Shown here one piece after another: positions 1-64,000 of a stretch of 64,000 nt of DNA (position 1 is its first letter; the number at the start of each line of letters is the position of its first letter). The position numbers and the translations under genes were made by a program. A model generated the notes under the pieces. The model was not told the origin of the DNA and did no database searches. It was given only the letters and a program-made list of their open reading frames with translations. Source of the stretch: Buttiauxella massiliensis. Lineage in GTDB: Bacteria; Pseudomonadota; Gammaproteobacteria; Enterobacterales; Enterobacteriaceae. The DNA lies in NCBI RefSeq assembly GCF_902500225.1, contig NZ_LR722655.1, positions 124,001 to 188,000 of the forward strand, given 5' to 3'.

Positions 1-634
1 GAACAACGACCTGGCTATTTTTAAGGATCATGGGCCAGACGGTTTGCTGTTCGTAAACCTCGACGGAACCGATAACGTGCGGCAGAATCACTTGGGCAGC
101 ACCAGTGGAATAATCTCCGGTGTGACCCGCGTAACCGCCAGCCATACTCATATAACGTTGTAAAAGTGTCTGTGCTTTATGCAACACCCCGCTAGAGCGC
201 CAGCCATAAGAGCCAGCAAAGATAGATGCCGGGCCATGAGTGGTTCGAATACGAGCATGCTGTTCGTGAATGAGCTTTAGCGCATCATCCCAGGAAACGC
301 GGACAAACTCATCTTTACCGCGTTTTCCATCTGCTGTTCCCGGTGCTGCGAGATAACTTTTACGTACCATAGGGTACTTAATTCGACAGGCTGTATGAGC
401 CTGATCAGGTGCGCTGCTCTGTAGTGAGTTCTCGATGGTTTTAGCCAGAACGCCTTTTGAAGAGACTATCTTCCCATCTTTCACTTCAACTTCAATTGCT
501 CCCCAGCGAGCTGCGGTGAGTATTGTACCTGCGTGTGTTTCAGCCCATGCAGGAAGCGGGATTGCTGAGGACACCACTATGGCGCCCGCGGTACCGCCTG
601 CCGTTTTCAAAAAACTACGTCGTGTTAACTTCAT
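1..634 (-). CDS. torZ: Trimethylamine-N-oxide / biotin-sulfoxide reductase TorZ, catalytic subunit (N-terminal part only)
   Basis: Molybdopterin oxidoreductase of the TorA/BisC/DMSO reductase family, expected to reduce TMAO and S- or N-oxides in the periplasm. Only the first ~210 residues lie in the window; the rest runs off the left edge. The N-terminus reads [10 protein letters not shown], a twin-arginine signal, followed by a hydrophobic stretch ending in PLPAWAE, so it is folded and exported by Tat. The mature part keeps the family block [20 protein letters not shown] and [16 protein letters not shown], very close to E. coli TorZ as I remember it. Two tandem ATGs exist (637 and 634); AAGGAG sits 3 and 6 bases upstream respectively, so I chose 634. 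It follows torY by 38 bases on the same strand, the usual torYZ arrangement, where TorY feeds it electrons. Confidence 0.93.
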
Positions 635-672
635 CATTCTCTCCTTAAATGAACATGGCTATGACGTACGGC

Positions 673-1761
673 TTACCGGGCAGCATCTTTAGCGTGGTAC
701 TGGAACCAACGCGAAAGAATGTCCAGATCGTCATCACTGATATCTGTGCGGGACCCCATTCCTTTAGCAATAGAAGGCCAGGCGTTGAGGGTGTAGTGGT
801 CTGCGGCTATAGGGGCGTGGCAACCGGAGCAGTAAGCGGTGTCGAGGGATTTTGCATAGCGCCAAAGAGGTTCGCGGTTTGCCAAAGAATGCTCTGTGAC
901 CGGACCTTGCAGGCTAACGTCACGCCAGACATTGCCGTAACTGTCTTTTTGCCATTCACCCAGTGGCTTAAGCGCTTGCATTCCTTCAGGGGTAAGAGAC
1001 GCAATGACCAGCCTTTGGCCTGTTGCAATGTAGATAACCTGCTCTGCACCCTGCATCTGGCTGCCGGTAATCTCAACTTCTTGCCCATCATCTATTTGGC
1101 GCAAAACTTTCATTTTTGTCGCTGGATAGACAGTGCCCAATGTGCCCAACGGCGTTGGGGTTACGGCAAAGCGTTCTGGGGAATCGACTGGGGTTTTAAT
1201 GGCTTCAGCCATCATTGCATCCAACGCTTTGCTATCTACGCTGACTTCAGGTGGGAAGTGGGCGACACCTTTGTGGCAATCAATACAGGTTTGGTTCTCT
1301 TTCACCGCCAAAGCATGCATTTTCTGCGCATCGCTACTCTGTTTTTGTAGATCCATCGCTTCCATGCTGTGGCAGGAACGACAGGTGGCAGAGTTGTTGC
1401 TTTTCATCTGGTTCCATACGGTTTGTGCCATCTCAAGGCGATGGGCTTCGTATTGCTCAGGGGTATCAATTTTGTTGGTGATAAATTCGTGATAAACGTC
1501 CTTGCTGGCGCGAAGCTTAGTCACGAGGTAATCGAGCCCACCTTCCGGAATATGGCAGTCTTTGCACTCGGCGCGAATACCCTTTTGATTCATAAAATGA
1601 ACCGACCCTTGATACTCTTCGTAGGGTGTTTGCATGGTATGACATGAGAGGCAAAATTCTGTTTCTGATGTCTTTTTTAAACCCCATCCGGTGAGGGTGG
1701 TTAACATAACTCCAACGACGATACTTGCCATACAAACCACAAAAATCCATTTCTTGTTCAT
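673..1761 (-). CDS. torY: Pentaheme c-type cytochrome TorY
   Basis: NapC/NirT-type membrane-anchored cytochrome that passes electrons from menaquinol to the periplasmic reductase TorZ. 362 residues. A short cytoplasmic N-terminus (MNKKW) and one transmembrane helix (about residues 6-25) are followed by a periplasmic domain with five CXXCH haem motifs: CLSCH (Cys37), CKDCH, CRSCH, CIDCH and, in the C-terminal TorC-like domain, CSGCH. The length matches E. coli TorY (366). An in-frame ATG 33 bases further upstream (1794) is open, but the start at 1761 puts the membrane helix at the proper place and follows a GAG-like ribosome site. It is the first gene of the torYZ operon. E. coli torYZ has no TorS/TorR-type regulator beside it, and none is visible here either. 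Confidence 0.93.
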   Translation of the reverse strand: MNKKWIFVVCMASIVVGVMLTTLTGWGLKKTSETEFCLSCHTMQTPYEEYQGSVHFMNQKGIRAECKDCHIPEGGLDYLVTKLRASKDVYHEFITNKIDTPEQYEAHRLEMAQTVWNQMKSNNSATCRSCHSMEAMDLQKQSSDAQKMHALAVKENQTCIDCHKGVAHFPPEVSVDSKALDAMMAEAIKTPVDSPERFAVTPTPLGTLGTVYPATKMKVLRQIDDGQEVEITGSQMQGAEQVIYIATGQRLVIASLTPEGMQALKPLGEWQKDSYGNVWRDVSLQGPVTEHSLANREPLWRYAKSLDTAYCSGCHAPIAADHYTLNAWPSIAKGMGSRTDISDDDLDILSRWFQYHAKDAAR

Positions 1762-1934
1762 ATTATTCTCATTGAACTCTTTAATATAAAACACTGGTTA
1801 TTTTATGGGTATTTGAGCAGTGAGCCAAAATATGTCAATGGCACTTAATAGAAAATGAGGTGTTGATAGGAAAAGTTATTTATTACATTTATTTAATGAA
1901 TGGCGGGGTGTGTTTGATTCATTTAAAGAATGAA

Positions 1935-1958
1935 AAAAAGCGGCCGAAACCGCTTTTT
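1935..1958 (-). terminator. Rho-independent terminator of ahpF
   Basis: A 9-bp stem (AAAAAGCGG / CCGCTTTTT) with loop CCGAAA. Read on the minus strand it ends in a run of T, 24 bases after the ahpF stop. The A-tract on the other side could also let it work in the plus direction. Confidence 0.8.
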
Positions 1959-1981
1959 AATATGCAGGTAAATAATGATTT

Positions 1982-3550
1982 TTAATTATCGATAGGAGTG
2001 CGAATCAAATAATCAAATGCGCTCAGAGAGGCTTTTGCACCTTCACCCGTCGCAATAATAATTTGTTTATAAGGCACGGTAGTGCAGTCACCCGCAGCAA
2101 ACACACCTTTAACGGTAGTTTCGCACTTCGCATCAATAATGATTTCACCCATGCGGTTGCGCTCAACGCTGCCTTCAAGCCAGTTGGTATTGGGTAACAG
2201 GCCGATTTGTACGAAAATACCTGCCAGCTCAATTTCATGCACGCTTTCAGTAACGCGGTCTTTATACTGCAAACCAGTAACTTTCGTGCCATCGCCTTTC
2301 ACTTCCAGCGTTTGAGCATTCAAAATGATGTCGACGTTTTTCAGGCTGCGAACTTTATTCTGCAATACCTGGTCGGCTTTCATTTCTGGGGCAAACTCCA
2401 GCAGCGTGACGTGTTCAACGATACCCGCCAGATCAATCGCTGCTTCCACCCCGGAGTTGCCGCCGCCAATCACCGCCACGCGTTTACCTTTAAACAGCGG
2501 GCCGTCGCAGTGCGGGCAATAAGTCACGCCTTTGGTGCGGTACTGTTCTTCGCCCGGCACGTTCATATTGCGCCACTTGGCACCTGTCGCAATGATGATG
2601 CTGCGTGCACTAAGTGTCGCGCCAGACGCAGTTTGAATCTGATGCAGACCGCCTTCAGTCTTCGCCGGGATTAACTTGCTGGCACTTTGCGTGTCGATAA
2701 CGTCAACATCGTAATCATCAACGTGCGCTTTCAGTGCGCCCGCCAGTTTCTGGCCTTCGGTTTTTGGCACAGAAATGTAGTTTTCGATATCCACGGTGTC
2801 TAACACCTGGCCGCCAAATCGTTCGCCCATCAGGCCGGTGCGAATGCCTTTACGTGCGGAGTAAACTGCTGCCGCCGCACCCGCCGGGCCGCTGCCGACG
2901 ATTAACACGTCGTAAGCGTCGCGTTTGTTCAGCGCTTCGGCCGCACGTTTTTCAGCGCCGGTGTCAATTTTGCTGACGATTTCCGCAAGCGTCATGCGGC
3001 CCTGGCCGAACTCTTTACCGTTGAGGAACACCGCAGGCACGCCCATCACATTGCGTTCCTGAATCTCGTTCTGGTAAACGCCGCCGTCAATCGCCGTGTG
3101 GCTAATGCGCGGGTTCAACACGCTCATCAGGTTCAGCGCCTGCACCACGTCCGGGCAGTTGTGGCAGGAGAGCGAGTAATAGGTTTCAAAATGGAAATCG
3201 CCGTCGATTTCACGGATCTGCTCAAGCAAATCCTGTGACTCTTTCGACGGATGTCCCCCGGTCTGGAGCAAAGCCAAAACCAGAGAAGTAAATTCATGGC
3301 CGAGTGGGGAACCCGCAAAGCGTGGGCCTTTATCAGAGCCTGGGTTAGTAATCAAAAATGACGGTTTGCGCACCGGCAAATCGTTATTAATACTCAAAGA
3401 AACTTTGTCAGATAGCTCAGCAATTTCTGCCAACAGTTCCTTTATCTCGGTCGATTTTGCACTGTCGTCCAGCGTGGCAATCAACTCAACAGGTTTGGTT
3501 AAGCGCTCAAGGTAGGCCTTGAGTTGGGTTTTCATGTTGTTGTCGAGCAT
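1982..3550 (-). CDS. ahpF: Alkyl hydroperoxide reductase subunit F (NADH-dependent)
   Basis: Flavoprotein disulfide reductase that uses NADH to regenerate AhpC, so the pair detoxifies H2O2 and organic peroxides in the cytosol. 522 residues (E. coli 521). Order: N-terminal tandem thioredoxin-fold domain with the redox pair CHNC, then the FAD site [10 protein letters not shown], the second redox centre CPHC, the NADH-binding [10 protein letters not shown] and the C-terminal FAD motif GVFAAGDC. I chose the ATG at 3550 (MLDNNMKTQ) because GGGAGA lies 7 bases upstream and the homologue starts there; an earlier in-frame ATG at 3601 would add 17 residues unlike the family. It lies 100 bases downstream of ahpC and is presumably co-transcribed. 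Confidence 0.97.
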
Positions 3551-3650
3551 GGGTAAATCTCCCTGATGGCGAGAATAACCAGGGTGGGCAGGCTTGCGCA
3601 CTGCCCACCGCTGAGTTAGTTATTGCAGGTGTTCATTGTCTTATTATTTT

Positions 3651-4214
3651 TTAGATCTTACCGACGAGGTCCAAAGATGGAGAAAGCGTTGCTTCACCTT
3701 CTTTCCATTTAGCCGGGCAAACTTCACCTGGGTGAGAAGCAACGTATTGAGCTGCTTTCACTTTACGCAGCAGGTCAGAGGCGTCACGGCCAATGCCTTC
3801 AGCAGTCACTTCGATAGCCTGAATGATGCCCTGTGGGTCAACGATAAAGGTACCGCGATCCGCCAGGCCTTCATCTTCACGCATGTTTTCGAAGTTACGA
3901 GTCAGCGCGCCAGTTGGGTCGCCGATCATCGCATATTTGATTTTAGCGATGGTGTCAGAGCTGCTGTGCCATGCTTTATGCGTGAAATGGGTGTCAGTGG
4001 AAACAGAGTAGATATCCACGCCCAGTTTCTGGAATTCTTCGTAGTGGTCAGCAACATCGCCCAGTTCAGTTGGGCATACAAAAGTAAAGTCAGCTGGATA
4101 GAAGAAGAAAACGCTCCAGCGGCCTTCTACATCCTTCTCGGTTACTTCAATGAATTCACCGTTTTTAAAAGCGCTGTTTTTGAATGGTTTGATTTTCGTA
4201 TTAATTAAAGACAT
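3651..4214 (-). CDS. ahpC: Alkyl hydroperoxide reductase subunit C (peroxiredoxin)
   Basis: Typical 2-Cys peroxiredoxin, the main scavenger of low-level H2O2 in enterobacteria. 187 residues, the same as E. coli. The peroxidatic cysteine is Cys47 in FTFVCPTEL and the resolving cysteine lies in GEVCPAKW near the C-terminus. Start at 4214 (MSLINTKIK) is set by GGAGG 9 bases upstream; the open frame continues upstream to 4361 but that extension overlaps a terminator hairpin and has no family match. First gene of ahpCF. The gene that flanks ahpC in E. coli (dsbG) is missing; opgB lies upstream instead, divergently. Confidence 0.97.
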
Positions 4215-4328
4215 CTGTACTTCCTCCGTTTTGCGATGGGAGAAAGGTACCGAATATTCGCGTTTGGCTCTAATGGGTAGACCGTATCGAATTGATAAGT
4301 AATACCTTACAAGCGAAATGGCAGGCAT

Positions 4329-4355
4329 AAAAAAAGCCACCCGTTGCGGGGTGGC
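4329..4355 (-). terminator. Orphan terminator in the ahpC-opgB spacer
   Basis: Stem GCCACCC / GGGTGGC with a 6-base loop, followed on the minus strand by seven Ts. It has the form of a strong Rho-independent terminator firing toward ahpC, yet no gene lies upstream of it on that strand. A short open stretch ending in a TAA near 4409 (last residues WIDQYCAQMI) could be the tail of a lost gene. Alternatively it is an attenuator in the ahpC leader. Confidence 0.6.
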
Positions 4356-4468
4356 CTTCATGTTGCGCGTTACAATTCCACTTTAAAAAATTATAACAGC
4401 GGCGCGATTAAATCATTTGCGCGCAGTACTGGTCAATCCACTCAACCGTTGTATTAACGATGGTTCTG

Positions 4469-4483
4469 ATAGCTATTTACTAT
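4469..4483. promoter_or_regulatory. Candidate OxyR half-site upstream of ahpC
   Basis: ATAGCTATTTACTAT matches 9 of the 10 fixed positions of the OxyR element ATAGnTnnnAnCTAT. The next element 22 bp toward ahpC (starting 4447) matches only 5 of 10, and the one on the other side is poor. AhpC is a classical OxyR target, but the site is about 255 bases from the start codon and on the far side of a terminator, so its role is uncertain. Nothing else coding is visible in this 433-base spacer. Confidence 0.35.
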
Positions 4484-4647
4484 CGAACAATGCAATACCC
4501 ATATTTACAGCGGGTACAATCCCGAAATAGAGCACATTTTCATGTCAGGAAAATTGCAGGACTGTGACAACAACGTTAGATTTAGTGCTCACTAATCTCT
4601 GAGTACAGCTTTGTGCCATTGTGCGCATCTATTTCGAGGGTCAGGCG

Positions 4648-6936
4648 TTGTCGGAAATGCTTTCAATCGTGTTGTTTGTCGCAGCTATTGCCGTATACGC
4701 CGTAAAAGCAGGTCGTAACGCCTGGTGGTTTAGCGCTATCCTTCTGATTTTAGGACTCTATATTGTCCTGAACGTGACCTTTGTTGCCAGTAACTACTTC
4801 ACCGGCGATGGGATCAACGATGCAGTGCTTTACACCCTTACCAGCAGTCTGACTGGGGCAGGGATCGGGAAGTATATCTTGCCAAGTGTCGGGGTGTTTG
4901 TTGCGCTGGTGGCCGTTTTCAGCGGCTTGACCTGGATTTTACGCCGCCGTAAAAACTACCCTCACCATTTTGGCTACAGCCTGTTGGCGCTTGCGTTAGC
5001 GATGGGTTCGGTTGATGCCTCGCCAGCATTTCGCCAGGTCACAGAATTGGTGAAATCACAGACTCGTTCTGGTAACTCAGATTTTGATGTTTATTACAAA
5101 GTCCCGCAGGGGAGCATCAAAGATCCTAAATTAAACCTGGTTTATATTTACGGTGAAAGTCTGGAACGAACTTATTTACAGCCAGAGTTCTTCCCTGATT
5201 TAGCGCCGGAATTAACCGGGCTTAAAGATGAAGCAATAGATTTCAGCCATACTGTGCAATTACCCGGCACCGATTACACCATTGCCGGAATGGTCGCCTC
5301 GCAATGTGGTATTCCTTTATTTGCACCATTTGAGGGGAATTCATCAGCTTCAATGTCGAGTTTTTTCCCAAAAAATATCTGCCTTGGCGATATTCTGAAA
5401 GCCTCGGGATATGAAAACTACTTTATGCAGGGCGCAGACTTACGCTTTGCGGGCAAAGACATTTTTTTACAGTCTCATGGTTTCGACCATATGTACGGCG
5501 CACAAGAGCTGAAAAGCATGGTCGCAGACCCCGAATACCGCAATAACTGGGGTTTCTACGACGATACGGTTCTGGACGAGGTCTATGAAAAGTATGTTGA
5601 GCTGTCGAAAAAGAATAAGCGTTTCTCACTGTTTACGCTGACCGTCGACACGCATCACCCGGACGGCTTTATCTCGAAAACCTGTAAGCGCCGTAGCTAC
5701 AATTTTGACGGCAAAGAAAACCAATCCTTCAGCGCCGTGGCTTGCAGCCAGGAACATGTCGCTGCACTTATCGAAAAGATAAAAGCATCACCGTATTTTA
5801 ACAATACCGTCATTGTCGTAAGTTCCGACCATTTGGCAATGAATAACACCGCGTATAAATATCTCAATCAGCACGAAAGAAATAACCTGTTCTTTATTAT
5901 TCGCGGTGATAAACCACAGGCCGACCTGGTGCCAGTTAAACGCAGCACGCTGGATAATGGCGCAACGGTATTAGATGTTTTAGGCGGCGATAATTATCTT
6001 GGCTTAGGACGCAGTAGTTTGTCCGGGCAGTCGATTGCATCGGTATTTCTTAACGTCAAAGAAAAGGTGATGGAGTGGAAACCGGACGTTATCGACCTGT
6101 GGAACTTCCCGAAAACGATTACCCAGTATGAAATTGACCAGAAGAAAAATACCTTTAGCTATTCAGGCGCGCATTTCAAAATGCCTTTATTGCTGCGCAT
6201 TCTGGATAAAAAAATAGAGCCGTTGCCTGAAAGCGAGTATTCCGCGCCGTTACGCTATCAACTGGCTGACTTTAAAGAAAATGACAAATTCATTTGGGCC
6301 GACCGTTGCTTCAAAATGGCGCGTTTATGGGAACCTAAACTGGCACTTTCAACTGGGCTGTGTGTCGCTCAGGGGCAAGTTGGAGGCCAACCGTCAGTGC
6401 GTTTAATCGAACAACAGCAAGAACAGCATGCGGTCGAATTTGCCAAACAGGACATCGATAAAGCACGTTTTAAACAGAACGTTGCGCTGCTGAAAGTGGA
6501 TGAAAACGCCATCCGCTACCAGGCAGATAGCTTTATTTTCAATGTGCCGGGGGCGCCACTTAATGTGAAAGAGTATGCAGGTATTTCTCGTCCAGAAGAG
6601 TGGGGGCGTTGGTCGAATGCGAATCTGGCACCGGAGGTGAAAATTGAATATGCCGAGCCGCTGCCCGAGAAATTTGACCTGGTGATTTCAGCTAAAGCGT
6701 TTGGCCCGAATATCGGTCAGCCGGTGCCGGTCAAAGTCGGGAGCCAGCAGCAAACACTTACGCTTGGCGAAGAGTTAAGTACCACGACGTTGCATTTTGA
6801 TAACCCGGAGCGCAGTAATTTGCTGGAGATTATTCCACCGCAGCCGCAGTTATCTAATGAAGGCAATATTCTTGGTCACGAACCACGCAAGATTGGGATT
6901 GGGATGGAAGATATTAAGGTGGTTCCGACATCGTGA
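4648..6936 (+). CDS. opgB: Phosphoglycerol transferase I (osmoregulated periplasmic glucan modification)
   Basis: Transfers sn-1-phosphoglycerol from phosphatidylglycerol to osmoregulated periplasmic glucans at the outer face of the inner membrane. 762 residues (E. coli OpgB/MdoB 763). The N-terminal ~140 residues hold four membrane helices; the rest is a periplasmic sulfatase/alkaline-phosphatase-fold domain with [11 protein letters not shown] (likely nucleophile Thr), [12 protein letters not shown] and SSDHLAMNN. The best start is TTG at 4648 (TTG-TCG-GAA-ATG-CTT), aligned with E. coli MSELLS and with GAGGG 9 bases upstream; a GTG at 4621 in the same frame has no ribosome site. Its neighbours differ from E. 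coli, where it sits near dnaC/dnaT. Confidence 0.95.
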
Positions 6937-6994
6937 TACCCGCCATACTTCAAGTTGCAGCTGTGTTGGCTGCAACTCGAATTATTTAGGGTAT
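6936..6994. repeat. Short ERIC-type element (internal deletion)
   Basis: 59 bp starting ATACCC and ending GGGTAT. It carries the outer arms of an ERIC element (TTCAAGTTGCAG at one end, CTGCAACTCGAATTATTT at the other) but lacks the central ~65 bp found in the three full copies in this window. It shares its first base with the last base of the opgB stop codon. Confidence 0.8.
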
Positions 6995-7017
6995 TGTCAG
7001 ATTTATCTAAAGGCGGC

Positions 7018-8361
7018 TTATAAAACGCCTTGCCCTAACATCGCATCGGCTACTTTCACAAAGCCCGCAATATTGGCACCGCGAACATAATGTGTTTGCT
7101 TATCTTCACCGCCATAATTCACACAGGCTTCGTGAATATCCAGCATGATGTGATGCAGGCGAACATCAACTTTTTCTGCCTTCCATCCCATACGAGCGGC
7201 GTTTTGCGCCATCTCCAGACCTGAAGTTGCCACACCGCCCGCATTTGCCGCTTTGCCCGGTGCGAACAGCACGCCCGCGTCCAGGAACAGATTGGTAGCT
7301 TCAATGGTGGTCGGCATATTCGCACCTTCAGCCACGGCCTTCACGCCATTGGCAATCAGCGCACGAGCAGCTTCGCTATCCAGTTCGTTTTGTGTGGCAC
7401 ACGGCAGCGCGATATCAACCGGTACGCTCCACGGTTGTTGCCCTTCGAGATATTGCAGGCCAAACTCTTTCGCGTAATCCGCAACACGCCCGTCGCGGCT
7501 GGATTTGATCTCAGCCAGACGCGCCAGCTTCTCGCTAGTGAAACCCGCTTCATCCACGACAGTGCCGTTGGAATCCGATGCCGTTACCACGCGCGCACCC
7601 AGTGATAATGCTTTTTCAATGGCGTATTGCGCCACGTTACCGGAACCAGAAACGGCAACGCGCATTCCTTCAAAGCCCAGGCCATGACGTTTGAGCATCG
7701 CATCCGTGAAGTAGATAAGGCCATAACCGGTCGCTTCCGGGCGAATAAGACTGCCGCCAAACGACAACCCTTTACCGGTGAACACGCAAGAAGTGTTGTT
7801 GGAGAGCTTTTTCATCATCCCGGCCATAAAGCCGACTTCACGCCCACCCACGCCAATATCACCGGCCGGAACGTCAGTATCTGGCCCGAGGTGGCGGTAC
7901 AGCTCCATCATCAGCGCCTGGCAAAAACGCATGATCTCGCCTTCACTTTTACCTTTCGGGTTAAAGTCGCTACCGCCTTTACCGCCGCCCATTGGCAGTG
8001 TGGTCAGCGCATTTTTGAAGGTTTGTTCAAAGCCGAGGAATTTCAGAATTGAGAGGTTCACTGACGGGTGGAAACGCATCCCGCCTTTGAATGGCCCAAT
8101 CGCCGAGCTAAATTGCACGCGCCATGCGCGGTTAACCTGCACCTGATTTTTGTCATCAACCCAGGTGACGCGGAACTGAATCACACGTTCTGGTTCAACA
8201 AGGCGCTCTAAAAGTGCCAAACGGCGGTATTGCGGATTTTGCTCCAGGAACGGCCAGAGCGTGGTCATAACTTCACGTACTGCCTGTGCAAATTCAGGTT
8301 GGTGCGGGTCACGTTGTTGAACAGAGTTCAGGAATGATTCGAGAGAAAGCGAGTTTTCCAT
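7018..8361 (-). CDS. gdhA: NADP-specific glutamate dehydrogenase
   Basis: Makes L-glutamate from 2-oxoglutarate, ammonium and NADPH; a cytosolic hexamer used when ammonium is plentiful. 447 residues, identical in length to E. coli GdhA. Visible signatures are the substrate-binding GGMRFHPSVNLSILKFLGFEQ, the catalytic-lysine loop LPMGGGKGGSDF, and the Rossmann nucleotide site VSGSGNVAQYA near residue 240. The C-terminal part keeps GKAANAGGVATSGLEM. Downstream on the same strand from entD but with its own ~100-base upstream region, so probably a separate transcript. A gdhA next to entD is unlike E. coli. Confidence 0.97.
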   Translation of the reverse strand: MENSLSLESFLNSVQQRDPHQPEFAQAVREVMTTLWPFLEQNPQYRRLALLERLVEPERVIQFRVTWVDDKNQVQVNRAWRVQFSSAIGPFKGGMRFHPSVNLSILKFLGFEQTFKNALTTLPMGGGKGGSDFNPKGKSEGEIMRFCQALMMELYRHLGPDTDVPAGDIGVGGREVGFMAGMMKKLSNNTSCVFTGKGLSFGGSLIRPEATGYGLIYFTDAMLKRHGLGFEGMRVAVSGSGNVAQYAIEKALSLGARVVTASDSNGTVVDEAGFTSEKLARLAEIKSSRDGRVADYAKEFGLQYLEGQQPWSVPVDIALPCATQNELDSEAARALIANGVKAVAEGANMPTTIEATNLFLDAGVLFAPGKAANAGGVATSGLEMAQNAARMGWKAEKVDVRLHHIMLDIHEACVNYGGEDKQTHYVRGANIAGFVKVADAMLGQGVL

Positions 8362-8464
8362 AGATTAAGAAGTCCTTGTTATAAGTGATGTTGTAGATGT
8401 GTTGTGTTCTTTCGAATATAACATTCACTTATTACCAGGCCGCAAGTGATTTATCTTATGCTGT

Positions 8465-9139
8465 TTATAACTGTATTAGCGTTATTAATTGCGTAGCGTG
8501 ATTTTCCCATATCACTTTGAATTTACTTTCTTTTTTAAATGGCCCAAGTGAATGATTGAGCGTCAGAATAAGATGCTTGTCATCTATTTTTCTTATGGAT
8601 GCAGCTGAAAAATCAAAATAGCGCCCAACGTGGCGAAACAAGGCTTTGAATAAACTCTCTTTGGCAGAGAATGCCAGCGTTAATGCGTAATGAAAGGGGA
8701 GGGCGGTCGAGCACAAAACTTCTCTTTCCGCGCTATCAATTATGCCAGGGTAAATTTCCCCGGCGACATCTGGCGTAATAATTTCAGCACAATCAATGCC
8801 AATTCCCACACGCATTTGCGCCGAGTCAGCGATTACTGTTGCCAGCGCCACATTGCCGCTGTGAGTCATGCTGCCGGTAAACCCTGGCGGCCAGCAAGGT
8901 TCACGGTGCAGGCCAATGCCCGGAATATGATGGCTTATTCCATGAAGACGCAGCGCTTCTCTGGCAGCAATCCGGCCAGCGAGATGCTCGGCTTTGCGTT
9001 GCCTGACAGCATTTTCAAGACGCTTGTGATGCGGGAGTAACAGCAGGTCATCGGGTTGAAAAGTGACAGCGTCAAAATCCACCCGCACGATAGTTTGCGT
9101 CGTGTCACAGAGGCTGAAATGGGTGAGCTGAGTATTCAT
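8465..9139 (-). CDS. entD: Enterobactin synthase phosphopantetheinyl transferase
   Basis: Sfp-type transferase that attaches the 4'-phosphopantetheine arm of CoA to the aryl-carrier domain of EntB and the peptidyl-carrier domain of EntF; without it no enterobactin is made. 224 residues. Magnesium/CoA motif GIGIDCAEI and the signature FSAKESLFKA in the C-terminal half are intact, as is the N-terminal HKRLENAVRQRKAEHLAGR block. It lies downstream of fepA on the same strand, as in other enterobacteria, separated by a 104-base spacer holding a hairpin. Confidence 0.93.
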   Translation of the reverse strand: MNTQLTHFSLCDTTQTIVRVDFDAVTFQPDDLLLLPHHKRLENAVRQRKAEHLAGRIAAREALRLHGISHHIPGIGLHREPCWPPGFTGSMTHSGNVALATVIADSAQMRVGIGIDCAEIITPDVAGEIYPGIIDSAEREVLCSTALPFHYALTLAFSAKESLFKALFRHVGRYFDFSAASIRKIDDKHLILTLNHSLGPFKKESKFKVIWENHATQLITLIQL

Positions 9140-9192
9140 CAGATGTTTTCTCCTTCTACCTTGGGGAGAAGGTTGGGATGAGGGCAGTTATC

Positions 9193-9223
9193 GCAGTCCC
9201 TCTCCAAAAAGGAGAGGGACTGC
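9193..9223. repeat. Perfect inverted repeat between fepA and entD
   Basis: A 13-bp perfect stem (GCAGTCCCTCTCC / GGAGAGGGACTGC) with loop AAAAA. There is no T-run on either side, so a processing or repeat-family hairpin fits better than a Rho-independent terminator. A similar CCCTCTC/GAGAGGG hairpin occurs at 41559-41586. Confidence 0.7.
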
Positions 9224-9243
9224 ATGGCGTAAGCGGGGGTCTA

Positions 9244-11517
9244 TCAGAAATGCGTATTCACACTCACGTAGTAAGTACGTCCGGACTCGTTATATGTTTC
9301 GGCACCTGCACCGTACATGTAACCGACATCACCACCCGTTGTCTGGGCATTACCTGCGCGCCAGTGGCGTTCATCGAAGACATTGTCGATACCCGTAGTC
9401 AGGCTGACATTCTTCGTTGCATCCCAGGTCCCACTCAGGCCAACAATGCTATAAGGGCTAACTTCGTTGGTTTCCGATCCCGTTGCAGGCAAACCTTTGT
9501 AGTTGTACTTCTTCGGCTGTTGTTTGCCGTACCACGTAAAGGTCGATTGCACAGAAATGTCCTGGCGAATTTGCCAGCTCAGGGTGGAGTTTAACGTATA
9601 TTCCGGAATAACGGACAGGCGCTCGCCGGTCTCTTTATTCTTACTTTCCAACATGTAAGTGATGTTATTCGTCCAGTTCACCGTATTGGAAACCGGTACG
9701 TTTAACGTGCCTTCCAGCCCTTCTACCAGAGCCTTAGGAATGTTTTCCCACTGGTAAATATCGGTTTTGGTTTTGCCAGAAGAAGTCTGGCCGATTGGCG
9801 CGTAACCCGCTTCGATTTTGTCTTTATAATCATTGCGGAACCAGGTGACACCAGCGAGCCAGCCGTCACGTTTGAACTCAAGACCAATCTCTTTGTTGAC
9901 GCTGGTTTCAGCTTTAAGGTCTTCGTTACCCATCATATAGCAGCCCACACCGTTGCCGCTTGCGTAGCAACCCTGGCCTTTGCTGTAGAGGATGTAGTTC
10001 GGGTTGGTCTGATACAGGCTCGGTGCTTTATACGCCTGAGCAATACCCATTTTCAGGGTGAAGTCATCCCCCAAACCTTGAGACAGGTTCAGAGATGGGC
10101 TCCAGTTATTACCCACGATGCTGTGATGATCAAAGCGCAGACCCGGAGTCAACATAGTGCTGTCGGTCAGCTCCATATTGTCTTCAGCAAGCAGTGAGAA
10201 GACCTCTGCCTGAGAATATGGGCTACGGTTGGTGCTATTCGAACCTGGAATTGGGCCGCCCATAAAGGTTTGACCGTTTGACGACAAATCTTTCATCTTT
10301 TGCTGGTTCCATTCGGTGCCCAGTGTCAGGTTTTGGTTAAACACGAAATCAATCGGGATATTCACTTCGCTGTGCAATAGCACATCGCTCAGATCGATAT
10401 CGCTGAATTTATCACTGGAGAAAATCCCTTCGGTGCCACCGGCCAGACCTTCACGCATACGTGAGTTGCGGGTGTGTTCGTACTGCACCCAGTTGCTGGT
10501 CGTCAGGCCGCTGTCCCAACCACCATTCCAGGTCATGGAGTAGCTCTGGCGGTAGAGGCGGTTAGTCTCTTTGCCATAGTTATCTTTCACGATTTGGTTG
10601 GTATTGGTGTTCTGGGTATCGCCGGAATACAGGTTGCCCTGGCGGCTGTAGCCCGCTTCCAGTTCCAGAGATTGCATCGGTGCAAAGTCCCAACGCACGA
10701 CGCCGTTGATATCTTTGTTAATTACGCCTTCACGCCCGGCGGGCAGTGTATCTGAGTATCTACCGGTACGTTCAGACTGATGGCCTTGGTTGATGTCCCA
10801 GGCATCGGCTTGCGTTTTATCGAGGTTGCCGTACAGACGGAAGCTGAAATCCCCACCCAGTGGGCCGTTCAGGCTAAAGTTGGTGCGCTTAGTAGAGCCT
10901 TCGTCTTTGTGCTCAGGGGCATTGAGATAGGTGTTCCAGGTGCCATGCCATTCACCGGTGCCTTTTTTGGTGATGATATTGACTACACCACCTGCCGCAC
11001 CGTTACCGTAACGCGCTGCTGCCGGGCCACGAATAACTTCGATACGCTCGACCATTTCAGGTGGTACCCAGCTTGCATCGCCACGTGTATCACGTTCGCC
11101 ACGCCAGCCAAGTCGTACCGAGTTTCGGCTGGTGACCGGTTTGCCATCGATAAGAATCAAGGTGTTTTCCGGGCCCATACCGCGAATATCAATCTGGCGA
11201 CCGTTACCACGTTGGCCACTGGTGGAGTTACCGGTCAGGTTAACGCCTGGCATAGTGCGGACGATTTCGGAAATATCACGCGCTGGTGGGCGTTTTTTCA
11301 GCTCTTCAGCGGTGATGGTTGAAACGCCTGGTGCCTGCAAATTTTGCGCGGCGGCGGTAACAACCAGAGTGTCTTCATGAGTGAGCGTGTCGTCGTTGGT
11401 CGCAGCGGTCTGAGCCGTTGCTGGTGCCGCCTGCTCTGCCGCAAAGACAGGTGCTGCAACACCGTATATTCCCAGATTGATTAGCATTGCGAGGGAATAG
11501 TTAATTTTCTTATTCAT
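9244..11517 (-). CDS. fepA: Ferric enterobactin outer-membrane receptor
   Basis: TonB-dependent 22-strand beta-barrel receptor for Fe-enterobactin. 757 residues (E. coli 746). A Sec signal peptide (about residues 1-30, ending ...APVFAAEQ) precedes the TonB box region EDTLVVTAA, the plug domain (GVSTITAEELKK through GGVVNIITKKG) and the barrel, ending in the aromatic C-terminus typical of outer-membrane proteins (YVSVNTHF). Start at 11517 (MNKKINYSLAM) is chosen because the homologue and the signal peptide begin there; a longer open frame reaches 11616. Divergent from fes across a 278-base control region with Fur-box-like sequence. Confidence 0.97.
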   Translation of the reverse strand: MNKKINYSLAMLINLGIYGVAAPVFAAEQAAPATAQTAATNDDTLTHEDTLVVTAAAQNLQAPGVSTITAEELKKRPPARDISEIVRTMPGVNLTGNSTSGQRGNGRQIDIRGMGPENTLILIDGKPVTSRNSVRLGWRGERDTRGDASWVPPEMVERIEVIRGPAAARYGNGAAGGVVNIITKKGTGEWHGTWNTYLNAPEHKDEGSTKRTNFSLNGPLGGDFSFRLYGNLDKTQADAWDINQGHQSERTGRYSDTLPAGREGVINKDINGVVRWDFAPMQSLELEAGYSRQGNLYSGDTQNTNTNQIVKDNYGKETNRLYRQSYSMTWNGGWDSGLTTSNWVQYEHTRNSRMREGLAGGTEGIFSSDKFSDIDLSDVLLHSEVNIPIDFVFNQNLTLGTEWNQQKMKDLSSNGQTFMGGPIPGSNSTNRSPYSQAEVFSLLAEDNMELTDSTMLTPGLRFDHHSIVGNNWSPSLNLSQGLGDDFTLKMGIAQAYKAPSLYQTNPNYILYSKGQGCYASGNGVGCYMMGNEDLKAETSVNKEIGLEFKRDGWLAGVTWFRNDYKDKIEAGYAPIGQTSSGKTKTDIYQWENIPKALVEGLEGTLNVPVSNTVNWTNNITYMLESKNKETGERLSVIPEYTLNSTLSWQIRQDISVQSTFTWYGKQQPKKYNYKGLPATGSETNEVSPYSIVGLSGTWDATKNVSLTTGIDNVFDERHWRAGNAQTTGGDVGYMYGAGAETYNESGRTYYVSVNTHF

Positions 11518-11715
11518 TATGGCGGCCTGCTTTTCCGCTGCGCCCGGTGTCATTCCATTCCCAGAGGGATCGGGCACAGCATGGATGTTACGAAGCGATA
11601 CCGAAACTGTCTGCAACAGCCCCGAAATGAGGGAATCGTGCGTTCAAGTCCGGCAATTAATTGTTTTTGCACCAGGAAGCTGGTAGCTCAAAGCGCGGAA
11701 ATACGCTATTGTAAA

Positions 11716-11742
11716 TGCAAATAATTATCAATAGTATTATCA
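11716..11742. promoter_or_regulatory. Fur boxes, fepA-fes divergent promoter
   Basis: Two overlapping 7-1-7 Fur motifs. The first (11716-11730) matches 12 of 14 positions of TGATAAT-n-ATTATCA, the second (11728-11742) 10 of 14. Overlapping sites of this kind are usual at enterobactin promoters and predict iron repression of both fepA-entD and fes-ybdZ-entF. Confidence 0.75.
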
Positions 11743-11795
11743 ATATATTTCAAGATTATTGTCCGTTATCAATAATTTCATAAGGTTATGTTCGA

Positions 11796-13010
11796 GTGAC
11801 GAATTTGCTGACAGGAAGTGAGTGCTGGTGGCAGGAAAAACAAGCGCAAGGGATCCCCGCCGTTACCTTTGAAAATGATGATATGTGTGAGGTGACTTTT
11901 TTATGGCGTGACCCTAAGGGTTGCGAGCAAACCTCACCGACAAAGCGAGTCTGGATTTACATCACGGGCGTGACAGATCACCACCAACGCTCGCGTCCGC
12001 AAACGCTCGAACGTATTGTCGGAACTGATGTCTGGCAATGGCAAACGCAGCTAACTGCTACATGGCGAGGCAGTTATTGCCTCATTCCAACAAACAGCGA
12101 AGATGATTTCCCGGCAGAGGCTTTTGAAGGCATCGTGCCGGAGCGCATGGCGCTGCGAGAAGGTTGGCGAAAACTGTTGCCACTTGCGATTGCCGATCCG
12201 CTAAATCCTGAAAGCTGGCTCGGTGGGCGAGGGCATCCGATGTCAGCACTCCATCTTCCTGATGCGCCAATGCAGGCCGGTTGGGAAAAACCAGACACGC
12301 CGTATCACACACCTCAGCATATTTCCTGGTTGAGTGAGCGCCTGAAAAACCAGCGTAGTGTATGGATTTTTGCAACCGGTGACGCCCAGCCCGAGCATCG
12401 CCCGTTGGCGATTTTGCTCGACGGCCAATTCTGGGCTGAAGGGATGCCAGTGTGGTCTGCACTTCAGGCTCAAACTGATGCTGGCGTATTACCTCCCGCC
12501 GTTTATGTGTTGATTGATGTCATCGACAACGCAACCCGCAGTGATGAACTGCCCTGTAATGCGCAGTTTTGGCTGGCAGTACAAGAAGAATTACTGCCGC
12601 ACCTGCGCACGGTTACCTGCTGGAATGAAAACCCTGAAACCACGGTAGTCGCCGGGCAAAGCTTTGGCGGTCTTTCCTCGCTTTATGCCGCACTTCACTG
12701 GCCTGAACAATTTGGCTGTGTGCTGAGCCAGTCAGGTTCTTACTGGTGGCCACGTCGTGAAAACAACCAGCAGGGCGGGCAGTTGATACGGCAACTGGAA
12801 GATGGGCTCGCGTGTGAAAAAGCGCTGCGTATCTATCTTGAGGCAGGGGTCAGAGAACCTCTTATTCATCAAGTTAATCAACGAATTTACCCCTTACTAC
12901 AACAAACACAGCGAGCTGTTTTCTACCGTCAGGTTGATGGTGGGCACGATGCGCTTTGCTGGCGAGGCGGTCTTTTGGACGGTCTCGCCTGGCTTTGGAA
13001 AGCGCCTTAA
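11796..13010 (+). CDS. fes: Enterobactin esterase (iron release)
   Basis: Cytosolic hydrolase that cleaves the trilactone of ferric enterobactin to release iron. 404 residues. An N-terminal domain (about 1-150) is followed by an alpha/beta-hydrolase domain with nucleophile Ser in VVAGQSFGGLSSLYA and catalytic His in VDGGHDALCWRGG. The start is a GTG at 11796 with a weak AAGG 10 bases upstream. An ATG at 11788 opens a three-codon frame whose TGA overlaps the GTG, so some coupling is possible. First gene of fes-ybdZ-entF, with 15 bases to ybdZ. Confidence 0.94.
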   Translation: MTNLLTGSECWWQEKQAQGIPAVTFENDDMCEVTFLWRDPKGCEQTSPTKRVWIYITGVTDHHQRSRPQTLERIVGTDVWQWQTQLTATWRGSYCLIPTNSEDDFPAEAFEGIVPERMALREGWRKLLPLAIADPLNPESWLGGRGHPMSALHLPDAPMQAGWEKPDTPYHTPQHISWLSERLKNQRSVWIFATGDAQPEHRPLAILLDGQFWAEGMPVWSALQAQTDAGVLPPAVYVLIDVIDNATRSDELPCNAQFWLAVQEELLPHLRTVTCWNENPETTVVAGQSFGGLSSLYAALHWPEQFGCVLSQSGSYWWPRRENNQQGGQLIRQLEDGLACEKALRIYLEAGVREPLIHQVNQRIYPLLQQTQRAVFYRQVDGGHDALCWRGGLLDGLAWLWKAP

Positions 13011-13025
13011 AGAGCGGAGTTAACT

Positions 13026-13247
13026 ATGGAATTCAGTAACCCTTTCGACTCGTTGCAGAGCCGTTTTTTCATCCTTGAAAATGCGCAGCAACAGTTCAGC
13101 TTATGGCCGGAACATTGTGCATTGCCCGATGGCTGGCAGGTGGTTTGTGAACCCGCATCAAACGATGAATGTAACCGCTGGTTGCTTGCCAACTGGAGCG
13201 AACTTCAACCCGCCTCCTTTGCAAAAGAAGAGGTGATTGGTGAGTGA
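13026..13247 (+). CDS. ybdZ: MbtH-like protein, EntF activator
   Basis: Small cytosolic protein of the MbtH family that binds and stimulates the adenylation domain of a non-ribosomal peptide synthetase, here EntF. 73 residues, with the family pattern NPFDS ... FFILENAQQQFSLWPEHCALPDGWQVV ... and the tryptophans that clamp the adenylation domain. It ends inside the entF start region: the likely entF GTG (13240) overlaps its last codons, which suggests translational coupling. Confidence 0.93.
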   Translation: MEFSNPFDSLQSRFFILENAQQQFSLWPEHCALPDGWQVVCEPASNDECNRWLLANWSELQPASFAKEEVIGE

Positions 13248-16200
13248 ATTAATGATGACGCCAGCACTGGAACAACAGATAAAAACCATGCCGCTGGTAG
13301 CAGCGCAGCCCGGAATCTGGATGGCGGATCAGCTGTCACAACAGTCCAATATGTGGAGCGTGGCACACTATGTTGAGCTAAATGGAGAACTCAACGAAGC
13401 GTTACTGTGCCAGGCGATAGTGGCAGGCATGAAAGAGGCCGATACCCTTTGCATGCGCTTTAGCGAAGTGGACGGCGAAGCGCGGCAGTGGATAGACCCC
13501 AACGCGTCGTTTGTTGCCCCTTGTTGCGTTGATCTGCGCAATGAAATCGATCCGATCGCCACTGCACAAGCGATGATGCGCGACGATCTCGACGGGGATT
13601 TGCGCATTGCCAGCGGTAAGCCGCTTTACCATCATCAACTGCTGCGTATCTCAGATACACGCTGGTTCTGGTATCAACGTTTTCATCATTTAGTGGTCGA
13701 TGGCTTTAGTTTCACCGCTATTACCCGCCGAATTGCCAATATTTATAGCGACTTGTGCCAAAACCAAGCGCCTGAACCCACGCCATTTACTCCCTTTAGC
13801 GAAGTGGTTGAAGAATACGAGCATTACAGCAAAACGGATGCCTGGCGGCGTGATTCTGCATTCTGGATAAGCAAAGCTAAACAGTTGCCACCACCTGCCA
13901 CTCTGTCAACCAAACCGCTTACTGGCCAAGGGGTTAGCACAAAACTGATTCGCCAGACGCTACGTTTTGAGTCGGCAGATTTTAATGCACTGGTTGAAAA
14001 CGCCCGCCTGCAAAACCTGACAGCCGCCGATATGGCGTTAGGACTGGTGGCGTTGTGGCTCGGGCGCTTAAGTGGCCGCAATGAGTATTCCGCCGGTTTT
14101 ATCTTTATGCGCCGCATGGGTTCCACCGCACTGTGTGCCACCGGCCCGGTGCTGAATGTATTGCCGTTTGGTGTACATATTGAATCCGACTACACCCTCG
14201 CCAGCCTTGCGACAAACCTCGCCAAAGAACTGAAAGGTATACGCCGTTACCAGCGTTACGATGCTGAACAAATCCAGCGCGATTTGGGGCTTATCGCAAA
14301 CGGCGAACCGCTGTATGGCCCAGTAATAAACCTGAAAATGTTCGATTACCGGCTTGATTTCAATGGTATTGAAGGCATCACGCATCAAATGGCTTCAGGC
14401 CCGGTCCGCGACCTGGAAATTGCGCTCTACATCAGCGAACAAGGTGACTTCTCCCTTGAGATGTTGGCAAATGCCGAGCGTTACGATGCGCAAACTTTGC
14501 AGCAGCATATTGCGCGCTTGCCGCTTCTGTTGCGCCAGTTTGCGGCCAATCCTGCATTACGATGCGTAGATGCCCAACTGTTGCATGAATCCGAAACCTC
14601 GCTGCTGGACAGCGTAAATGCTACGCAAACGTCAGTCCCTTCGACAACGTTAAGCGAGCTTATTGCGCAGCAAGCGGAGCGCACACCAGATGCACCGGCG
14701 CTGGCGGATGAAAACCACCAGTTCAGTTATCGCGAGATGCGTGAACAGGTTCAGGCATTGGCGAGTGAACTGCTGTTACGTGGCGTAAAACCGGGTGATG
14801 TGGTTGCCGTGGCACTCCCTCGCTCGGTCTTTTTATCCCTGGCGCTGCAAGCGATTGTTGATGTGGGTGCAGCATGGCTGCCGCTCGATACTGGCTATCC
14901 CGATGAGCGCCTTCATATGATGCTTGAAGATGCCGCGCCGCGTTTGTTGCTCACTTCTCAAGAGCAGTTACCACGTTTTAGTGCTGTTCATGGTCTGCAA
15001 ACCTTCTGCTATCAAAATGTGCTGACAACGTTTAAGCCGCCGCAGACTCACAATCTCTCTCACCCTGAACATACCGCGTATGTGATCTTCACATCCGGTT
15101 CAACGGGCCGCCCGAAAGGGGTAATGGTAGGGCAACAGGCTATCGTTAACCGCCTGTTGTGGATGCAAAATCACTACCCGTTAAACGGTGACGATGTGGT
15201 TTTGCAGAAAACGCCATGCAGTTTTGATGTGTCCGTTTGGGAATTTTTCTGGCCGTATATTGTTGGCGCACAACTGGTTATGGCCCCACCTGAAGCGCAC
15301 CGCGACCCGGAAGCGTTGCAGCAGCTTTTTGCTCGTTATCGAGTGACTACTACACACTTTGTTCCATCAATGTTGGCGGCGTTTGTTGCCGCGTTAACCG
15401 ATGCCGATGCGGTAGCGAAATGCGCAACTTTAAAACGCGTATTCTGTAGCGGCGAAGCACTGCCAACAGAACTTTGTCGCCAGTGGGAACATCTCACCCA
15501 CGTGCCGCTGCATAACCTTTATGGGCCAACGGAAGCCGCGGTCGACGTGAGCTGGTATCCGGCATTTGGTGAGGAATTAGCACAGGCTTCCGGCAGCAGC
15601 GTTCCGATTGGCTGGCCGGTGTGGAATACCGGGCTGCGAATTCTGGACTCGGCAATGCGCTCGGTTCCTGTCGGGATCGCAGGTGATCTTTACCTTACCG
15701 GGATCCAGCTGGCGCAGGGCTATTTATCCCGCCCGGATCTTACTGCCAGCCGCTTTGTTGCCGATCCTTTTGCTGCGGGCGAGCGCATGTATCGTACGGG
15801 CGACGTGGCGCGTTGGCTTGATAATGGCGCGGTGGAATATCTTGGCCGCAGTGACGATCAGTTAAAAATTCGTGGGCAACGCATTGAACTGGGCGATATC
15901 GACCGCGCTTTGCAGGCGCTGCCGGAAGTTGCGCAGGCAGTGACGCACGCCTGTGTGCTCAATAAAGAGGCCGCAAGCGGTGGCGATGCCCGCCAACTGG
16001 TGGGCTATCTGGTCTCAGCTTCAGGCGAGGTTTTGCCCGTCGACACTCTGCGTGAACAATTGGGCAACGTGCTCCCGGCGCACATGGTGCCGGTCGCGCT
16101 CATTCAGCTTGATGATTTCCCATTGAGCGCGAATGGCAAACTGGACAGAAAAGCGCTGCCGTTGCCGGAACTGGCGATACGTGGCACAGGGCGCGCACCG

Positions 16201-17175
16201 GTATCTTCTTTAGAAATCACCATTGCAGACGCTTTTTCCCATTTGCTGGGATGCGAAATTCACTCGATAGATGACGATTTCTTTGCCCTCGGCGGCCATT
16301 CATTACTGGCGATGCGCCTCGCGGCTCAACTACGCCGTACGCTTGAAAGGCCGGTGACGGTTGGGCAGGTGATGGTGGCGTCGACAGTCGGCCAGCTTGC
16401 GCAAATGCTGGCCAAAGATTGCGGTGAAGAAGAAGCGAATCGGGCAGGGTTTGATGCCGTGCTGCCGCTGCGTAAAAGCACCGGGCCAACGCTCTATTGC
16501 TTCCACCCGGCGTCTGGTTTTGCCTGGCAATTTAGCGTATTGCAGCGCTATCTCGACCCGCGCTGGTCGATAACCGGTATTCAGTCCCCGCGCCCGTATG
16601 GCCCGATGCAGCAGGCTGAAAACCTGGCGCAGGTTTGCGAAACACACCTGCAAACCCTGCGTCAACTTCAACCGCATGGCCCGTATTATCTGATGGGATA
16701 TTCATTAGGCGGCACGCTGGCGCAAGGTATTGCTGCGCGTCTTGAAGCGGTGGGTGAAAAGGTAGCGTTCTTAGGGCTGTTAGATACCTGGCCACCGGAA
16801 ACGCAAAACTGGGCTGAAAAAGGTGCCAACGAACTCGACCCGGCGGTGCTTGATGAAATCAACCGCGAACGTGCGGCTTTTGTCGCCGCTCAGCAGGGGC
16901 AAACGTCGGATGCGTTATTCCAGGCTATCGAAGGGAACTACGGCGATGCGGTGCGCCTGCTTACCACGGCGCAAAGTGTGCCGTTTGCCGGCAAAGCCAC
17001 GCTGTTTGTGGCCGAGCGAACGCTGCCAGAAGGGATGGACCCGCAACAAACCTGGGCACCATGGATTGGCGAACTTGATGTATTCCGCCTGAACTGCGCC
17101 CATGTCGATATCATTTCCCCAAATGCTTTCGAGGAAATTGGGCCGGTGTTGCAGCGAGTGTTAGCGTTGGATTGA
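13240..17175 (+). CDS. entF: Enterobactin synthase component F (non-ribosomal peptide synthetase)
   Basis: Activates serine, condenses it with 2,3-dihydroxybenzoate carried by EntB, and cyclises three units to enterobactin. About 1311 residues (E. coli 1293). Domains in order: condensation (HHLVVDG at 149-155), adenylation (TSGSTGRPKG near 618, then FCSGEALP, NLYGPTEAAVD, YRTGDVARW), carrier domain (GGHSLLA, pantetheine Ser about 1021) and thioesterase (GYSLGGT, catalytic Ser about 1155, C-terminal CAHVDI). I chose GTG 13240 because GAGG lies 6 bases upstream; TTG 13237 and ATG 13252 are possible but badly spaced. The carrier and TE active-site serines are intact, so the enzyme should work. 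Confidence 0.96.
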   Translation: MSELMMTPALEQQIKTMPLVAAQPGIWMADQLSQQSNMWSVAHYVELNGELNEALLCQAIVAGMKEADTLCMRFSEVDGEARQWIDPNASFVAPCCVDLRNEIDPIATAQAMMRDDLDGDLRIASGKPLYHHQLLRISDTRWFWYQRFHHLVVDGFSFTAITRRIANIYSDLCQNQAPEPTPFTPFSEVVEEYEHYSKTDAWRRDSAFWISKAKQLPPPATLSTKPLTGQGVSTKLIRQTLRFESADFNALVENARLQNLTAADMALGLVALWLGRLSGRNEYSAGFIFMRRMGSTALCATGPVLNVLPFGVHIESDYTLASLATNLAKELKGIRRYQRYDAEQIQRDLGLIANGEPLYGPVINLKMFDYRLDFNGIEGITHQMASGPVRDLEIALYISEQGDFSLEMLANAERYDAQTLQQHIARLPLLLRQFAANPALRCVDAQLLHESETSLLDSVNATQTSVPSTTLSELIAQQAERTPDAPALADENHQFSYREMREQVQALASELLLRGVKPGDVVAVALPRSVFLSLALQAIVDVGAAWLPLDTGYPDERLHMMLEDAAPRLLLTSQEQLPRFSAVHGLQTFCYQNVLTTFKPPQTHNLSHPEHTAYVIFTSGSTGRPKGVMVGQQAIVNRLLWMQNHYPLNGDDVVLQKTPCSFDVSVWEFFWPYIVGAQLVMAPPEAHRDPEALQQLFARYRVTTTHFVPSMLAAFVAALTDADAVAKCATLKRVFCSGEALPTELCRQWEHLTHVPLHNLYGPTEAAVDVSWYPAFGEELAQASGSSVPIGWPVWNTGLRILDSAMRSVPVGIAGDLYLTGIQLAQGYLSRPDLTASRFVADPFAAGERMYRTGDVARWLDNGAVEYLGRSDDQLKIRGQRIELGDIDRALQALPEVAQAVTHACVLNKEAASGGDARQLVGYLVSASGEVLPVDTLREQLGNVLPAHMVPVALIQLDDFPLSANGKLDRKALPLPELAIRGTGRAPVSSLEITIADAFSHLLGCEIHSIDDDFFALGGHSLLAMRLAAQLRRTLERPVTVGQVMVASTVGQLAQMLAKDCGEEEANRAGFDAVLPLRKSTGPTLYCFHPASGFAWQFSVLQRYLDPRWSITGIQSPRPYGPMQQAENLAQVCETHLQTLRQLQPHGPYYLMGYSLGGTLAQGIAARLEAVGEKVAFLGLLDTWPPETQNWAEKGANELDPAVLDEINRERAAFVAAQQGQTSDALFQAIEGNYGDAVRLLTTAQSVPFAGKATLFVAERTLPEGMDPQQTWAPWIGELDVFRLNCAHVDIISPNAFEEIGPVLQRVLALD

Positions 17176-17203
17176 TAAGTTCTGAGTAGATTTTAAATCA
17201 GCT

Positions 17204-17328
17204 ATACCCAAAATAATTCGAGTGGCAGGAAGGCGGCAAGGGAGCAAATCCCCAGGAGCTTACTAAAGTAAGTGACTGGGGTTTGAGAGTGCAGCCAACG
17301 CCCCTGCCACTTGAAGTATGACGGGTAT
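17204..17328. repeat. ERIC element between entF and fepC
   Basis: 125-bp full-length ERIC: ends ATACCC / GGGTAT, with the diagnostic centre CCCAGGAGCTTACTAAAGTA followed by AGTGACTGGGG. It fills the space between the convergent entF and fepC and ends 1 base before the fepC stop codon. In transcripts it can fold into a long hairpin. Confidence 0.93.
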
Positions 17329-17329
17329 A

Positions 17330-18130
17330 TTAGCCGCGTCCGAGCGGAACCACCAACGGCGTATGCGCTACCGGATCTTCAATAATCATGCAGCGCAGGC
17401 CGTAAATCGCTTCGATAAGTTCGGGGGTGACAATCTCGGTCGGCGCGCCTTCGGCCACAATCTTACCGTCTCGCAAGGCGATTAAATGCGTGGCGTAACG
17501 GCAGGCCTGGTTCAAATCGTGCAGCACAGCGGCAAGGGTGAAACCTTGCTTTTGATTGAGATCGCGCAGTAATTCCAGCAAATCAATTTGATGGCTGATA
17601 TCAAGCCAGGTGGTGGGCTCATCAAGCAGCAAAATGGAAGTTTCTTGCGCCAGCACCATCGCAATCCAGGCTCGTTGCCTCTGGCCGCCAGAAAGCGTAT
17701 CCACCGGTTGATCGGCTAAATCTTCAATGTTTGTCGCTTTTAATGCCCGCTCGACCGCCTGGCTATCCTCTTCGCGCCAGCGTGAAAACATCGGTTGGTG
17801 CGGGTAGCGGCCACGTGCCACCAACTCCGCCACGCTAATATCACCCGGTGCCGTGGAATTTTGCGCCAGTAAACCCACGCGCCGCGCCACTTCTTTGGTC
17901 GCAAAACGGTGGATTTCATTGCCATCGAGCCAAACCTGGCCGTGCATCGGTTTCATCAGTCGGCTTAACGTGCGCAATAGCGTGGATTTCCCGCAGCCGT
18001 TGGGGCCAATAATCGCGGTAAATTTCCCGTCAGGAATGGCAACGGTCAGGCCGTCGGCGACCACATGGTTGCCATATCCCAATGTGAGCTGTTCGCCATG
18101 CAGGCGCGGTGGAGCGGAAATCGGGCTCAT
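17330..18130 (-). CDS. fepC: Ferric enterobactin ABC transporter, ATP-binding protein
   Basis: Powers import of Fe-enterobactin through FepDG. 266 residues. Walker A GPNGCGKST, Q-loop LLAQNST, signature LSGGQRQR, Walker B SILLLDEPTTWLD and the switch His in AVLHDLNQ are all present. It begins within the last bases of fepG (4-base overlap) as the third gene of fepD-fepG-fepC. Its stop sits right against an ERIC element. fepE, found on the other side in E. coli, is not present. Confidence 0.96.
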   Translation of the reverse strand: MSPISAPPRLHGEQLTLGYGNHVVADGLTVAIPDGKFTAIIGPNGCGKSTLLRTLSRLMKPMHGQVWLDGNEIHRFATKEVARRVGLLAQNSTAPGDISVAELVARGRYPHQPMFSRWREEDSQAVERALKATNIEDLADQPVDTLSGGQRQRAWIAMVLAQETSILLLDEPTTWLDISHQIDLLELLRDLNQKQGFTLAAVLHDLNQACRYATHLIALRDGKIVAEGAPTEIVTPELIEAIYGLRCMIIEDPVAHTPLVVPLGRG

Positions 18131-19119
18131 TTTTTACGGGATTCCTGAATCAACAACGCAATAAGATAAATACCGCCAAGGCTTACTGTGAGCACGCCGA
18201 CCGGTAATTGATATGGCATAAACAGATGTTGGGCGCACAGGTCTGCCGCGAGTAAAAGCGTTGCGCCGCATAATGCGGATTGCAGCAAACCCCAGCGTGA
18301 AGTGCCGCTTAAACGGCGGGCGATATGTGGTGCGACAAGTGCGATAAACGAAATTGGCCCGGCTAATGCGGTGGCTGCGGCAGTGAGTATCACACCAGTT
18401 AGCATTAACAACAGGCGAGAGCGTTCAACCGAAACGCCGAGTGCGCAGGCGCTGTCATCGCCCATTTCCAGCAACCGCATACGCCGCACTAACAATGCAC
18501 CAGCGACCAGCGCCAGTAACATTAAAGGTGCGGCCGGGAAGATTTTCCCCCAGGTTAAACCGTTCAGGGAACCCGCATTCCACAGCCCTGCAGAAATAGC
18601 GGTTTCAAGCGAGGCATGCAGCAACAGCCAGGTATTGAACGCCACCAGCATCGCACGCACGCCAATGCCGATGATTATCAAACGGAAAGTTTCAATGCCG
18701 TTTCGCCAGGCGAGCAGCCAGACCACAAGCGCAGTCAAAATGCCACCGGCCATGGCAGAGGTGGCAATCGCGGTTTGATGCTGGCCGAACAGCACCATGG
18801 CAACCAACACGCCGCTCCATGCGCCAGTGTTAAAGCCCATCACGTCCGGGCTGCCGAGTGGGTTACGCATCAGTGACTGGAAGATGGCACCGCTCACGCC
18901 CAGCGCTGCACCAATCAGCAGCGCCATGACAACGCGTGGCAAGCGCCATTCGACCACCACCAGTGAGATATTGCGCGGTGCGGAACCCAATAGCGCGTCA
19001 ATCACCTGGCTTACCGAAAGCGGTAATACGCCACTGCCCAGGCTCCATATTCCCAGGGTGATACTGAGTAGCAATAAAATCAGGCTGATGGTGACCAGAC
19101 GAGGAGAAGGGCGGTTCAT
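18127..19119 (-). CDS. fepG: Ferric enterobactin ABC transporter, permease
   Basis: Inner-membrane permease of the FecCD/BtuC family, partner of FepD. 330 residues with about ten membrane helices; family segments EWRLPRV, GAALGVSGAIFQSLMRNPLGSPDV and GPISFIALVAPHIARRL are intact, the last being the loop that contacts FepC. Start at 19119 (MNRPSPRL) overlaps the fepD stop (ATGA); a longer open frame to 19380 merely shadows fepD. Confidence 0.95.
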   Translation of the reverse strand: MNRPSPRLVTISLILLLLSITLGIWSLGSGVLPLSVSQVIDALLGSAPRNISLVVVEWRLPRVVMALLIGAALGVSGAIFQSLMRNPLGSPDVMGFNTGAWSGVLVAMVLFGQHQTAIATSAMAGGILTALVVWLLAWRNGIETFRLIIIGIGVRAMLVAFNTWLLLHASLETAISAGLWNAGSLNGLTWGKIFPAAPLMLLALVAGALLVRRMRLLEMGDDSACALGVSVERSRLLLMLTGVILTAAATALAGPISFIALVAPHIARRLSGTSRWGLLQSALCGATLLLAADLCAQHLFMPYQLPVGVLTVSLGGIYLIALLIQESRKK

Positions 19120-20105
19120 AATCCTGCTCCTTTGCGGCTGCGGCGTACTAAGTAGATAAGCATCGGAGCGCCAATAAACGCGCTCACCACTGAAACGCGC
19201 AGCTCGCCCGGAACCAGCATACGGCCAATAATATCGGCAAACAGCAGTAGAGTTGGGGTGGCAATAAGAGTCACGGGGAGCGACCAACGGTGATCGGCCC
19301 CCACCAGCCAACGAGCCAGATGCGGCATCATCAGGCCAATAAAAGCAATTGGCCCGACTGCGGCGGTAGCGCTGCCACACAATAAAGTGATGGCGATTAA
19401 ACCGAACAACTGAGTGCGTGCCACTTTACTGCCCAGCGCGGTGGCGGTGTCGGTGCCCATACTCAGGCTGTTTAGCGAACGGCTGATAAACAGCGCAATC
19501 ACGCAGCCCGCTAGCACGGGCAATACAATAATTTTTAGGGTTTCGAGCGTGCGAATATCCAACGTTCCGGCCTGCCAGAAACGCAACTGGTCATAGACCA
19601 CCGGGTTGAGTAGAGCGATGCCGTTGCTTAAGCCTTCGAGTACCGCACCGAGCGCGACGCCAGCCAGCGTTAACCGTACCGGGCTGAGTTGCCCGCCGCC
19701 CTGGCTTCCGGTAAAAGCCACCACCAGTGCCGCAGACAATGCGCCCGCAAAGGCCAACCCGAGTAATGCTATTGGCGATGAAAGACTCCACACAGCCGCC
19801 CCCAAAACAATGGCAAAACTGGCCCCGGCATTGACGCCAAGCAGGCCTGGGTCAGCGAGGGGATTTCGGGTCAGCGTTTGCATCAACGCACCGGCAAGGC
19901 CCAGCGCGCCGCCCGCAAGAATACCAGCTAGTGTGCGGGGGAGGCGGGCGTCGAGCACGATAGTGCAATCTGCACTTTGGCATTGGCCGCTAAGTGCATT
20001 GATAACCACTTCGGCAGGGAGGGATTTGGCACCTAATAACAAACTGAGTATTGCCATTAAAACGAGTAAAAACAGCAAACTCAGCAGGATGAACCAGCGT
20101 GACAT
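19116..20105 (-). CDS. fepD: Ferric enterobactin ABC transporter, permease
   Basis: Second permease of the Fe-enterobactin importer. About 329 residues and ten membrane helices; DARLPRTLAGILAGGALGLAGALMQTLTRNPLADPGLLGVNAGASFA and the ATPase-contact loop GPIAFIGLMMPHLARWL match the FecCD family. Start is uncertain: ATG 20105 has AAGGA 10 bases upstream, while a GTG at 20123, six codons earlier, has AGGG 8 bases upstream. First gene of fepDGC, divergent from entS across a Fur-box spacer. Confidence 0.94.
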   Translation of the reverse strand: MSRWFILLSLLFLLVLMAILSLLLGAKSLPAEVVINALSGQCQSADCTIVLDARLPRTLAGILAGGALGLAGALMQTLTRNPLADPGLLGVNAGASFAIVLGAAVWSLSSPIALLGLAFAGALSAALVVAFTGSQGGGQLSPVRLTLAGVALGAVLEGLSNGIALLNPVVYDQLRFWQAGTLDIRTLETLKIIVLPVLAGCVIALFISRSLNSLSMGTDTATALGSKVARTQLFGLIAITLLCGSATAAVGPIAFIGLMMPHLARWLVGADHRWSLPVTLIATPTLLLFADIIGRMLVPGELRVSVVSAFIGAPMLIYLVRRSRKGAGL

Positions 20106-20156
20106 ACGTTGTATATCCTTCACTTCGTAGCCCTACAAAAATCACGTAAAATTAAA

Positions 20157-20176
20157 TGATAGTTATTATCATTATC
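20157..20176. promoter_or_regulatory. Fur box, fepD-entS divergent promoter
   Basis: TGATAGTTATTATCA at 20157-20171 matches 13 of 14 positions of the 7-1-7 Fur motif and continues with TTATC, giving an overlapping second site. It sits between the divergent starts of fepDGC and entS. Confidence 0.82.
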
Positions 20177-20246
20177 ACTCTTATTTGTTTATGTTAGCAT
20201 GAGCCGCCTCGCACCCGGAAAGAAAAATTCGCTTTAAGGTCATGTA

Positions 20247-21503
20247 ATGAACCGCAATTCTTTGCTGCTTAATCTCAGTTTACTCAAGACTCATCCCGCT
20301 TTTCGCGCCGTCTTCCTCGCCCGTTTTATCTCCATTGTGTCGTTGGGGTTGTTGGGTGTCGCGGTGCCAGTACAAATCCAGATGCTGACAGGCTCCTCCT
20401 TGCAAGTGGGGCTCGCGGTGACGCTTACCGGTTCGGCGATGTTTATCGGCCTGATGATGGGCGGTGTGCTGGCTGATCGCCACGAGCGCCGTCGTCTGAT
20501 TCTTCTGGCCCGTTCTACCTGTGGCGTCGGCTTTATTGGCCTGACGATTAACGCCGCATTACCTGAACCATCGCTGGCGGCGATCTACCTGCTTGGTGTG
20601 TGGGATGGGTTCTTTGGCGCGCTCGGTGTGACTGCACTTTTAGCCGCAACACCTGCGCTGGTGGGGCGTGAGAATTTGATGCAAGCGAGTGCAATTACTA
20701 TGCTCACCGTGCGCCTCGGTTCGGTGATTTCACCGATGATCGGCGGGCTGTTACTGGCATCGGGCGGCGTGGTCTGGAACTACGCGCTGGCATCCGTCGG
20801 CACCTTTATCACTTTGCTGCCATTGCTGAGTTTGCCGAAATTGGCACCGCCTCCGCAGGCGCGTGAAAATCCGCTGCTCTCTTTATTGAATGGCTTACGC
20901 TTTCTGGTCGGCCACCCGATTATTGGCGGCATTGCGTTAGTCGGTGCATTGCTGACGATGGCGAGCGCGGTGCGTGTGTTGTATCCCGCGCTGGCTGATC
21001 ACTGGCAAATGAGTGCCGCACAAATCGGCCTGATGTATGCCGCCGTTCCGTTGGGTGCCGCGATTGGTGCGTTAACCAGCGGGCGTATTGCCCATCACGC
21101 GAGCCCTGGCATGATCATGCTGACGTCCGGAATTGTGTCGTTTATCTCGATTGGCGTTTTCAGCCTGATGCCGGTTTGGGGACTTGGGCTGGCGTGTCTG
21201 GCGCTGTTTGGTTATCTCAGTGCGATTAGCTCTTTGTTGCAATACACGCTAATTCAGACGCTTACCCCGGACGGGATGTTAGGCCGAATCAATGGTTTGT
21301 GGACAGCACAGAACGTGACGGGTGATGCGATAGGTGCTGCGATTTTAGGTGGCATGACGGTTGTAATGTCGCCTGTGGCGGCGGCAAGTTCCGGGGGCTT
21401 TGCATTGACGTTATGCGGCGTTGTGCTGGCGATTGTGTTGGTGCAGTTGCGACGTTATCGCCAGGCCGCCCCGGCGCAACCCGAGGCAGAAACAGCTAAA
21501 TAA
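20247..21503 (+). CDS. entS: Enterobactin exporter EntS (major facilitator)
   Basis: Exports newly made enterobactin across the inner membrane. 418 residues (E. coli 416), about twelve membrane helices, with the MFS loop [13 protein letters not shown] between helices 2 and 3. Other family segments are [23 protein letters not shown] and [21 protein letters not shown]. Divergent from fepDGC. Its TAA is immediately followed by the stop codon of the convergent fepB, with no spacer. Confidence 0.95.
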
Positions 21504-22448
21504 TCACTTGCTGGCAAACAACGTGCTCATGTGCTCAAGGATTCTTGTTGCACTGTAATAATCGAGACGGAAAGTCTCGGTTCCCAGCGCGTAAACGTGC
21601 TTTTTCTGCACGGCGGGCAGGTGCGAAAGAAGCGGGTTATTTGCCAGTGCAGTGGCATCTTTCTCATCGCTTGCGAACAGGAACAGACTCTCGCCATTCA
21701 AACCTGTAGCAAGGTTTTCACCGCCAAGCTGCACGATGTCGTGACGTTTACCCATGCTCTGACTGGTATGAATAGCCGCAGGAATTGGCGATAAGGTAAA
21801 ACCGAGTTGCACAAGCAATTTTCCCTGTGCCGAATCTAACGTCCAAATATTCGCTGAACGAGACGCAGGTGTGTAAACCATTGCTGTGACCGGTTGCGGC
21901 GGCAACTTCATGTGCATTCTTGCTTCGCTTAACTGCTTATCAAAGCTTGAGATTCTTTCCGTGGCTTGCTTTTCGTGCCCAGTAATCTCACCGAGCTGGG
22001 TGAGCAATTGCTGCCAACTTTTATCGTCGTAATTGATAACCAGAGTAGGTGCAATTGCCGAGAGCTGCTCATAAAGGGCGAGGGCGGAATCACCGCCAGT
22101 GGCACTAATCAAAATCAAATCAGGCATTTGTGCCGCGACGGCTTCAGCACTGGCTTCGCCAATATATAAACGCTGAACGTTACGTTGTTTAGCGACATCT
22201 CCCCACTGGCGTAGAAAACCTTGCGAGTCAGCCATTCGATTGCCTGGCGTCGTGGCACCGCTTGCCACAACCGGGGCATCGATTGCCAGTAGTGAACCGG
22301 TGAGCGTCACGCTGGTTGAGACAATGCGCTGCGGTGCCTGCTCAAAAGTATGAGGGCCGTGACTGTCGGTGATGGTGCGTGGCCAGTCGGCAGCGTGAGC
22401 AAGGCTGCTCAGGCATAAAACGATAACTGCGGAGAATCTGATTTTCAC
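21504..22448 (-). CDS. fepB: Ferric enterobactin periplasmic binding protein
   Basis: Periplasmic carrier that hands Fe-enterobactin from the outer-membrane receptor to FepDG. 314 residues. Signal peptide in the first ~19 residues ([20 protein letters not shown]), then [11 protein letters not shown] and the two-lobed class III binding fold with [33 protein letters not shown] and [13 protein letters not shown]. The start is a GTG with AGGA 9-10 bases upstream. Divergent from entCEBAH, convergent with entS. Confidence 0.94.
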
Positions 22449-22480
22449 TCAATAACTTCCTGTTGAAATTTAACGATTGC

Positions 22481-22556
22481 GGTGGATGCTGCTGGCGGTT
22501 ATCCACCCTACAAAACTGTTTTGCGTAGGTCGGATAAGCGTTAGCGCCATCCGGCA
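22481..22556. repeat. Paired REP-type palindromes between fepB and entC
   Basis: Two inverted REP-like units: GGTGGAT...ATCCACC (22481-22507) and CGGATAAGCG...CGCCATCCG (22531-22553), joined by a third small palindrome (CTACAAAACTGTTTTGCGTAG). It lies between the fepB start and the entC Fur box, so it is in the control region. Confidence 0.72.
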
Positions 22557-22617
22557 AGACCGAGCAGCTATTGACACTGCTGTCTTTTCTCTTTAGGTTA
22601 CGACCCCGAAAAGCAAA

Positions 22618-22637
22618 TGATAATCATTATTACTATC
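22618..22637. promoter_or_regulatory. Fur box, fepB-entC divergent promoter
   Basis: TGATAATCATTATTA (22618-22632) matches 13 of 14 positions of the 7-1-7 Fur motif, 32 bases before the entC start. It predicts iron repression of entCEBAH and probably of fepB. Confidence 0.82.
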
Positions 22638-22663
22638 TTTTGTCATGTTTTTACGGAGGACGA

Positions 22664-23845
22664 ATGGAAACGTTACTGGTGCCGCAGTCACAAGAAAAAC
22701 AGCTAACACCTTGTGCGAATAGTTTTTTCTTTATGTCGCCTTATCGCAGTTTTTCGACCAGCGGCTGCTTTACTCGCCTGGATTGCGCGGCGCTTGATGG
22801 TGCAAACCCCCACGGGGACCTGCAAAAACAGCTGCGTGAAGCGTTTGAAAACGCCAAAAAGCACGGTATCGAGAAACCTGTTGTCGTCGGCGCTATTCCA
22901 TTCGATCCGAGCCAACCTTCAGCGTTATTTATCCCGCAAAGCTGGCAGACGTTTTCCCGCGCCCAGCGCCAGGCTGATGCCAGCCAAAGTAGAGCGGCAA
23001 AACCCCTGAACATTGCTGCCCGTAAAGCGATTCCTGAACAAGATAAATTTATGGAGATGGTGGCTCACGCCGCTGCCGCTACGGCTCAGCCGGATATTGA
23101 CAAAGTGGTGCTCTCGCGCCTGATTGATATCGAAACGGACGCGCCCGTTGACCTTGATGTGTTACTCAATCGCCTGATTAGCCAGAACCCGACCAGCTAT
23201 AACTTCCACGTGCCGTTGCCGGATGGCAGCTCGCTGGTGGGTGCCAGCCCGGAATTGCTGCTACGCAAATCAGGCAAGAATTTCAGCTCCTTGCCGCTGG
23301 CAGGATCGGCGCGTCGCGATAAAGAAAATATCCCGCGCGACAGCGAAATTGGTGCGCAACTGCTGCGATCCAGAAAAGACCGCCACGAACATGGCCTCGT
23401 GACGCAGGCGATGCGCGATGTTTTACAGCCGCATAGCCAACATTTAACGCTTTCCGATACGCCGGAACTTATCACCACTCCGACGTTATGGCACCTCGCC
23501 ACACCGATTTACGGCCAGGTTGAAGACCGCCAGCACAACGCGCTTTCCCTTGCTTGCTTATTGCACCCCACACCCGCCCTCAGCGGCTTTCCGCACGATG
23601 TGGCGCAAAAACTGATTGCTGAACTAGAGCCGTTTGACCGCGAACTGTTTGGCGGCATAGTCGGGTGGTGTGACGCTGACGGTAACGGCGAGTGGGTGGT
23701 GACTATTCGCTGTGCCCGCGTAGGTGGCAATCAAGTGCGTCTGTTCGCTGGCGCAGGCATTGTTCCTGCTTCATCTCCTGAATCGGAATGGCGCGAAACT
23801 GGCGTCAAACTTTCCACCATGCTCAACGTATTTGGACTGAAATAA
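22664..23845 (+). CDS. entC: Isochorismate synthase
   Basis: First committed enzyme of 2,3-dihydroxybenzoate synthesis: chorismate to isochorismate, Mg-dependent, cytosolic. 393 residues (E. coli 391). Chorismate-binding fold with FFFMSPYRSFSTSGCF at the N-terminus and the conserved blocks VDKVVLSRLIDI, NPTSYNFHVPL, GASPELLLRK, TLWHLATPI, ALSGFPHDVA and FDRELFGGIVGW. Start ATG 22664 follows GGAGG; the frame is open upstream to 22571 but that part lies across the Fur box. First of the operon entC-E-B-A-H. Confidence 0.96.
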   Translation: METLLVPQSQEKQLTPCANSFFFMSPYRSFSTSGCFTRLDCAALDGANPHGDLQKQLREAFENAKKHGIEKPVVVGAIPFDPSQPSALFIPQSWQTFSRAQRQADASQSRAAKPLNIAARKAIPEQDKFMEMVAHAAAATAQPDIDKVVLSRLIDIETDAPVDLDVLLNRLISQNPTSYNFHVPLPDGSSLVGASPELLLRKSGKNFSSLPLAGSARRDKENIPRDSEIGAQLLRSRKDRHEHGLVTQAMRDVLQPHSQHLTLSDTPELITTPTLWHLATPIYGQVEDRQHNALSLACLLHPTPALSGFPHDVAQKLIAELEPFDRELFGGIVGWCDADGNGEWVVTIRCARVGGNQVRLFAGAGIVPASSPESEWRETGVKLSTMLNVFGLK

Positions 23846-25462
23846 ATGGCGATTCAATTCACGCGCTGGCCGGATGAACTGGCCGCTCGCTACCGCGAAA
23901 AAGGTTACTGGGCCGATTTGTCCCTCACCGACATTCTCAGCCGTCATGCCAAAAATGATGCCATTGCGTTGGTTGATGGCGAGCGCCATTACAGTTATCG
24001 CGAGCTGGAACTGGCCGCTACGCGACTAGCCTGCGCACTACAGCGTCGTGGCCTGAGCCGTGGTGAAACCGCGCTGGTCCAGCTTGGCAACGTGGCAGAA
24101 CTCTATATCACACTGTTTGCACTGCTGAAGATTGGCGTGGCTCCGGTTAACGCGCTCTTCAGCCACCAACGCACAGAAATGGAAGCCTACGCTAAGCAAA
24201 TCGAGCCGGTGCTGTTGATTGCCGACCGTAAACATAATTTGTTCGCCCACGATGATTTCCTTGAATCGCTTTGCGAGCAGAACCCATCGCTGCGCATGGC
24301 GGTTTTGCTCAACGAAAACGATCGCGAGCGATCGCTGAGCGCCTTTATCAATGAGACGGAAGAGAACTTTGTTGCCACGCCATCGGCGGCGGACGAAGTG
24401 GCCTTTTTCCAGCTTTCTGGCGGCAGTACCGGCACGCCGAAACTGATCCCGCGTACCCATAACGATTACTACTACAGCATTCGTCGCAGCGTAGAAATCT
24501 GCCGTTTTGATGCGAATACGCGTTTCCTGTGCGCGATCCCGGCGGCGCACAACTACGCGCTGAGTTCACCTGGTTCGCTGGGCGTATTTTACGGCGGTGG
24601 GCGCGTGGTGTTGGCAAATGACCCGAGTGCCACGCTCTGTTTCCCGCTGATTGAACGCCACCAGATTAACGTCACCGCACTGGTGCCGCCTGCGGTCAGC
24701 CTGTGGTTACAGGCTATTGGCGAGTGGGGCAGCAATAAATCCCTTGAGTCTCTGACACTGTTACAGGTTGGTGGCGCACGTTTGAGCGAAGCGCTGGCCG
24801 CACGTATTCCGGCAGAGATTGGCTGCCAGTTACAGCAAGTTTTCGGCATGGCCGAAGGGCTAGTGAACTACACGCGCCTTGACGACGATAACGATCATAT
24901 CTTCAAAACCCAGGGCAAACCGATGTGCCCGGATGACGAAGTGTGGGTGGCTGATGAAAACGGTAATCCATTACCGTACGGCGAAGTGGGCCGCCTGATG
25001 ACGCGCGGGCCGTACACTTTCCGTGGCTATTATCGCAGCCCAGAACACAACGCCAGCGCCTTTGATGCCAACGGTTTTTACTGCTCAGGCGATCTAATTT
25101 CTATTGCCGAAGACGGTTACATCACCGTGCAGGGGCGCGAGAAAGATCAGATCAACCGCGGCGGGGAGAAGATTGCCGCCGAGGAGATCGAAAACCTGCT
25201 GCTGCGCCATGAAGAGATCGTGCATGCCGCGCTGGTTTCGATGGAAGACAGCCTGCTGGGCGAGAAAAGCTGCGCGTTTATCGTTGGCAGCCGCCCGTTC
25301 CGCGCGGTGGAAATTCGCCGTTATTTGCGTGAGTTGGGTATTGCCGACTTCAAGCTGCCGGATCGTATTGAAATCGTTGAAAACCTACCGCTGACCGCGG
25401 TGGGCAAAGTGGACAAAAAACGTTTGCGCCAGTTGATTGCTGATAAGCAACTGGCTTCCTGA
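23846..25462 (+). CDS. entE: 2,3-dihydroxybenzoate-AMP ligase
   Basis: Adenylates 2,3-dihydroxybenzoate and loads it onto the aryl-carrier domain of EntB. 538 residues (E. coli 536). Acyl-adenylate core motifs: [18 protein letters not shown] near 190, the aryl-pocket [32 protein letters not shown], and [14 protein letters not shown] with the hinge, ending with the catalytic lysine in [12 protein letters not shown]. Its ATG directly follows the entC stop (TAAATG), so translation is coupled. Confidence 0.96.
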
Positions 25463-25476
25463 TTGACGGAGAATTT

Positions 25477-26331
25477 ATGGCTATTCCAAAACTGAACGCA
25501 TACACCTTACCGACGGCTGCCGATATCCCGGAAAACAAAGTGAGCTGGGCGTTTGAACCTGAGCGTGCGGCACTGCTGATTCACGATATGCAGGAATATT
25601 TCATTGATTTCTGGGGCGATAATTGCCCAATGATCCAGCAGGTTATCGCCAACATCGCCGCGCTGCGCGATTACTGCAAACGCCACAATATTCCGGTCTA
25701 TTACACAGCACAGCCCAATGCGCAGAGCGACGAAGACCGTGCGCTGCTCAACGACATGTGGGGGCCGGGCTTAAACAAACACCCTGAGCGCCAGAAAGTG
25801 GTGGCCGAACTTGCGCCAGACGAACACGACACGGTGCTGACCAAATGGCGTTACAGCGCGTTTATCCGCTCGCCGCTGGAACAGTCCTTGAAAGAAACTG
25901 GCCGTAACCAGCTGATTATCTGTGGTGTGTACGCACATATAGGCTGCATGACTACGGCAACCGATGCGTTTATGCGTGATATCAAACCGTTTATGGTGGC
26001 CGATGCGCTGGCAGATTTCAGCCGCGAAGAACACATGATGGCGCTGAAATACACCGCAGGTCGTTCCGGGCGCGTGGTGATGACGCGTGATTTGTTGCCG
26101 GAAAGTGCCCCGCAAAACAAACAGCAACTGCGTGAAATCGTCTTGCCATTGCTTGATGAATCCGACATCCCTGAAGATGACGAGAACCTGATTGATTACG
26201 GCCTCGATTCCGTGCGCATGATGGCGCTGGCAGCTCGCTGGCGCAAAATTCACGCTGATATCGACTTTGTGATGCTGGCGAAAAACCCGACCATCGACGC
26301 ATGGTGGGCGCTGCTGTCGCGGGGAGCATGA
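25477..26331 (+). CDS. entB: Isochorismatase / aryl carrier protein
   Basis: Bifunctional: N-terminal isochorismatase (2,3-dihydro-2,3-dihydroxybenzoate from isochorismate) and C-terminal aryl-carrier domain holding the DHB thioester. 284 residues. Catalytic Asp37 in LLIHDMQEYFIDFW; the family nucleophile position is the EntB-type GVYAHIGC rather than cysteine. The pantetheine attachment Ser245 lies in YGLDSVRMM. 14 bases after entE, with GACGGAG-type ribosome site. Confidence 0.96.
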   Translation: MAIPKLNAYTLPTAADIPENKVSWAFEPERAALLIHDMQEYFIDFWGDNCPMIQQVIANIAALRDYCKRHNIPVYYTAQPNAQSDEDRALLNDMWGPGLNKHPERQKVVAELAPDEHDTVLTKWRYSAFIRSPLEQSLKETGRNQLIICGVYAHIGCMTTATDAFMRDIKPFMVADALADFSREEHMMALKYTAGRSGRVVMTRDLLPESAPQNKQQLREIVLPLLDESDIPEDDENLIDYGLDSVRMMALAARWRKIHADIDFVMLAKNPTIDAWWALLSRGA

Positions 26332-26333
26332 GC

Positions 26334-27092
26334 ATGAGCATGAACATCGACTTTAGCTGCAAAACCGTTTGGGTAACCGGGGCGGGTAAAGGCATCGGTT
26401 ATCACACTGCACGTGCATTTAGCGAAGCCGGTGCGACGGTTATCGGCTTTGATCTGGCGTTTCCGTTGAATATTTATCCGTTCGCCACCCAAGTGTTAAA
26501 CGTGGCGGATGCCGACCAGGTGGCTGCCGTTACGCAGCGTTTAATGAGCGACGAGCCGCAGCTTGATGTCTTGGTGAATGCAGCGGGAATTTTGCGTATG
26601 GGTGCGACGGATGCTCTGCCCCTGCAAGACTGGCAGGACACATTTGCGGTCAACGTCGGCGGCGCATTTAATATGTTCCGCGCTGTAATGCCACGCATGC
26701 GCGAACAGCGCAGCGGGGCGATTGTGACCGTCGCATCCGATGCCGCGCACACGCCGCGCACCGGAATGTCGGCCTATGGCGCGTCGAAAGCGGCGCTCAA
26801 AAGCCTGGCGTTAACCGTGGGCCTGGAACTGGCTCCATTTGGTGTGCGCTGCAATGTGGTATCGCCGGGTTCGACGGACACCGATATGCAACGCACGTTG
26901 TGGAAAACGCCGGATGCCGAACAGCAGCGCATTCAGGGATTCCCGGATCAGTTCAAACTGGGCATTCCGCTGGGAAAAATCGCCCGCCCGCAGGAAATCG
27001 CCAGCACCATTATGTTCCTCGCCTCATCCCACGCCAGCCACATCACATTGCAGGATATTGTGATTGATGGCGGCGCAACGCTGGGAGCCTGA
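26334..27092 (+). CDS. entA: 2,3-dihydro-2,3-dihydroxybenzoate dehydrogenase
   Basis: NAD-dependent short-chain dehydrogenase making 2,3-dihydroxybenzoate. About 252 residues. TGAGKGIG nucleotide motif, NAAGILRMG, the catalytic Ser region TVASDAAHTPR and the Tyr-Lys pair in SAYGASKAALK are intact. Three in-frame ATGs occur in a tandem ATGAGC repeat (26328, 26334, 26340). GGGGAG ends at 26326, so 26334 has the best spacing (7), 26328 would overlap the entB stop, and 26340 is nearest the E. coli start. Confidence 0.94.
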   Translation: MSMNIDFSCKTVWVTGAGKGIGYHTARAFSEAGATVIGFDLAFPLNIYPFATQVLNVADADQVAAVTQRLMSDEPQLDVLVNAAGILRMGATDALPLQDWQDTFAVNVGGAFNMFRAVMPRMREQRSGAIVTVASDAAHTPRTGMSAYGASKAALKSLALTVGLELAPFGVRCNVVSPGSTDTDMQRTLWKTPDAEQQRIQGFPDQFKLGIPLGKIARPQEIASTIMFLASSHASHITLQDIVIDGGATLGA

Positions 27093-27509
27093 ATGAGTAT
27101 CTGGAAAAGGGAACTTACGCTTGAGGCGTTAAACAAAACCAGCGTCGGGACTATGGTTGAGCATCTCGGCATTGTCTACACGCGCCTGGATGACGAAAGC
27201 CTGGAAGCGGAAATGCCAGTCGATAACCGCACCCAGCAGCCGTTTGGTTTGCTGCACGGCGGCGCGTCTGTGGTGCTGGCAGAAACGCTGGGATCGATGG
27301 CGGGATTTCTGACGACCAATGACGGGCAGTGCGTGGTGGGAACGGAAATAAACGCTAGCCACCATCGTGCGGTCGCGTCCGGTTCAGTGCGTGGCGTATG
27401 CAAACCGCTGCATCTTGGGCGGTCTTCCCAGGTGTGGGATATTGCCATTTTTGATGCTCGCGGGAAAAGGTGCTGTACGAGTCGGTTGACGACGGCGCTA
27501 TTAGGGTGA
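27093..27509 (+). CDS. entH: Proofreading thioesterase of enterobactin synthesis
   Basis: Hot-dog-fold thioesterase (YbdB) that clears wrongly loaded acyl groups from EntB. 138 residues (E. coli 137). Family segment [23 protein letters not shown] holds the catalytic region; HLGIVYTRL and THCPSL-equivalent [14 protein letters not shown] follow. Its ATG immediately follows the entA TGA. Last gene of entCEBAH. The next 259 bases lead to cstA. Confidence 0.94.
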
Positions 27510-27768
27510 TGCTTATGGCAAGCCGGAGGTTTTCCGTTCACCGTTTCGGTAACTACAGAGATCACTGAACTTTCGGTGTACGGAACCATCACCTATCAAG
27601 CAATGGCAGAACTATCACCACATCGTGATCCCCGTAACAAGCTGATGTAAATACCTGGTCAAACCACTGTATTCCAATGTTTCAATGTTGTTAAATTCAT
27701 GCGCTTGTTCTAGAACAAAACGGTAATACCGTCTGCTTCTACCTCTGGCTCTACACATGGAAAACAAT

Positions 27769-29874
27769 ATGAATAATCCAGGGAAACACCTCATATGGGC
27801 TGTGCTTGCACTGATTGGTGCATTCGCGCTCGGCTATATCGCACTCAATCGTGGCGAACAGATAAACGCATTGTGGATTGTGGTTGCTGCAATCTGCGTT
27901 TACCTCATCGCTTATCGTTACTACGGCTTGTTTATCGCTAAACGAGTTCTAACCGTTGATGCCACTCGTATGACGCCAGCCGTGCGCCATAACGATGGGC
28001 TGGATTACGTACCAACCGACAAAAAAGTGTTGTTCGGTCACCACTTTGCTGCGATTGCTGGTGCGGGGCCGCTTGTCGGGCCGGTGCTTGCCGCGCAAAT
28101 GGGTTACTTGCCTGGTATGCTCTGGCTGCTGGCGGGGGTTGTGTTGGCCGGGGCAGTACAAGATTTTATGGTGCTGTTTGTCTCGACGCGTCGTGATGGG
28201 CGTTCTCTGGGCGAACTGGTAAAAGAAGAGATGGGTAACACGGCGGGTGTGATTGCTCTGGTGGCCTGCTTTATGATTATGGTTATCATCCTCGCGGTGC
28301 TGGCGATGATTGTGGTGAAAGCGCTGACCCATAGCCCGTGGGGCACGTACACCGTGGCATTCACCATTCCGCTGGCGTTGTTTATGGGGGTCTATATCCG
28401 CTACCTGCGCCCGGGCCGCATTGGTGAAGTGTCGGTGATTGGCTTGGTAATGCTGATATTTGCCATTATTTCTGGCGGTTGGGTTGCCGAAAGCCCAACC
28501 TGGGCCCCGTACTTTGACTTTACTGGTGTGCAACTGACCTGGATGCTGGTGGGTTATGGTTTTGTCGCTGCGGTATTGCCGGTCTGGCTGCTGCTTGCAC
28601 CGCGTGATTACCTCTCCACCTTCCTGAAAATCGGCACCATTATTGGGCTGGCGATTGGCATCTTGATTATGCGCCCAACGCTGCAAATGCCATCACTCAC
28701 CAAATTCATTGACGGTACAGGCCCGGTATGGACCGGCGACCTGTTCCCGTTCTTGTTTATCACCATTGCGTGCGGTGCGGTTTCTGGCTTCCACGCGCTG
28801 ATTGCTTCTGGCACCACGCCGAAAATGCTGGCTAACGAAAACCAGGCTTGCTTTATCGGTTACGGCGGCATGCTGATGGAATCGTTTGTGGCGATTATGG
28901 CGCTGGTGGCGGCCTGTGTTATCGACCCAGGCGTCTACTTCGCAATGAACAGCCCGATGGCCGTGCTGGCTCCGGCTGGGACTGTGGATGTCGTCACCTC
29001 TGCGGCAAGCGTTGTCAGTAGTTGGGGCTTCCATATCACGCCAGAAACCTTAACTAACATTGCGAATGAAGTGGGCGAGCAAAGCATCATCTCCCGTGCT
29101 GGCGGCGCACCAACGCTCGCCGTCGGGATGGCGTACATTCTGCACGGCGCATTGGGCGGCCTGATGGATGTTTCATTCTGGTATCACTTCGCCATTCTGT
29201 TTGAAGCATTGTTTATTTTGACGGCGGTAGATGCCGGTACACGTGCGGCGCGCTTTATGCTGCAAGACTTGCTGGGCGTGATTTCCCCGAGCCTGAAACG
29301 TACAGACTCGTTGCCTGCGAACTTATTGGCGACGGCGCTTTGCGTGCTGGCATGGGGTTATTTCCTGCATCAGGGCGTTGTTGACCCACTCGGTGGTATT
29401 AACACCTTGTGGCCTCTGTTTGGTATCGCCAACCAGATGCTGGCAGGCATGGCGTTGATGCTGTGTGCGGTAGTGCTGTTTAAGATGAAGAAGCAGAAAT
29501 ACGCCTGGGTGGCTTTAGTCCCAACCGCATGGCTGTTGATTTGTACGTTGACGGCTGGCTGGCAAAAAGCCTTCAGCGACAACCCGAAAGTGGGCTTCCT
29601 GGCTATCGCTAACAAATTCCAGGCGATGCTCGACAGCGGCAATATTCCTGCGCAATACACTCAGTCTCAGCTTACCCAACTGGTGTTTAACAACCGTCTG
29701 GATGCTGGGCTGACCATCTTCTTTATGGTGGTTGTGGTGGTGATTGGTCTGTTTGCGATTAAAACCGCGCGCCAGGCGCTGAGGTCGGACACGCCAACGG
29801 CGAAGGAGACTCCTTACCAGAAGATGCCTGAAGACGTTGAGCAGATTGTTGCGCAGGCGAAAAGTGCGCACTAA
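27769..29874 (+). CDS. cstA: Carbon-starvation transporter CstA
   Basis: Large inner-membrane transporter of the CstA family, known in E. coli for peptide and pyruvate uptake at carbon starvation. About 701 residues with some 16-18 membrane helices. Hallmarks: HNDGLDYVPTDKKVLFGHHFAAIAGAGPLVGPV, CGAVSGFHALIASGTTPKM and the C-terminal QDLLG / GINTLWPLFGIANQMLAGMAL. I chose ATG 27769 (MNNPGKH) to match E. coli; an ATG at 27757 (MENNMNN) is possible. The sequence ACATGGAAAACAATATG has a GGA in a CsrA-like ACA-n-GGA setting over the ribosome site, as described for E. coli cstA. The 259-base leader holds no other gene that I can see. Confidence 0.95.
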   Translation: MNNPGKHLIWAVLALIGAFALGYIALNRGEQINALWIVVAAICVYLIAYRYYGLFIAKRVLTVDATRMTPAVRHNDGLDYVPTDKKVLFGHHFAAIAGAGPLVGPVLAAQMGYLPGMLWLLAGVVLAGAVQDFMVLFVSTRRDGRSLGELVKEEMGNTAGVIALVACFMIMVIILAVLAMIVVKALTHSPWGTYTVAFTIPLALFMGVYIRYLRPGRIGEVSVIGLVMLIFAIISGGWVAESPTWAPYFDFTGVQLTWMLVGYGFVAAVLPVWLLLAPRDYLSTFLKIGTIIGLAIGILIMRPTLQMPSLTKFIDGTGPVWTGDLFPFLFITIACGAVSGFHALIASGTTPKMLANENQACFIGYGGMLMESFVAIMALVAACVIDPGVYFAMNSPMAVLAPAGTVDVVTSAASVVSSWGFHITPETLTNIANEVGEQSIISRAGGAPTLAVGMAYILHGALGGLMDVSFWYHFAILFEALFILTAVDAGTRAARFMLQDLLGVISPSLKRTDSLPANLLATALCVLAWGYFLHQGVVDPLGGINTLWPLFGIANQMLAGMALMLCAVVLFKMKKQKYAWVALVPTAWLLICTLTAGWQKAFSDNPKVGFLAIANKFQAMLDSGNIPAQYTQSQLTQLVFNNRLDAGLTIFFMVVVVVIGLFAIKTARQALRSDTPTAKETPYQKMPEDVEQIVAQAKSAH

Positions 29875-29927
29875 GCCATTCATCCATCTCCCCGTAAGGG
29901 GAGGTGGATTTTACGCCCGGAGCTACC

Positions 29928-30125
29928 ATGTTCGACACACTCGCTAAAGCTGGAAAATATCTCGGCCAGGCCGCTAAATTGATGGTTGGCGTCCCTGATT
30001 ACGACAACTACGTACAACACATTCGTCTGACCCATCCAGAGCAGACGCCGATGACTTACGAAGAGTTTTTCCGTGAGCGTCAGGATGCGCGCTACGGCGG
30101 AAAAGGTGGCGCTCGCTGCTGCTAA
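29928..30125 (+). CDS. ybdD: Small CstA-associated protein YbdD/YjiX
   Basis: 65-residue soluble protein of the DUF466 family, almost identical in pattern to E. coli Ybd[22 protein letters not shown] ... [18 protein letters not shown], with the C-terminal GGARCC. It always accompanies cstA/btsT-type transporters and is thought to be needed for their activity. Start at 29928 follows GGAG; a small hairpin CTCCCC-GTAA-GGGGAG (29888-29903) lies in the 53-base gap after cstA and may trim downstream expression. Confidence 0.92.
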
Positions 30126-30140
30126 ACGAAGGAATTTGAC

Positions 30141-31163
30141 ATGAATCAAGCGGTATCTGTCACCCTGTTAACGGGTTTTCTCGGCTCCGGGAAAACCACA
30201 CTTCTCAACTATTTTCTCGCCCATTCCGACAACGCCCCTGTCGCTATTCTTGAAAACGAATTTGGTGCAGTAAACATTGACGGCGCATTGCTTAGAGGCG
30301 GTGAAAACGTCAACGTTGTGGAATTGAGCAATGGTTGTGTCTGTTGCAGCGTGCGCGGGGAATTCACAGCAGCATTAAGAGAAATGCTGGAAAAGCGTGC
30401 TGCCGGAACGCTGAAATTTGAGCGGTTGATTGTTGAAACAACAGGCCTTGCTGACCCTGCACCTATCGTTCAGACCTTCTTTGTCGATGAACACCTGCGT
30501 GAAGCGCTGCGCCTGGATGCGGTTATCGCACTTGCTGATGCAGAACATATCTCACGCCAGCTTGATGAGCATGCGGTTGCGGCGTCACAGCTTGGCTTTG
30601 CCGATCGTATTTTGCTGACTAAAGCGGATCGTGTTGATGAAGAGACAAAACAGCTGGCGCTCGATCGGATTAATCGGATCAATAACAAAGCGGATCTGTT
30701 TGAGATCGTAAACGGTGAGTGTCCGGAAGAGTTTTGGCTTGATCTTAACGCTTTTGAACTCACCGATAACATCGATATGGCCGCAGGGTTCCATGTTATT
30801 CGTGCTGATACCAACCACCCCGATCGTTTCCAGCCGTTCCGTAAAATGCCGGCCAAACGCTCCTGGGATGATGCCATTCAGGCGCATGTTTTTGATGCAG
30901 GAATGCTGGATGTGAAAAAAATCGGCGCGTTTATGGAAAGCTGCATCGCGCGTTTTGGCAATGACATGCTGCGCTACAAAGGCGTGTTAGCAATAGCCGA
31001 TCACCCACAGCGCTTAATTGTGCAGGGCGTGCATAAAGTGGTGGGTTTTGATTATGGCTCCACGTGGCACCCATCTGAATCGCGAGTGTCGCGCTTAGTG
31101 ATTATCGGGCGTTACCTGCCGATTGATGAGCTGCGTCAGGAGTTTGCTGCAACAACCATTTAA
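30141..31163 (+). CDS. yjiA: G3E-family metal-linked GTPase YjiA
   Basis: CobW/YjiA-type P-loop GTPase. 340 residues (E. coli 318). Walker A GFLGSGKTT, the metal-binding GCVCCSV (CXCC) at about 65-70, Walker-B-like FERLIVETTGLADP, and the G4 motif as TKAD rather than NKXD. C-terminal CobW domain with RWxHP-like and HVFDAGMLDVKKIG segments. In E. coli it stands in btsT-yjiX-yjiA, so its place after cstA-ybdD supports a shared role with this transporter class; the molecular function is not established. Confidence 0.88.
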   Translation: MNQAVSVTLLTGFLGSGKTTLLNYFLAHSDNAPVAILENEFGAVNIDGALLRGGENVNVVELSNGCVCCSVRGEFTAALREMLEKRAAGTLKFERLIVETTGLADPAPIVQTFFVDEHLREALRLDAVIALADAEHISRQLDEHAVAASQLGFADRILLTKADRVDEETKQLALDRINRINNKADLFEIVNGECPEEFWLDLNAFELTDNIDMAAGFHVIRADTNHPDRFQPFRKMPAKRSWDDAIQAHVFDAGMLDVKKIGAFMESCIARFGNDMLRYKGVLAIADHPQRLIVQGVHKVVGFDYGSTWHPSESRVSRLVIIGRYLPIDELRQEFAATTI

Positions 31164-31290
31164 ACGCTGAAACGCGGATGTGATCTCTCGCACGATTTTC
31201 ATCCCTGGCGAATAAAGCTGTTGTGCGAAACGAAGCAGTATGTTTGTATGAAATTCGCTGTTAAAAACACACAACACATTCAGGACCCAA

Positions 31291-31392
31291 ATGACAACTA
31301 ACCTGCACACATCAGCACTACTACTAACCGCGCTACCAGCCGCGGTAGTCGTCGTGCGTGTGGTGGTGGTCGTCGTCGGCAATGCGCCGTAG
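31291..31392 (+). CDS. ivbL: ilvBN operon leader peptide
   Basis: 33-residue attenuation peptide. It begins MTTNLHTSALLL and contains a run of ten valines and one arginine (AAVVVVRVVVVVVGNAP at the end), plus four leucines. Its codons make ribosome progress depend on charged tRNA-Val and tRNA-Leu. It ends 25 bases before the attenuator stem, the classical layout. E. coli IvbL is 32 residues with the same C-terminus. Confidence 0.95.
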   Translation: MTTNLHTSALLLTALPAAVVVVRVVVVVVGNAP

Positions 31393-31417
31393 GGTCTGAA
31401 TCAACACATCGATTCCA

Positions 31418-31456
31418 AAACCCCGCCGGCGCAAACCGGGCGGGGTTTCTTGTTTT
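31418..31456 (+). terminator. ilvB attenuator
   Basis: Ten-bp perfect stem (AAACCCCGCC at 31418-31427 with GGCGGGGTTT at 31439-31448) followed by CTTGTTTT. It lies between ivbL and ilvB and would terminate transcription when valine and leucine are plentiful. Confidence 0.9.
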
Positions 31457-31504
31457 AGTCCCCCCGGCCAAAAGCGAAACGGCATAAGAAGAAGGACTGG
31501 AGCA

Positions 31505-33193
31505 ATGGCAATTTCGGAAAACCCACCGCAAGCAAACCGTATTACGGGTGCACAATTAATTGTGCAAATGCTTGAACATCATGGCATCACCACCGTTAGC
31601 GGTATTCCCGGTGGCACCGTTCTGCCGCTCTACAACGCACTGAGTAAAAGCCAAAAAATCCGCCACATCCTGGCGCGCCACGAACAAGGCGCAGGCTTTA
31701 TGGCGCAGGGCATGGCACGAACGCAGGGCAAAGCGGCGGTATGCATCGCCTGTAGCGGCCCTGGTGCTACAAACCTGGTGACTGCGATTGCTGATGCGCG
31801 TCTCGATTCCATCCCGCTGGTGTGCATCACCGGCCAGGTGCCGAAATCGATGATTGGCACCGACGCATTCCAGGAAGTCGACACCTACGGCATCTCCATT
31901 CCTATCACCAAACACAACTATCTGGTTCGCGATATTGCTGAACTACCGCAGGTAATTTGCGACGCGTTTCGCATTGCTGAATCTGGCCGCCCAGGCCCAG
32001 TCTGGATTGATATTCCAAAAGATGTGCAGACCGCAGAAATTGATATCAGCGAGTTGCCGTCTGTTTCCGCACACACTCCTGCACCACAATTTGAAGCCCA
32101 ACAAATTGCCGATGCTGCCGCGATGATTAACCAGGCACAGCGCCCGGTGTTGTATCTCGGTGGCGGAGTGATTAATGCCCATGCTGATGCGCGTGCACTG
32201 GCCGAAAAAGCTAATCTGCCAACCACAATGACGTTAATGGCGCTGGGCACTGTTCCGGCGAAACACCCGTTATCGTTGGGTATGTTGGGTATGCACGGTG
32301 CTCGAAGCACCAACTACATTTTGCAGGAAGCGGATTTGCTGATTGTTTTGGGCGCGCGTTTTGATGACCGCGCGATTGGTAAAACCGAAGAGTTCTGCCC
32401 GAACGCGAAAATCATTCATGTTGATATCGACCGCGCTGAGCTGGGTAAAATCAAACAGGCTCATGTTGCCATTCGCGCTGATGTGGGTGAAGTGCTGGAA
32501 CAATTACTGCCAAAAATTGACGCCAAACCGCGCGAGGAATGGCTGCAACAAGTAGCCGGTTTGCAGCATGAATTCCCGTTCAATATGCCTGGTGCAGATA
32601 ACCCGTTAACGCCGTACGGCCTGATTAACGCAGCCGCCGCCTGTGTGGATGATGAAGCGGTGATTACCACCGACGTTGGCCAGCACCAGATGTGGGTGGC
32701 GCAGGCCTATCCGCTGAACCGACCGCGCCAGTGGCTGACTTCTGGCGGCCTGGGCACCATGGGCTTTGGCCTGCCTGCGGCGGTAGGTGCGGCATTAGCT
32801 GAACCGACTCGTAAAGTGCTTTGCTTCACAGGCGACGGTAGCATCATGATGAATATTCAGGAAATGGCGACCGCTGCGGAACATAATCTGGATGTAAAAA
32901 TCATTTTGCTCAACAACCAGGCTTTGGGGCTGGTGCATCAGCAACAAACATTGTTCTATCAACAAAATGTTTTTGCCGCGACCTATTCAGGGCAGACAAA
33001 CTTCCTGAAAATCGCCGAAGGTTTTGGTCTCGCGACCTGCGATTTGAACGCAGCCGAAAACCCACAACAGGCGCTGCAAGAGGCGATTTCACGACCTGGT
33101 CCATGCCTGATTCACGTGCGTATTGATGCCAGCGAAAAAGTATTCCCGATGGTGCCGCCAGGCGCTGCCAATATTGAGATGATTGGAGAGTAA
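31505..33193 (+). CDS. ilvB: Acetohydroxyacid synthase I, large subunit
   Basis: Thiamine-diphosphate enzyme that condenses pyruvate to 2-acetolactate or, with 2-oxobutyrate, to 2-aceto-2-hydroxybutyrate, the first step of valine/leucine and isoleucine synthesis. 562 residues, same as E. coli IlvB. N-terminal PYR domain with the catalytic Glu in RHEQGAGFMAQGMAR, central FAD-binding domain (LGMLGMHGARSTNY), C-terminal ThDP motif GDGSIMMNIQEMATAAEHNLDVKIILLNN. Followed after 3 bases by its regulatory subunit gene. Confidence 0.97.
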   Translation: MAISENPPQANRITGAQLIVQMLEHHGITTVSGIPGGTVLPLYNALSKSQKIRHILARHEQGAGFMAQGMARTQGKAAVCIACSGPGATNLVTAIADARLDSIPLVCITGQVPKSMIGTDAFQEVDTYGISIPITKHNYLVRDIAELPQVICDAFRIAESGRPGPVWIDIPKDVQTAEIDISELPSVSAHTPAPQFEAQQIADAAAMINQAQRPVLYLGGGVINAHADARALAEKANLPTTMTLMALGTVPAKHPLSLGMLGMHGARSTNYILQEADLLIVLGARFDDRAIGKTEEFCPNAKIIHVDIDRAELGKIKQAHVAIRADVGEVLEQLLPKIDAKPREEWLQQVAGLQHEFPFNMPGADNPLTPYGLINAAAACVDDEAVITTDVGQHQMWVAQAYPLNRPRQWLTSGGLGTMGFGLPAAVGAALAEPTRKVLCFTGDGSIMMNIQEMATAAEHNLDVKIILLNNQALGLVHQQQTLFYQQNVFAATYSGQTNFLKIAEGFGLATCDLNAAENPQQALQEAISRPGPCLIHVRIDASEKVFPMVPPGAANIEMIGE

Positions 33194-33196
33194 GCG

Positions 33197-33478
33197 ATGC
33201 AACAACTAACCGTTATTCTGGAACTTACGGTGCGTAACCATCCGGGCGTGATGTCTCACATTTGTGGCCTGTTTGCCCGCCGTGCGTTCAACGTTGAAGG
33301 CATTCTCTGCCTTCCGCTAGCGCAGGGCGACCAAAGCCGAATCTGGCTACAAGTGGCGGACGACCAACGCCTCGAGCAAATGATTAGCCAAATCGACAAG
33401 CTTGAAGATGTGGTGCAAATCAGGCGTGATGCCGATGGTGCAGGAGTATTTGGCAAGCTGACTGCTTTAGTTCAGTAG
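33197..33478 (+). CDS. ilvN: Acetohydroxyacid synthase I, regulatory subunit
   Basis: ACT-domain small subunit that stimulates IlvB and confers valine feedback inhibition. 93 residues (E. coli 96). ACT motif [29 protein letters not shown] at the N-terminus fits the family. In E. coli uhpA follows; here a toxin-antitoxin pair does. Confidence 0.95.
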
Positions 33479-33483
33479 CATAT

Positions 33484-33515
33484 CAGGGTGGGTAAATGGT
33501 CAGTTTACCCACCTG
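33484..33515 (+). terminator. Hairpin after ilvN
   Basis: GGTGGGTAAA / TTTACCCACC, 10 bp perfect, extended by CAG/CTG. There is no strong T-tract, so it is a plausible but weak terminator. From here to 33690 I see no gene. Confidence 0.55.
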
Positions 33516-33695
33516 ATTCTGAGCCATTCATCATTCCGGGCTGCAATGCCGTGTCGTTATTTTCATAATCCTGAAAGCTTCTCGCAAAACAATAATCCCG
33601 TCGAAATAAAGCCAGGCTGACTGTATAAATCCAGGGTAGTGTTGCCCTCTAAAACGTTAATTGAATATAAAGTGAGCTTGGCGGATGTATGTCTC

Positions 33696-33714
33696 TGGCA
33701 TATGCTATGGCATA
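33696..33714. promoter_or_regulatory. Probable VapBC operator
   Basis: Direct repeat TGGCATA at 33696-33702 and 33708-33714 (12-bp step) with the palindrome GCATATGC across the first copy. It lies 25 bases before the vapB start, where an antitoxin-toxin complex would autoregulate. Confidence 0.5.
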
Positions 33715-33738
33715 GGCCATTAAGTGCCAGGAGATACT

Positions 33739-34002
33739 ATGGAACGCGTTGCGAAGCTTTTTAAAAACGGCAGAAACCAGGCGGTGAGGTTACCGGTGGA
33801 GTTTGAGTTTGATACCGACAGGGTGTATATCCGCAAAGACAAGGAGGGAAACGTGATTCTTTCAAAAAATCCAGCTAAACCAGAAGGATGGGAAAAGGTT
33901 TTTGCTTTAGTTAAGAAAGCAAAAGTGTCGGATACGTTCCTTGATGAACAAGAGCGTAACCAGAGTATTGCTGACAGAGATCCCTTTGCAGGGATGGACT
34001 GA
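33739..34002 (+). CDS. vapB: VapB-type antitoxin
   Basis: 87-residue antitoxin with an N-terminal AbrB/SpoVT swapped-hairpin DNA-binding domain (MERVAKLFKNGRNQAVRLPVEFEF ...) and a charged C-terminal tail that would wrap the toxin (AKVSDTFLDEQERNQSI... DPFAGMD). AGGAG ends 5 bases before the ATG. Two bases separate it from vapC. Confidence 0.9.
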   Translation: MERVAKLFKNGRNQAVRLPVEFEFDTDRVYIRKDKEGNVILSKNPAKPEGWEKVFALVKKAKVSDTFLDEQERNQSIADRDPFAGMD

Positions 34003-34004
34003 TC

Positions 34005-34394
34005 ATGTACATGCTCGATACCAATACGGTGAGCTATCTTTTCCGTCAGCATCCTAAAGTGATAGAAAAGCTTGCTCAAACGCGGCCTGTAGAAGTGTGC
34101 ATTTCTAGTATCACGGAGGCTGAGTTGTTGTATGGCATTGCTAAGCGCAAGAGCAAAGCCTTAACGGCTGCAGTGCAGGGTTTTCTGGAAACAGTATCGG
34201 TCTACGCCTGGGATAGTGAAGCGGCAAAAAGCTACGGCCAACTCCGCGCGGCAATGGAACAAAAAGGCAAAGTCATGGGCCACCTTGATCAGTTAATTGC
34301 CGCTCATGCCCTTAGCCGAAACGCGACGATTATTACCAGCGATCGTGCCTTTACTATGGTGGCGCGTTTGCGTGTCGAAGACTGGACAGCCTAA
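34005..34394 (+). CDS. vapC: VapC-type PIN-domain toxin (ribonuclease)
   Basis: 129-residue PIN nuclease; enteric VapC proteins cut initiator tRNA. The acidic metal-binding residues are visible: Asp in MLDTNTVSYLF, Glu in SITEAELLYG, Asp in GHLDQLIAAHA and Asp in IITSDRAF. The catalytic set is complete, so the toxin should be active. Start at 34005, with a second ATG two codons on. Downstream is a terminator hairpin shared with the convergent anti-sigma gene. Confidence 0.92.
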   Translation: MYMLDTNTVSYLFRQHPKVIEKLAQTRPVEVCISSITEAELLYGIAKRKSKALTAAVQGFLETVSVYAWDSEAAKSYGQLRAAMEQKGKVMGHLDQLIAAHALSRNATIITSDRAFTMVARLRVEDWTA

Positions 34395-34406
34395 GTGTGC
34401 GCTTTG

Positions 34407-34437
34407 CAACTTTTGCCTGCGGGTAAGCAAAGTTGCT
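34407..34437. terminator. Hairpin between convergent vapC and anti-sigma gene
   Basis: GCAACTTTTGC / GCAAAGTTGC stem with one bulged base and a 10-base loop. It lies 12 bases past each gene end, and its place between convergent genes suggests a two-way terminator, but the T-runs are poor. Confidence 0.5.
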
Positions 34438-34448
34438 GCCTGCCTGAA

Positions 34449-35201
34449 CTAAGCACCAATTGTACTTTGTAACCGCTCAGCGATTTGACTGACTTGCTCC
34501 TCAGAACCATGCCCAATCACCATAAACTGGTGGTTCGCACTAGCCCAATAAACAATATTCATGCCGAGCCGTTGTTCGTTCTTTTTTTGCATCCCACGGC
34601 CTGTATTTTTTGTAATGCATAACGCCATTGGGCCGTGCACTTTATCAAGCCAGGTAATTTGCGCAATTTGCTGGTCGTCATAAGCCAGCATTCGCGCGTT
34701 CTTTAATACAGCACCTGGTAACGACAGACTCGAAAGGGAAAGAACAAGGCCTAATTGTTCGCCCGCTGCGTGCAATTGCGCATCCATAGTCTGGTTCGAT
34801 GGAGTTTCCGCCAGCGTTTCCGGCGTATAAAGCGCCATATATTGCGCCACTAATTCACGCCAGTTATCTTCGGGTTGTGTTAAGTAAATAATTACCCGGT
34901 CACCAATCACGCCAAGTGCCAGGAAACTGACCGCGGCAGCAACCAGATTGCGCCGTGATACGGCAGGCGTTTGGTGACTATTGGGATAAAGGGTCTGCTG
35001 TAAGCGTTCAATCGGGGCTGTCTGCAGCAGCGGTTCAAAAGCCTTTTTAAAGGGCAGATTGCTGCGTTCCAGTAGCGCCAGACGCTGAGCCAGAGCGTCG
35101 TCCTCAATCAGCCTGCTTTCCAGAACTTTGCGCTGTGCATCACTGAGCTCATTATCCAGATACGCCACCAGCATTTCGTCCGAACCCAGCGGAAGTCTCA
35201 T
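34449..35201 (-). CDS. Transmembrane anti-sigma factor
   Basis: 250 residues. N-terminal cytosolic part (1-80) resembles anti-sigma domains (DEMLVAYLDNELSDAQRKVLESRL...), then one membrane helix about 88-107 (NLVAAAVSFLALGVIGDRVIIYL) and a C-terminal extracytoplasmic domain. No Zn-binding HxxxCxxC is visible, so it is not a ZAS-type factor. It starts inside the stop of the sigma gene (4-base overlap), which is the standard partner arrangement. It should hold the sigma factor at the membrane until an outside signal. No family name beyond anti-sigma can be given. Confidence 0.85.
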   Translation of the reverse strand: MRLPLGSDEMLVAYLDNELSDAQRKVLESRLIEDDALAQRLALLERSNLPFKKAFEPLLQTAPIERLQQTLYPNSHQTPAVSRRNLVAAAVSFLALGVIGDRVIIYLTQPEDNWRELVAQYMALYTPETLAETPSNQTMDAQLHAAGEQLGLVLSLSSLSLPGAVLKNARMLAYDDQQIAQITWLDKVHGPMALCITKNTGRGMQKKNEQRLGMNIVYWASANHQFMVIGHGSEEQVSQIAERLQSTIGA

Positions 35202-35725
35202 GATTTCTCTCCTTTGATTTGCGGCGAATTTGGCTGGAGTGCGCTGTCTCTTGCAAGCGTGAGACGCGCCGTGTAAAGGCGGCTCATTACCGTTCCAACA
35301 GGCACATTCAGCACTACTGCTGCTTCCTGGTATGACAACTCCTCCACGTATACCAAAAAAACGGTATTCCGCTGTGCTTCTGGTAGGCGATTAACTCGTT
35401 TCATCACATCGTTTGACCAAATAGGGTCATCACTGTTTTCAGTTCCGGGCAGATCATCCACATCGACAAAACCTTGCCCGCGGCGAATCTGTTGGGCCCG
35501 AACTTCATTAATCCAGATCGAATGCAAAATAGAGAACAGCCAGCGGTCCATGCGACTGCCAGCAACATATTGTGAGGCGCGTTCCAGCGCCCGCACACAG
35601 GTAGCCTGAACGAGATCGTCCGCCACATCCCGTTTATGCGAAAGCACCAGGGCGTAACGCCACAAACGGGAGAGGTAATGGGCTATTTCGTTGCGTATTG
35701 TCTCGCTGCTGATTTTTGCCTCCAC
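35198..35725 (-). CDS. ECF-type RNA polymerase sigma factor
   Basis: 175 residues with sigma region 2 (LWRYALVLSHKRDVADDLVQATCVRALERASQYV...RMDRWLFSILHSIWINEVR) and region 4 (LPEAQRNTVFLVYVEELSYQEAAVVLNVPVGTVMSRLYTAR, helix-turn-helix). It directs RNA polymerase to an unknown regulon, controlled by the anti-sigma protein encoded next. The only usable start codon is a GTG at 35725 without a visible ribosome site; GGAGG lies just inside, 5 bases before an ATC codon. Preceded 9 bases upstream by the TPR gene. Confidence 0.9.
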   Translation of the reverse strand: MEAKISSETIRNEIAHYLSRLWRYALVLSHKRDVADDLVQATCVRALERASQYVAGSRMDRWLFSILHSIWINEVRAQQIRRGQGFVDVDDLPGTENSDDPIWSNDVMKRVNRLPEAQRNTVFLVYVEELSYQEAAVVLNVPVGTVMSRLYTARLTLARDSALQPNSPQIKGEKS

Positions 35726-35734
35726 AGGCGAATA

Positions 35735-36268
35735 TCAGGATTCCGGATGACCGTCGATCGCTGCTGCAAGGTCACGATATTCTTCGCAACCGACGCCGCA
35801 CAGCGTTTTGATAGTCGCAAGCTGCTCACGTGCTAAATCAGGACGATTTTTGATCATGTAGGCTTCGCCCAGATATTCACGAACCTTTGGATATTTGGGA
35901 TCGAGCGCCACAGATTTTAAATAATAGCTGATGCCTTCATCGGTGCGGCCAAGCTTGCGAGTGGCGTAGCCTCGATAGTTCAGTGCTTCGGCAGTATTGG
36001 GATCTTTTAGCGTGTTGAGCATATCCAGAGCTTCTTGATAACGACCCGCCTTTGCCAGCGCGTAGGCGTAATCGGTACGCGCTTCATCGCCAATCATCCC
36101 GCCTTTATCGACCATGCAGGTTTTGGTTTTTGAGTCATAAATTTGCCCTTTCGGGCAGGTTGGCGGAACGGGTTCATCATTGCTGCCACCCATCGCCTGG
36201 GCATAGCCTGAAAGTAAAAAGAAACTGCTGACAACAGCAGGTAACAACCAGGGAGAAAAACGGTTCAT
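35735..36268 (-). CDS. Exported TPR-repeat protein in a sigma/anti-sigma operon
   Basis: 177 residues. Sec signal peptide (MNRFSPWLLPAVVSSFFLLSGYAQA), a short linker with two cysteines (PTCPKGQIYDSKTKTCMV) that could form a disulfide, then three TPR-like repeats from about residue 65 (ARTDYAYALAKAGRYQEALDML, AEALNYRGYATRKLGRTDEGISYYLKSVALDP, KVREYLGEAYMIKNRPDLAREQL) and a C-terminal CGVGCEEY. First gene of a three-gene unit with the sigma and anti-sigma genes, so it may be the periplasmic sensor or a target. Exact role unknown. Confidence 0.85.
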   Translation of the reverse strand: MNRFSPWLLPAVVSSFFLLSGYAQAMGGSNDEPVPPTCPKGQIYDSKTKTCMVDKGGMIGDEARTDYAYALAKAGRYQEALDMLNTLKDPNTAEALNYRGYATRKLGRTDEGISYYLKSVALDPKYPKVREYLGEAYMIKNRPDLAREQLATIKTLCGVGCEEYRDLAAAIDGHPES

Positions 36269-36424
36269 GGTAAAGCCCTCATGGTGTTCGGTATGCAGTG
36301 AACACTTGGGGGTGAGGATTTATTCGATTTATTTTTACGCGATAAGGATTGCTCTTAGTTGCCAGGCAGACCTGTATTCAACTTCTATACTTATGCTTTG
36401 CATAAATAAAACAGGAGCACAAAG

Positions 36425-36853
36425 ATGACGATTCATAAGAAAGGGCTGGCTCACTGGGAAGGTGACATTAAACGCGGTAAAGGCACCGTCTCTACCGAGA
36501 GCGGCGCATTGAAAGAACAGCCATATGGTTTTAATACCCGCTTTGAAGGCGCAGCCGGTACCAATCCAGAAGAGCTAATTGGTGCCGCACATGCTGCCTG
36601 TTTCTCGATGGCGCTCTCGCTGATGCTTGGCGAAGAGGGCTACACAGCAGAAAGCATTGATACGGTAGCCGATGTTTCACTGGACAAAACCGATGGTGGT
36701 TTTGCTATCACCAAAATAGCGTTAACCAGCACGGTAAAAGTGCCGAATGCAGATAGCGAGAAGTTCGACAAAATCATTCAGAAAGCCAAAGCCGGTTGTC
36801 CGGTTTCACAATTGATGAAAGCTGAAATTACCCTCGATTACAAACTCAATTAA
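36425..36853 (+). CDS. osmC: Osmotically inducible peroxiredoxin OsmC
   Basis: Thiol-dependent organic hydroperoxide reductase. 142 residues (E. coli 143). The two redox cysteines are present, Cys59 in [12 protein letters not shown] and Cys125 in [10 protein letters not shown]. In E. coli it is induced by high osmolarity and stationary phase. It stands divergent to the TPR/sigma operon and is followed by a strong hairpin. Confidence 0.96.
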
Positions 36854-36862
36854 CGTTCTATA

Positions 36863-36895
36863 AACGCTGCCCCGATGAATTTCGGCGGCAGCGTT
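36863..36895 (+). terminator. osmC terminator
   Basis: Stem AACGCTGCC / GGCAGCGTT extended inward by CCGA/TCGG around a short loop, 9 bases after the osmC stop, followed by GCTCCATTTATTT. The remaining bases to 37066 hold no recognisable gene. Confidence 0.8.
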
Positions 36896-37066
36896 GCTCC
36901 ATTTATTTCCATCCTGGAAGATATGCCGCAAAGCTGAAACACCCCTTCGAAGTTCTCTCGCTGTATTCATTGGACCTGCTGTAGCCTGCTGCGCAATAAG
37001 CTTTTTCGCGCAAAATTTATTCATTGACTGCTGTGGTATTAAAGCTACAATCGAGGGGCTTCAGGG

Positions 37067-37396
37067 ATGAACATCATTAAGTATTTCAGGCTGAAAAACG
37101 GTAAAGCGCCATTAAATGAATGGCTAAAAACACTAAGAAACCCGTACGCAAAGATGAAAATCGTCAGGCGTATTTACCAATTATCACTCAGCAACCCTGG
37201 CGACCATAAGCCTTGCAGGCAAGGCGTGTGGGAAATGCGAATTGATGAAGGGCAGGGTTACAGGCTCTATTACGCCCTGGAAGGAAAAAATACTTACCTG
37301 CTTTTGCTCGGTGGTGATAAACGCAAACAGCAGGCGGATATCGACCAGGCTGTTGCGTGGTGGAAAGAACATCAGGAGTCAGAGAATGAAATTTAG
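37067..37396 (+). CDS. RelE/HigB-like toxin (addiction-module killer protein)
   Basis: 109 residues matching the plasmid-addiction killer family related to RelE/ParE: KAPLNEWLKTLRNP near the start, GVWEMRIDEGQGYRLYYAL in the middle and YLLLLGGDKRKQQADIDQAVAWW at the end. Such toxins usually cut mRNA on the ribosome or block gyrase. The toxin comes first and overlaps its antitoxin gene by 11 bases, the HigBA-type order. Confidence 0.88.
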   Translation: MNIIKYFRLKNGKAPLNEWLKTLRNPYAKMKIVRRIYQLSLSNPGDHKPCRQGVWEMRIDEGQGYRLYYALEGKNTYLLLLGGDKRKQQADIDQAVAWWKEHQESENEI

Positions 37397-37688
37397 CGAG
37401 TTCGACCAAACTGTTATTGAAATGCTTCAGGAAGACCCTGCTTTTGCAGTTGAATATATGAAAGGCGCTTTTGCGGGTCTGGATGAAGAAAATGGGGAAG
37501 TGCTTTTCTTACTGGCCTTACGTTGCCTTGTTGAAGCTCGGGGCGGGGTTAGCAAAATTGCTGCCGAAACCAAACTGAATCGCGAAACACTCTACAGAAC
37601 GCTTTCAGAACGCGGGAACCCGACCATTAGCACTACTAAAAAAATCATTAATGCTGCGGGAATCAGTTTTGCGGAGCTGACGAATTAA
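37386..37688 (+). CDS. HTH antitoxin of the RelE/HigB-like pair
   Basis: 100-residue protein of the addiction-module antidote family. C-terminal Cro-type helix-turn-helix: RGGVSKIAAETKLNRETLYRTLSERGNPTISTTKKIINAAGISF. It neutralises the upstream toxin and should repress the pair. The ATG lies inside the toxin gene. Followed by a strong bidirectional terminator. Confidence 0.88.
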   Translation: MKFSEFDQTVIEMLQEDPAFAVEYMKGAFAGLDEENGEVLFLLALRCLVEARGGVSKIAAETKLNRETLYRTLSERGNPTISTTKKIINAAGISFAELTN

Positions 37689-37694
37689 GTGGTA

Positions 37695-37723
37695 ATGCTC
37701 GCCACTTACAACCTGGCGAGCAT
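37695..37723. terminator. Bidirectional terminator between toxin-antitoxin pair and lldD
   Basis: Ten-bp perfect stem ATGCTCGCCA / TGGCGAGCAT with a 9-base loop, followed by TTTATTT on the plus side and AT-rich sequence on the minus side. It is placed 6 bases after the antitoxin stop and 8 before the lldD stop. Confidence 0.82.
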
Positions 37724-37731
37724 CAGTTTAT

Positions 37732-38913
37732 TTAAAACCCAACCGCCATGCTTTGTGGCGAAAGAATATCTTTAAGCCCCTCGCGCACCAGCAATTCAGG
37801 GCTGATTTCAGAGATAGATTTAGCACCAGTTAGCGTCATCGCCACGCGCATCTCTTTCTCGATTAAGTTCAGTAAGTTGGTGACACCCGCCTGGCCGTGG
37901 GTTGCCAGCGCATACAGATAAGCGCGGCCTAACAGGCAAGTATCGGCTCCGAGCGCAATCATGCGCACCACGTCCAGCCCGCTGCGGATGCCACTATCGG
38001 CAAGAATTGCGATATCACCTTTGACAGCGTCAGCAATGGCGGGCAGGGCGCGACATGATGACAGCACACCGTCGAGCTGGCGGCCCCCGTGGTTTGAAAC
38101 CACAATCCCATCGGCTCCGAAACGTACCGCATCTTTGGCATCTTGCGGATCGAGAATGCCTTTGATGATCATCGGACCATCCCAGAACTCACGAATCCAC
38201 TCCAGGTCACTCCAGGAAATCGACGGGTCGAAATTATTCGCCAGCCAGCCAATATAATCTTCAAGCCCGGTCGGTTTACCCAGATAAGTTGAGATATTCC
38301 CTAAATCATGGGGGCGACCGTTCAGGCCCACATCCCACGCCCATTGTGGATGCGTCACGGCCTGCCAGTAACGGCGCAGTGCGGCATGTTGCCCGCTCAT
38401 GCCGGAATGTGCATCGCGATAACGTGCGCCAGGGGTCGGCATATCAACGGTAAACACCAGCGTCGAACAGCCAGCGGCTTTGGCGCGCTCCAGCGCATTG
38501 CGCATAAAACCACGGTCTTTTAAAACATACAGTTGGAACCACATTGGCCGGTCAATGGCAGGTGCCACTTCTTCAATCGGGCAGACAGAAACGGTAGAAA
38601 GCGTAAACGGAATGCCTTTTGCGGCTGCCGCTTTTGCCGCCTGTACTTCACCACGGCGGGCATACATTCCACATAAACCAACCGGTGCGAGCGCAACCGG
38701 CATCGATAGGGTTTCATTAAACAGTTTGGTCTCAAGGCTCAATGCCGACATATTTTTCAATACGCGCTGCTTTAACGCCACCTGTGCCAGGTCATCAACG
38801 TTGCGACGTAGCGTATGTTCGGCATAAGCCCCACCGTCAATATAATGGAACAGGAATGGCGGCAAAATGCGTTTTGCCGCGGCGCGGTAGTCTGATGCAG
38901 CTGAAATAATCAT
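37732..38913 (-). CDS. lldD: L-lactate dehydrogenase (quinone-linked, FMN)
   Basis: Membrane-associated enzyme that oxidises L-lactate to pyruvate and reduces the quinone pool. 393 residues (E. coli 396). FMN alpha-hydroxyacid oxidase barrel with [30 protein letters not shown], the substrate block [15 protein letters not shown] (catalytic His) and [20 protein letters not shown]. Third gene of lldPRD; its ATG overlaps the lldR stop. Confidence 0.96.
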
Positions 38914-39695
38914 GGATTTTCGTCCCTTGTTACGTCGGTATCTTCATCGGGCAGGCGGGTGATTCGCGCCTGTCGGGCTTCATCTTCATGCAGGGTTTTA
39001 ATCGTGGTATGGACAAACCCAAGGTGTGTTTTTGCGGCAGTGCGCGCACGTTCCGGGTCGCCTGCCAGAATGGCCTGCAACAGTTCGTTATGCTGTTCGG
39101 TGAGACCGGCAAAAATTGCCGGTACGGTGTACATGCGCTGGCGGCTATGCATCACTGATGATTGCAGCAGGTCAAAAAAACCGCGCATCGTCTGGAGCAA
39201 TACGATGTTGTGAGAGGCTTCGGCAATTGCCAGGTGAAAGCGCACGTCGGCCTGGGCTGCAAGATCTGGGTCATCGCTCTCTTTAAATTTCACCGTCGCA
39301 TCAAAGCAGGCGATGAGCTTCTCTTTGTCGGCAGGTGTGGCCCGCTGAGCTGCGTACCACGCTGTACTGGCTTCTATCGCATGGCGTGCTTCTAAAATGT
39401 CGTAGCGATAGTTGGGGTCATCTTCCACCAGCGTTTTCAGTGGCTGTACGATGCGTTGTTCAGACCACGCCTGAACTTCATAGCGCACAAAGGTGCCGCC
39501 ACCGCGACGGCTAATCAAAATGCCTTCGCTAATTAGCTTTTGAATCGCCTCGCGAATCGATGAGCGTGAGACACCCATTTCCGCCGCAAGCTGGCGTTCG
39601 GCGGGCAATCGCATGCCCGCCTCCAGATTACGTTCGCTAATCAGTGCTTTTACGCGCTCGACCAGATGGTCGGCCAGGCGCAAGTGCGTCGTCAT
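38910..39695 (-). CDS. lldR: Lactate-responsive GntR regulator LldR
   Basis: GntR/FadR-family regulator of lldPRD that responds to L-lactate. 261 residues. N-terminal winged helix ([45 protein letters not shown]) and an FCD effector domain from about residue 85 ([12 protein letters not shown] ... [14 protein letters not shown] ... HNELLQAI) with the metal-binding histidines. Starts at the lldP stop (shared A of TAATG). Its operators are seen upstream of lldP. Confidence 0.95.
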
Positions 39696-41350
39696 TAAGG
39701 GATCATCCAGGTTAAGACATAGGCCTGTAGTGTAGTAATTACGCCAACCATGCAGGTGAAAATCAGGCTGTGTTTAACGGTGAAGCGGAACAGATCCGAC
39801 TCTCTACCCACGAGCCCTACGGCTGCACAGGCGATGGCGATAGATTGCGGCGAAATCATCTTCCCGGTTACGCCACCAGTGGTGTTGGCGGCAACCAGCA
39901 GCAAGTCCGACACGCCAATTTGCTGTGCGGTCGTGGCTTGTAACGCGGCGAACAAAGCGTTTGATGAAGTATCTGAGCCCGTCAGGAACACGCCCAGCCA
40001 GCCGAGGAATGGCGAGAAGAAAGTAAATGCGTGGCCGGTATGCGCCAGCGCCAGAGCGAGCGTTGCCGAAAGGCCGGAGTAGTTGGAGATAAACGCGAAT
40101 GCCAACACCATGCCGATGGAGTAAATCGGCAGCGCCAGCTCCTTGAGCGTTTCACCGAAGGTTTCGATGGCCGCTTTCGGTTTCATGCGCAGATAAACGA
40201 TAGAGATGAGTGCTGCAACCAGAATCGCGGTGCCGGTTGCTGAGAACCAGTCAAATTTATACACCGCCGCGTAGGCCATGCTTTCGGCGACAACCGGTGG
40301 CATTTTGGCGACCATTTTGTCGAGGAATGGCACCGAGACGTTAAATACCCAATCAGCCATGGCACCACCTGGTGCAAACAGCGCTTTAAACGGCGGGATG
40401 CTCCAGAGTGTGACGGTTGCTGTCAGGAAGATAAACGGCATCCAGGCGCGAACTACCTGGCCTGCGGTGTAGTTTTTGCGAGCCAGAGTCTGGTCGGTAA
40501 CCGATGCGCCAATATCGCCAAAACGGAAGATGCGAACCGGCTTCCAGACGCGCAAGAAAGCGGTCAAGCAAACCAGTGAAACCAGCGAAGAGATAATGTC
40601 AGGAAGCTCTGGCCCTAAGAAGTTTGAGCTGAGGAATTGCGCTATGGCGAATGAACCACCCGCCACAATTACCGCGGGCCACGTCTCCTTAATACCGCGC
40701 CAGCCGTCCATAATCGCCATAATCCAGAACAGCACAATCATGGTCAGGAACGGCAACTGGCGGCCCACCATTTGGCCGATCTCAAAGCTATCGAGCCCGG
40801 TAACCTGGCCGGCGACAATAATTGGAATCCCCATCGCACCAAACGCTACTGGTGCGGTGTTCACTATCAGGCAAAGACCAGCGGCGTACAGCGGGTTAAA
40901 GCCGAGGCCAACCAGTAATGCGGCGGTAATCGCCACTGGCGCACCGAAACCCGCAGCTCCTTCAAGAAACGCGCCGAAGGAAAAACCGACGATCAGCATT
41001 TGCAGGCGCTGGTCAGGCGTAATGGAAAGAATCGACGAACGGATAATGTCGAACTGCCCGGTTTTTACCGAGATTTTATAGACGAAAACGGCGGCGATAA
41101 TAATCCAGGCAATCGGCCAGAGTCCGTAGAAGAAGCCGTACACAACTGACGACAATGCGCGGTCAACCGGCATACGGTAGAAAAGTAACGCCACTAATAG
41201 CGCCAGGACCACGGTAATGGTGGCGGCGGTGTAGCCCTTCATACGCAGTTTAATCAGTGCGAAGAAGAAGAAAATAATCGGAATAGCGGCGATGAGGCTT
41301 GATAGCCATATGTTACCTGCGGGGTCATAGACTTGTTGCCAGGCTTGCAT
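39695..41350 (-). CDS. lldP: L-lactate permease
   Basis: Proton-lactate symporter of the inner membrane. 551 residues, identical in length to E. coli LldP, with about twelve or more membrane helices. Diagnostic segments are [49 protein letters not shown] and [17 protein letters not shown]. Start ATG 41350 ([10 protein letters not shown]) follows GGAG; the open frame to 41464 runs into the operator region. First gene of lldPRD. Confidence 0.96.
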
Positions 41351-41393
41351 GCAGGACTCTCCAGAACGTGATGTGCTTATTATTTTTCGCTTA

Positions 41394-41408
41394 ATTGGTA
41401 GGACCAAT
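41394..41408. promoter_or_regulatory. LldR operator, promoter-proximal
   Basis: ATTGGTAGGACCAAT, a palindrome of the TTGGT-n3-ACCAA type reported for LldR, 43 bases before the lldP start. Confidence 0.8.
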
Positions 41409-41519
41409 ATTGCGATGTAGGGTAGACAATGAGTAAAGGTTAATCTTTTGTTAACCAATGGCAATGTTAATGTTGCTCTTTTTTGTCGTTATGCACAAAG
41501 AGGTCACATTTTTGGCAGG

Positions 41520-41534
41520 ATTGGTAGGACCAAT
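41520..41534. promoter_or_regulatory. LldR operator, upstream
   Basis: Second, identical 15-bp copy of the palindrome, centred 126 bp from the first. Two operators flanking the promoter, as in E. coli lldPRD, allow DNA looping by LldR. Confidence 0.8.
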
Positions 41535-41558
41535 ATTTGAGGGGCTGGAGAATACGAT

Positions 41559-41586
41559 TTCCCCCTCTCCAGAAAGAGAGGGGGAA
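41559..41586. terminator. Hairpin after the PepSY gene
   Basis: TTCCCCCTCTC / GAGAGGGGGAA, 11 bp perfect, 5 bases past the stop of the PepSY gene. No T-run follows, so it is either a weak terminator or a copy of the CCCTCTC repeat seen at 9193-9223. Confidence 0.5.
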
Positions 41587-41591
41587 GGGAA

Positions 41592-42971
41592 TTACGAAGT
41601 CTGCAATTTCAACGAGTTTTTGCGCCAGCGGCCAATATCAGCAACGATAAACAGCAACAGGCTGGCACCCATTACCGGTAGGCTGTAACCAAAGAGCAGC
41701 GCGACACTCACCACTCCTGCACGCCACGCACCTGGCAGTGCAAGCCACGCTTCACTTAGCGTTTGTACGGGGTTGCTCGCAGAAGTCGCTGGGCGTTTTA
41801 ACCACCACATCCGGTAACCGAGAATCACCATCGCGCACAGACCAATGCCAAATGCTGCCAGCAATAGCTGGTTTGCCAGCCCGAAAAGCACACCCATATG
41901 AGCATCAATTCCCCAGCGCGTCAGTTTGGCAACCAGCGGGAAATCAGCAAACCAGGTGCGGTCAATCACCTTAAAACTGGTTGGGTCGACCGCTGCGGTA
42001 TCAACATGCGTCGGCCAGGCGCGGTCAATTTCGGTCACGGTCCAGGCTTTATCTGCCGAACGGGCTGGGCGAATTTCGATTTTACTCGATTCAATTCCAG
42101 CGCCACGAGCGGCTGCAAGTACCTGATCCCAGACACTGTCGTCTGTTTGCGGCATTACCATTCCCGGCATCATGGCATGATGTTCGGCGTGGGGATCGTG
42201 GTGCTGATGCCCGGTTTTTGGTGCCAGCGAGGTATTTACCTGCGGCGTCATCCAACCGAGCGTGCTGCGCATTTTGTCGATATTGCCGCCTGCCCACTGC
42301 GACCATGTCAGCCCGGTGGCAGAGAAAAACAGCAGGCCGAGCAGCAACGCAGCACCCAGCGTAATGTGCCAGTGGCGCGCTTTTCTTTGCGGGGTTTGCC
42401 GTACTTTTAACTTTCTTTTTGGCCGTGAGGTCAGCCACAACACCACGCCGCCAAGTGCTGCAACCCATAGCCAGGACGCAGCAAGCTCACTGTAAATTCT
42501 GCCGGTATCACCCAGCAGCAATGCGCGATGGAATTGATCAATCCAGGTACGCAGTGGCAGCACACCGCTGGTGCCATACACCGTCATATCGCCCTGAATG
42601 GCAAGTGTTGCAGGCGAGACAAAGATGGCACGAGATTCAGACTCACCAAGCGTTGGGTCAACAAACTGCACGCGGGTGGTGTCGCCTGGATAAGGGGCAG
42701 GCCGTACGGCTGAGATGCTGGCATCGTTGCCAATATATTGGCGTGCAGCGCCTATTTGCTGCGAAAGCGACTGGTTTTGGCCGGTATCTGGCGTGCGCAA
42801 GGCTTCATGATAAAGCGCATTCTCAATTTGTGGCGTCAACACATATAGGGTGCCAGTAAGTGCTGCGATAAAAATAAACGGACCAACAAACAAGCCAATA
42901 TAGAAATGCAGGCGACGCAAAAGCGTCAGCAGCGCGCCACGGCGGGCGAGCTGAGATTGATTCACAGACAT
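41592..42971 (-). CDS. PepSY-domain inner-membrane protein with His/Met-rich loop
   Basis: 459 residues, PepSY-associated membrane family (PiuB-like). Four or five membrane helices: about 20-42, 165-185, 206-226, 370-395 and near the C-terminus. HFYIGLFVGPFIFIAALTGTLYVL at the N-terminus and IDQFHRALLLGDTGRIYSELAASWLW are family signatures. Between helices lies a metal-binding loop GHQHHDPHAEHHAMMPGMVM, rich in His and Met, which points to copper. It follows a DUF2946 gene by 41 bases and has GGAG before its ATG. Function in metal handling is inferred; iron-siderophore reduction is another option for the family. Confidence 0.85.
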   Translation of the reverse strand: MSVNQSQLARRGALLTLLRRLHFYIGLFVGPFIFIAALTGTLYVLTPQIENALYHEALRTPDTGQNQSLSQQIGAARQYIGNDASISAVRPAPYPGDTTRVQFVDPTLGESESRAIFVSPATLAIQGDMTVYGTSGVLPLRTWIDQFHRALLLGDTGRIYSELAASWLWVAALGGVVLWLTSRPKRKLKVRQTPQRKARHWHITLGAALLLGLLFFSATGLTWSQWAGGNIDKMRSTLGWMTPQVNTSLAPKTGHQHHDPHAEHHAMMPGMVMPQTDDSVWDQVLAAARGAGIESSKIEIRPARSADKAWTVTEIDRAWPTHVDTAAVDPTSFKVIDRTWFADFPLVAKLTRWGIDAHMGVLFGLANQLLLAAFGIGLCAMVILGYRMWWLKRPATSASNPVQTLSEAWLALPGAWRAGVVSVALLFGYSLPVMGASLLLFIVADIGRWRKNSLKLQTS

Positions 42972-43012
42972 GGTTATCTCCAGTAAAACTGTGACGTTAA
43001 ATGATGTTTGTA

Positions 43013-43438
43013 TTAACGAGACAGTGCGACAGGAGGCGCGCGTGGCAGCGCTTCGGCATCGTCATGCTGGGGCAGAAGCGCTGCGATAACCGGAGGAGGT
43101 GGCGCACGCGAAATACGCCATGCCAACCAGACAAAGGGAATAAATAGCCAGACGATAAGTGGGATATGCAGCAGAAGTTGGCAGTACCCGCAGGCGATAT
43201 CATCCATTAAGGAAGCGCCCGCGCCCGGCATCAAATGGGATGTGGTAGGCATTTCCATATTGCCCATCTCCATCATCATGCCGCCTGAATGGCTCATCAC
43301 ATGATGGTCACCATTCGCCGCCGCACGCCTCTGTTCCAGTGATTTTGAAATCACCGGGGCGATAAAAAGCATCGCCATCGCCAGTAAAGCGAGAGCAAAA
43401 GGCCATTTATGACGTGAAAGGGAGAAGAGTGACGGCAA
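43013..43438 (-). CDS. DUF2946-family small membrane protein (probably copper related)
   Basis: 141 residues. One N-terminal helix (WPFALALLAMAMLFIAPVIS), a His/Met-rich periplasmic segment (DHHVMSHSGGMMMEMGNMEM), CGYCQLLLHIP, a second helix and a proline-rich cytosolic end. The CXXC with Met/His clusters fits metal, most likely copper, binding. The start is a TTG at 43438, the first possible codon after an in-frame stop; a later ATG at 43378 is less likely. Probably co-transcribed with the downstream PepSY gene. Confidence 0.75.
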   Translation of the reverse strand: MPSLFSLSRHKWPFALALLAMAMLFIAPVISKSLEQRRAAANGDHHVMSHSGGMMMEMGNMEMPTTSHLMPGAGASLMDDIACGYCQLLLHIPLIVWLFIPFVWLAWRISRAPPPPVIAALLPQHDDAEALPRAPPVALSR

Positions 43439-43515
43439 CCGGGCTATCTACCAAATACAGCAAGTGTTGCGCGATTGTATATGAAATGTGATGGTGGAAG
43501 GGAGGCTATAACCAG

Positions 43516-43546
43516 AAAAACCCTCCCTTTTTTACAGAGAGGGTTT
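43516..43546 (-). terminator. Terminator of the alcohol dehydrogenase gene
   Basis: Stem AAACCCTC / GAGGGTTT with T-run TTTTT on the minus strand, 7 bases past the dehydrogenase stop. Confidence 0.75.
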
Positions 43547-43552
43547 GTGCAA

Positions 43553-44608
43553 TCAGGCTTTCAGCGTCGCCATATCAATCACGAAACGGTACTTCACATC
43601 ACTTTTCAGCATCCGCTCATAGGCTGCGTTGATATCCGGCATGTTGATCATCTCAATATCTGAAACAATCCCGTGTTCACCGCAGAAATCCAGCATTTCC
43701 TGGGTTTCTTTGATGCCGCCAATACAGGAGCCGGCAACTGAGCGGCGGCCCAGAATCATCGGCAAGGTGCTGACGGGTGGCTCAATGTTGCCCAGCAAAC
43801 CGACATACACCAGCGTGCCATCCAGCGTCAGAGTTGGCATATACGGGTTGATATCGTGGTCATAAGGTACGGTGTCGATAATCAGGTCGAACTGATTTCT
43901 AACCGATGCCATCTGCTCATCATCGGTGGAAAGTACAATGTGATGCGCCCCCAGACGGCGTGCGTCTTCCTCTTTGCTCGCCGAACGGGTGAACAGAGTG
44001 ACTTCCGCCCCCATCGCGTTTGCCAGTTTCAGTGCCATATGGCCTAAGCCACCCAGCCCGATAACCGCCACATTGCTACCTTCGCCTACATTCCAGTGGC
44101 GCAGTGGCGACCACGTGGTAATACCCGCGCACAGCAATGGGGCTGCACCTTTGAGATCCATACCCTCAGGCATTTTCAGCACAAAATCTTCTGAGGCGAC
44201 AATCGCCTGCGAGTAACCACCGTAGGTTGGCATATGATCATGGCGATCAACGCCGTTGTAGGTCTGCACGTTGCCCTTTTCACAGTACTGCTCAAGGCCC
44301 TCTTTACACGGATGACAGATACGACACGAGTCCACCATACAGCCGATACCTGCGTAATCACCTGGCTTGAATTTTGTCACGTCACTGCCAACGGAGGCCA
44401 CGCGCCCAACGACTTCATGGCCGGGCACCACAGGATATTGACTAAAACCCCAGTCATTACGCGCCTGGTGTAGGTCTGAGTGGCAAACGCCGCAGTACAT
44501 CACTTCGATCACCACGTCATCAGGACGCGGTGCGCGTCGCATAAATTCGAATGGAGCAAGTGGAACATCTGCGGACTGTGCCGCATAACCGAGCACTTTC
44601 ATCGTCAT
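43553..44608 (-). CDS. Zinc-dependent alcohol/aldehyde dehydrogenase (YahK-like)
   Basis: 351 residues, medium-chain dehydrogenase of the cinnamyl-alcohol/YahK group, expected to reduce aldehydes with NADPH. Catalytic zinc ligands CGVCHSD and GHEVVGRV, structural zinc cysteines CRICHPCKEGLEQYC, and the nucleotide motif GLGGLGHMALKLA. Closest E. coli protein I recognise is YahK, but it is not identical and this copy is not in the yah cluster. ERIC lies between it and the upstream cupin gene. Confidence 0.9.
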   Translation of the reverse strand: MTMKVLGYAAQSADVPLAPFEFMRRAPRPDDVVIEVMYCGVCHSDLHQARNDWGFSQYPVVPGHEVVGRVASVGSDVTKFKPGDYAGIGCMVDSCRICHPCKEGLEQYCEKGNVQTYNGVDRHDHMPTYGGYSQAIVASEDFVLKMPEGMDLKGAAPLLCAGITTWSPLRHWNVGEGSNVAVIGLGGLGHMALKLANAMGAEVTLFTRSASKEEDARRLGAHHIVLSTDDEQMASVRNQFDLIIDTVPYDHDINPYMPTLTLDGTLVYVGLLGNIEPPVSTLPMILGRRSVAGSCIGGIKETQEMLDFCGEHGIVSDIEMINMPDINAAYERMLKSDVKYRFVIDMATLKA

Positions 44609-44632
44609 GGTTGTTCTCCGGGTTGAGAGGCT

Positions 44633-44753
44633 ATACCCAAAATAATTGAAGTTGCTTCAAGGCTGCAAACTCGAGAATCCCCGGGAGCTTACTCAAATAA
44701 GTGACTGGGGTTAGTGCAGACACCGCCGAAGCAACTTCAAGAATGAAGGGTAT
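44633..44753. repeat. ERIC element inside the cupin-dehydrogenase unit
   Basis: 121-bp ERIC with ends ATACCC / GGGTAT and centre CCCGGGAGCTTACTCAAATA followed by AGTGACTGGGG. It overlaps the 3' end of the cupin gene and supplies its last codons. Confidence 0.9.
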
Positions 44754-45159
44754 CTTTTTTGTATTGATCGTCGCTGACTTGTTCCAGCCACTCGACAGGG
44801 GTGCCATTGAGTGACTCAGCAATGGCTATATGCGTCATAGCGTTGTCTGGCGTCGCGCCATGCCAATGCTTCACCCCTTCAGGGATCCAGACGATATCAC
44901 CTTGATTCATTTGGCGGATTTCACCACCCCATTCCTGCAACCAGCCGTGCCCATGGGTGACAATCAGAGTTTGTCCAAGTGGATGTGTATGCCAGGCGGT
45001 ACGTGCACCAGGTTCAAAGGTGACGGTAGCGCCACCGGTACGAGCAGGGGGCGTGGTCTGGAAAGGTGCATCAATACGGACTCTACCTGTGAAGTAACTT
45101 TCCGGACCCGTTTGAGAAGGCTGTGATCCAGCCTGGATGATTTTCAGCTTTTCTTCCAT
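44737..45159 (-). CDS. Small cupin protein with a C-terminus supplied by an ERIC element
   Basis: 140-residue single-domain cupin. Metal-binding His set in HTHPLGQTLIVTHGHGWLQEWGG and GDIVWIPEGVKHWHG. The homologous group includes cupin oxidases/isomerases, but no substrate can be named. Start at 45159 (MEEKLKIIQAG) follows GAGG; an earlier in-frame ATG at 45207 is less supported. The last residues (TLHS and stop) are read from the inner end of the adjoining ERIC element. Next gene downstream is the dehydrogenase; a LysR gene faces away upstream. Confidence 0.85.
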   Translation of the reverse strand: MEEKLKIIQAGSQPSQTGPESYFTGRVRIDAPFQTTPPARTGGATVTFEPGARTAWHTHPLGQTLIVTHGHGWLQEWGGEIRQMNQGDIVWIPEGVKHWHGATPDNAMTHIAIAESLNGTPVEWLEQVSDDQYKKDTLHS

Positions 45160-45384
45160 TTTTTCCTCTACTTCGGCATTCAATGCCGGGGTTAACAGAG
45201 ATAACACCAGTCAGAAGTATAGGTAACTGAGCGCGACTGGCAGATAAGTTGGTCGTGGTTTGAGTGCCCACGCTTCGTTGCGAGGAGCGAAAAAGCTATG
45301 TTAGCGCCTGTGATTCCTGCTGATTAGCCCGGTAAATACGCAAGGAGCTATGAGTTGAATTCATGAATCCGCGTATACTGATAA

Positions 45385-46308
<924 letters not shown>

Positions 46309-46369
46309 TCGATATTTATCAGAAGTCGTATTGGCCTATTTCCAGTAGGCCATCAGGCAGAAAATAAAT

Positions 46370-47488
46370 TCACTCAGTTGCCCAAATTTCACAATGTTCT
46401 CGCATTAACTCGGTCAGAAGTCCTCCCTCAGTAATAAACTGCCGAATGCGGCGTGTATCACTGTCGTTATTACGCACATAACCTTCAATGGCTTCTAAAG
46501 CAGATGATGCCCGGAGTTGTGCCGCATAAGGCGCAAGAGTATCCAGCAATGGCAAAATATCTTCCGCCATTGTGCGTTGCTCGCCGGTGCGCACGTCGGT
46601 TAGCATTCCTTCGAGCCCAAAACGGCAGGCCTGAAAGCGATTGAAACGGTAAAGTAAGTAGTCTTCGGAGCGCGGCACAAAGGGTCGTTCGCTCAATAAC
46701 CAGTGGGCCAAAGCCTGAATAAATCCGGCGATATGGACCGCACGCGTGATAGTCAGCGGCGTGTCCATTACACGTACTTCAATGGTGCCAAATTTTGGAC
46801 TTGGACGAATATCCCAGTGCAGGTCTTTCATCGATTGAACGATGCTGCTGGACTCAAGGCGTTGGTACATCCACTTAAACTCGTTCCAGTCACCGACGAA
46901 AGGCGCAGGCCCGTTATCCGGGAATGCCGAGAAGATATTCAAACGTGACGAGGCATAGGTTGTATCAGCCCCCTGAATATATGGCGATGAAGCCGAGAGC
47001 GCGATGACGTGTGGAACAAAGCGCGACAGACCATGCAGCAAATAAATAGCGTCCTCTTCGTTCTCACAGCCGACATGCACATGCTGGCCAAATACTGTCG
47101 CCTGCTTCATTAAATAGCCATATAGCTCGAGCGTTTTGTTATAGCGTTCGCTCTGGCACACCTCCTGGCGCTGCCATTTTTGAAACGGATGCGTACCGCC
47201 ACCGCAAATTGCCAGATGATGTTTACTTGCTGATTGCAGCACATGCTGGCGCAAACTTGAAAGCTGCGCCTGAGCCTGCGCGATATCGCCACACACCCCG
47301 GTGGCGATTTCCAGCATGCTTTCGGTGATGTCATGTTTGACTTCGCCTTCTGTCACCAGGCCTTTCAGAGAGTCAATCAGCAGCGATGAGTCCTGGCTGA
47401 GATCGTTGGCTGGTGGATTGATGATTTGCAATTCCAGCTCGATGCCGAGGGTATATGGGTCAGAATGATTAAAATTACTTAGTGGCAT
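46370..47488 (-). CDS. ybdK: Glutamate-cysteine-ligase-like carboxylate-amine ligase YbdK
   Basis: ATP-dependent weak glutamate-cysteine ligase of the GCS2 family, cytosolic. 372 residues, same length as E. coli YbdK. Family motifs: [44 protein letters not shown] and [24 protein letters not shown]. In vivo role is unknown. Divergent from ybdG across 226 bases with no other visible gene. Confidence 0.93.
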
Positions 47489-47714
47489 GCTGGACTCTCA
47501 TTGTTCTGACAATTATTGAATTGAGTATAGCCATCCGTCTGGAAATGATCGGGCGTAGATACTGTTTTTATCTCATTATTATCACTGGGAATTAGCTGCT
47601 ACTCATAAATGCAATGATAATATTGTAAAGAATGTTCAGTGAATTAAAATGCCTTGAAAGTTGCACTAAGAATCATCTCCCTCCATTATATGCGTTGTTC
47701 AGGAAGGAGTTATT

Positions 47715-48962
47715 ATGAAAGATTTGGTTTCATTTCTAAGTACTTTTGGTGTTGTGCTTGACCCAACAACTTCGATATTAGTCGTTCTGGGTATTATTTT
47801 TGTATTTGCATTAATTGTACATTTTATTCTACACCGGGTTGTACTGCGCACTTTTGAAAAACGTGCGCAATCCAGTCAGCATTTGTGGCTGCAAATTATC
47901 ACAGAAAACAAGCTATTTCATAGGCTTGCTTCAACTTTGCAAGGGATTATCGTTAATATTCAGGCGGTGCTGTGGCTGCAAAAAGGCAGTGACGCAAGCG
48001 AGATATTAATTATCGGCGCACAGCTTTGGATTATGCTCTATTCCTTACTGTCGTTATTCTCCTTGCTGGATGTTATTTATAATTTCTCACAGAAATTTAC
48101 TATTACGTCGGATATTCCACTAAAAGGAATATTCCAGGGTGTGAAGCTCATTAGCTCCCTGGTGATTGGCATCATGATGATTTCCAGAATTATCGGCCAA
48201 TCTCCTGCGATTCTTATCAGCGGCCTGGGTGCAATGGCTGCGGTATTAATGTTGGTATTTAAAGATCCGATTCTTGGGCTAGTGGCCGGTATACAGCTCT
48301 CGGCAAACCGTATGTTAAAGCTGGGTGACTGGCTGGAAATGCCTAAGTTTGGTGCTGATGGTGCGGTGACTGATATTGGCCTGACTACCGTGAAAGTGCG
48401 TAACTGGGATAATACTATTACCACCATTCCAACTTATGCTCTGGTTTCTGATGCATTTAAAAACTGGAGTGGCATGTCGCAGTCCGGTGGTCGCCGTATT
48501 AAGCGCAGTATTAATATTGATACCACCAGTATTCATTTTCTTTCCGCCGATGAAATACAGCGCTTAATGAATGCGAGATTATTGAAGCCCTATATCGACT
48601 CGCGCAGCAAAGAAATTGAAGAATATAATCGAACCCATAATAGCGACGGGGTTTCAGTGCTCAATGCCCGTAGCATGACCAATGTCGGGACATTCCGTGT
48701 TTATCTCACTGAATATCTGCAAAACCATCCACGTATTCGTAAGGATATGACGCTAATGGTGCGCCAGTTAGCACCAGGGGCTGAAGGCTTGCCGATAGAG
48801 ATTTATGCGTTTACCAACACCGTAGCATGGCTGGAATATGAAGCCATTCAGGCTGATATTTTCGAGCATATATTTGCCGTGGTTGATCAGTTTGGGCTGC
48901 GGATTCATCAAGCGCCGACGGGTAATGATATTCGTTCGATTGTGTTGCAGAAGGCTTTGTAG
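47715..48962 (+). CDS. ybdG: Mechanosensitive channel YbdG (MscM type)
   Basis: Small-conductance mechanosensitive channel of the MscS superfamily that eases osmotic downshock. 415 residues, same as E. coli YbdG. Five N-terminal membrane helices, then the pore-lining and beta-domain region [58 protein letters not shown] and [21 protein letters not shown]. Ribosome site GGAAGGAG. A REP-like hairpin starts at its stop codon. Confidence 0.95.
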
Positions 48963-48988
48963 GTCGGTTAAGCGTAGCGTCAACCGAC
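48963..48988. repeat. REP-like palindrome after ybdG
   Basis: GTCGGTT / AACCGAC arms around AAGCG and AGCGT, a REP-type unit right behind the ybdG stop. It may protect the 3' end of the mRNA. Confidence 0.65.
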
Positions 48989-49001
48989 ACAAATAATCTT
49001 A

Positions 49002-49253
49002 TCAATCACGGTCAATCGAAAACCAGCGCTTCCAGATAAAGCGAATCACGAAGTATTCAATTGCACCCAAAGCCAGGAACCACAGGCAGAAAATAATGGT
49101 GTAAAGCTGGTTCATATCCAGCAGATGGAACATCGTGATGAGCTTTTGCGCCAGTTCAATGGTCAGCGCCGGGGCCGGAAGCAGCAGGCAGGAGAAAAAC
49201 GCCAGCAGCAAAATACTGCCAGCGCTTATCAAGGTTTCGAGAGGGTGTTTCAT
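49002..49253 (-). CDS. ybdJ: Small membrane protein YbdJ (DUF1158)
   Basis: 83-residue protein with two or three hydrophobic segments: MKHPLETLISAGSILLLAFFSCLLL, ALTIELAQKLITMFHLL and LYTIIFCLWFLALGAIEYFVIRFIWKRWF. It closely matches E. coli YbdJ, function unknown. Two tandem ATGs (49256, 49253); the second matches the homologue. No good ribosome site is visible, and an ERIC element ends 21 bases upstream, so most of its original leader is probably replaced. Confidence 0.85.
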   Translation of the reverse strand: MKHPLETLISAGSILLLAFFSCLLLPAPALTIELAQKLITMFHLLDMNQLYTIIFCLWFLALGAIEYFVIRFIWKRWFSIDRD

Positions 49254-49274
49254 CATTATTGTTACGCCGAAGTA

Positions 49275-49399
49275 ATACCCTTCATACTTCAAGTTGCAGG
49301 TGCGTTGGCGGCTCTCAGTCACCCGAATCACTTACTCAAGTAAGCTCATCGGGATTCCTTCTTTTGCCGCCTTCCTGCAACTCGAATTATTTTGGGTAT
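49275..49399. repeat. ERIC element upstream of ybdJ
   Basis: 125-bp full ERIC in reverse orientation to the copy at 17204: ATACCCTTCATACTTCAAG at one end, ACTTACTCAAGTAAGCTCAT in the centre, CTGCAACTCGAATTATTTTG before the end GGGTAT. It separates ybdJ from the end of fdnI. Confidence 0.92.
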
Positions 49400-49487
49400 A
49401 AAACATTTCCAAAAGCGCATTGTCCGGGAAAATTCCTGTCGATACAAATCCCCGGCACAAATGCACTGGGGATATCAGGGCAGAGCG

Positions 49488-50144
49488 CTACAACCCTTCA
49501 GTACTCTCTTTCTTCGCTTCTTTCGCCAGAACCGCACGATACCAGCGCGGATGGTGTTTCTGCGCCCAGCGGCGGCTGACTTTGCCGACGACCATGCCTT
49601 TTATCGACCCATTCACCCAGAACGCCATATACATATGAATCAGGATGGCGTGGATCAAAATAATGGCGACGGTTGCGTGAATCAGCAGGCTGTAGCGCAC
49701 CAGTTTGATGGGAAAGTACGAAGCGAAATAAGGCCGCCAGATAATCACGCCCGTCACAAGCAGCACGAAAATCATGCTCATAATGGTCCAGAACATCATC
49801 TTCTGCCCGGCGTTATATTTGCCGACATCCGCCACTTTATGCTCGTTGCCTTTCAGCACTTCGACAATATTTTTCACCCAGGGCCAGTCCTGCTTTTCCG
49901 GGATATTGTGATGTACGAAACGCACAAACATAAACATCAGCGCCACGAAAATCAGCACGCCAAAGAACGGGTGCAAGATGCGGCCCATCTGCGGCGTACC
50001 GAACGTTTCCGTCAGCCATTGCAGCGTCGGGAAGAACAGCGCAATACCGGAAAGCGACACCAGGAAGAAGCAAATCACTACCGTCCAGTGGCAAGCACGG
50101 TCGATAAATTTCGTCCTGATAATCGATTTGCTCTGCTTAATCAT
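49488..50144 (-). CDS. fdnI: Formate dehydrogenase-N, cytochrome b556 subunit
   Basis: Inner-membrane dihaem cytochrome that passes electrons from FdnH to menaquinone. 218 residues, four helices; [32 protein letters not shown] and [21 protein letters not shown] carry the haem histidines. Sequence is FdnI-like rather than FdoI-like ([37 protein letters not shown]). Start 50144 follows GAGGAGG and overlaps the fdnH stop by 8 bases. Confidence 0.94.
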
Positions 50145-51021
50145 GATGTTCCTCCTCGTCTTCATCCACCTCTTCGTTTGGCCCGACGCCGATGTAATGG
50201 AAAATCAGCCCGGCGAAGGTGGCGATAAAACCTGCTGCCGACAGCGGTTTGAGTATTCCTTTCCACAGGTTGATTGGCGTGTCGATTTGCGGATCTTTTG
50301 GCAGATTGTGATACAGCTCCGGCTGGTCAGCATGATGCAACACGTACATCACGTGCGTGCCGCCAACAGCCTGCGGGTTGTACAGCCCTGCATTCGGATA
50401 GCCGCGTTTTTGCAGTTTTGAAACCCGCTCGTCGGCCACGTCTAACATCTCTTTTTTGGTGCCAAAATGAATGGCACCCGTCGGACAGGTTTTAACGCAG
50501 GCTGGCTCCTGGCCGACGCTGACGCGATCGACACACAGCGTGCATTTGTAGACGCGGTTATCGTCTTTATTCAGGCGCGGAATATTGAACGGGCACCCGG
50601 CGATGCAATAACCACAGCCAATACAATGTTCCGACTGAAAATCGACGATCCCGTTAGCGTACTGAATGATGGCCCCCGCAGACGGGCAGGCCTTCAGGCA
50701 GCCCGGATCTTCGCAGTGCATGCAGCCATCTTTGCGAATCAGCCACTCCAGCTTGCCGTTTTGCGTGGTTTCGCTAAAGCGCATTAACGTCCAGGATTTG
50801 GCGCTCAAATCGGCGGGGTTATCGTAAACCCCGACGCAATGACCGACTTCATCGCGGATGTCGTTCCACTCCGAACAGGCGACCTGGCAGGCTTTGCAGC
50901 CGATACAGCTTGAGACGTCAATCAGCTTGGCGACTTCTTCTTTGAAGTCACGAGCCTGCGGCGGCGGCGTAAAGCCGTTGGTAGCCGAACGCTTGATAAT
51001 ATCCTGAGATTGCATGGACAT
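50137..51021 (-). CDS. fdnH: Formate dehydrogenase-N, iron-sulfur subunit
   Basis: Periplasmic-facing electron carrier with four [4Fe-4S] clusters and a C-terminal membrane anchor. 294 residues, same as E. coli FdnH. Cluster motifs in order: [44 protein letters not shown] with CVKTCP. The anchor helix [17 protein letters not shown] lies near residue 265, followed by an acidic tail. Starts 11 bases after fdnG. Confidence 0.96.
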
Positions 51022-51032
51022 GAGTTCGCTCC

Positions 51033-54000
51033 TTACGCCTTCTCAATGTTGACCAGAAACGCCTTGTACTCTGGCGTTTGCGAGTTAGCGTCACCGACGG
51101 ACGGCGTCAGCGTGTTGGCGAGATAGCCTTTACGCGCCGTACCTTCAAAGCCCCAGTGCAGCGGAATACCCACGGTTTCCACTTCCTGCCCGCCAGCGTT
51201 CAGCGTTTGCAGGCGCTGCGTGACCACCGCAACGGCGCGAATAAACCCGCGTTTGCTGCTGACTTTCACGTGGTCGCCGTTGGCAATACCTTTGCTTTTC
51301 GCCAGTTTCTCGCTGATTTCCACAAACTGCTCGGGCTGCGCAATCGCGTTAAGCCGCGAGTGTTTAGTCCAGGTGTGGAAGTGCTCGGTCAGGCGATACG
51401 TGGTGCCGACATACGGGAACTCGTGACGTTTGCCCATGCGTTTAGCGTCAGCTTCATACAGGCGAGCCGCCGGGTTCGAGACCACATTCGGGTGCAGCGG
51501 GTTGGTACCCAGCGGCGTTTCAAACGGCTCGTAATGTTCAGGGAATGGGCCTTCTGCCATTTTGTCGATGGCAAACAGGCGGCCTAAACCTTCTGGCTGC
51601 ATGATAAACGGCCCCACGCCGCTGCTCGGTGCGGCCGTGTTGTAGTCCGGGATATCGTTCCCGACCCACTTCGCGCCATTCCACTGAATCAACATACGTT
51701 TCGGGTCCCACGGTTTGCCCTGCGGATCGGCAGACGCGCGGTTGTAGATAATGCGGCGGTTGAGTGGCCACGCCCAGGCCCAGCCCAGCGTGTTGCCCAG
51801 CCCGGACGGATCGGCGTTATCGCGGTTCGCCATCTGGTTGCCTTTCGCCGTCCAGCTCCCGGCGTAAATCCAGCAGGCAGACGCGGTGGTGCCGTCGTCA
51901 CGCAGCAGCGCAAACGAGTCCAGAAGCTGACCTTTCTTCGCCAGCAAATTCCCAGCTGGATCATAGAGATCTTCCAGCGCGTAGCCGTTGTTCTCTTTGG
52001 CGACCTCTTCGGATTCAGGGCTGTCTGGCAGCTCATAATGCCAGCCCATTTTCAGCAATGGCTCGGCACCTTTACCACCTTCGCTGCGATAAAGCTCGCG
52101 GATCTGGTGGTAAATCCCAGCCAGAATTTCGCCGTCGTTACGCGCTTCTCCCGGTGCATCTGCCCCTTTCCAGTGCCACTGTAACCAGCGCCCGGAGTTG
52201 GCAATTGAACCGTCTTCCTCGGCAAAGCAGGTGGACGGCAGGCGGAACACTTCGGTCTGAATCGCCGCCGGGTTCACGTCGTTCATCTCGCCGTGGTTTT
52301 GCCAGAAGTTAGACGTTTCAGTAACCAGCGGGTCGATAATCACCAGATATTTCAGCTTGCTAAGGCTTGCGACAATTTTGTTTTTGTCCGGGAAAGAGGC
52401 GACCGGGTTAAAGCCCTGGCAGATGTAGCCCGTGACTTTGTTGCGGTCCATCATGTCGAAGTACTTCAGCACGTCGTAGGCCTGGTCCCACTTCGGCAGC
52501 CAGTCAAAGCCCCAGTTGTTATCTTTACGCGCATGATCGCCATAGAACGCTTTCATCAGGCTGACGAAGAACTTCGGATAGTTGCCCCAATAGTTCACCT
52601 GGCCCGGCAGCGTGGCTTTCGGCGTGTTTGCCGTCAGATAAGTTTGCAGGTCGGTTTGCTTCTCAGAAGGCAGCGTCAGATAACCCGGCAGGCTGGTGGA
52701 CAGCAGGCCCAGATCGGTCAGACCCTGAATGTTGGAGTGCCCGCGCAAGGCATTTACGCCGCCGCCCGCCATGCCCATATTGCCGAGCAGCAACTGGATC
52801 ATCGCCATGGTGCGAATGTTCTGCGCGCCAACGGTGTGTTGCGTCCAGCCCAACGCGTACAAGAACGTGGTGGTGCGGTCGGCGGCGCTGGTGGAAGCTA
52901 GCACTTCGCACACTTTCAGGAAATCAGCCTGCGGCGTACCGCAAATATGTTCGACCACTTCCGGCGTATAACGGGAAACGTGCTCTTTCAGCAGGTTCCA
53001 CACGCAGCGCGGATCGGTCAACGTTTCGTCGCGTTTCGCATAGCCGTTTTCATCGAACTGATAGTTCCAGCTGGTTTTGTCGTACTGGCGTTTGGCTTCG
53101 TCATAGCCGCTAAACAGGCCGTCATCAAAGCTAAAATCATCGCGCACCAGCAGGCTGGCGTTGGTGTAATGCTTAACGTATTCGGCGTTGATTTTGTTAT
53201 TGGAAATCAGGTACAGCAGAACACCCGACAGGAAAGTAATGTCGGTGCCGGAGCGGATTGGCGCGTAAATATCCGCCACCGAAGCGGTGCGGGTAAAGCG
53301 CGGATCGACCACGATCAGCGTGGCGTCGTTGTTGTTTTTGGCTTCCATCGCCCAGCGGAAACCCACCGGATGCGCTTCAGCGGCGTTGCCGCCCATCACC
53401 ATCACCACGTTGGCGTTTTTGATATCAACCCAGTGGTTGGTCATCGCACCGCGACCAAATGTTGGAGCAAGACTTGCTACCGTTGGTCCGTGTCAGACGC
53501 GCGCCTGGTTATCTACCGCTAACATGCCCAGCGATCGGACAAATTTCTGCGTCAGCATCCCGGTTTCGTTGCTGGCCGCCGAGGCACATAACATGCCGGT
53601 GGAGAGCCAGCGGTTGACCGTGACATTTTGCTCATTCTTCTCAACGAAATTGGCATCGCGGTCATCTTTCATCAGGCGAGAAATACGCGCGAACGCATCT
53701 TCCCAACTGATGCGCTGCCATTTATCGGAGCCTGGCGCGCGGTATTCCGGGTAACGCAGGCGGCTTTCGCTGTGGATATAATCCAGCAGGCCAGCGCCTT
53801 TCGGGCATAACGCCCCACGGTTCACCGGATGATCCGGATCGCCTTCAATATGGAAAATACTGGATTTAGCGTTTTTCGAGCCATCGCCCAGGCTGTACAT
53901 CAACAAGCCACAGCCTACGGAGCAGTATGTACAGGTATTGCGGGTTTCTTTGGCACGCAAAAGCTTAAAGTTGCGCACCTCGGCAAGCGCCGCTTTGGGA

Positions 54001-54080
54001 GAAAATCCCAGAACTGCGGCGGTCGTCCCTGCCATCCCGCCGGCACAGATCTTGAAAAATTTTCTGCGACTGACGTCCAT
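51033..54080 (-). CDS. fdnG: Formate dehydrogenase-N, selenocysteine-containing catalytic subunit
   Basis: Molybdopterin, selenocysteine-dependent formate oxidase in the periplasm, partner of nitrate reductase in anaerobic respiration. 1015 residues, as in E. coli. Tat signal DVSRRKFFK followed by a hydrophobic core, then the [4Fe-4S] motif [11 protein letters not shown]. An in-frame UGA at 53493-53495 encodes residue 196 (NQARV[11 protein letters not shown]), so the gene appears split into two open frames but is intact. A SelB hairpin follows the codon. The rest is full length with no frameshift. Start 54080 follows GAGG. Needs selA/B/C/D elsewhere. Confidence 0.97.
53464..53481 (-). promoter_or_regulatory. 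Bacterial SECIS hairpin in fdnG
   Basis: Located 11 bases after the UGA on the coding strand: GG-T-AGCA / TGCT-CC with apical loop AGTCT and one bulged T. This is the geometry (bulged U, GU in the loop) bound by SelB in fdhF and fdnG mRNA, and it fixes the UGA as selenocysteine. Confidence 0.88.
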
Positions 54081-54142
54081 CGTAACCTCATTGTTATGAC
54101 GTATGAATGGCGGCGAAAATAGCAACTGAGGCAGAGCGGATA

Positions 54143-54156
54143 TTGAGCAAAATCAA
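54143..54156. promoter_or_regulatory. FNR site upstream of fdnG
   Basis: TTGAGCAAAATCAA, matching TTGAT-n4-ATCAA with one mismatch, 62 bases before the fdnG start. NarL-type heptamer-like sequences (TTGGGTA, TACTTAA) lie at 54168-54190 but their arrangement is not the standard one. The 252-base spacer to the next gene also includes an AT-rich stretch and no further gene. Confidence 0.65.
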
Positions 54157-54332
54157 TTCGCTAATCATTGGGTAGCGAACCGCTACTTAATGAGTAGAAG
54201 GCGTCTGACTTCCAATAACCTTAAGGAGTACATGTATATAGATTTGTTTATACCTACGTATCTTGCTATATAAAAACACATCAAAAAATAAGCTGTCACG
54301 CAAACATCCCAACATCATAATCAGGATTATTA

Positions 54333-55232
54333 ATGTTAAAAATTGCCAACACCCAGGTCATTTACGCGATGAGCTGTGAAAACGCGCCTGTGGCGACGAT
54401 TTCGAACGATACAGACGTCAGTTTTGCTACCTGTGACTGCTTCTCTGACCAGATTCAGCATGCTGATGCTGAGTTCAACCAGCTTGACTGGCAGCGCATT
54501 AACCCCGCCACCGGCCCGGTGTTTGTGGAAGGCGCACTGCCAGGGGATGTGCTGAAAGTTGAAATTAAAAGCATCGAGCTGCGTGGCAATCAAGCAGTGA
54601 TGGTGACTGCTCCCCAACTTGGTGTGATTGGTGATGAGCTCACCGAACCGCGTATTTTGGTTGTGCCGATTGATAACGGTGAAGCGCATCTGCCGGGTGG
54701 GGTGAGGGTGCCGATTAACCCGATGATCGGCGTAATTGGCGTAGCGCCTGCTGGTGAGGCAATTTCTTGCGGCACGCCTGATAGTCACGGCGGCAATATG
54801 GATTGCAAGATGATCACCACCGGTAGCACCCTCTATTTACCGGTTAACGTCGAAGGGGCGTTGTTTGCATTGGGCGACCTGCATGCTGCCATGGGCGATG
54901 GGGAAGTGTCGGTCTGTGGTTTGGAAGTGGCTGGAGACGTAGTAGTTAATCTCAGCGTGGTTAAAAACCGCAGACTACCAACGCCGATGTTGGAAAATAA
55001 CGACACCATCTTCACGCTCGCATCAGCATTAACGCTGGATGACGCAGCAGCACTTGCTACACGCAATATGGCGCACTTTATTGCCGACAATAGTGACGTG
55101 ACTTTGCCAAATGCTATCAACCTACTGAGCATCACTGGCGATTTGCAGATTTGCCAGGTAGTTGACCCACTGAAAACCTGCCGTTTTGCACTGCCAAAAC
55201 GTGTGGCAGAGCAGTTGAAGCTGAAAATTTAA
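54333..55232 (+). CDS. Acetamidase/formamidase family protein
   Basis: 299 residues of the FmdA/AmdA family, hydrolases that free ammonia from formamide or short amides. Family signatures are VEGALPGDVLKVEI, CGTPDSHGGNMDCKM (metal-ligand region) and ALGDLHAAMGDGEVSVCGLEV. Ribosome site AGGA 6 bases before the ATG. No leader or helper subunit. It faces yahB (convergent) with a REP-like unit in between. Its position next to the yah array suggests it may remove an amide released by that pathway. Substrate is not known. Confidence 0.88.
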   Translation: MLKIANTQVIYAMSCENAPVATISNDTDVSFATCDCFSDQIQHADAEFNQLDWQRINPATGPVFVEGALPGDVLKVEIKSIELRGNQAVMVTAPQLGVIGDELTEPRILVVPIDNGEAHLPGGVRVPINPMIGVIGVAPAGEAISCGTPDSHGGNMDCKMITTGSTLYLPVNVEGALFALGDLHAAMGDGEVSVCGLEVAGDVVVNLSVVKNRRLPTPMLENNDTIFTLASALTLDDAAALATRNMAHFIADNSDVTLPNAINLLSITGDLQICQVVDPLKTCRFALPKRVAEQLKLKI

Positions 55233-55240
55233 TGGGTTTT

Positions 55241-55270
55241 TAGGGTGGATTAGCGCAAGCGACCTCCACC
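55241..55270. repeat. REP-like palindrome between the amidase gene and yahB
   Basis: GGTGGA / TCCACC arms around TTAGCGCAAGCGACC, in the 60-base gap between the two convergent genes. It may double as a transcription barrier. Confidence 0.6.
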
Positions 55271-55292
55271 TTTACCTCACAAAGCCACGACC

Positions 55293-56222
55293 TCAATCCC
55301 TGGACAACAAGTCCCCATAAATCTCTGCCAGCAACCCGCCCGGCGCAAACTGCTTTTTAATCCAACGGGTTACCTGGCCGGTGGCGGCATGCTGGGTTGC
55401 TAACAGCATGCGTGAATCCTGGCGCGGGTTGTTTATCTGGCGTGTCACCAGCAGGCCGCTATCCTGAGCCTCGCGCACCATATAGCTCGGTAAAAAACCA
55501 ACGCCTTCTCCCAGAATCTGGCACTGGCACTTGGTGTTGAAGTCTGGCACCAGAATCGCTTCTTGCCCATGCAGCAGCCATCCCACCTTTTTATTCAGTG
55601 TTGATGCGGTGTCTTCCACCATGATGTTGGGGTAAAGGCGCAACTGGCTTTCAGAAATTGGCTCCGGCATAAATGCCAGCGGGTGGGTTGGGGCGATAGC
55701 AAACTGCCAGTGAATCGCGCCGATTTCGGTGTAATCAATCCCACCACCGTCGAGCAATGTATCTGGCGCACCAATCGCAATATTTGCCTGGTTATTGATA
55801 ATTGAGTCCCACACCCCGTTGTACACCTCTGTCGTGATAGTAATCAGGCAGGTAGGGAACTGCTTTTTGAGTATTTGCAGCAGCTTTGCGGTGTGGCGCG
55901 GGGTGTAAAGCAGTTGGTTGATACAGATGCGGACCTTCACCTCAATTCCTTGCGAGATGGTATCGACACCGCGTTTTATGGCGTGGAAATCGTTAAGCAG
56001 TTCGGTTGCTTTACGATAGAAATAGAAGCCGGATTCAGTCAGTTCGATACTGCGGGTATTGCGCACAAACAGCACCACATCAAGGTACGTCTCGATTCTT
56101 TTGATGGTGTAGCTAACGGCAGAAGTGGTGATCCCCAGCTCGACAGCAGCCTTACTAAAACTTGAAAGCCGCGCCGTGGTAGTGAAGGCAAGTAGGTTCT
56201 CTTCGGTAAAAATGGAATTCAT
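55293..56222 (-). CDS. yahB: LysR-family regulator YahB (AllS-like)
   Basis: 309 residues (E. coli YahB 310). Winged HTH at 5-65 (LLAFTTTARLSSFSKAAVELGITTSAVSYTIKRIETYLDVVLFVRNTRSIELTESG) and a type-2 periplasmic-binding effector domain. The effector domain resembles AllS, the allantoin-pathway activator (GVWDSI, NIAIG, LVPDFNTK, GVGFLP). The start at 56222 has GGGAG 7 bases upstream; the frame is open upstream through a REP unit to 56273. Divergent from yahDEFG, whose control it most likely exerts, as in the yah region of E. coli. Inducer unknown. Confidence 0.9.
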   Translation of the reverse strand: MNSIFTEENLLAFTTTARLSSFSKAAVELGITTSAVSYTIKRIETYLDVVLFVRNTRSIELTESGFYFYRKATELLNDFHAIKRGVDTISQGIEVKVRICINQLLYTPRHTAKLLQILKKQFPTCLITITTEVYNGVWDSIINNQANIAIGAPDTLLDGGGIDYTEIGAIHWQFAIAPTHPLAFMPEPISESQLRLYPNIMVEDTASTLNKKVGWLLHGQEAILVPDFNTKCQCQILGEGVGFLPSYMVREAQDSGLLVTRQINNPRQDSRMLLATQHAATGQVTRWIKKQFAPGGLLAEIYGDLLSRD

Positions 56223-56233
56223 GCGCCACTCCC

Positions 56234-56264
56234 GTAGATCGGATAAGCGCAGTGTCATCCGACA
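56234..56264. repeat. REP-like palindrome in the yahB leader
   Basis: TCGGAT / ATCCGA arms around AAGCGCAGTGTC, 12 bases upstream of the yahB start codon on the minus strand. Confidence 0.6.
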
Positions 56265-56493
56265 GCTACCCAATCCTATTGTTGAATGTATTTGTATTCC
56301 TTATGATCCGCGACTTTGCCTTGAACCATATTTAACACTGCCGTTACAAGTGATTTGAAGAGCATCACACTTCTTGAATCTCATTTCTCCCGCTATCTGC
56401 AAGGCCTGACGGCGTTCCTCATAGAGAGAGATAAAGAGCGGCGAAAGCTCTTCTATCATAGGTAAAAGATTGCTCTATCGCACATTTTGCTCA

Positions 56494-56518
56494 CATTGTT
56501 GAATACTATTCAACAATG
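56494..56518. promoter_or_regulatory. 25-bp palindrome in the yahB-yahD control region
   Basis: Perfect inverted repeat with 12-bp arms (CATTGTTGAATA ... TATTCAACAATG) around a single central C. It is centred 111 bases before the yahD start and is the only large symmetric element in the 394-base divergent spacer. A likely operator for YahB or another regulator. Elsewhere in the spacer are a REP unit (56234-56264) and a minor AGAGC/GCTCT hairpin near 56435-56455. Confidence 0.7.
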
Positions 56519-56569
56519 CTGTCATTAACGATGAATGATTTTTAAACGGATGTTAAAGCGGTCATAGTG

Positions 56570-56599
56570 TTGCTATTCTCAATTCATCAGAAATAGCAA
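56570..56599 (+). promoter_or_regulatory. Leader hairpin before yahD
   Basis: TTGCTATT / AATAGCAA, 8-bp perfect arms with a 14-base loop, just before the ribosome site GGGAG. It could form in the 5' end of the mRNA or be a second regulator site. Confidence 0.45.
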
Positions 56600-56616
56600 A
56601 GTATGGGAGTATGGAT

Positions 56617-57222
56617 ATGTCTCAGAAAGAACTTATTGCAGAATTTCTAAGTGCAGCAGAGCTTGGCAACCTGGAAAATTTAAAACAATGCCTTAGCGAT
56701 GGCGTGGATATTAACGCCACCAACCGCCAGGGCCGCACCGCCATTACCCTCGCCAGCCTGCATAAAAAATATGACTGTGTGGAATATTTAATTGCCGCCG
56801 GTGCCGATATTAATCAACAAGACCAAACCTGTTTTAACCCCTTCTTACTGAGTTGTCTTAATAACGACCTGACATTATTACGTCTGGTTTTACCGGCAAA
56901 CCCAGATTTAAATTGCTTATCCCGTTTCGGTGGCGTGGGAATTACGCCCGCCAGTGAAAAAGGTCACGTTGAAATTGTCCGTGAATTAGTTACACGCACC
57001 GACATTAACGTTAATCACACCAACTTTGTGGGCTGGACGCCATTGCTCGAAGCCATCGTATTAAACGACGGTGGGGCGAAACAGCAAGAGATCGTGAAAC
57101 TGCTGCTGGATCACGGTGCCAACCCGCACATGACTGACAAATACGGTAAATCGCCACTCGAATTGGCGCGTGAAAAAGGCTATCACGAGATTGCCGAACT
57201 GCTGGTAAATGCCGGCGCGTAA
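56617..57222 (+). CDS. yahD: Ankyrin-repeat protein YahD
   Basis: 201 residues, same as E. coli YahD. Soluble, made of about five ankyrin repeats, e.g. GNLENLKQCLSDGVDINATNRQGRTAITLASLHKKYDCVEYLIAAGADIN, WTPLLEAIVLNDGGAKQQEIVKLLLDHGANPHMTDKYGKSPLELAREKGYHEIAELLVNAGA. No signal peptide or catalytic motif, so probably a scaffold or inhibitor for the enzymes encoded next. ATG 56617 has GGGAG 7 bases upstream; ATG 56611 is too close to it. First gene of the yah operon. Confidence 0.9.
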   Translation: MSQKELIAEFLSAAELGNLENLKQCLSDGVDINATNRQGRTAITLASLHKKYDCVEYLIAAGADINQQDQTCFNPFLLSCLNNDLTLLRLVLPANPDLNCLSRFGGVGITPASEKGHVEIVRELVTRTDINVNHTNFVGWTPLLEAIVLNDGGAKQQEIVKLLLDHGANPHMTDKYGKSPLELAREKGYHEIAELLVNAGA

Positions 57223-57239
57223 AACACAGGAGATGCACT

Positions 57240-58160
57240 ATCGCCGGATATCTTCAGCGGCAGTGCCTTTTTGCACAAACGGCAGATAGCGCTTTTTTCA
57301 CCCCGGATTTATACGGTGATACAACAGGTTATGTTGAGCAGGTGTTTGACCGGGCGGTGAATATTCACCTCCCTGAAAGGCAACAGATCTTCACTTTGCT
57401 CAGTACCGAATGTGATAACGCACCAAATAGCTGTCGTTTAGCAGTAGAGCATTGTCAGAACCACTTTAAGCCTGGTGAACGGGTAAGTTTTCACAGTAAC
57501 GGCATTGATATTGGCACAGATAAACGTATCGATTTCTCGCGCTGTACACGCTGGCAACCTGAAGCGCTTTTTCTAAGCCACACACGAATAAAACAGATTG
57601 ATTGGCAACATCTTGCGCAAATGACACAGGCCAGTGTCATAAAAAGTTCGTCACTATTTTATTTTCATGGCGATAATATTTTCTACCAGGAAATGAGCCG
57701 CCTGCTGCAATTACATCGAAAGCAGCTTATATCAGCGCTAAATACAGGGAATTGCGCTGGGATTGAAAAAGGAATAAGTGGATTGCTGGGTTTAGGTATT
57801 GGACTAACACCATCCGGTGATGATTATCTGGCGGGCCTGAGTGCTGTTTTATTTATTATCGGGCATCCAGCGCGGAAATATAGAGATATTTTTATTGTTG
57901 TACTGGAAAGAGAAAAACATAAAACCACGCAGCTAAGCGCTATTACGCTGCGTGAAGCTATTGACCAACGTTATCGTGAAACTATTTATGGTTTTATTTA
58001 TCAGGTGGTCAATGGTGATTTAGAAAATATTCAGCAGTCTATTAACGAAATTAAAAAAATAGGATCGAGTTCAGGATGCGACATGCTTTGCGGCATGGCG
58101 GATGCCTTCGCTTTGACCAAAATTAACGGAGGAAATTATGTCGACCAGGATTGTAATTAA
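57240..58160 (+). CDS. yahE: DUF2877 protein YahE (AllH/YlbF paralogue)
   Basis: About 306 residues. Family signature GISGLLGLGIGLTPSGDDYLAGLSAV near residue 190 and GSSSGCDMLCGMADA at the C-terminus. Its paralogue YlbF/AllH is a subunit of E. coli oxamate carbamoyltransferase. The frame reads IAGYLQRQCLFAQTADSAFF... back to 57240 in full family style, yet has no ATG, GTG or TTG there. Only ATC at 57240 sits at ideal distance (7) from AGGAG; the first ordinary start is GTG 57342, which would lose 34 conserved residues. I give 57240 as most likely extent; a non-standard start or a sequencing/indel change are both possible. It overlaps yahF by 23 bases. It looks richer in A/T than its neighbours. 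Confidence 0.82.
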   Translation: MAGYLQRQCLFAQTADSAFFTPDLYGDTTGYVEQVFDRAVNIHLPERQQIFTLLSTECDNAPNSCRLAVEHCQNHFKPGERVSFHSNGIDIGTDKRIDFSRCTRWQPEALFLSHTRIKQIDWQHLAQMTQASVIKSSSLFYFHGDNIFYQEMSRLLQLHRKQLISALNTGNCAGIEKGISGLLGLGIGLTPSGDDYLAGLSAVLFIIGHPARKYRDIFIVVLEREKHKTTQLSAITLREAIDQRYRETIYGFIYQVVNGDLENIQQSINEIKKIGSSSGCDMLCGMADAFALTKINGGNYVDQDCN

Positions 58161-59688
58161 AAAGAACACCTATTTTGATTCTGTCTCACTGATGTCTATT
58201 TCAACCAAAGCCAACCAGCTTGACGGTGTGGAACAGGCGTTTGTCGCGATGGCGACCGAGATGAACAAAGGGGTTTTAAAAAACCTCGGTCTGTTAAACG
58301 ACGAACTCGAACAGGCCAAAAATGGCGACCTGATGATTGTGATTAAAGGCGCGAGCGATACGGCGAACGACGCCACTCTTGAAGCCATTGAAGGGCTCTT
58401 CACCCGCAAAGACAGCGGCAACTCACGCCACGAATCTCGTTACGCAACACTTTCCAGCGCGCATCAAAATATCCCTGAAAGTAACCTCGTGGTGATTTCG
58501 GTCAATGGCGCGTTTGCTGCCCGTGAAGCACGTCAGGCGCTGGAAAACGACCTCAACGTGATGCTCTTTTCCGACAACGTTTCCCTTGATGACGAACTGG
58601 CACTCAAGCAGCTTGCACACAGAAAAGGGCTGCTGATGATGGGACCGGACTGCGGTACTGCGATTATCAATGGTGCAGCGCTGTGCTTTGGCAACGCGGT
58701 ACGCCGTGGCTCAATTGGCATTATTGGTGCGTCCGGTACTGGCAGCCAGGAATTGAGCGTGCGTATCCATGAATTTGGCGGTGGGATTTCACAACTCATC
58801 GGCACCGGAGGGCGTGATTTAAGCGAGAAAATCGGCGGTATCATGATGCTCGATGCAATCCAGATGCTGGAAGATGACGCGCAAACTGAAGTGATTGTTC
58901 TGGTTTCCAAACCACCTGCTGAAACGGTAGCCCGTAAAGTGCTGGAGAGGGCCAAAGCTTGCCGCAAACCGGTGGTGGTTTGCTTCCTTGGTACTAAAGA
59001 AGCACGTGAGGATGAAGCAGGTTTGCAGTTTGCTCGTGCGACGAAAGAGGCCGCGCTGAAAGCCGTTCTGCTGACTGGAATCAAAAGAGAGTCGCTGGAC
59101 TTACACCCGCTTAACTGGCCGCTGATTGAAGAAATCCGTGCGCGCATGAAACCTGAGCAAAAGTACATTCGTGCGCTGTTCTGCGGCGGCACGCTGTGTG
59201 ACGAAGCGATGTTTGCAGCACTGGAAAAGTACCCGGACGTCTACAGCAATATTCAACCCAACCCGGAATATCGCCTCAAAGACGTGAATATCAGCGTTGC
59301 GCACACCTTCCTCGATTTCGGCGACGATGATTTCACCAACGGCAAACCACACCCGATGATTGACCCAACCAACCGTATTAGCCGCCTGTTGCAGGAAGCA
59401 CGTGACCCGGAAGTGGGCGTGATTGTGATGGACTTCGTCTTGGGCTTTGGCTCCCATGAAGATCCGGTCGGCGTGATGCTTGATGCCATCAAAGAAGCGA
59501 AAGCCATTGCTGCCCGCGAAGAGCGTAACCTGGAAATCCTGGGCTATGTGTTGGGCACCGATTTGGACACGCCATCGCTTGAAAAGCAGTGCCAGATGCT
59601 GACGGATGCGGGCGTTATCTGGGCAAGTAGCAGCACCAACACCGGTTTGCTTGCACGTGAGTTTGTTTGCAAGGAGAAAGCACAATGA
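58138..59688 (+). CDS. yahF: FdrA-family CoA-ligase-like protein YahF (AllF paralogue)
   Basis: 516 residues (E. coli YahF 515). SucD-like CoA-binding fold: ESNLVVISVNGAFAAREARQALEND, LLMMGPDCGTAIINGAALCFGNAVRRGSIGIIGASGTGSQELSVRIHEFGGGISQLIGTGGRDL and a C-terminal ligase-like domain (SHEDPVGVMLDAIKEA). Its paralogue FdrA/AllF is the large subunit of oxamate carbamoyltransferase, so this is expected to be a carbamoyl-transfer enzyme rather than an acyl-CoA ligase. Ends with ATGA overlap into yahG. Confidence 0.92.
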   Translation: MSTRIVIKKNTYFDSVSLMSISTKANQLDGVEQAFVAMATEMNKGVLKNLGLLNDELEQAKNGDLMIVIKGASDTANDATLEAIEGLFTRKDSGNSRHESRYATLSSAHQNIPESNLVVISVNGAFAAREARQALENDLNVMLFSDNVSLDDELALKQLAHRKGLLMMGPDCGTAIINGAALCFGNAVRRGSIGIIGASGTGSQELSVRIHEFGGGISQLIGTGGRDLSEKIGGIMMLDAIQMLEDDAQTEVIVLVSKPPAETVARKVLERAKACRKPVVVCFLGTKEAREDEAGLQFARATKEAALKAVLLTGIKRESLDLHPLNWPLIEEIRARMKPEQKYIRALFCGGTLCDEAMFAALEKYPDVYSNIQPNPEYRLKDVNISVAHTFLDFGDDDFTNGKPHPMIDPTNRISRLLQEARDPEVGVIVMDFVLGFGSHEDPVGVMLDAIKEAKAIAAREERNLEILGYVLGTDLDTPSLEKQCQMLTDAGVIWASSSTNTGLLAREFVCKEKAQ

Positions 59689-61097
59689 GTTTATTCAACC
59701 AACCGCTAAATGTGATTAACGTCGGCATTGCAATGTTCAGCGATGATTTGAAAAAGCAGAGCGTTCCTGTCACTCAACTGGACTGGACGCCACCGGGGCA
59801 GGGTAATTTAGCTGTCGTTAACGCGCTCGATTCCATCGTCGCTCCGGCACTTGCCGAAAAAGTAGCAGCAGCAAACAAACTGGCCGTTGAGCGCATCATC
59901 CAGTCACAGCCTGTTTTGGTGGGTTACGACCAGGCGATTAATGTGGTTCCGGGCATGACGCGCAACACCATTCTTCACGCCGGGCCGCCGGTTGCCTGGG
60001 AAAATATGTGCGGCGCGATGAAAGGTGCGGTCACCGGGGCACTGGTGTTTGAAGGGCTGGCGGCGAATATTGATGAGGCCGCGCAGCTGGCAGCATCAGG
60101 CGAAATAATCTTCTCGCCATGCCATGAACACGACTGCGTAGGGTCTATGGCGGGTGTGACTTCTGCCTCGATGTTTATGCATATCGTCGAGAACAAAACC
60201 TACGGTAACCGCGCCTATACCAACCTCAGCGAACAGATGGCGAAGATCTTGCGCATGGGCGCTAACGACCAGAGCGTGATTGACCGCCTTATCTGGATGC
60301 GTGATGTGCTCGGCCCAATGTTGCGTGATGCGATGAAACTGGCGGGTGAAATCGACCTGCGTTTGATGCTGGCGCAAGCACTGCATATGGGCGACGAGTG
60401 CCACAACCGCAACAACGCGGGCACCACATTGCTGATTCAGGCGCTCACACCGTGGATTATTCAGACTAATTTCACCGTCGCACAGCAGAAAGAAGTGTTC
60501 GATTTTGTCGCCAGCAGCGACTACTTCTCCGGCCCAACGTGGATGGCGATGTGCAAAGCGGCAATGGACGCGGCGCACGGTATCGAATACAGCACTGTGG
60601 TTACTACTATGGCGCGTAACGGCGTGGAGTTTGGCTTGCGCGTTAGCGGCCTACCGGGGCAGTGGTTCACCGGCCCGGCACAGCAAGTGATTGGCCCGAT
60701 GTTTGCGGGTTACAAACCGGCAGATTCTGGTCTCGATATTGGTGATAGCGCGATCACGGAAACCTACGGCATCGGCGGATTTGCAATGGCAACGGCTCCG
60801 GCGATTGTCGCGCTGGTGGGTGGCACCGTGGATGAAGCTATCGATTTCTCGCGCCAGATGCGCGAAATCACGCTGGGCGAAAACCCGAACGTCACCATTC
60901 CATTGCTGTCGTTTATGGGCATCCCAACCGCCATTGATATTACGCGTGTGGGCAACAGCGGCATTTTGCCGGTGATCAACACAGCCATTGCCCACAAAGA
61001 TGCGGGCATCGGCATGATTGGCGCCGGGATTGTCCATCCGCCGTTTGAATGTTTTGAGAAGGCTCTGCTCGCCTTTGGTGAGCGTTACTCTTTCTGA
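59685..61097 (+). CDS. yahG: DUF1116 protein YahG (AllG/YlbE paralogue)
   Basis: 470 residues (E. coli YahG 472). Conserved blocks PLNVINVGIAMFSDDLKKQ, ATG-Asp-rich region IGYDQAINVVPGM, CHEHDCVGSMAGVTSASMFMH with possible metal-binding His/Cys, AQALHMGDECHNRNNAGTTLL and SDYFSGPTWMAMCKAAMDAA. Partner of YahE and YahF by analogy with AllFGH. ATG 59685 overlaps the yahF stop; AAGGAG lies upstream. No transmembrane segment. Confidence 0.92.
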   Translation: MSLFNQPLNVINVGIAMFSDDLKKQSVPVTQLDWTPPGQGNLAVVNALDSIVAPALAEKVAAANKLAVERIIQSQPVLVGYDQAINVVPGMTRNTILHAGPPVAWENMCGAMKGAVTGALVFEGLAANIDEAAQLAASGEIIFSPCHEHDCVGSMAGVTSASMFMHIVENKTYGNRAYTNLSEQMAKILRMGANDQSVIDRLIWMRDVLGPMLRDAMKLAGEIDLRLMLAQALHMGDECHNRNNAGTTLLIQALTPWIIQTNFTVAQQKEVFDFVASSDYFSGPTWMAMCKAAMDAAHGIEYSTVVTTMARNGVEFGLRVSGLPGQWFTGPAQQVIGPMFAGYKPADSGLDIGDSAITETYGIGGFAMATAPAIVALVGGTVDEAIDFSRQMREITLGENPNVTIPLLSFMGIPTAIDITRVGNSGILPVINTAIAHKDAGIGMIGAGIVHPPFECFEKALLAFGERYSF

Positions 61098-61108
61098 GGG
61101 ATACCCCG

Positions 61109-62647
61109 ATGACAAACGTTAAGCTTGAGTGGAAACGCGGTGACTGGGCGGCATATTTCGGGTTGATGACCAACAACCTGACTAACTTGCTGACCATGAT
61201 GGGGTTACTCATTTTTGTGGTGGGTATTCCGACTGAGATTGTTTACGGGCGCATTGCGCCAGCCTTCGGGCTGGCGGTGCTGGTAGCGAGCATTTGCTAC
61301 GCCTGGTTTGGTTTGCAGCTGGCAAAAGAGACAGGGCGCAAAGATGTGACCGCACTGCCTTCCGGGCCAAGTGCGCCGTCCATCTTTACCGTGACGTTTT
61401 TGGTATTGATGCCGGTCTATCAGCAAACTGGCGATGCCGAATTTGCGATTCAGATTGGTCTGGTGTGGTGTTTTGTTGAAGCGATGATTCTGGTGGGCGG
61501 TTCGTTCCTTGGCGAAACCATCCGCAAGATGATCCCGCGTACCGTTCTGCTGTCGTGTTTGTCGGGATTAGGTTTGTTGCTGTTGGCGATGAACCCGATG
61601 CTTCAGGCATTTGAAGCGCCGACGGTTTCCTTCATCGTGCTGCTGCTTATCTTCATCAACTGGTTTGGCAAAAAGCCGATTTTTGCCCGTATTCCTACTG
61701 GCTTATTACTGTTGGTTGCCGGTACTGCGCTGGCGTGGGTTTCCGGCCTGCAAAGCCCGGAGGCCATCAAAGCCTCGATGTCCTCATTCGGCTTTAACCC
61801 GCCATCGATTCATGTTGATAGCTTCCTGCAAGGCTTGCCGCACGCGCTGCCTTACCTGGCATCGGCAGTTCCGTTGGGGCTGGCGAACTACATTTTCGAC
61901 CTGGAAAACATCGAAAGTGCCCACGCAGCGGGTGACGAATACAACACGCGTAAAGTGATGCTGACCAACGGCCTGGCTTCAACGCTCGGTTGCCTGATGG
62001 GGAACCCGTTCCCGGTCACGGTGTACGTTGGCCATGCGGGCTGGAAAGCGATGGGCGCGAGTATCGGTTACACGCTGGCGTCAGGTGTGACGATGTTTAT
62101 CGTGCCGTTGTTTGGCCTTGGGGCGTTCATGCTCGCCATAATTCCGATGACCGCGATTGTGCCGATTCTGGTGTTTATCGGTGTGGTGACGGCAAACCAG
62201 GTGGTGCGAGAGACACCGAAAATAGAGGTGCCGGTTATCTTCATCTGCTTGTTCCCGTGGATAGCTAACTGGGCACTGACCATGGTGAATAGCGTGATGG
62301 CCGCAGCGGGCACAACGGCTGCAAAAATCGGCCCGGAAGCGCTGGCGCATAAAGGGGTGTTTTACCAGGGACTGGTGCATTTGGGTAACGGTGCACCGCT
62401 CGCCAGTATGTTGTGGGGCTGTGTTGCAATCTTCGCGATTATCAACAAACCGTTACGTGGTGCAGTTGCGGCGGTTGTCGGTGCGTTGCTGGCACTGTTT
62501 GGCGTGATTCATGCGCCGATGGTCGGCTTTGCGCAGGGCAGTTCGCTGATGTTTGTCACTGCGTATTTGATGATGGGCGCGATGTTTGTGGTGAAGCACG
62601 TGCTCGACCGCCGTGAAGCGGCTTCTGAGGTTGTGACCTCGGTATAA
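61109..62647 (+). CDS. Purine/uracil-type permease inserted in the yah operon
   Basis: 512 residues, 12-14 membrane helices, a purine/xanthine-uracil (NCS2-AzgA-like) permease by pattern: GDWAAYFGLMTNNLTNLLTMMGLLIF, GRKDVTALPSGPSAPSIFTVTFLVLMPVY, GETIRKMIPRTVLLSCLSGLGLLLL, and GCLMGNPFPVTVYVGHAGWKAMGAS. It lies 11 bases after yahG and belongs to the same transcript. In E. coli K-12 the yah cluster has no such gene here. It is the best clue to the substrate, probably a cyclic ureide or base-like compound. The substrate itself is unknown. Confidence 0.85.
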   Translation: MTNVKLEWKRGDWAAYFGLMTNNLTNLLTMMGLLIFVVGIPTEIVYGRIAPAFGLAVLVASICYAWFGLQLAKETGRKDVTALPSGPSAPSIFTVTFLVLMPVYQQTGDAEFAIQIGLVWCFVEAMILVGGSFLGETIRKMIPRTVLLSCLSGLGLLLLAMNPMLQAFEAPTVSFIVLLLIFINWFGKKPIFARIPTGLLLLVAGTALAWVSGLQSPEAIKASMSSFGFNPPSIHVDSFLQGLPHALPYLASAVPLGLANYIFDLENIESAHAAGDEYNTRKVMLTNGLASTLGCLMGNPFPVTVYVGHAGWKAMGASIGYTLASGVTMFIVPLFGLGAFMLAIIPMTAIVPILVFIGVVTANQVVRETPKIEVPVIFICLFPWIANWALTMVNSVMAAAGTTAAKIGPEALAHKGVFYQGLVHLGNGAPLASMLWGCVAIFAIINKPLRGAVAAVVGALLALFGVIHAPMVGFAQGSSLMFVTAYLMMGAMFVVKHVLDRREAASEVVTSV

Positions 62648-62652
62648 AAAAA

Positions 62653-62722
62653 TGGCGGATGACGCGTACTTATCGGCCCTACAGTTTTGTAGGGTGGATA
62701 AGCCTCAGGCGGCATCCACCGG
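62653..62722. repeat. Composite REP-like palindromes before yahI
   Basis: GGTGGAT / ATCCACC (62693-62720) with a neighbouring CCCTACA / TGTAGGG palindrome and a partial GGAT unit. Same composite form as at 22481-22556. In E. coli the space between yahG and yahI is also repeat-rich. Confidence 0.65.
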
Positions 62723-62747
62723 CCTTTGTCCTACAAGGATAAAAACA

Positions 62748-63698
62748 ATGAAACAGCTCGTGGTTGTGGCAATTGGCGGCAACAGCATCATCAAAGATAA
62801 CGCCAGCCAGTCGGTTGAACATCAGCAAGTCGCGGTTAAAGAAGTGGCCCAGACGGTGCTGGAAATGCTTTCGTCGGATTACGACATCGTGCTGACGCAC
62901 GGCAACGGCCCACAGGTGGGGCTGGATCTGCGCCGAGCGGAAATCGCCCATGAGAAAGAGGGATTGCCGCTCACGCCACTGGCTAACTGTGTGGCAGATA
63001 CCCAGGGCGGCATTGGCTATCTGATTCAGCAGGCGCTGAATAACCAGTTGGGTAAACACGGGGACAAAAAAGCGGTCACCGTGATTACGCAGGTAGAAGT
63101 AGATAAAAACGACCCTAATTTCACCCATCCGACCAAGCCGATCGGCGCTTTCTTTAGCGAACAACAGTGCGAGGCGCTAAAAGTGGCTCACCCGGACTGG
63201 CAGTTTGTAGAAGATTCCGGGCGGGGTTACCGTCGGGTTGTGGCGTCTCCAGAGCCAAAACGGATTGTTGAAGCGGATGCCATCAGCGCGCTTATCAAAC
63301 AAGGCTTTGTGGTGATTGGCGCGGGCGGCGGCGGTATTCCGGTGATTCGCAGCGAACAGGGCGATTACCAGAGCGTGGATGCGGTTATCGATAAAGACCT
63401 GTCTACCGCGCTGCTGGCTCGCGAAGTGAACGCTGACATTCTGGTAATCACCACTGGCGTGGAGAAAGTGTGTATTCACTTTGGCAAACCAGAACAACGA
63501 GCACTCGATGAAGTCACGGTTGAACAGATGGTGCATTTCAGCGAAGAAGGTCATTTCCCTCCGGGCAGCATGCTGCCAAAAATCACTGCCAGCCTCGCGT
63601 TCCTGCGCAATGGCGGCAAACGCGTGATTATCACCACACCTGAAAAATTACCTGCAGCCCTGCGTGGCGAGACGGGCACTCATATTGTTAATACTTAA
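62748..63698 (+). CDS. yahI: Carbamate kinase YahI
   Basis: 316 residues (E. coli YahI 316). Converts carbamoyl phosphate and ADP to ATP and carbamate, the energy step after a carbamoyltransferase. Kinase motifs AIGGNSI, LTHGNGPQVGLDLRRAE, PTKPIGAFFS, GRGYRRVVASPEPK, IGAGGGGIPV, AVIDKDLSTALLA and GSMLPKI are all intact. The ATG at 62748 is chosen because AAGGA lies 8 bases upstream; the frame is open further upstream across a REP unit. Next is yahJ, 15 bases on. Confidence 0.93.
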   Translation: MKQLVVVAIGGNSIIKDNASQSVEHQQVAVKEVAQTVLEMLSSDYDIVLTHGNGPQVGLDLRRAEIAHEKEGLPLTPLANCVADTQGGIGYLIQQALNNQLGKHGDKKAVTVITQVEVDKNDPNFTHPTKPIGAFFSEQQCEALKVAHPDWQFVEDSGRGYRRVVASPEPKRIVEADAISALIKQGFVVIGAGGGGIPVIRSEQGDYQSVDAVIDKDLSTALLAREVNADILVITTGVEKVCIHFGKPEQRALDEVTVEQMVHFSEEGHFPPGSMLPKITASLAFLRNGGKRVIITTPEKLPAALRGETGTHIVNT

Positions 63699-63713
63699 GA
63701 GTGGGAGAACTCA

Positions 63714-64000
63714 ATGAATAATGCAGAAAAAAGCCGCCGTGAATTTTTAAGCGGTGGCGGCAAAGTGGCTGCTGCCTGCGCACTCTTTGGCGCGACTGGC
63801 TCAATGGCGTATGCTGCGAAACCAGCCTCCCTTACCTGTGAGACGGACAATCGCATGAGCGCCATTAAAGAATCGCATTACTACCTCGACAACGTACTGC
63901 TGGAGGCGGGTTTTAGCCGCGACGGGCAGACTATTGTTGGCACGCAAACCGAGCTAAAAACGCTGGAAATTAAAGACGGCAAAATTGCGGCACTGCTCGC
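63714..64000 (+). CDS. yahJ: Tat-exported amidohydrolase YahJ, N-terminal part
   Basis: Only the first 95 residues are in the window. The N-terminus has a twin-arginine signal (KSRREFLSGG) with a hydrophobic stretch ending AYAAKP, then HYYLDNVLLEAGFSRDGQTI and ELKTLEIKDGKIAALL, the small beta-domain that opens a cytosine-deaminase-like amidohydrolase. E. coli YahJ (460 residues) has the same start. Its metal site lies beyond the window. A periplasmic hydrolase in a pathway with a permease suggests it acts on the compound outside the inner membrane. Confidence 0.85.
   Translation, partial: MNNAEKSRREFLSGGGKVAAACALFGATGSMAYAAKPASLTCETDNRMSAIKESHYYLDNVLLEAGFSRDGQTIVGTQTELKTLEIKDGKIAALL

Follow-up and report, generated by a model that had tools for sequence, protein, structure and literature searches.

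The arginine deiminase and agmatine deiminase systems generate carbamoyl phosphate by phosphorolysis and then pass it to carbamate kinase. In Escherichia coli, the AllF, AllG and AllH proteins are a proven oxamate carbamoyltransferase that is coupled to a carbamate kinase, as described in the accessible portion of PMC11326118. In nitrifiers, biuH/trtA genes lie beside allFGHK and have been read as serving separate uses of biuret and oxalurate (PMC12625717, partial text); this is the sole paper in the literature searched that names both cyanuric acid hydrolase and a carbamoyltransferase. An E. coli island with RutB-, FdrA-, DUF1116-, YqeA- and CodB-like genes has been proposed to function in pyrimidine use and, from the excerpt available, looks like a TrtA-type operon (PMC12928451). 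A ureidoglycine carbamoyltransferase of another superfamily has also been proposed (PMC4016543, excerpt), and the available parts of PMC9118981 and PMC6557486 gave no genomic link to carbamoyl or carbamate genes or operons.

The yah genes were described in the initial annotation as lacking an assigned pathway, and indeed none was found in the open-licence literature searched. The available portions of the oxamate carbamoyltransferase paper (PMC11326118) and the ybcF papers do not mention 'yah'. Here we analyse the yah operon of Buttiauxella massiliensis, which lies at the end of a 64,000-nucleotide stretch of contig NZ_LR722655.1 (the window).

The yah operon of Buttiauxella massiliensis

The open reading frames of the window give the order yahD-yahE-yahF-yahG-permease-yahI-yahJ on the plus strand, preceded by a LysR-type regulator gene on the minus strand. 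Every gene named previously is found in the order given, with the LysR gene oriented away from the operon; one correction is that yahJ is truncated by the window edge (63714–64000, 5′ part) and ends at 65102. The regulator gene (55293–56240, probable true start 56222) encodes a YahB orthologue that shares 85% identity with its E. coli counterpart. Its description as AllS-like holds in that AllS is the best NCBIfam match, but the score of 253 bits falls under the equivalog cut-off of 372.

An identical gene order is present in the three congeners whose loci were read (L051, L053 and L054), and the order including the permease recurs in 18 of the 23 loci of the enteric group, which comprises 22 Enterobacterales loci and one from Orbaceae (L063, order Orbales). 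Because of this recurrence the arrangement is not due to chance, and the operon is real.

The yahBCDEFG-yahIJ operon of E. coli is orthologous, with identities of 69–70% (YahD), 47% (YahE), 80–81% (YahF), 88% (YahG), 83% (YahI) and 77% (YahJ). In contrast to Buttiauxella, no permease gene is present in the three E. coli strains read, which carry a REP array at its place and have YahC upstream. The annotated 'YahH' of E. coli is a misannotated REP array, and YahC is a candidate substitute for the lost transporter. A structure model of YahC reached a pLDDT of 49 (five sequences, 79–96% identical to the first).

A putative carbamoyltransferase coupled to carbamate kinase

Members of the AllH, AllF and AllG families are encoded adjacently, each scoring above its family cut-off. 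The AllH-family subunit YahE (57342–58160, GTG start) matches DUF2877 (PF11392, 'AllH'; C-terminal half) at 96.7 bits against a cut-off of 25, the AllF/FdrA-family subunit YahF (58138–59688) matches NCBIfam PRK06091 at 492 bits (cut-off 433) and the AllG-family subunit YahG (59685–61097) matches DUF1116 (PF06545, 'AllG') at 302 bits (cut-off 27). These coordinates reproduce the gene overlaps of 23 and 4 bases reported before. A close relative of YahG has a solved structure (3clq).

The carbamate kinase open reading frame yahI (62652–63698) matches PRK12352 at 594 bits, relative to a cut-off of 266; since this match begins at residue 33, the start is probably 62748. Across 69 yah-clade loci (23 enteric and 46 other), a carbamate kinase gene lies within the neighbour distance of 8 kb from yahG in 56, including all 23 enteric loci and 33 of the 46 others, and some of the gaps seen for the kinase, the permease or YahD at these other loci reflect contig ends. 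The earlier claim that YahE, YahF and YahG are paralogues of AllH, AllF and AllG, accompanied by a carbamate kinase and a dedicated importer, is borne out.

Both the yah system and the AllFGH–AllK system of E. coli have three homologous subunits, an in-operon carbamate kinase and a nearby LysR regulator of the AllS kind, whereas yah has a separate YahG clade, an ankyrin partner, a dedicated permease and YahJ. The genomic setting also differs. A search of the whole Buttiauxella genome found one AllG-family gene and no second, and the best allantoinase score was 23.8 bits against a family cut-off of 357.85, which 2 of 14 control genomes pass; thus, the absence of allantoinase that was first noted in the window extends genome-wide. 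Compared with the arginine and agmatine deiminase systems, yah would work similarly, but its transferase is of the AllF/G/H type rather than of the ATCase/OTCase superfamily.

Annotation pipelines treat YahF as an acyl-CoA synthetase, such that the operon would make a CoA thioester. The NCBIfam name 'acyl-CoA synthetase FdrA' and matches to Pfam Ligase_CoA and CoA_binding favour this assignment, but the catalytic histidine of the succinyl-CoA synthetase alpha subunit aligns with a glutamate in YahF (GHAG loop). The sole histidine kept in at least 97% of 70 YahF/AllF-family proteins, H405, is far from this loop. Because the phospho-histidine of succinyl-CoA synthetase is missing, YahF is no normal acyl-CoA ligase. 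With AllF acting within a carbamoyltransferase, according to the available text of PMC11326118, we consider CoA-thioester formation highly improbable. Instead, YahE, YahF and YahG probably carry out carbamoyl transfer with some ureide donor, and the carbamoyl-phosphate interpretation of the operon appears sound as judged from sequence.

YahG is separate from AllG

To place YahG, a tree was computed from 49 of the best 80 of 579 relatives, a sample that leans towards yah, together with 44 other rows; L003, L034 and L036 were omitted as copies or near-copies, and rows L173 and L056 sit on very long branches. YahG proteins form a clade of 46 rows from three phyla (SH-aLRT 100). The seven-row AllG clade lies elsewhere in the tree, and thus YahG falls outside the clade of oxamate carbamoyltransferase (EC 2.1.3.5). 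Its nearest neighbours are carbamoyltransferases encoded beside genes for AtzD (cyanuric acid hydrolase) or for triuret-hydrolase-like enzymes: of the eight rows in the adjoining clade, five are AtzD loci and one is a TrtA-like locus. Labels for these front-end enzymes were assigned by us, with AtzD resting on the family model for L130, on genome searches for L126 and L131 and on BLAST for others, and with xanthine dehydrogenase confirmed by Pfam for L179 only. The oxamate enzyme was the comparison drawn first, but the AtzD- and triuret-hydrolase-linked enzymes are closer.

AtzD and TrtA each yield carboxybiuret (PMC7948467, available part). Among 348 Bacillota genomes, an AllG-family gene is found in 10 of the 11 that carry AtzD (within 7 kb in 8 of the 11) versus 42 of the 337 others (Fisher p 2.5e-8, with genomes counted regardless of relatedness). 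The AllFGH-like operons of Bacillota and Enterobacterales that are linked to AtzD/TrzD or triuret hydrolase share the carbamoyltransferase–kinase core with yah, and some of them (L043, L050 and L184) also share its permease family. These operons encode a carboxybiuret-making enzyme, whereas the Buttiauxella operon has no AtzD or TrtA beside the carbamoyltransferase and instead has YahD and YahJ. The TrtA genes of L048 and L043 are 73% identical, four of the seven TrtA residues checked are kept in L128 and L184 and none in L086 and L173, and the C-terminal domain of allophanate hydrolase is recognised in six of seven Enterobacterales TrtA loci.

AtzD is present in 2 of 27 yah-clade genomes searched, with the model positive in all three comparison genomes. 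AtzD (PF09663) was not found in the Buttiauxella genome, a search with no positive control of its own but with a model that does detect AtzD in the Bacillota and yah-clade searches. Because AtzD is this rare, the substrate of the neighbouring clade cannot simply be passed to yah. Furthermore, at 12 positions that are common to AllG and the AtzD/TrtA-linked rows, YahG is unlike both, which argues for a donor other than oxalurate and also other than (carboxy)biuret. A direct transfer of the AtzD/TrtA substrate to yah is weakened by both results.

The same tree bears on whether YahEFG could be a second oxamate (oxalurate) carbamoyltransferase that uses external oxalurate. The three families and the coupling to carbamate kinase are the same, and a genome free of allantoinase could still import oxalurate. 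Oxamate carbamoyltransferase activity has been reported in Streptococcus faecalis ATCC 11700 (PMC11326118, text seen in part), and two sampled enterococci carry yah loci (L096 and L113), although with two and three AllG-family genes per genome. Against this stand the separate, fully supported clades of YahG and AllG and the 14 AllG-specific positions at which YahG agrees with AtzD/TrtA rows. Further evidence comes from E. coli MG1655, which carries the yah genes. Single deletion of allF, allG or allH in this strain stopped oxamate formation, according to the accessible text of PMC11326118. Because oxamate formation was interrupted, chromosomal yahEFG was no substitute in these mutants; yahEFG may have been unexpressed. 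A mutant strain lacking yah is ruled out as an explanation, as its parent is MG1655. An oxalurate-using YahEFG is therefore unlikely.

A dedicated permease and an ankyrin partner

The permease gene (61109–62647) encodes a protein without an NCBIfam match; against Pfam, nothing matches up to E = 10, NCS2 (PF00860) included. Its structure model (pLDDT 82) is matched by Foldseek to SVCT1 (E 3.5e-8, probability 1.00, TM about 0.55), with further matches to SLC26, UraA, AZG2 and UapA. The label 'purine/uracil-type' is hence upheld at the level of the predicted fold (UraA/SLC23-SLC26) but not by family models.

Among 60 relatives, the permease is found in 13 (E up to 1e-10), each time alongside an AllG-family gene. 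Two carriers, G013 and G037 (loci L043 and L050), have operons containing a triuret-hydrolase gene, and their permeases are only 39–40% identical to those of yah operons. A recognised permease is missing within 8 kb in 14 of 46 non-enteric yah loci. Four loci combine the permease with YahD, YahE, YahF and YahG, and with a YahI gene that is divergent (L107, L111 and L118) or in line (L119). No deaminase is seen in them, a hint that the compound can act as donor just as it is imported.

The ankyrin-repeat protein YahD (56611–57222, PF12796) was noted at first without an explanation, and proves to be a conserved part of the system. In the same 60 relatives, all 13 genomes with a YahD of at least 73% identity have an AllG-family gene about 3 kb away from it. 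YahD is thus a steady partner of yahG, a relationship that is new for yah. It was not seen within 8 kb in 14 of 46 non-enteric yah loci, and in some other bacteria it has an ankyrin plus TPR architecture.

YahJ resembles deaminases

The full yahJ gene encodes a 462-amino-acid amidohydrolase that matches PRK06846 at 672.8 bits (NCBIfam cut-off 447) and carries a twin-arginine motif (SRREFL...AYA). The available part of PMC7549933 includes E. coli YahJ among predicted Tat substrates. The motif is found in 25 of 25 YahJ proteins of the enteric group and in none of 12 homologues outside it, and as judged from these sequences is confined to that group. YahJ also keeps H123, H125, H277, H310 and D364, which we take to be metal-site positions.

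These features could fit a route in which YahJ opens a cyclic ureide of the hydantoin, parabanate or barbiturate type in the periplasm, with the linear product then entering the cell through the permease, a path with no step missing. However, YahJ best matches AtzC-like enzymes and cytosine deaminases, whereas hydantoinase, dihydroorotase and allantoinase models score only about 20 bits. The non-enteric homologues lack the Tat motif, and YahJ lies within 8 kb in only 6 of 46 non-enteric yah loci. Eight such loci, one of which (L080) has YahJ too, have a guanine-deaminase-like enzyme, which would not be expected to open a ring; a ninth such gene in L077 lies outside the operon cut-off. Periplasmic ring opening by YahJ consequently has a low probability in our estimation. 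Because YahJ is nearer to AtzC-like and cytosine-deaminase-like enzymes than to hydantoinases, the cyclic-amide breakdown suggested in the initial annotation is no more than a possibility. Carbamoyltransferase homologues, a kinase and an importer in a genome without allantoinase are upheld.

Proposed pathway

Gene content and order, homology, clade membership, co-occurrence and the predicted permease fold lead us to favour, on balance, a phosphorolytic ureide-salvage pathway that imports an N-carbamoyl amide. The permease would import R-CO-NH-CO-NH2, an acyl-urea or a polyureide (for instance biuret or something closely analogous). YahE, YahF and YahG, acting together, would move the terminal carbamoyl group of this donor onto inorganic phosphate, so that carbamoyl phosphate is formed and an amide (or urea) is left, and in this direction of reaction YahI would use carbamoyl phosphate and ADP to form ATP and carbamate, which would decay to ammonia and CO2. 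YahD may be a dedicated assembly or regulatory partner. YahJ could supply the route as an optional first enzyme, hydrolysing a precursor of the amidine or aryl-amine type, probably in the periplasm of the enteric group by way of its Tat signal and as a Tat-less protein elsewhere. A counterpoint is that, should the deaminase-like YahJ produce a ring compound, the pathway would lack a step to open it. In many yah loci the place of YahJ is taken by a guanine-deaminase-like enzyme or left empty.

A formamidase-like gene (54333–55232) adjoins the regulator gene and might take ammonia off the amide product. The yah locus of Neobacillus sp. OS1-33 (L083) also contains an FmdA-family gene, but this family occurs in 1 of 69 yah-clade loci, and the flanks of yah read in four other Buttiauxella genomes (L051, identical to L057; L053; L054; and L076) did not show the gene. 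Given its scarcity, we mostly reject it as a pathway member, and such a role is quite improbable.

Within the ureide-salvage pathway, a biuret-like polyureide is a possible but doubtful donor. Somewhat less tentatively, though still short of an even chance, yah may represent an ancient phosphorolytic carbamoyltransferase, the second of its kind, that has an ankyrin partner and uses a polyureide-type donor of its own, and that with its AtzD- and triuret-hydrolase-linked relatives would reveal a route for cyanuric acid, triuret and purine-oxidation debris that captures the carbamoyl group as carbamoyl phosphate and ATP. No such ATP-capturing route was found in the literature searched, where known routes only hydrolyse the carbamoyl group. 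The AtzD link suggests that the breakdown of cyanuric acid or triuret may supply some Bacillota with ATP; this, if true, would be relevant to fertiliser and herbicide residues and to purine oxidation products in the gut. For E. coli, yahB–yahJ gain a concrete, testable proposed function with fewer substrates to consider, and yahH is accounted for as a repeat array and YahC is named as a possible transporter stand-in. The yah gene set occurs in very different bacteria.

Predicted carbamoyltransferase subunits of the yah operon

Re-reading of the window, together with family searches, bore out the genes, gene order, overlaps and divergent regulator that the initial annotation had described for the yah operon. 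The genome that holds the window (G000:C29:124001-188000) is 4.88 Mb in size and is rated 100% complete. The last gene, yahJ, runs on to window position 65102, and the next long open reading frame (ORF) lies on the opposite strand. A formamidase-family gene (PF03069; window 54333–55232) adjoins the regulator and has no counterpart at the matching place in four other Buttiauxella genomes; the yah locus of Neobacillus OS1-33 also carries an FmdA-family gene. The formate dehydrogenase alpha subunit (window 51033–54125, minus strand) is read as two ORFs with a stop between them, which we take to be probably a selenocysteine codon.

YahE matches PF11392 (present family name AllH), YahF matches the FdrA model and YahG matches PF06545 (present family name AllG). 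FdrA (3dmy) is the closest solved structure to YahF, and YahG matches 3clq with 661 bits over 411 residues. Alignment with an archaeal succinyl-CoA synthetase alpha chain reveals that the phospho-histidine loop GHAG reads DEAG in YahF. Furthermore, the only histidine conserved in at least 97% of 70 YahF/AllF-family proteins, H405, is far from this loop position, and thus ‘acyl-CoA synthetase’ is a misleading name for YahF. By homology with AllFGH, the reaction expected of YahEFG is carbamoyl transfer between an amide and phosphate.

Distribution of yah loci

A scan of named genomes gave 80 loci, which are the best 80 of 579 relatives and the basis of the locus counts in this paragraph. YahG proteins of the yah clade occur in 69 loci, and the other 11 are more distant. 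The 69 comprise 23 loci of an enteric group (22 from Enterobacterales and one from Orbaceae) and 46 from Bacillota, Actinomycetota and other Pseudomonadota. The 8-kb neighbourhood includes a gene for the ankyrin protein YahD in 22 of the 23 enteric loci, 32 of the 46 other yah-clade loci and none of the 11 distant loci, counts that generic ankyrin similarity may inflate slightly. Among 60 relatives of the window genome, 13 carry YahD with at least 73% identity, every one roughly 3 kb from an AllG-family gene; a fourteenth match (G059) is 38% identical and resides on a different contig from the AllG-like gene of that genome. YahD is an ankyrin–TPR fusion in some non-enteric loci, as assigned by Pfam for L123 and judged by sequence to be similar for L077, L091 and L093.

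A 93-row tree of the AllG family fully supports the yah clade (46 rows). Next to it stand the pair L129 and L133 and an eight-row clade with five cyanuric-acid hydrolase (AtzD) loci and one locus resembling those for triuret hydrolase (TrtA), and the AllG proteins of allantoin operons (seven rows) are far away.

Predicted transport and the YahC and YahH genes

Pfam searches up to E = 10 gave no match for the window permease. In a structure comparison, the model predicted for it (pLDDT 82) resembles SVCT1, SLC26, UraA, AZG2 and UapA, proteins with the 7+7 inverted-repeat fold. This permease is present in 13 of the 60 relatives and is always beside an AllG-family gene; 11 of these loci are of the yah type and two of the triuret-hydrolase type. 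Each of the 23 enteric loci from the best 80 of 579 relatives encodes either the permease (18) or YahC (DUF1097; 5), never both or neither. The YahC-bearing rows (E. coli, G012, Kluyvera and Raoultella) form a single clade (SH-aLRT 97), and therefore the exchange represents one evolutionary swap rather than repeated evidence. Our guess is that YahC is a transporter.

The gap between yahG and yahI in three E. coli strains contains between 2 and 9 REP-like matches when both strands are counted. Annotated YahH is a translation of this REP/BIME array, which occupies the position taken by the permease gene in other genera (L034:8106-8402 in E. coli O157:H7; also L036:9106-9465), as is a ‘hypothetical protein’ of strain GF3-3. 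The array recurs at a median of at least 21 places per E. coli genome. Operon DNA at 80% coverage was found at no place in 5426 E. coli genomes, and 4703 of them have a partial match. In six further loci of the YahC type, yahG and the yahI ORF are separated by 0 to 127 bases, without any REP.

YahJ and possible alternative front-end enzymes

YahJ is a PRK06846 member that is nearest to 6nbo and AtzC, followed by cytosine deaminases. A Tat motif is present in all 25 enteric-group proteins (the window, one E. coli and 23 loci) but in none of 12 homologues from outside that group, among which L130 and L131 are more distant. Thus, the predicted export of YahJ is probably a late change. Among the best 80 of 579 relatives, an NCS1 permease accompanies 12 yah loci, of which 11 are from Bacillota, and a guanine-deaminase-like enzyme accompanies eight. 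The best model for two NCS1 permeases checked is allantoin permease, with scores (467 and 433) below the cut-off of 620. According to PMC7549933, an extraintestinal E. coli lacking yahJ was slightly less fit when tested by competitive infection (index 0.70, p 0.022).

Related predicted carbamoyltransferases beside AtzD and TrtA

In a set of 348 genomes from Bacillota, the phylum to which Tissierella pigra belongs, 11 have AtzD-family genes and 52 have an AllG-family gene. The two occur together in 10 of the 11 AtzD genomes (within 7 kb on one contig in eight, 12 kb apart in one and on separate contigs in one), and G288 has AtzD only. This co-occurrence has a Fisher p of 2.5e-8, uncorrected for kinship and including one genome (G060) picked for having both. 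One AtzD protein scores 554.6 bits against the NCBIfam cyanuric acid amidohydrolase model (cut-off 360). The Bacillota loci L167-L172, L126, L130-L132 and L135 cluster an AtzD-family ring-opening amidohydrolase with AllF/G/H-like genes, accompanied in L130, L131 and L170-L172 by a cytosine-deaminase-like amidohydrolase.

In another AllG-type group, all seven Enterobacterales loci (L039, L042, L043, L045, L048, L049 and L050; six from the family of the window and one from another) combine a TrtA-like gene with AllH/F/G-like genes, carbamate kinase and a CodB-like or window-type permease. Six of these operons also encode a free-standing allophanate-hydrolase C-terminal domain. Six residues distinguish triuret from biuret hydrolase and Q202 is common to both, as described in PMC7948467. 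All seven positions are retained in six TrtA-like proteins checked, and the seventh protein is 73% identical to that of L043. Two score 267 and 271 against the biuret-hydrolase model (cut-off 370), consistent with TrtA. Because AtzD and TrtA, although unrelated, both yield carboxybiuret (PMC7948467), the donor for the adjacent carbamoyltransferase is most likely carboxybiuret or biuret. Co-location of biuret/triuret genes with allFGHK is given another reading in PMC12625717, the only printed instance found in the literature searched.

Donor of the yah system

Clade, genome context, residues and the fact that chromosomal yah does not replace AllFGH in MG1655, which we take to carry the yah genes, argue that the YahEFG donor is not oxalurate. 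Ten of the 12 YahG-specific positions adjoin an invariant position, versus 134 of 295 in the background, and AtzD is present in 2 of 27 yah genomes searched. These specific positions and the rarity of AtzD suggest that the donor is not carboxybiuret either. If urea were the other product, it would probably go unused in the window genome, as a profile search found no urease alpha subunit there (the model matched 4 of 14 control genomes). We settle on an imported N-carbamoyl amide as the probable donor; among such compounds, a polyureide is the leading, though unproven, candidate. Elsewhere in Bacillota, AllF/G/H-like loci lie beside a putative cyclase (PF04199; L174) and xanthine-dehydrogenase-type subunits (L179), neighbours that hint at further donors within the carbamoyltransferase superfamily.
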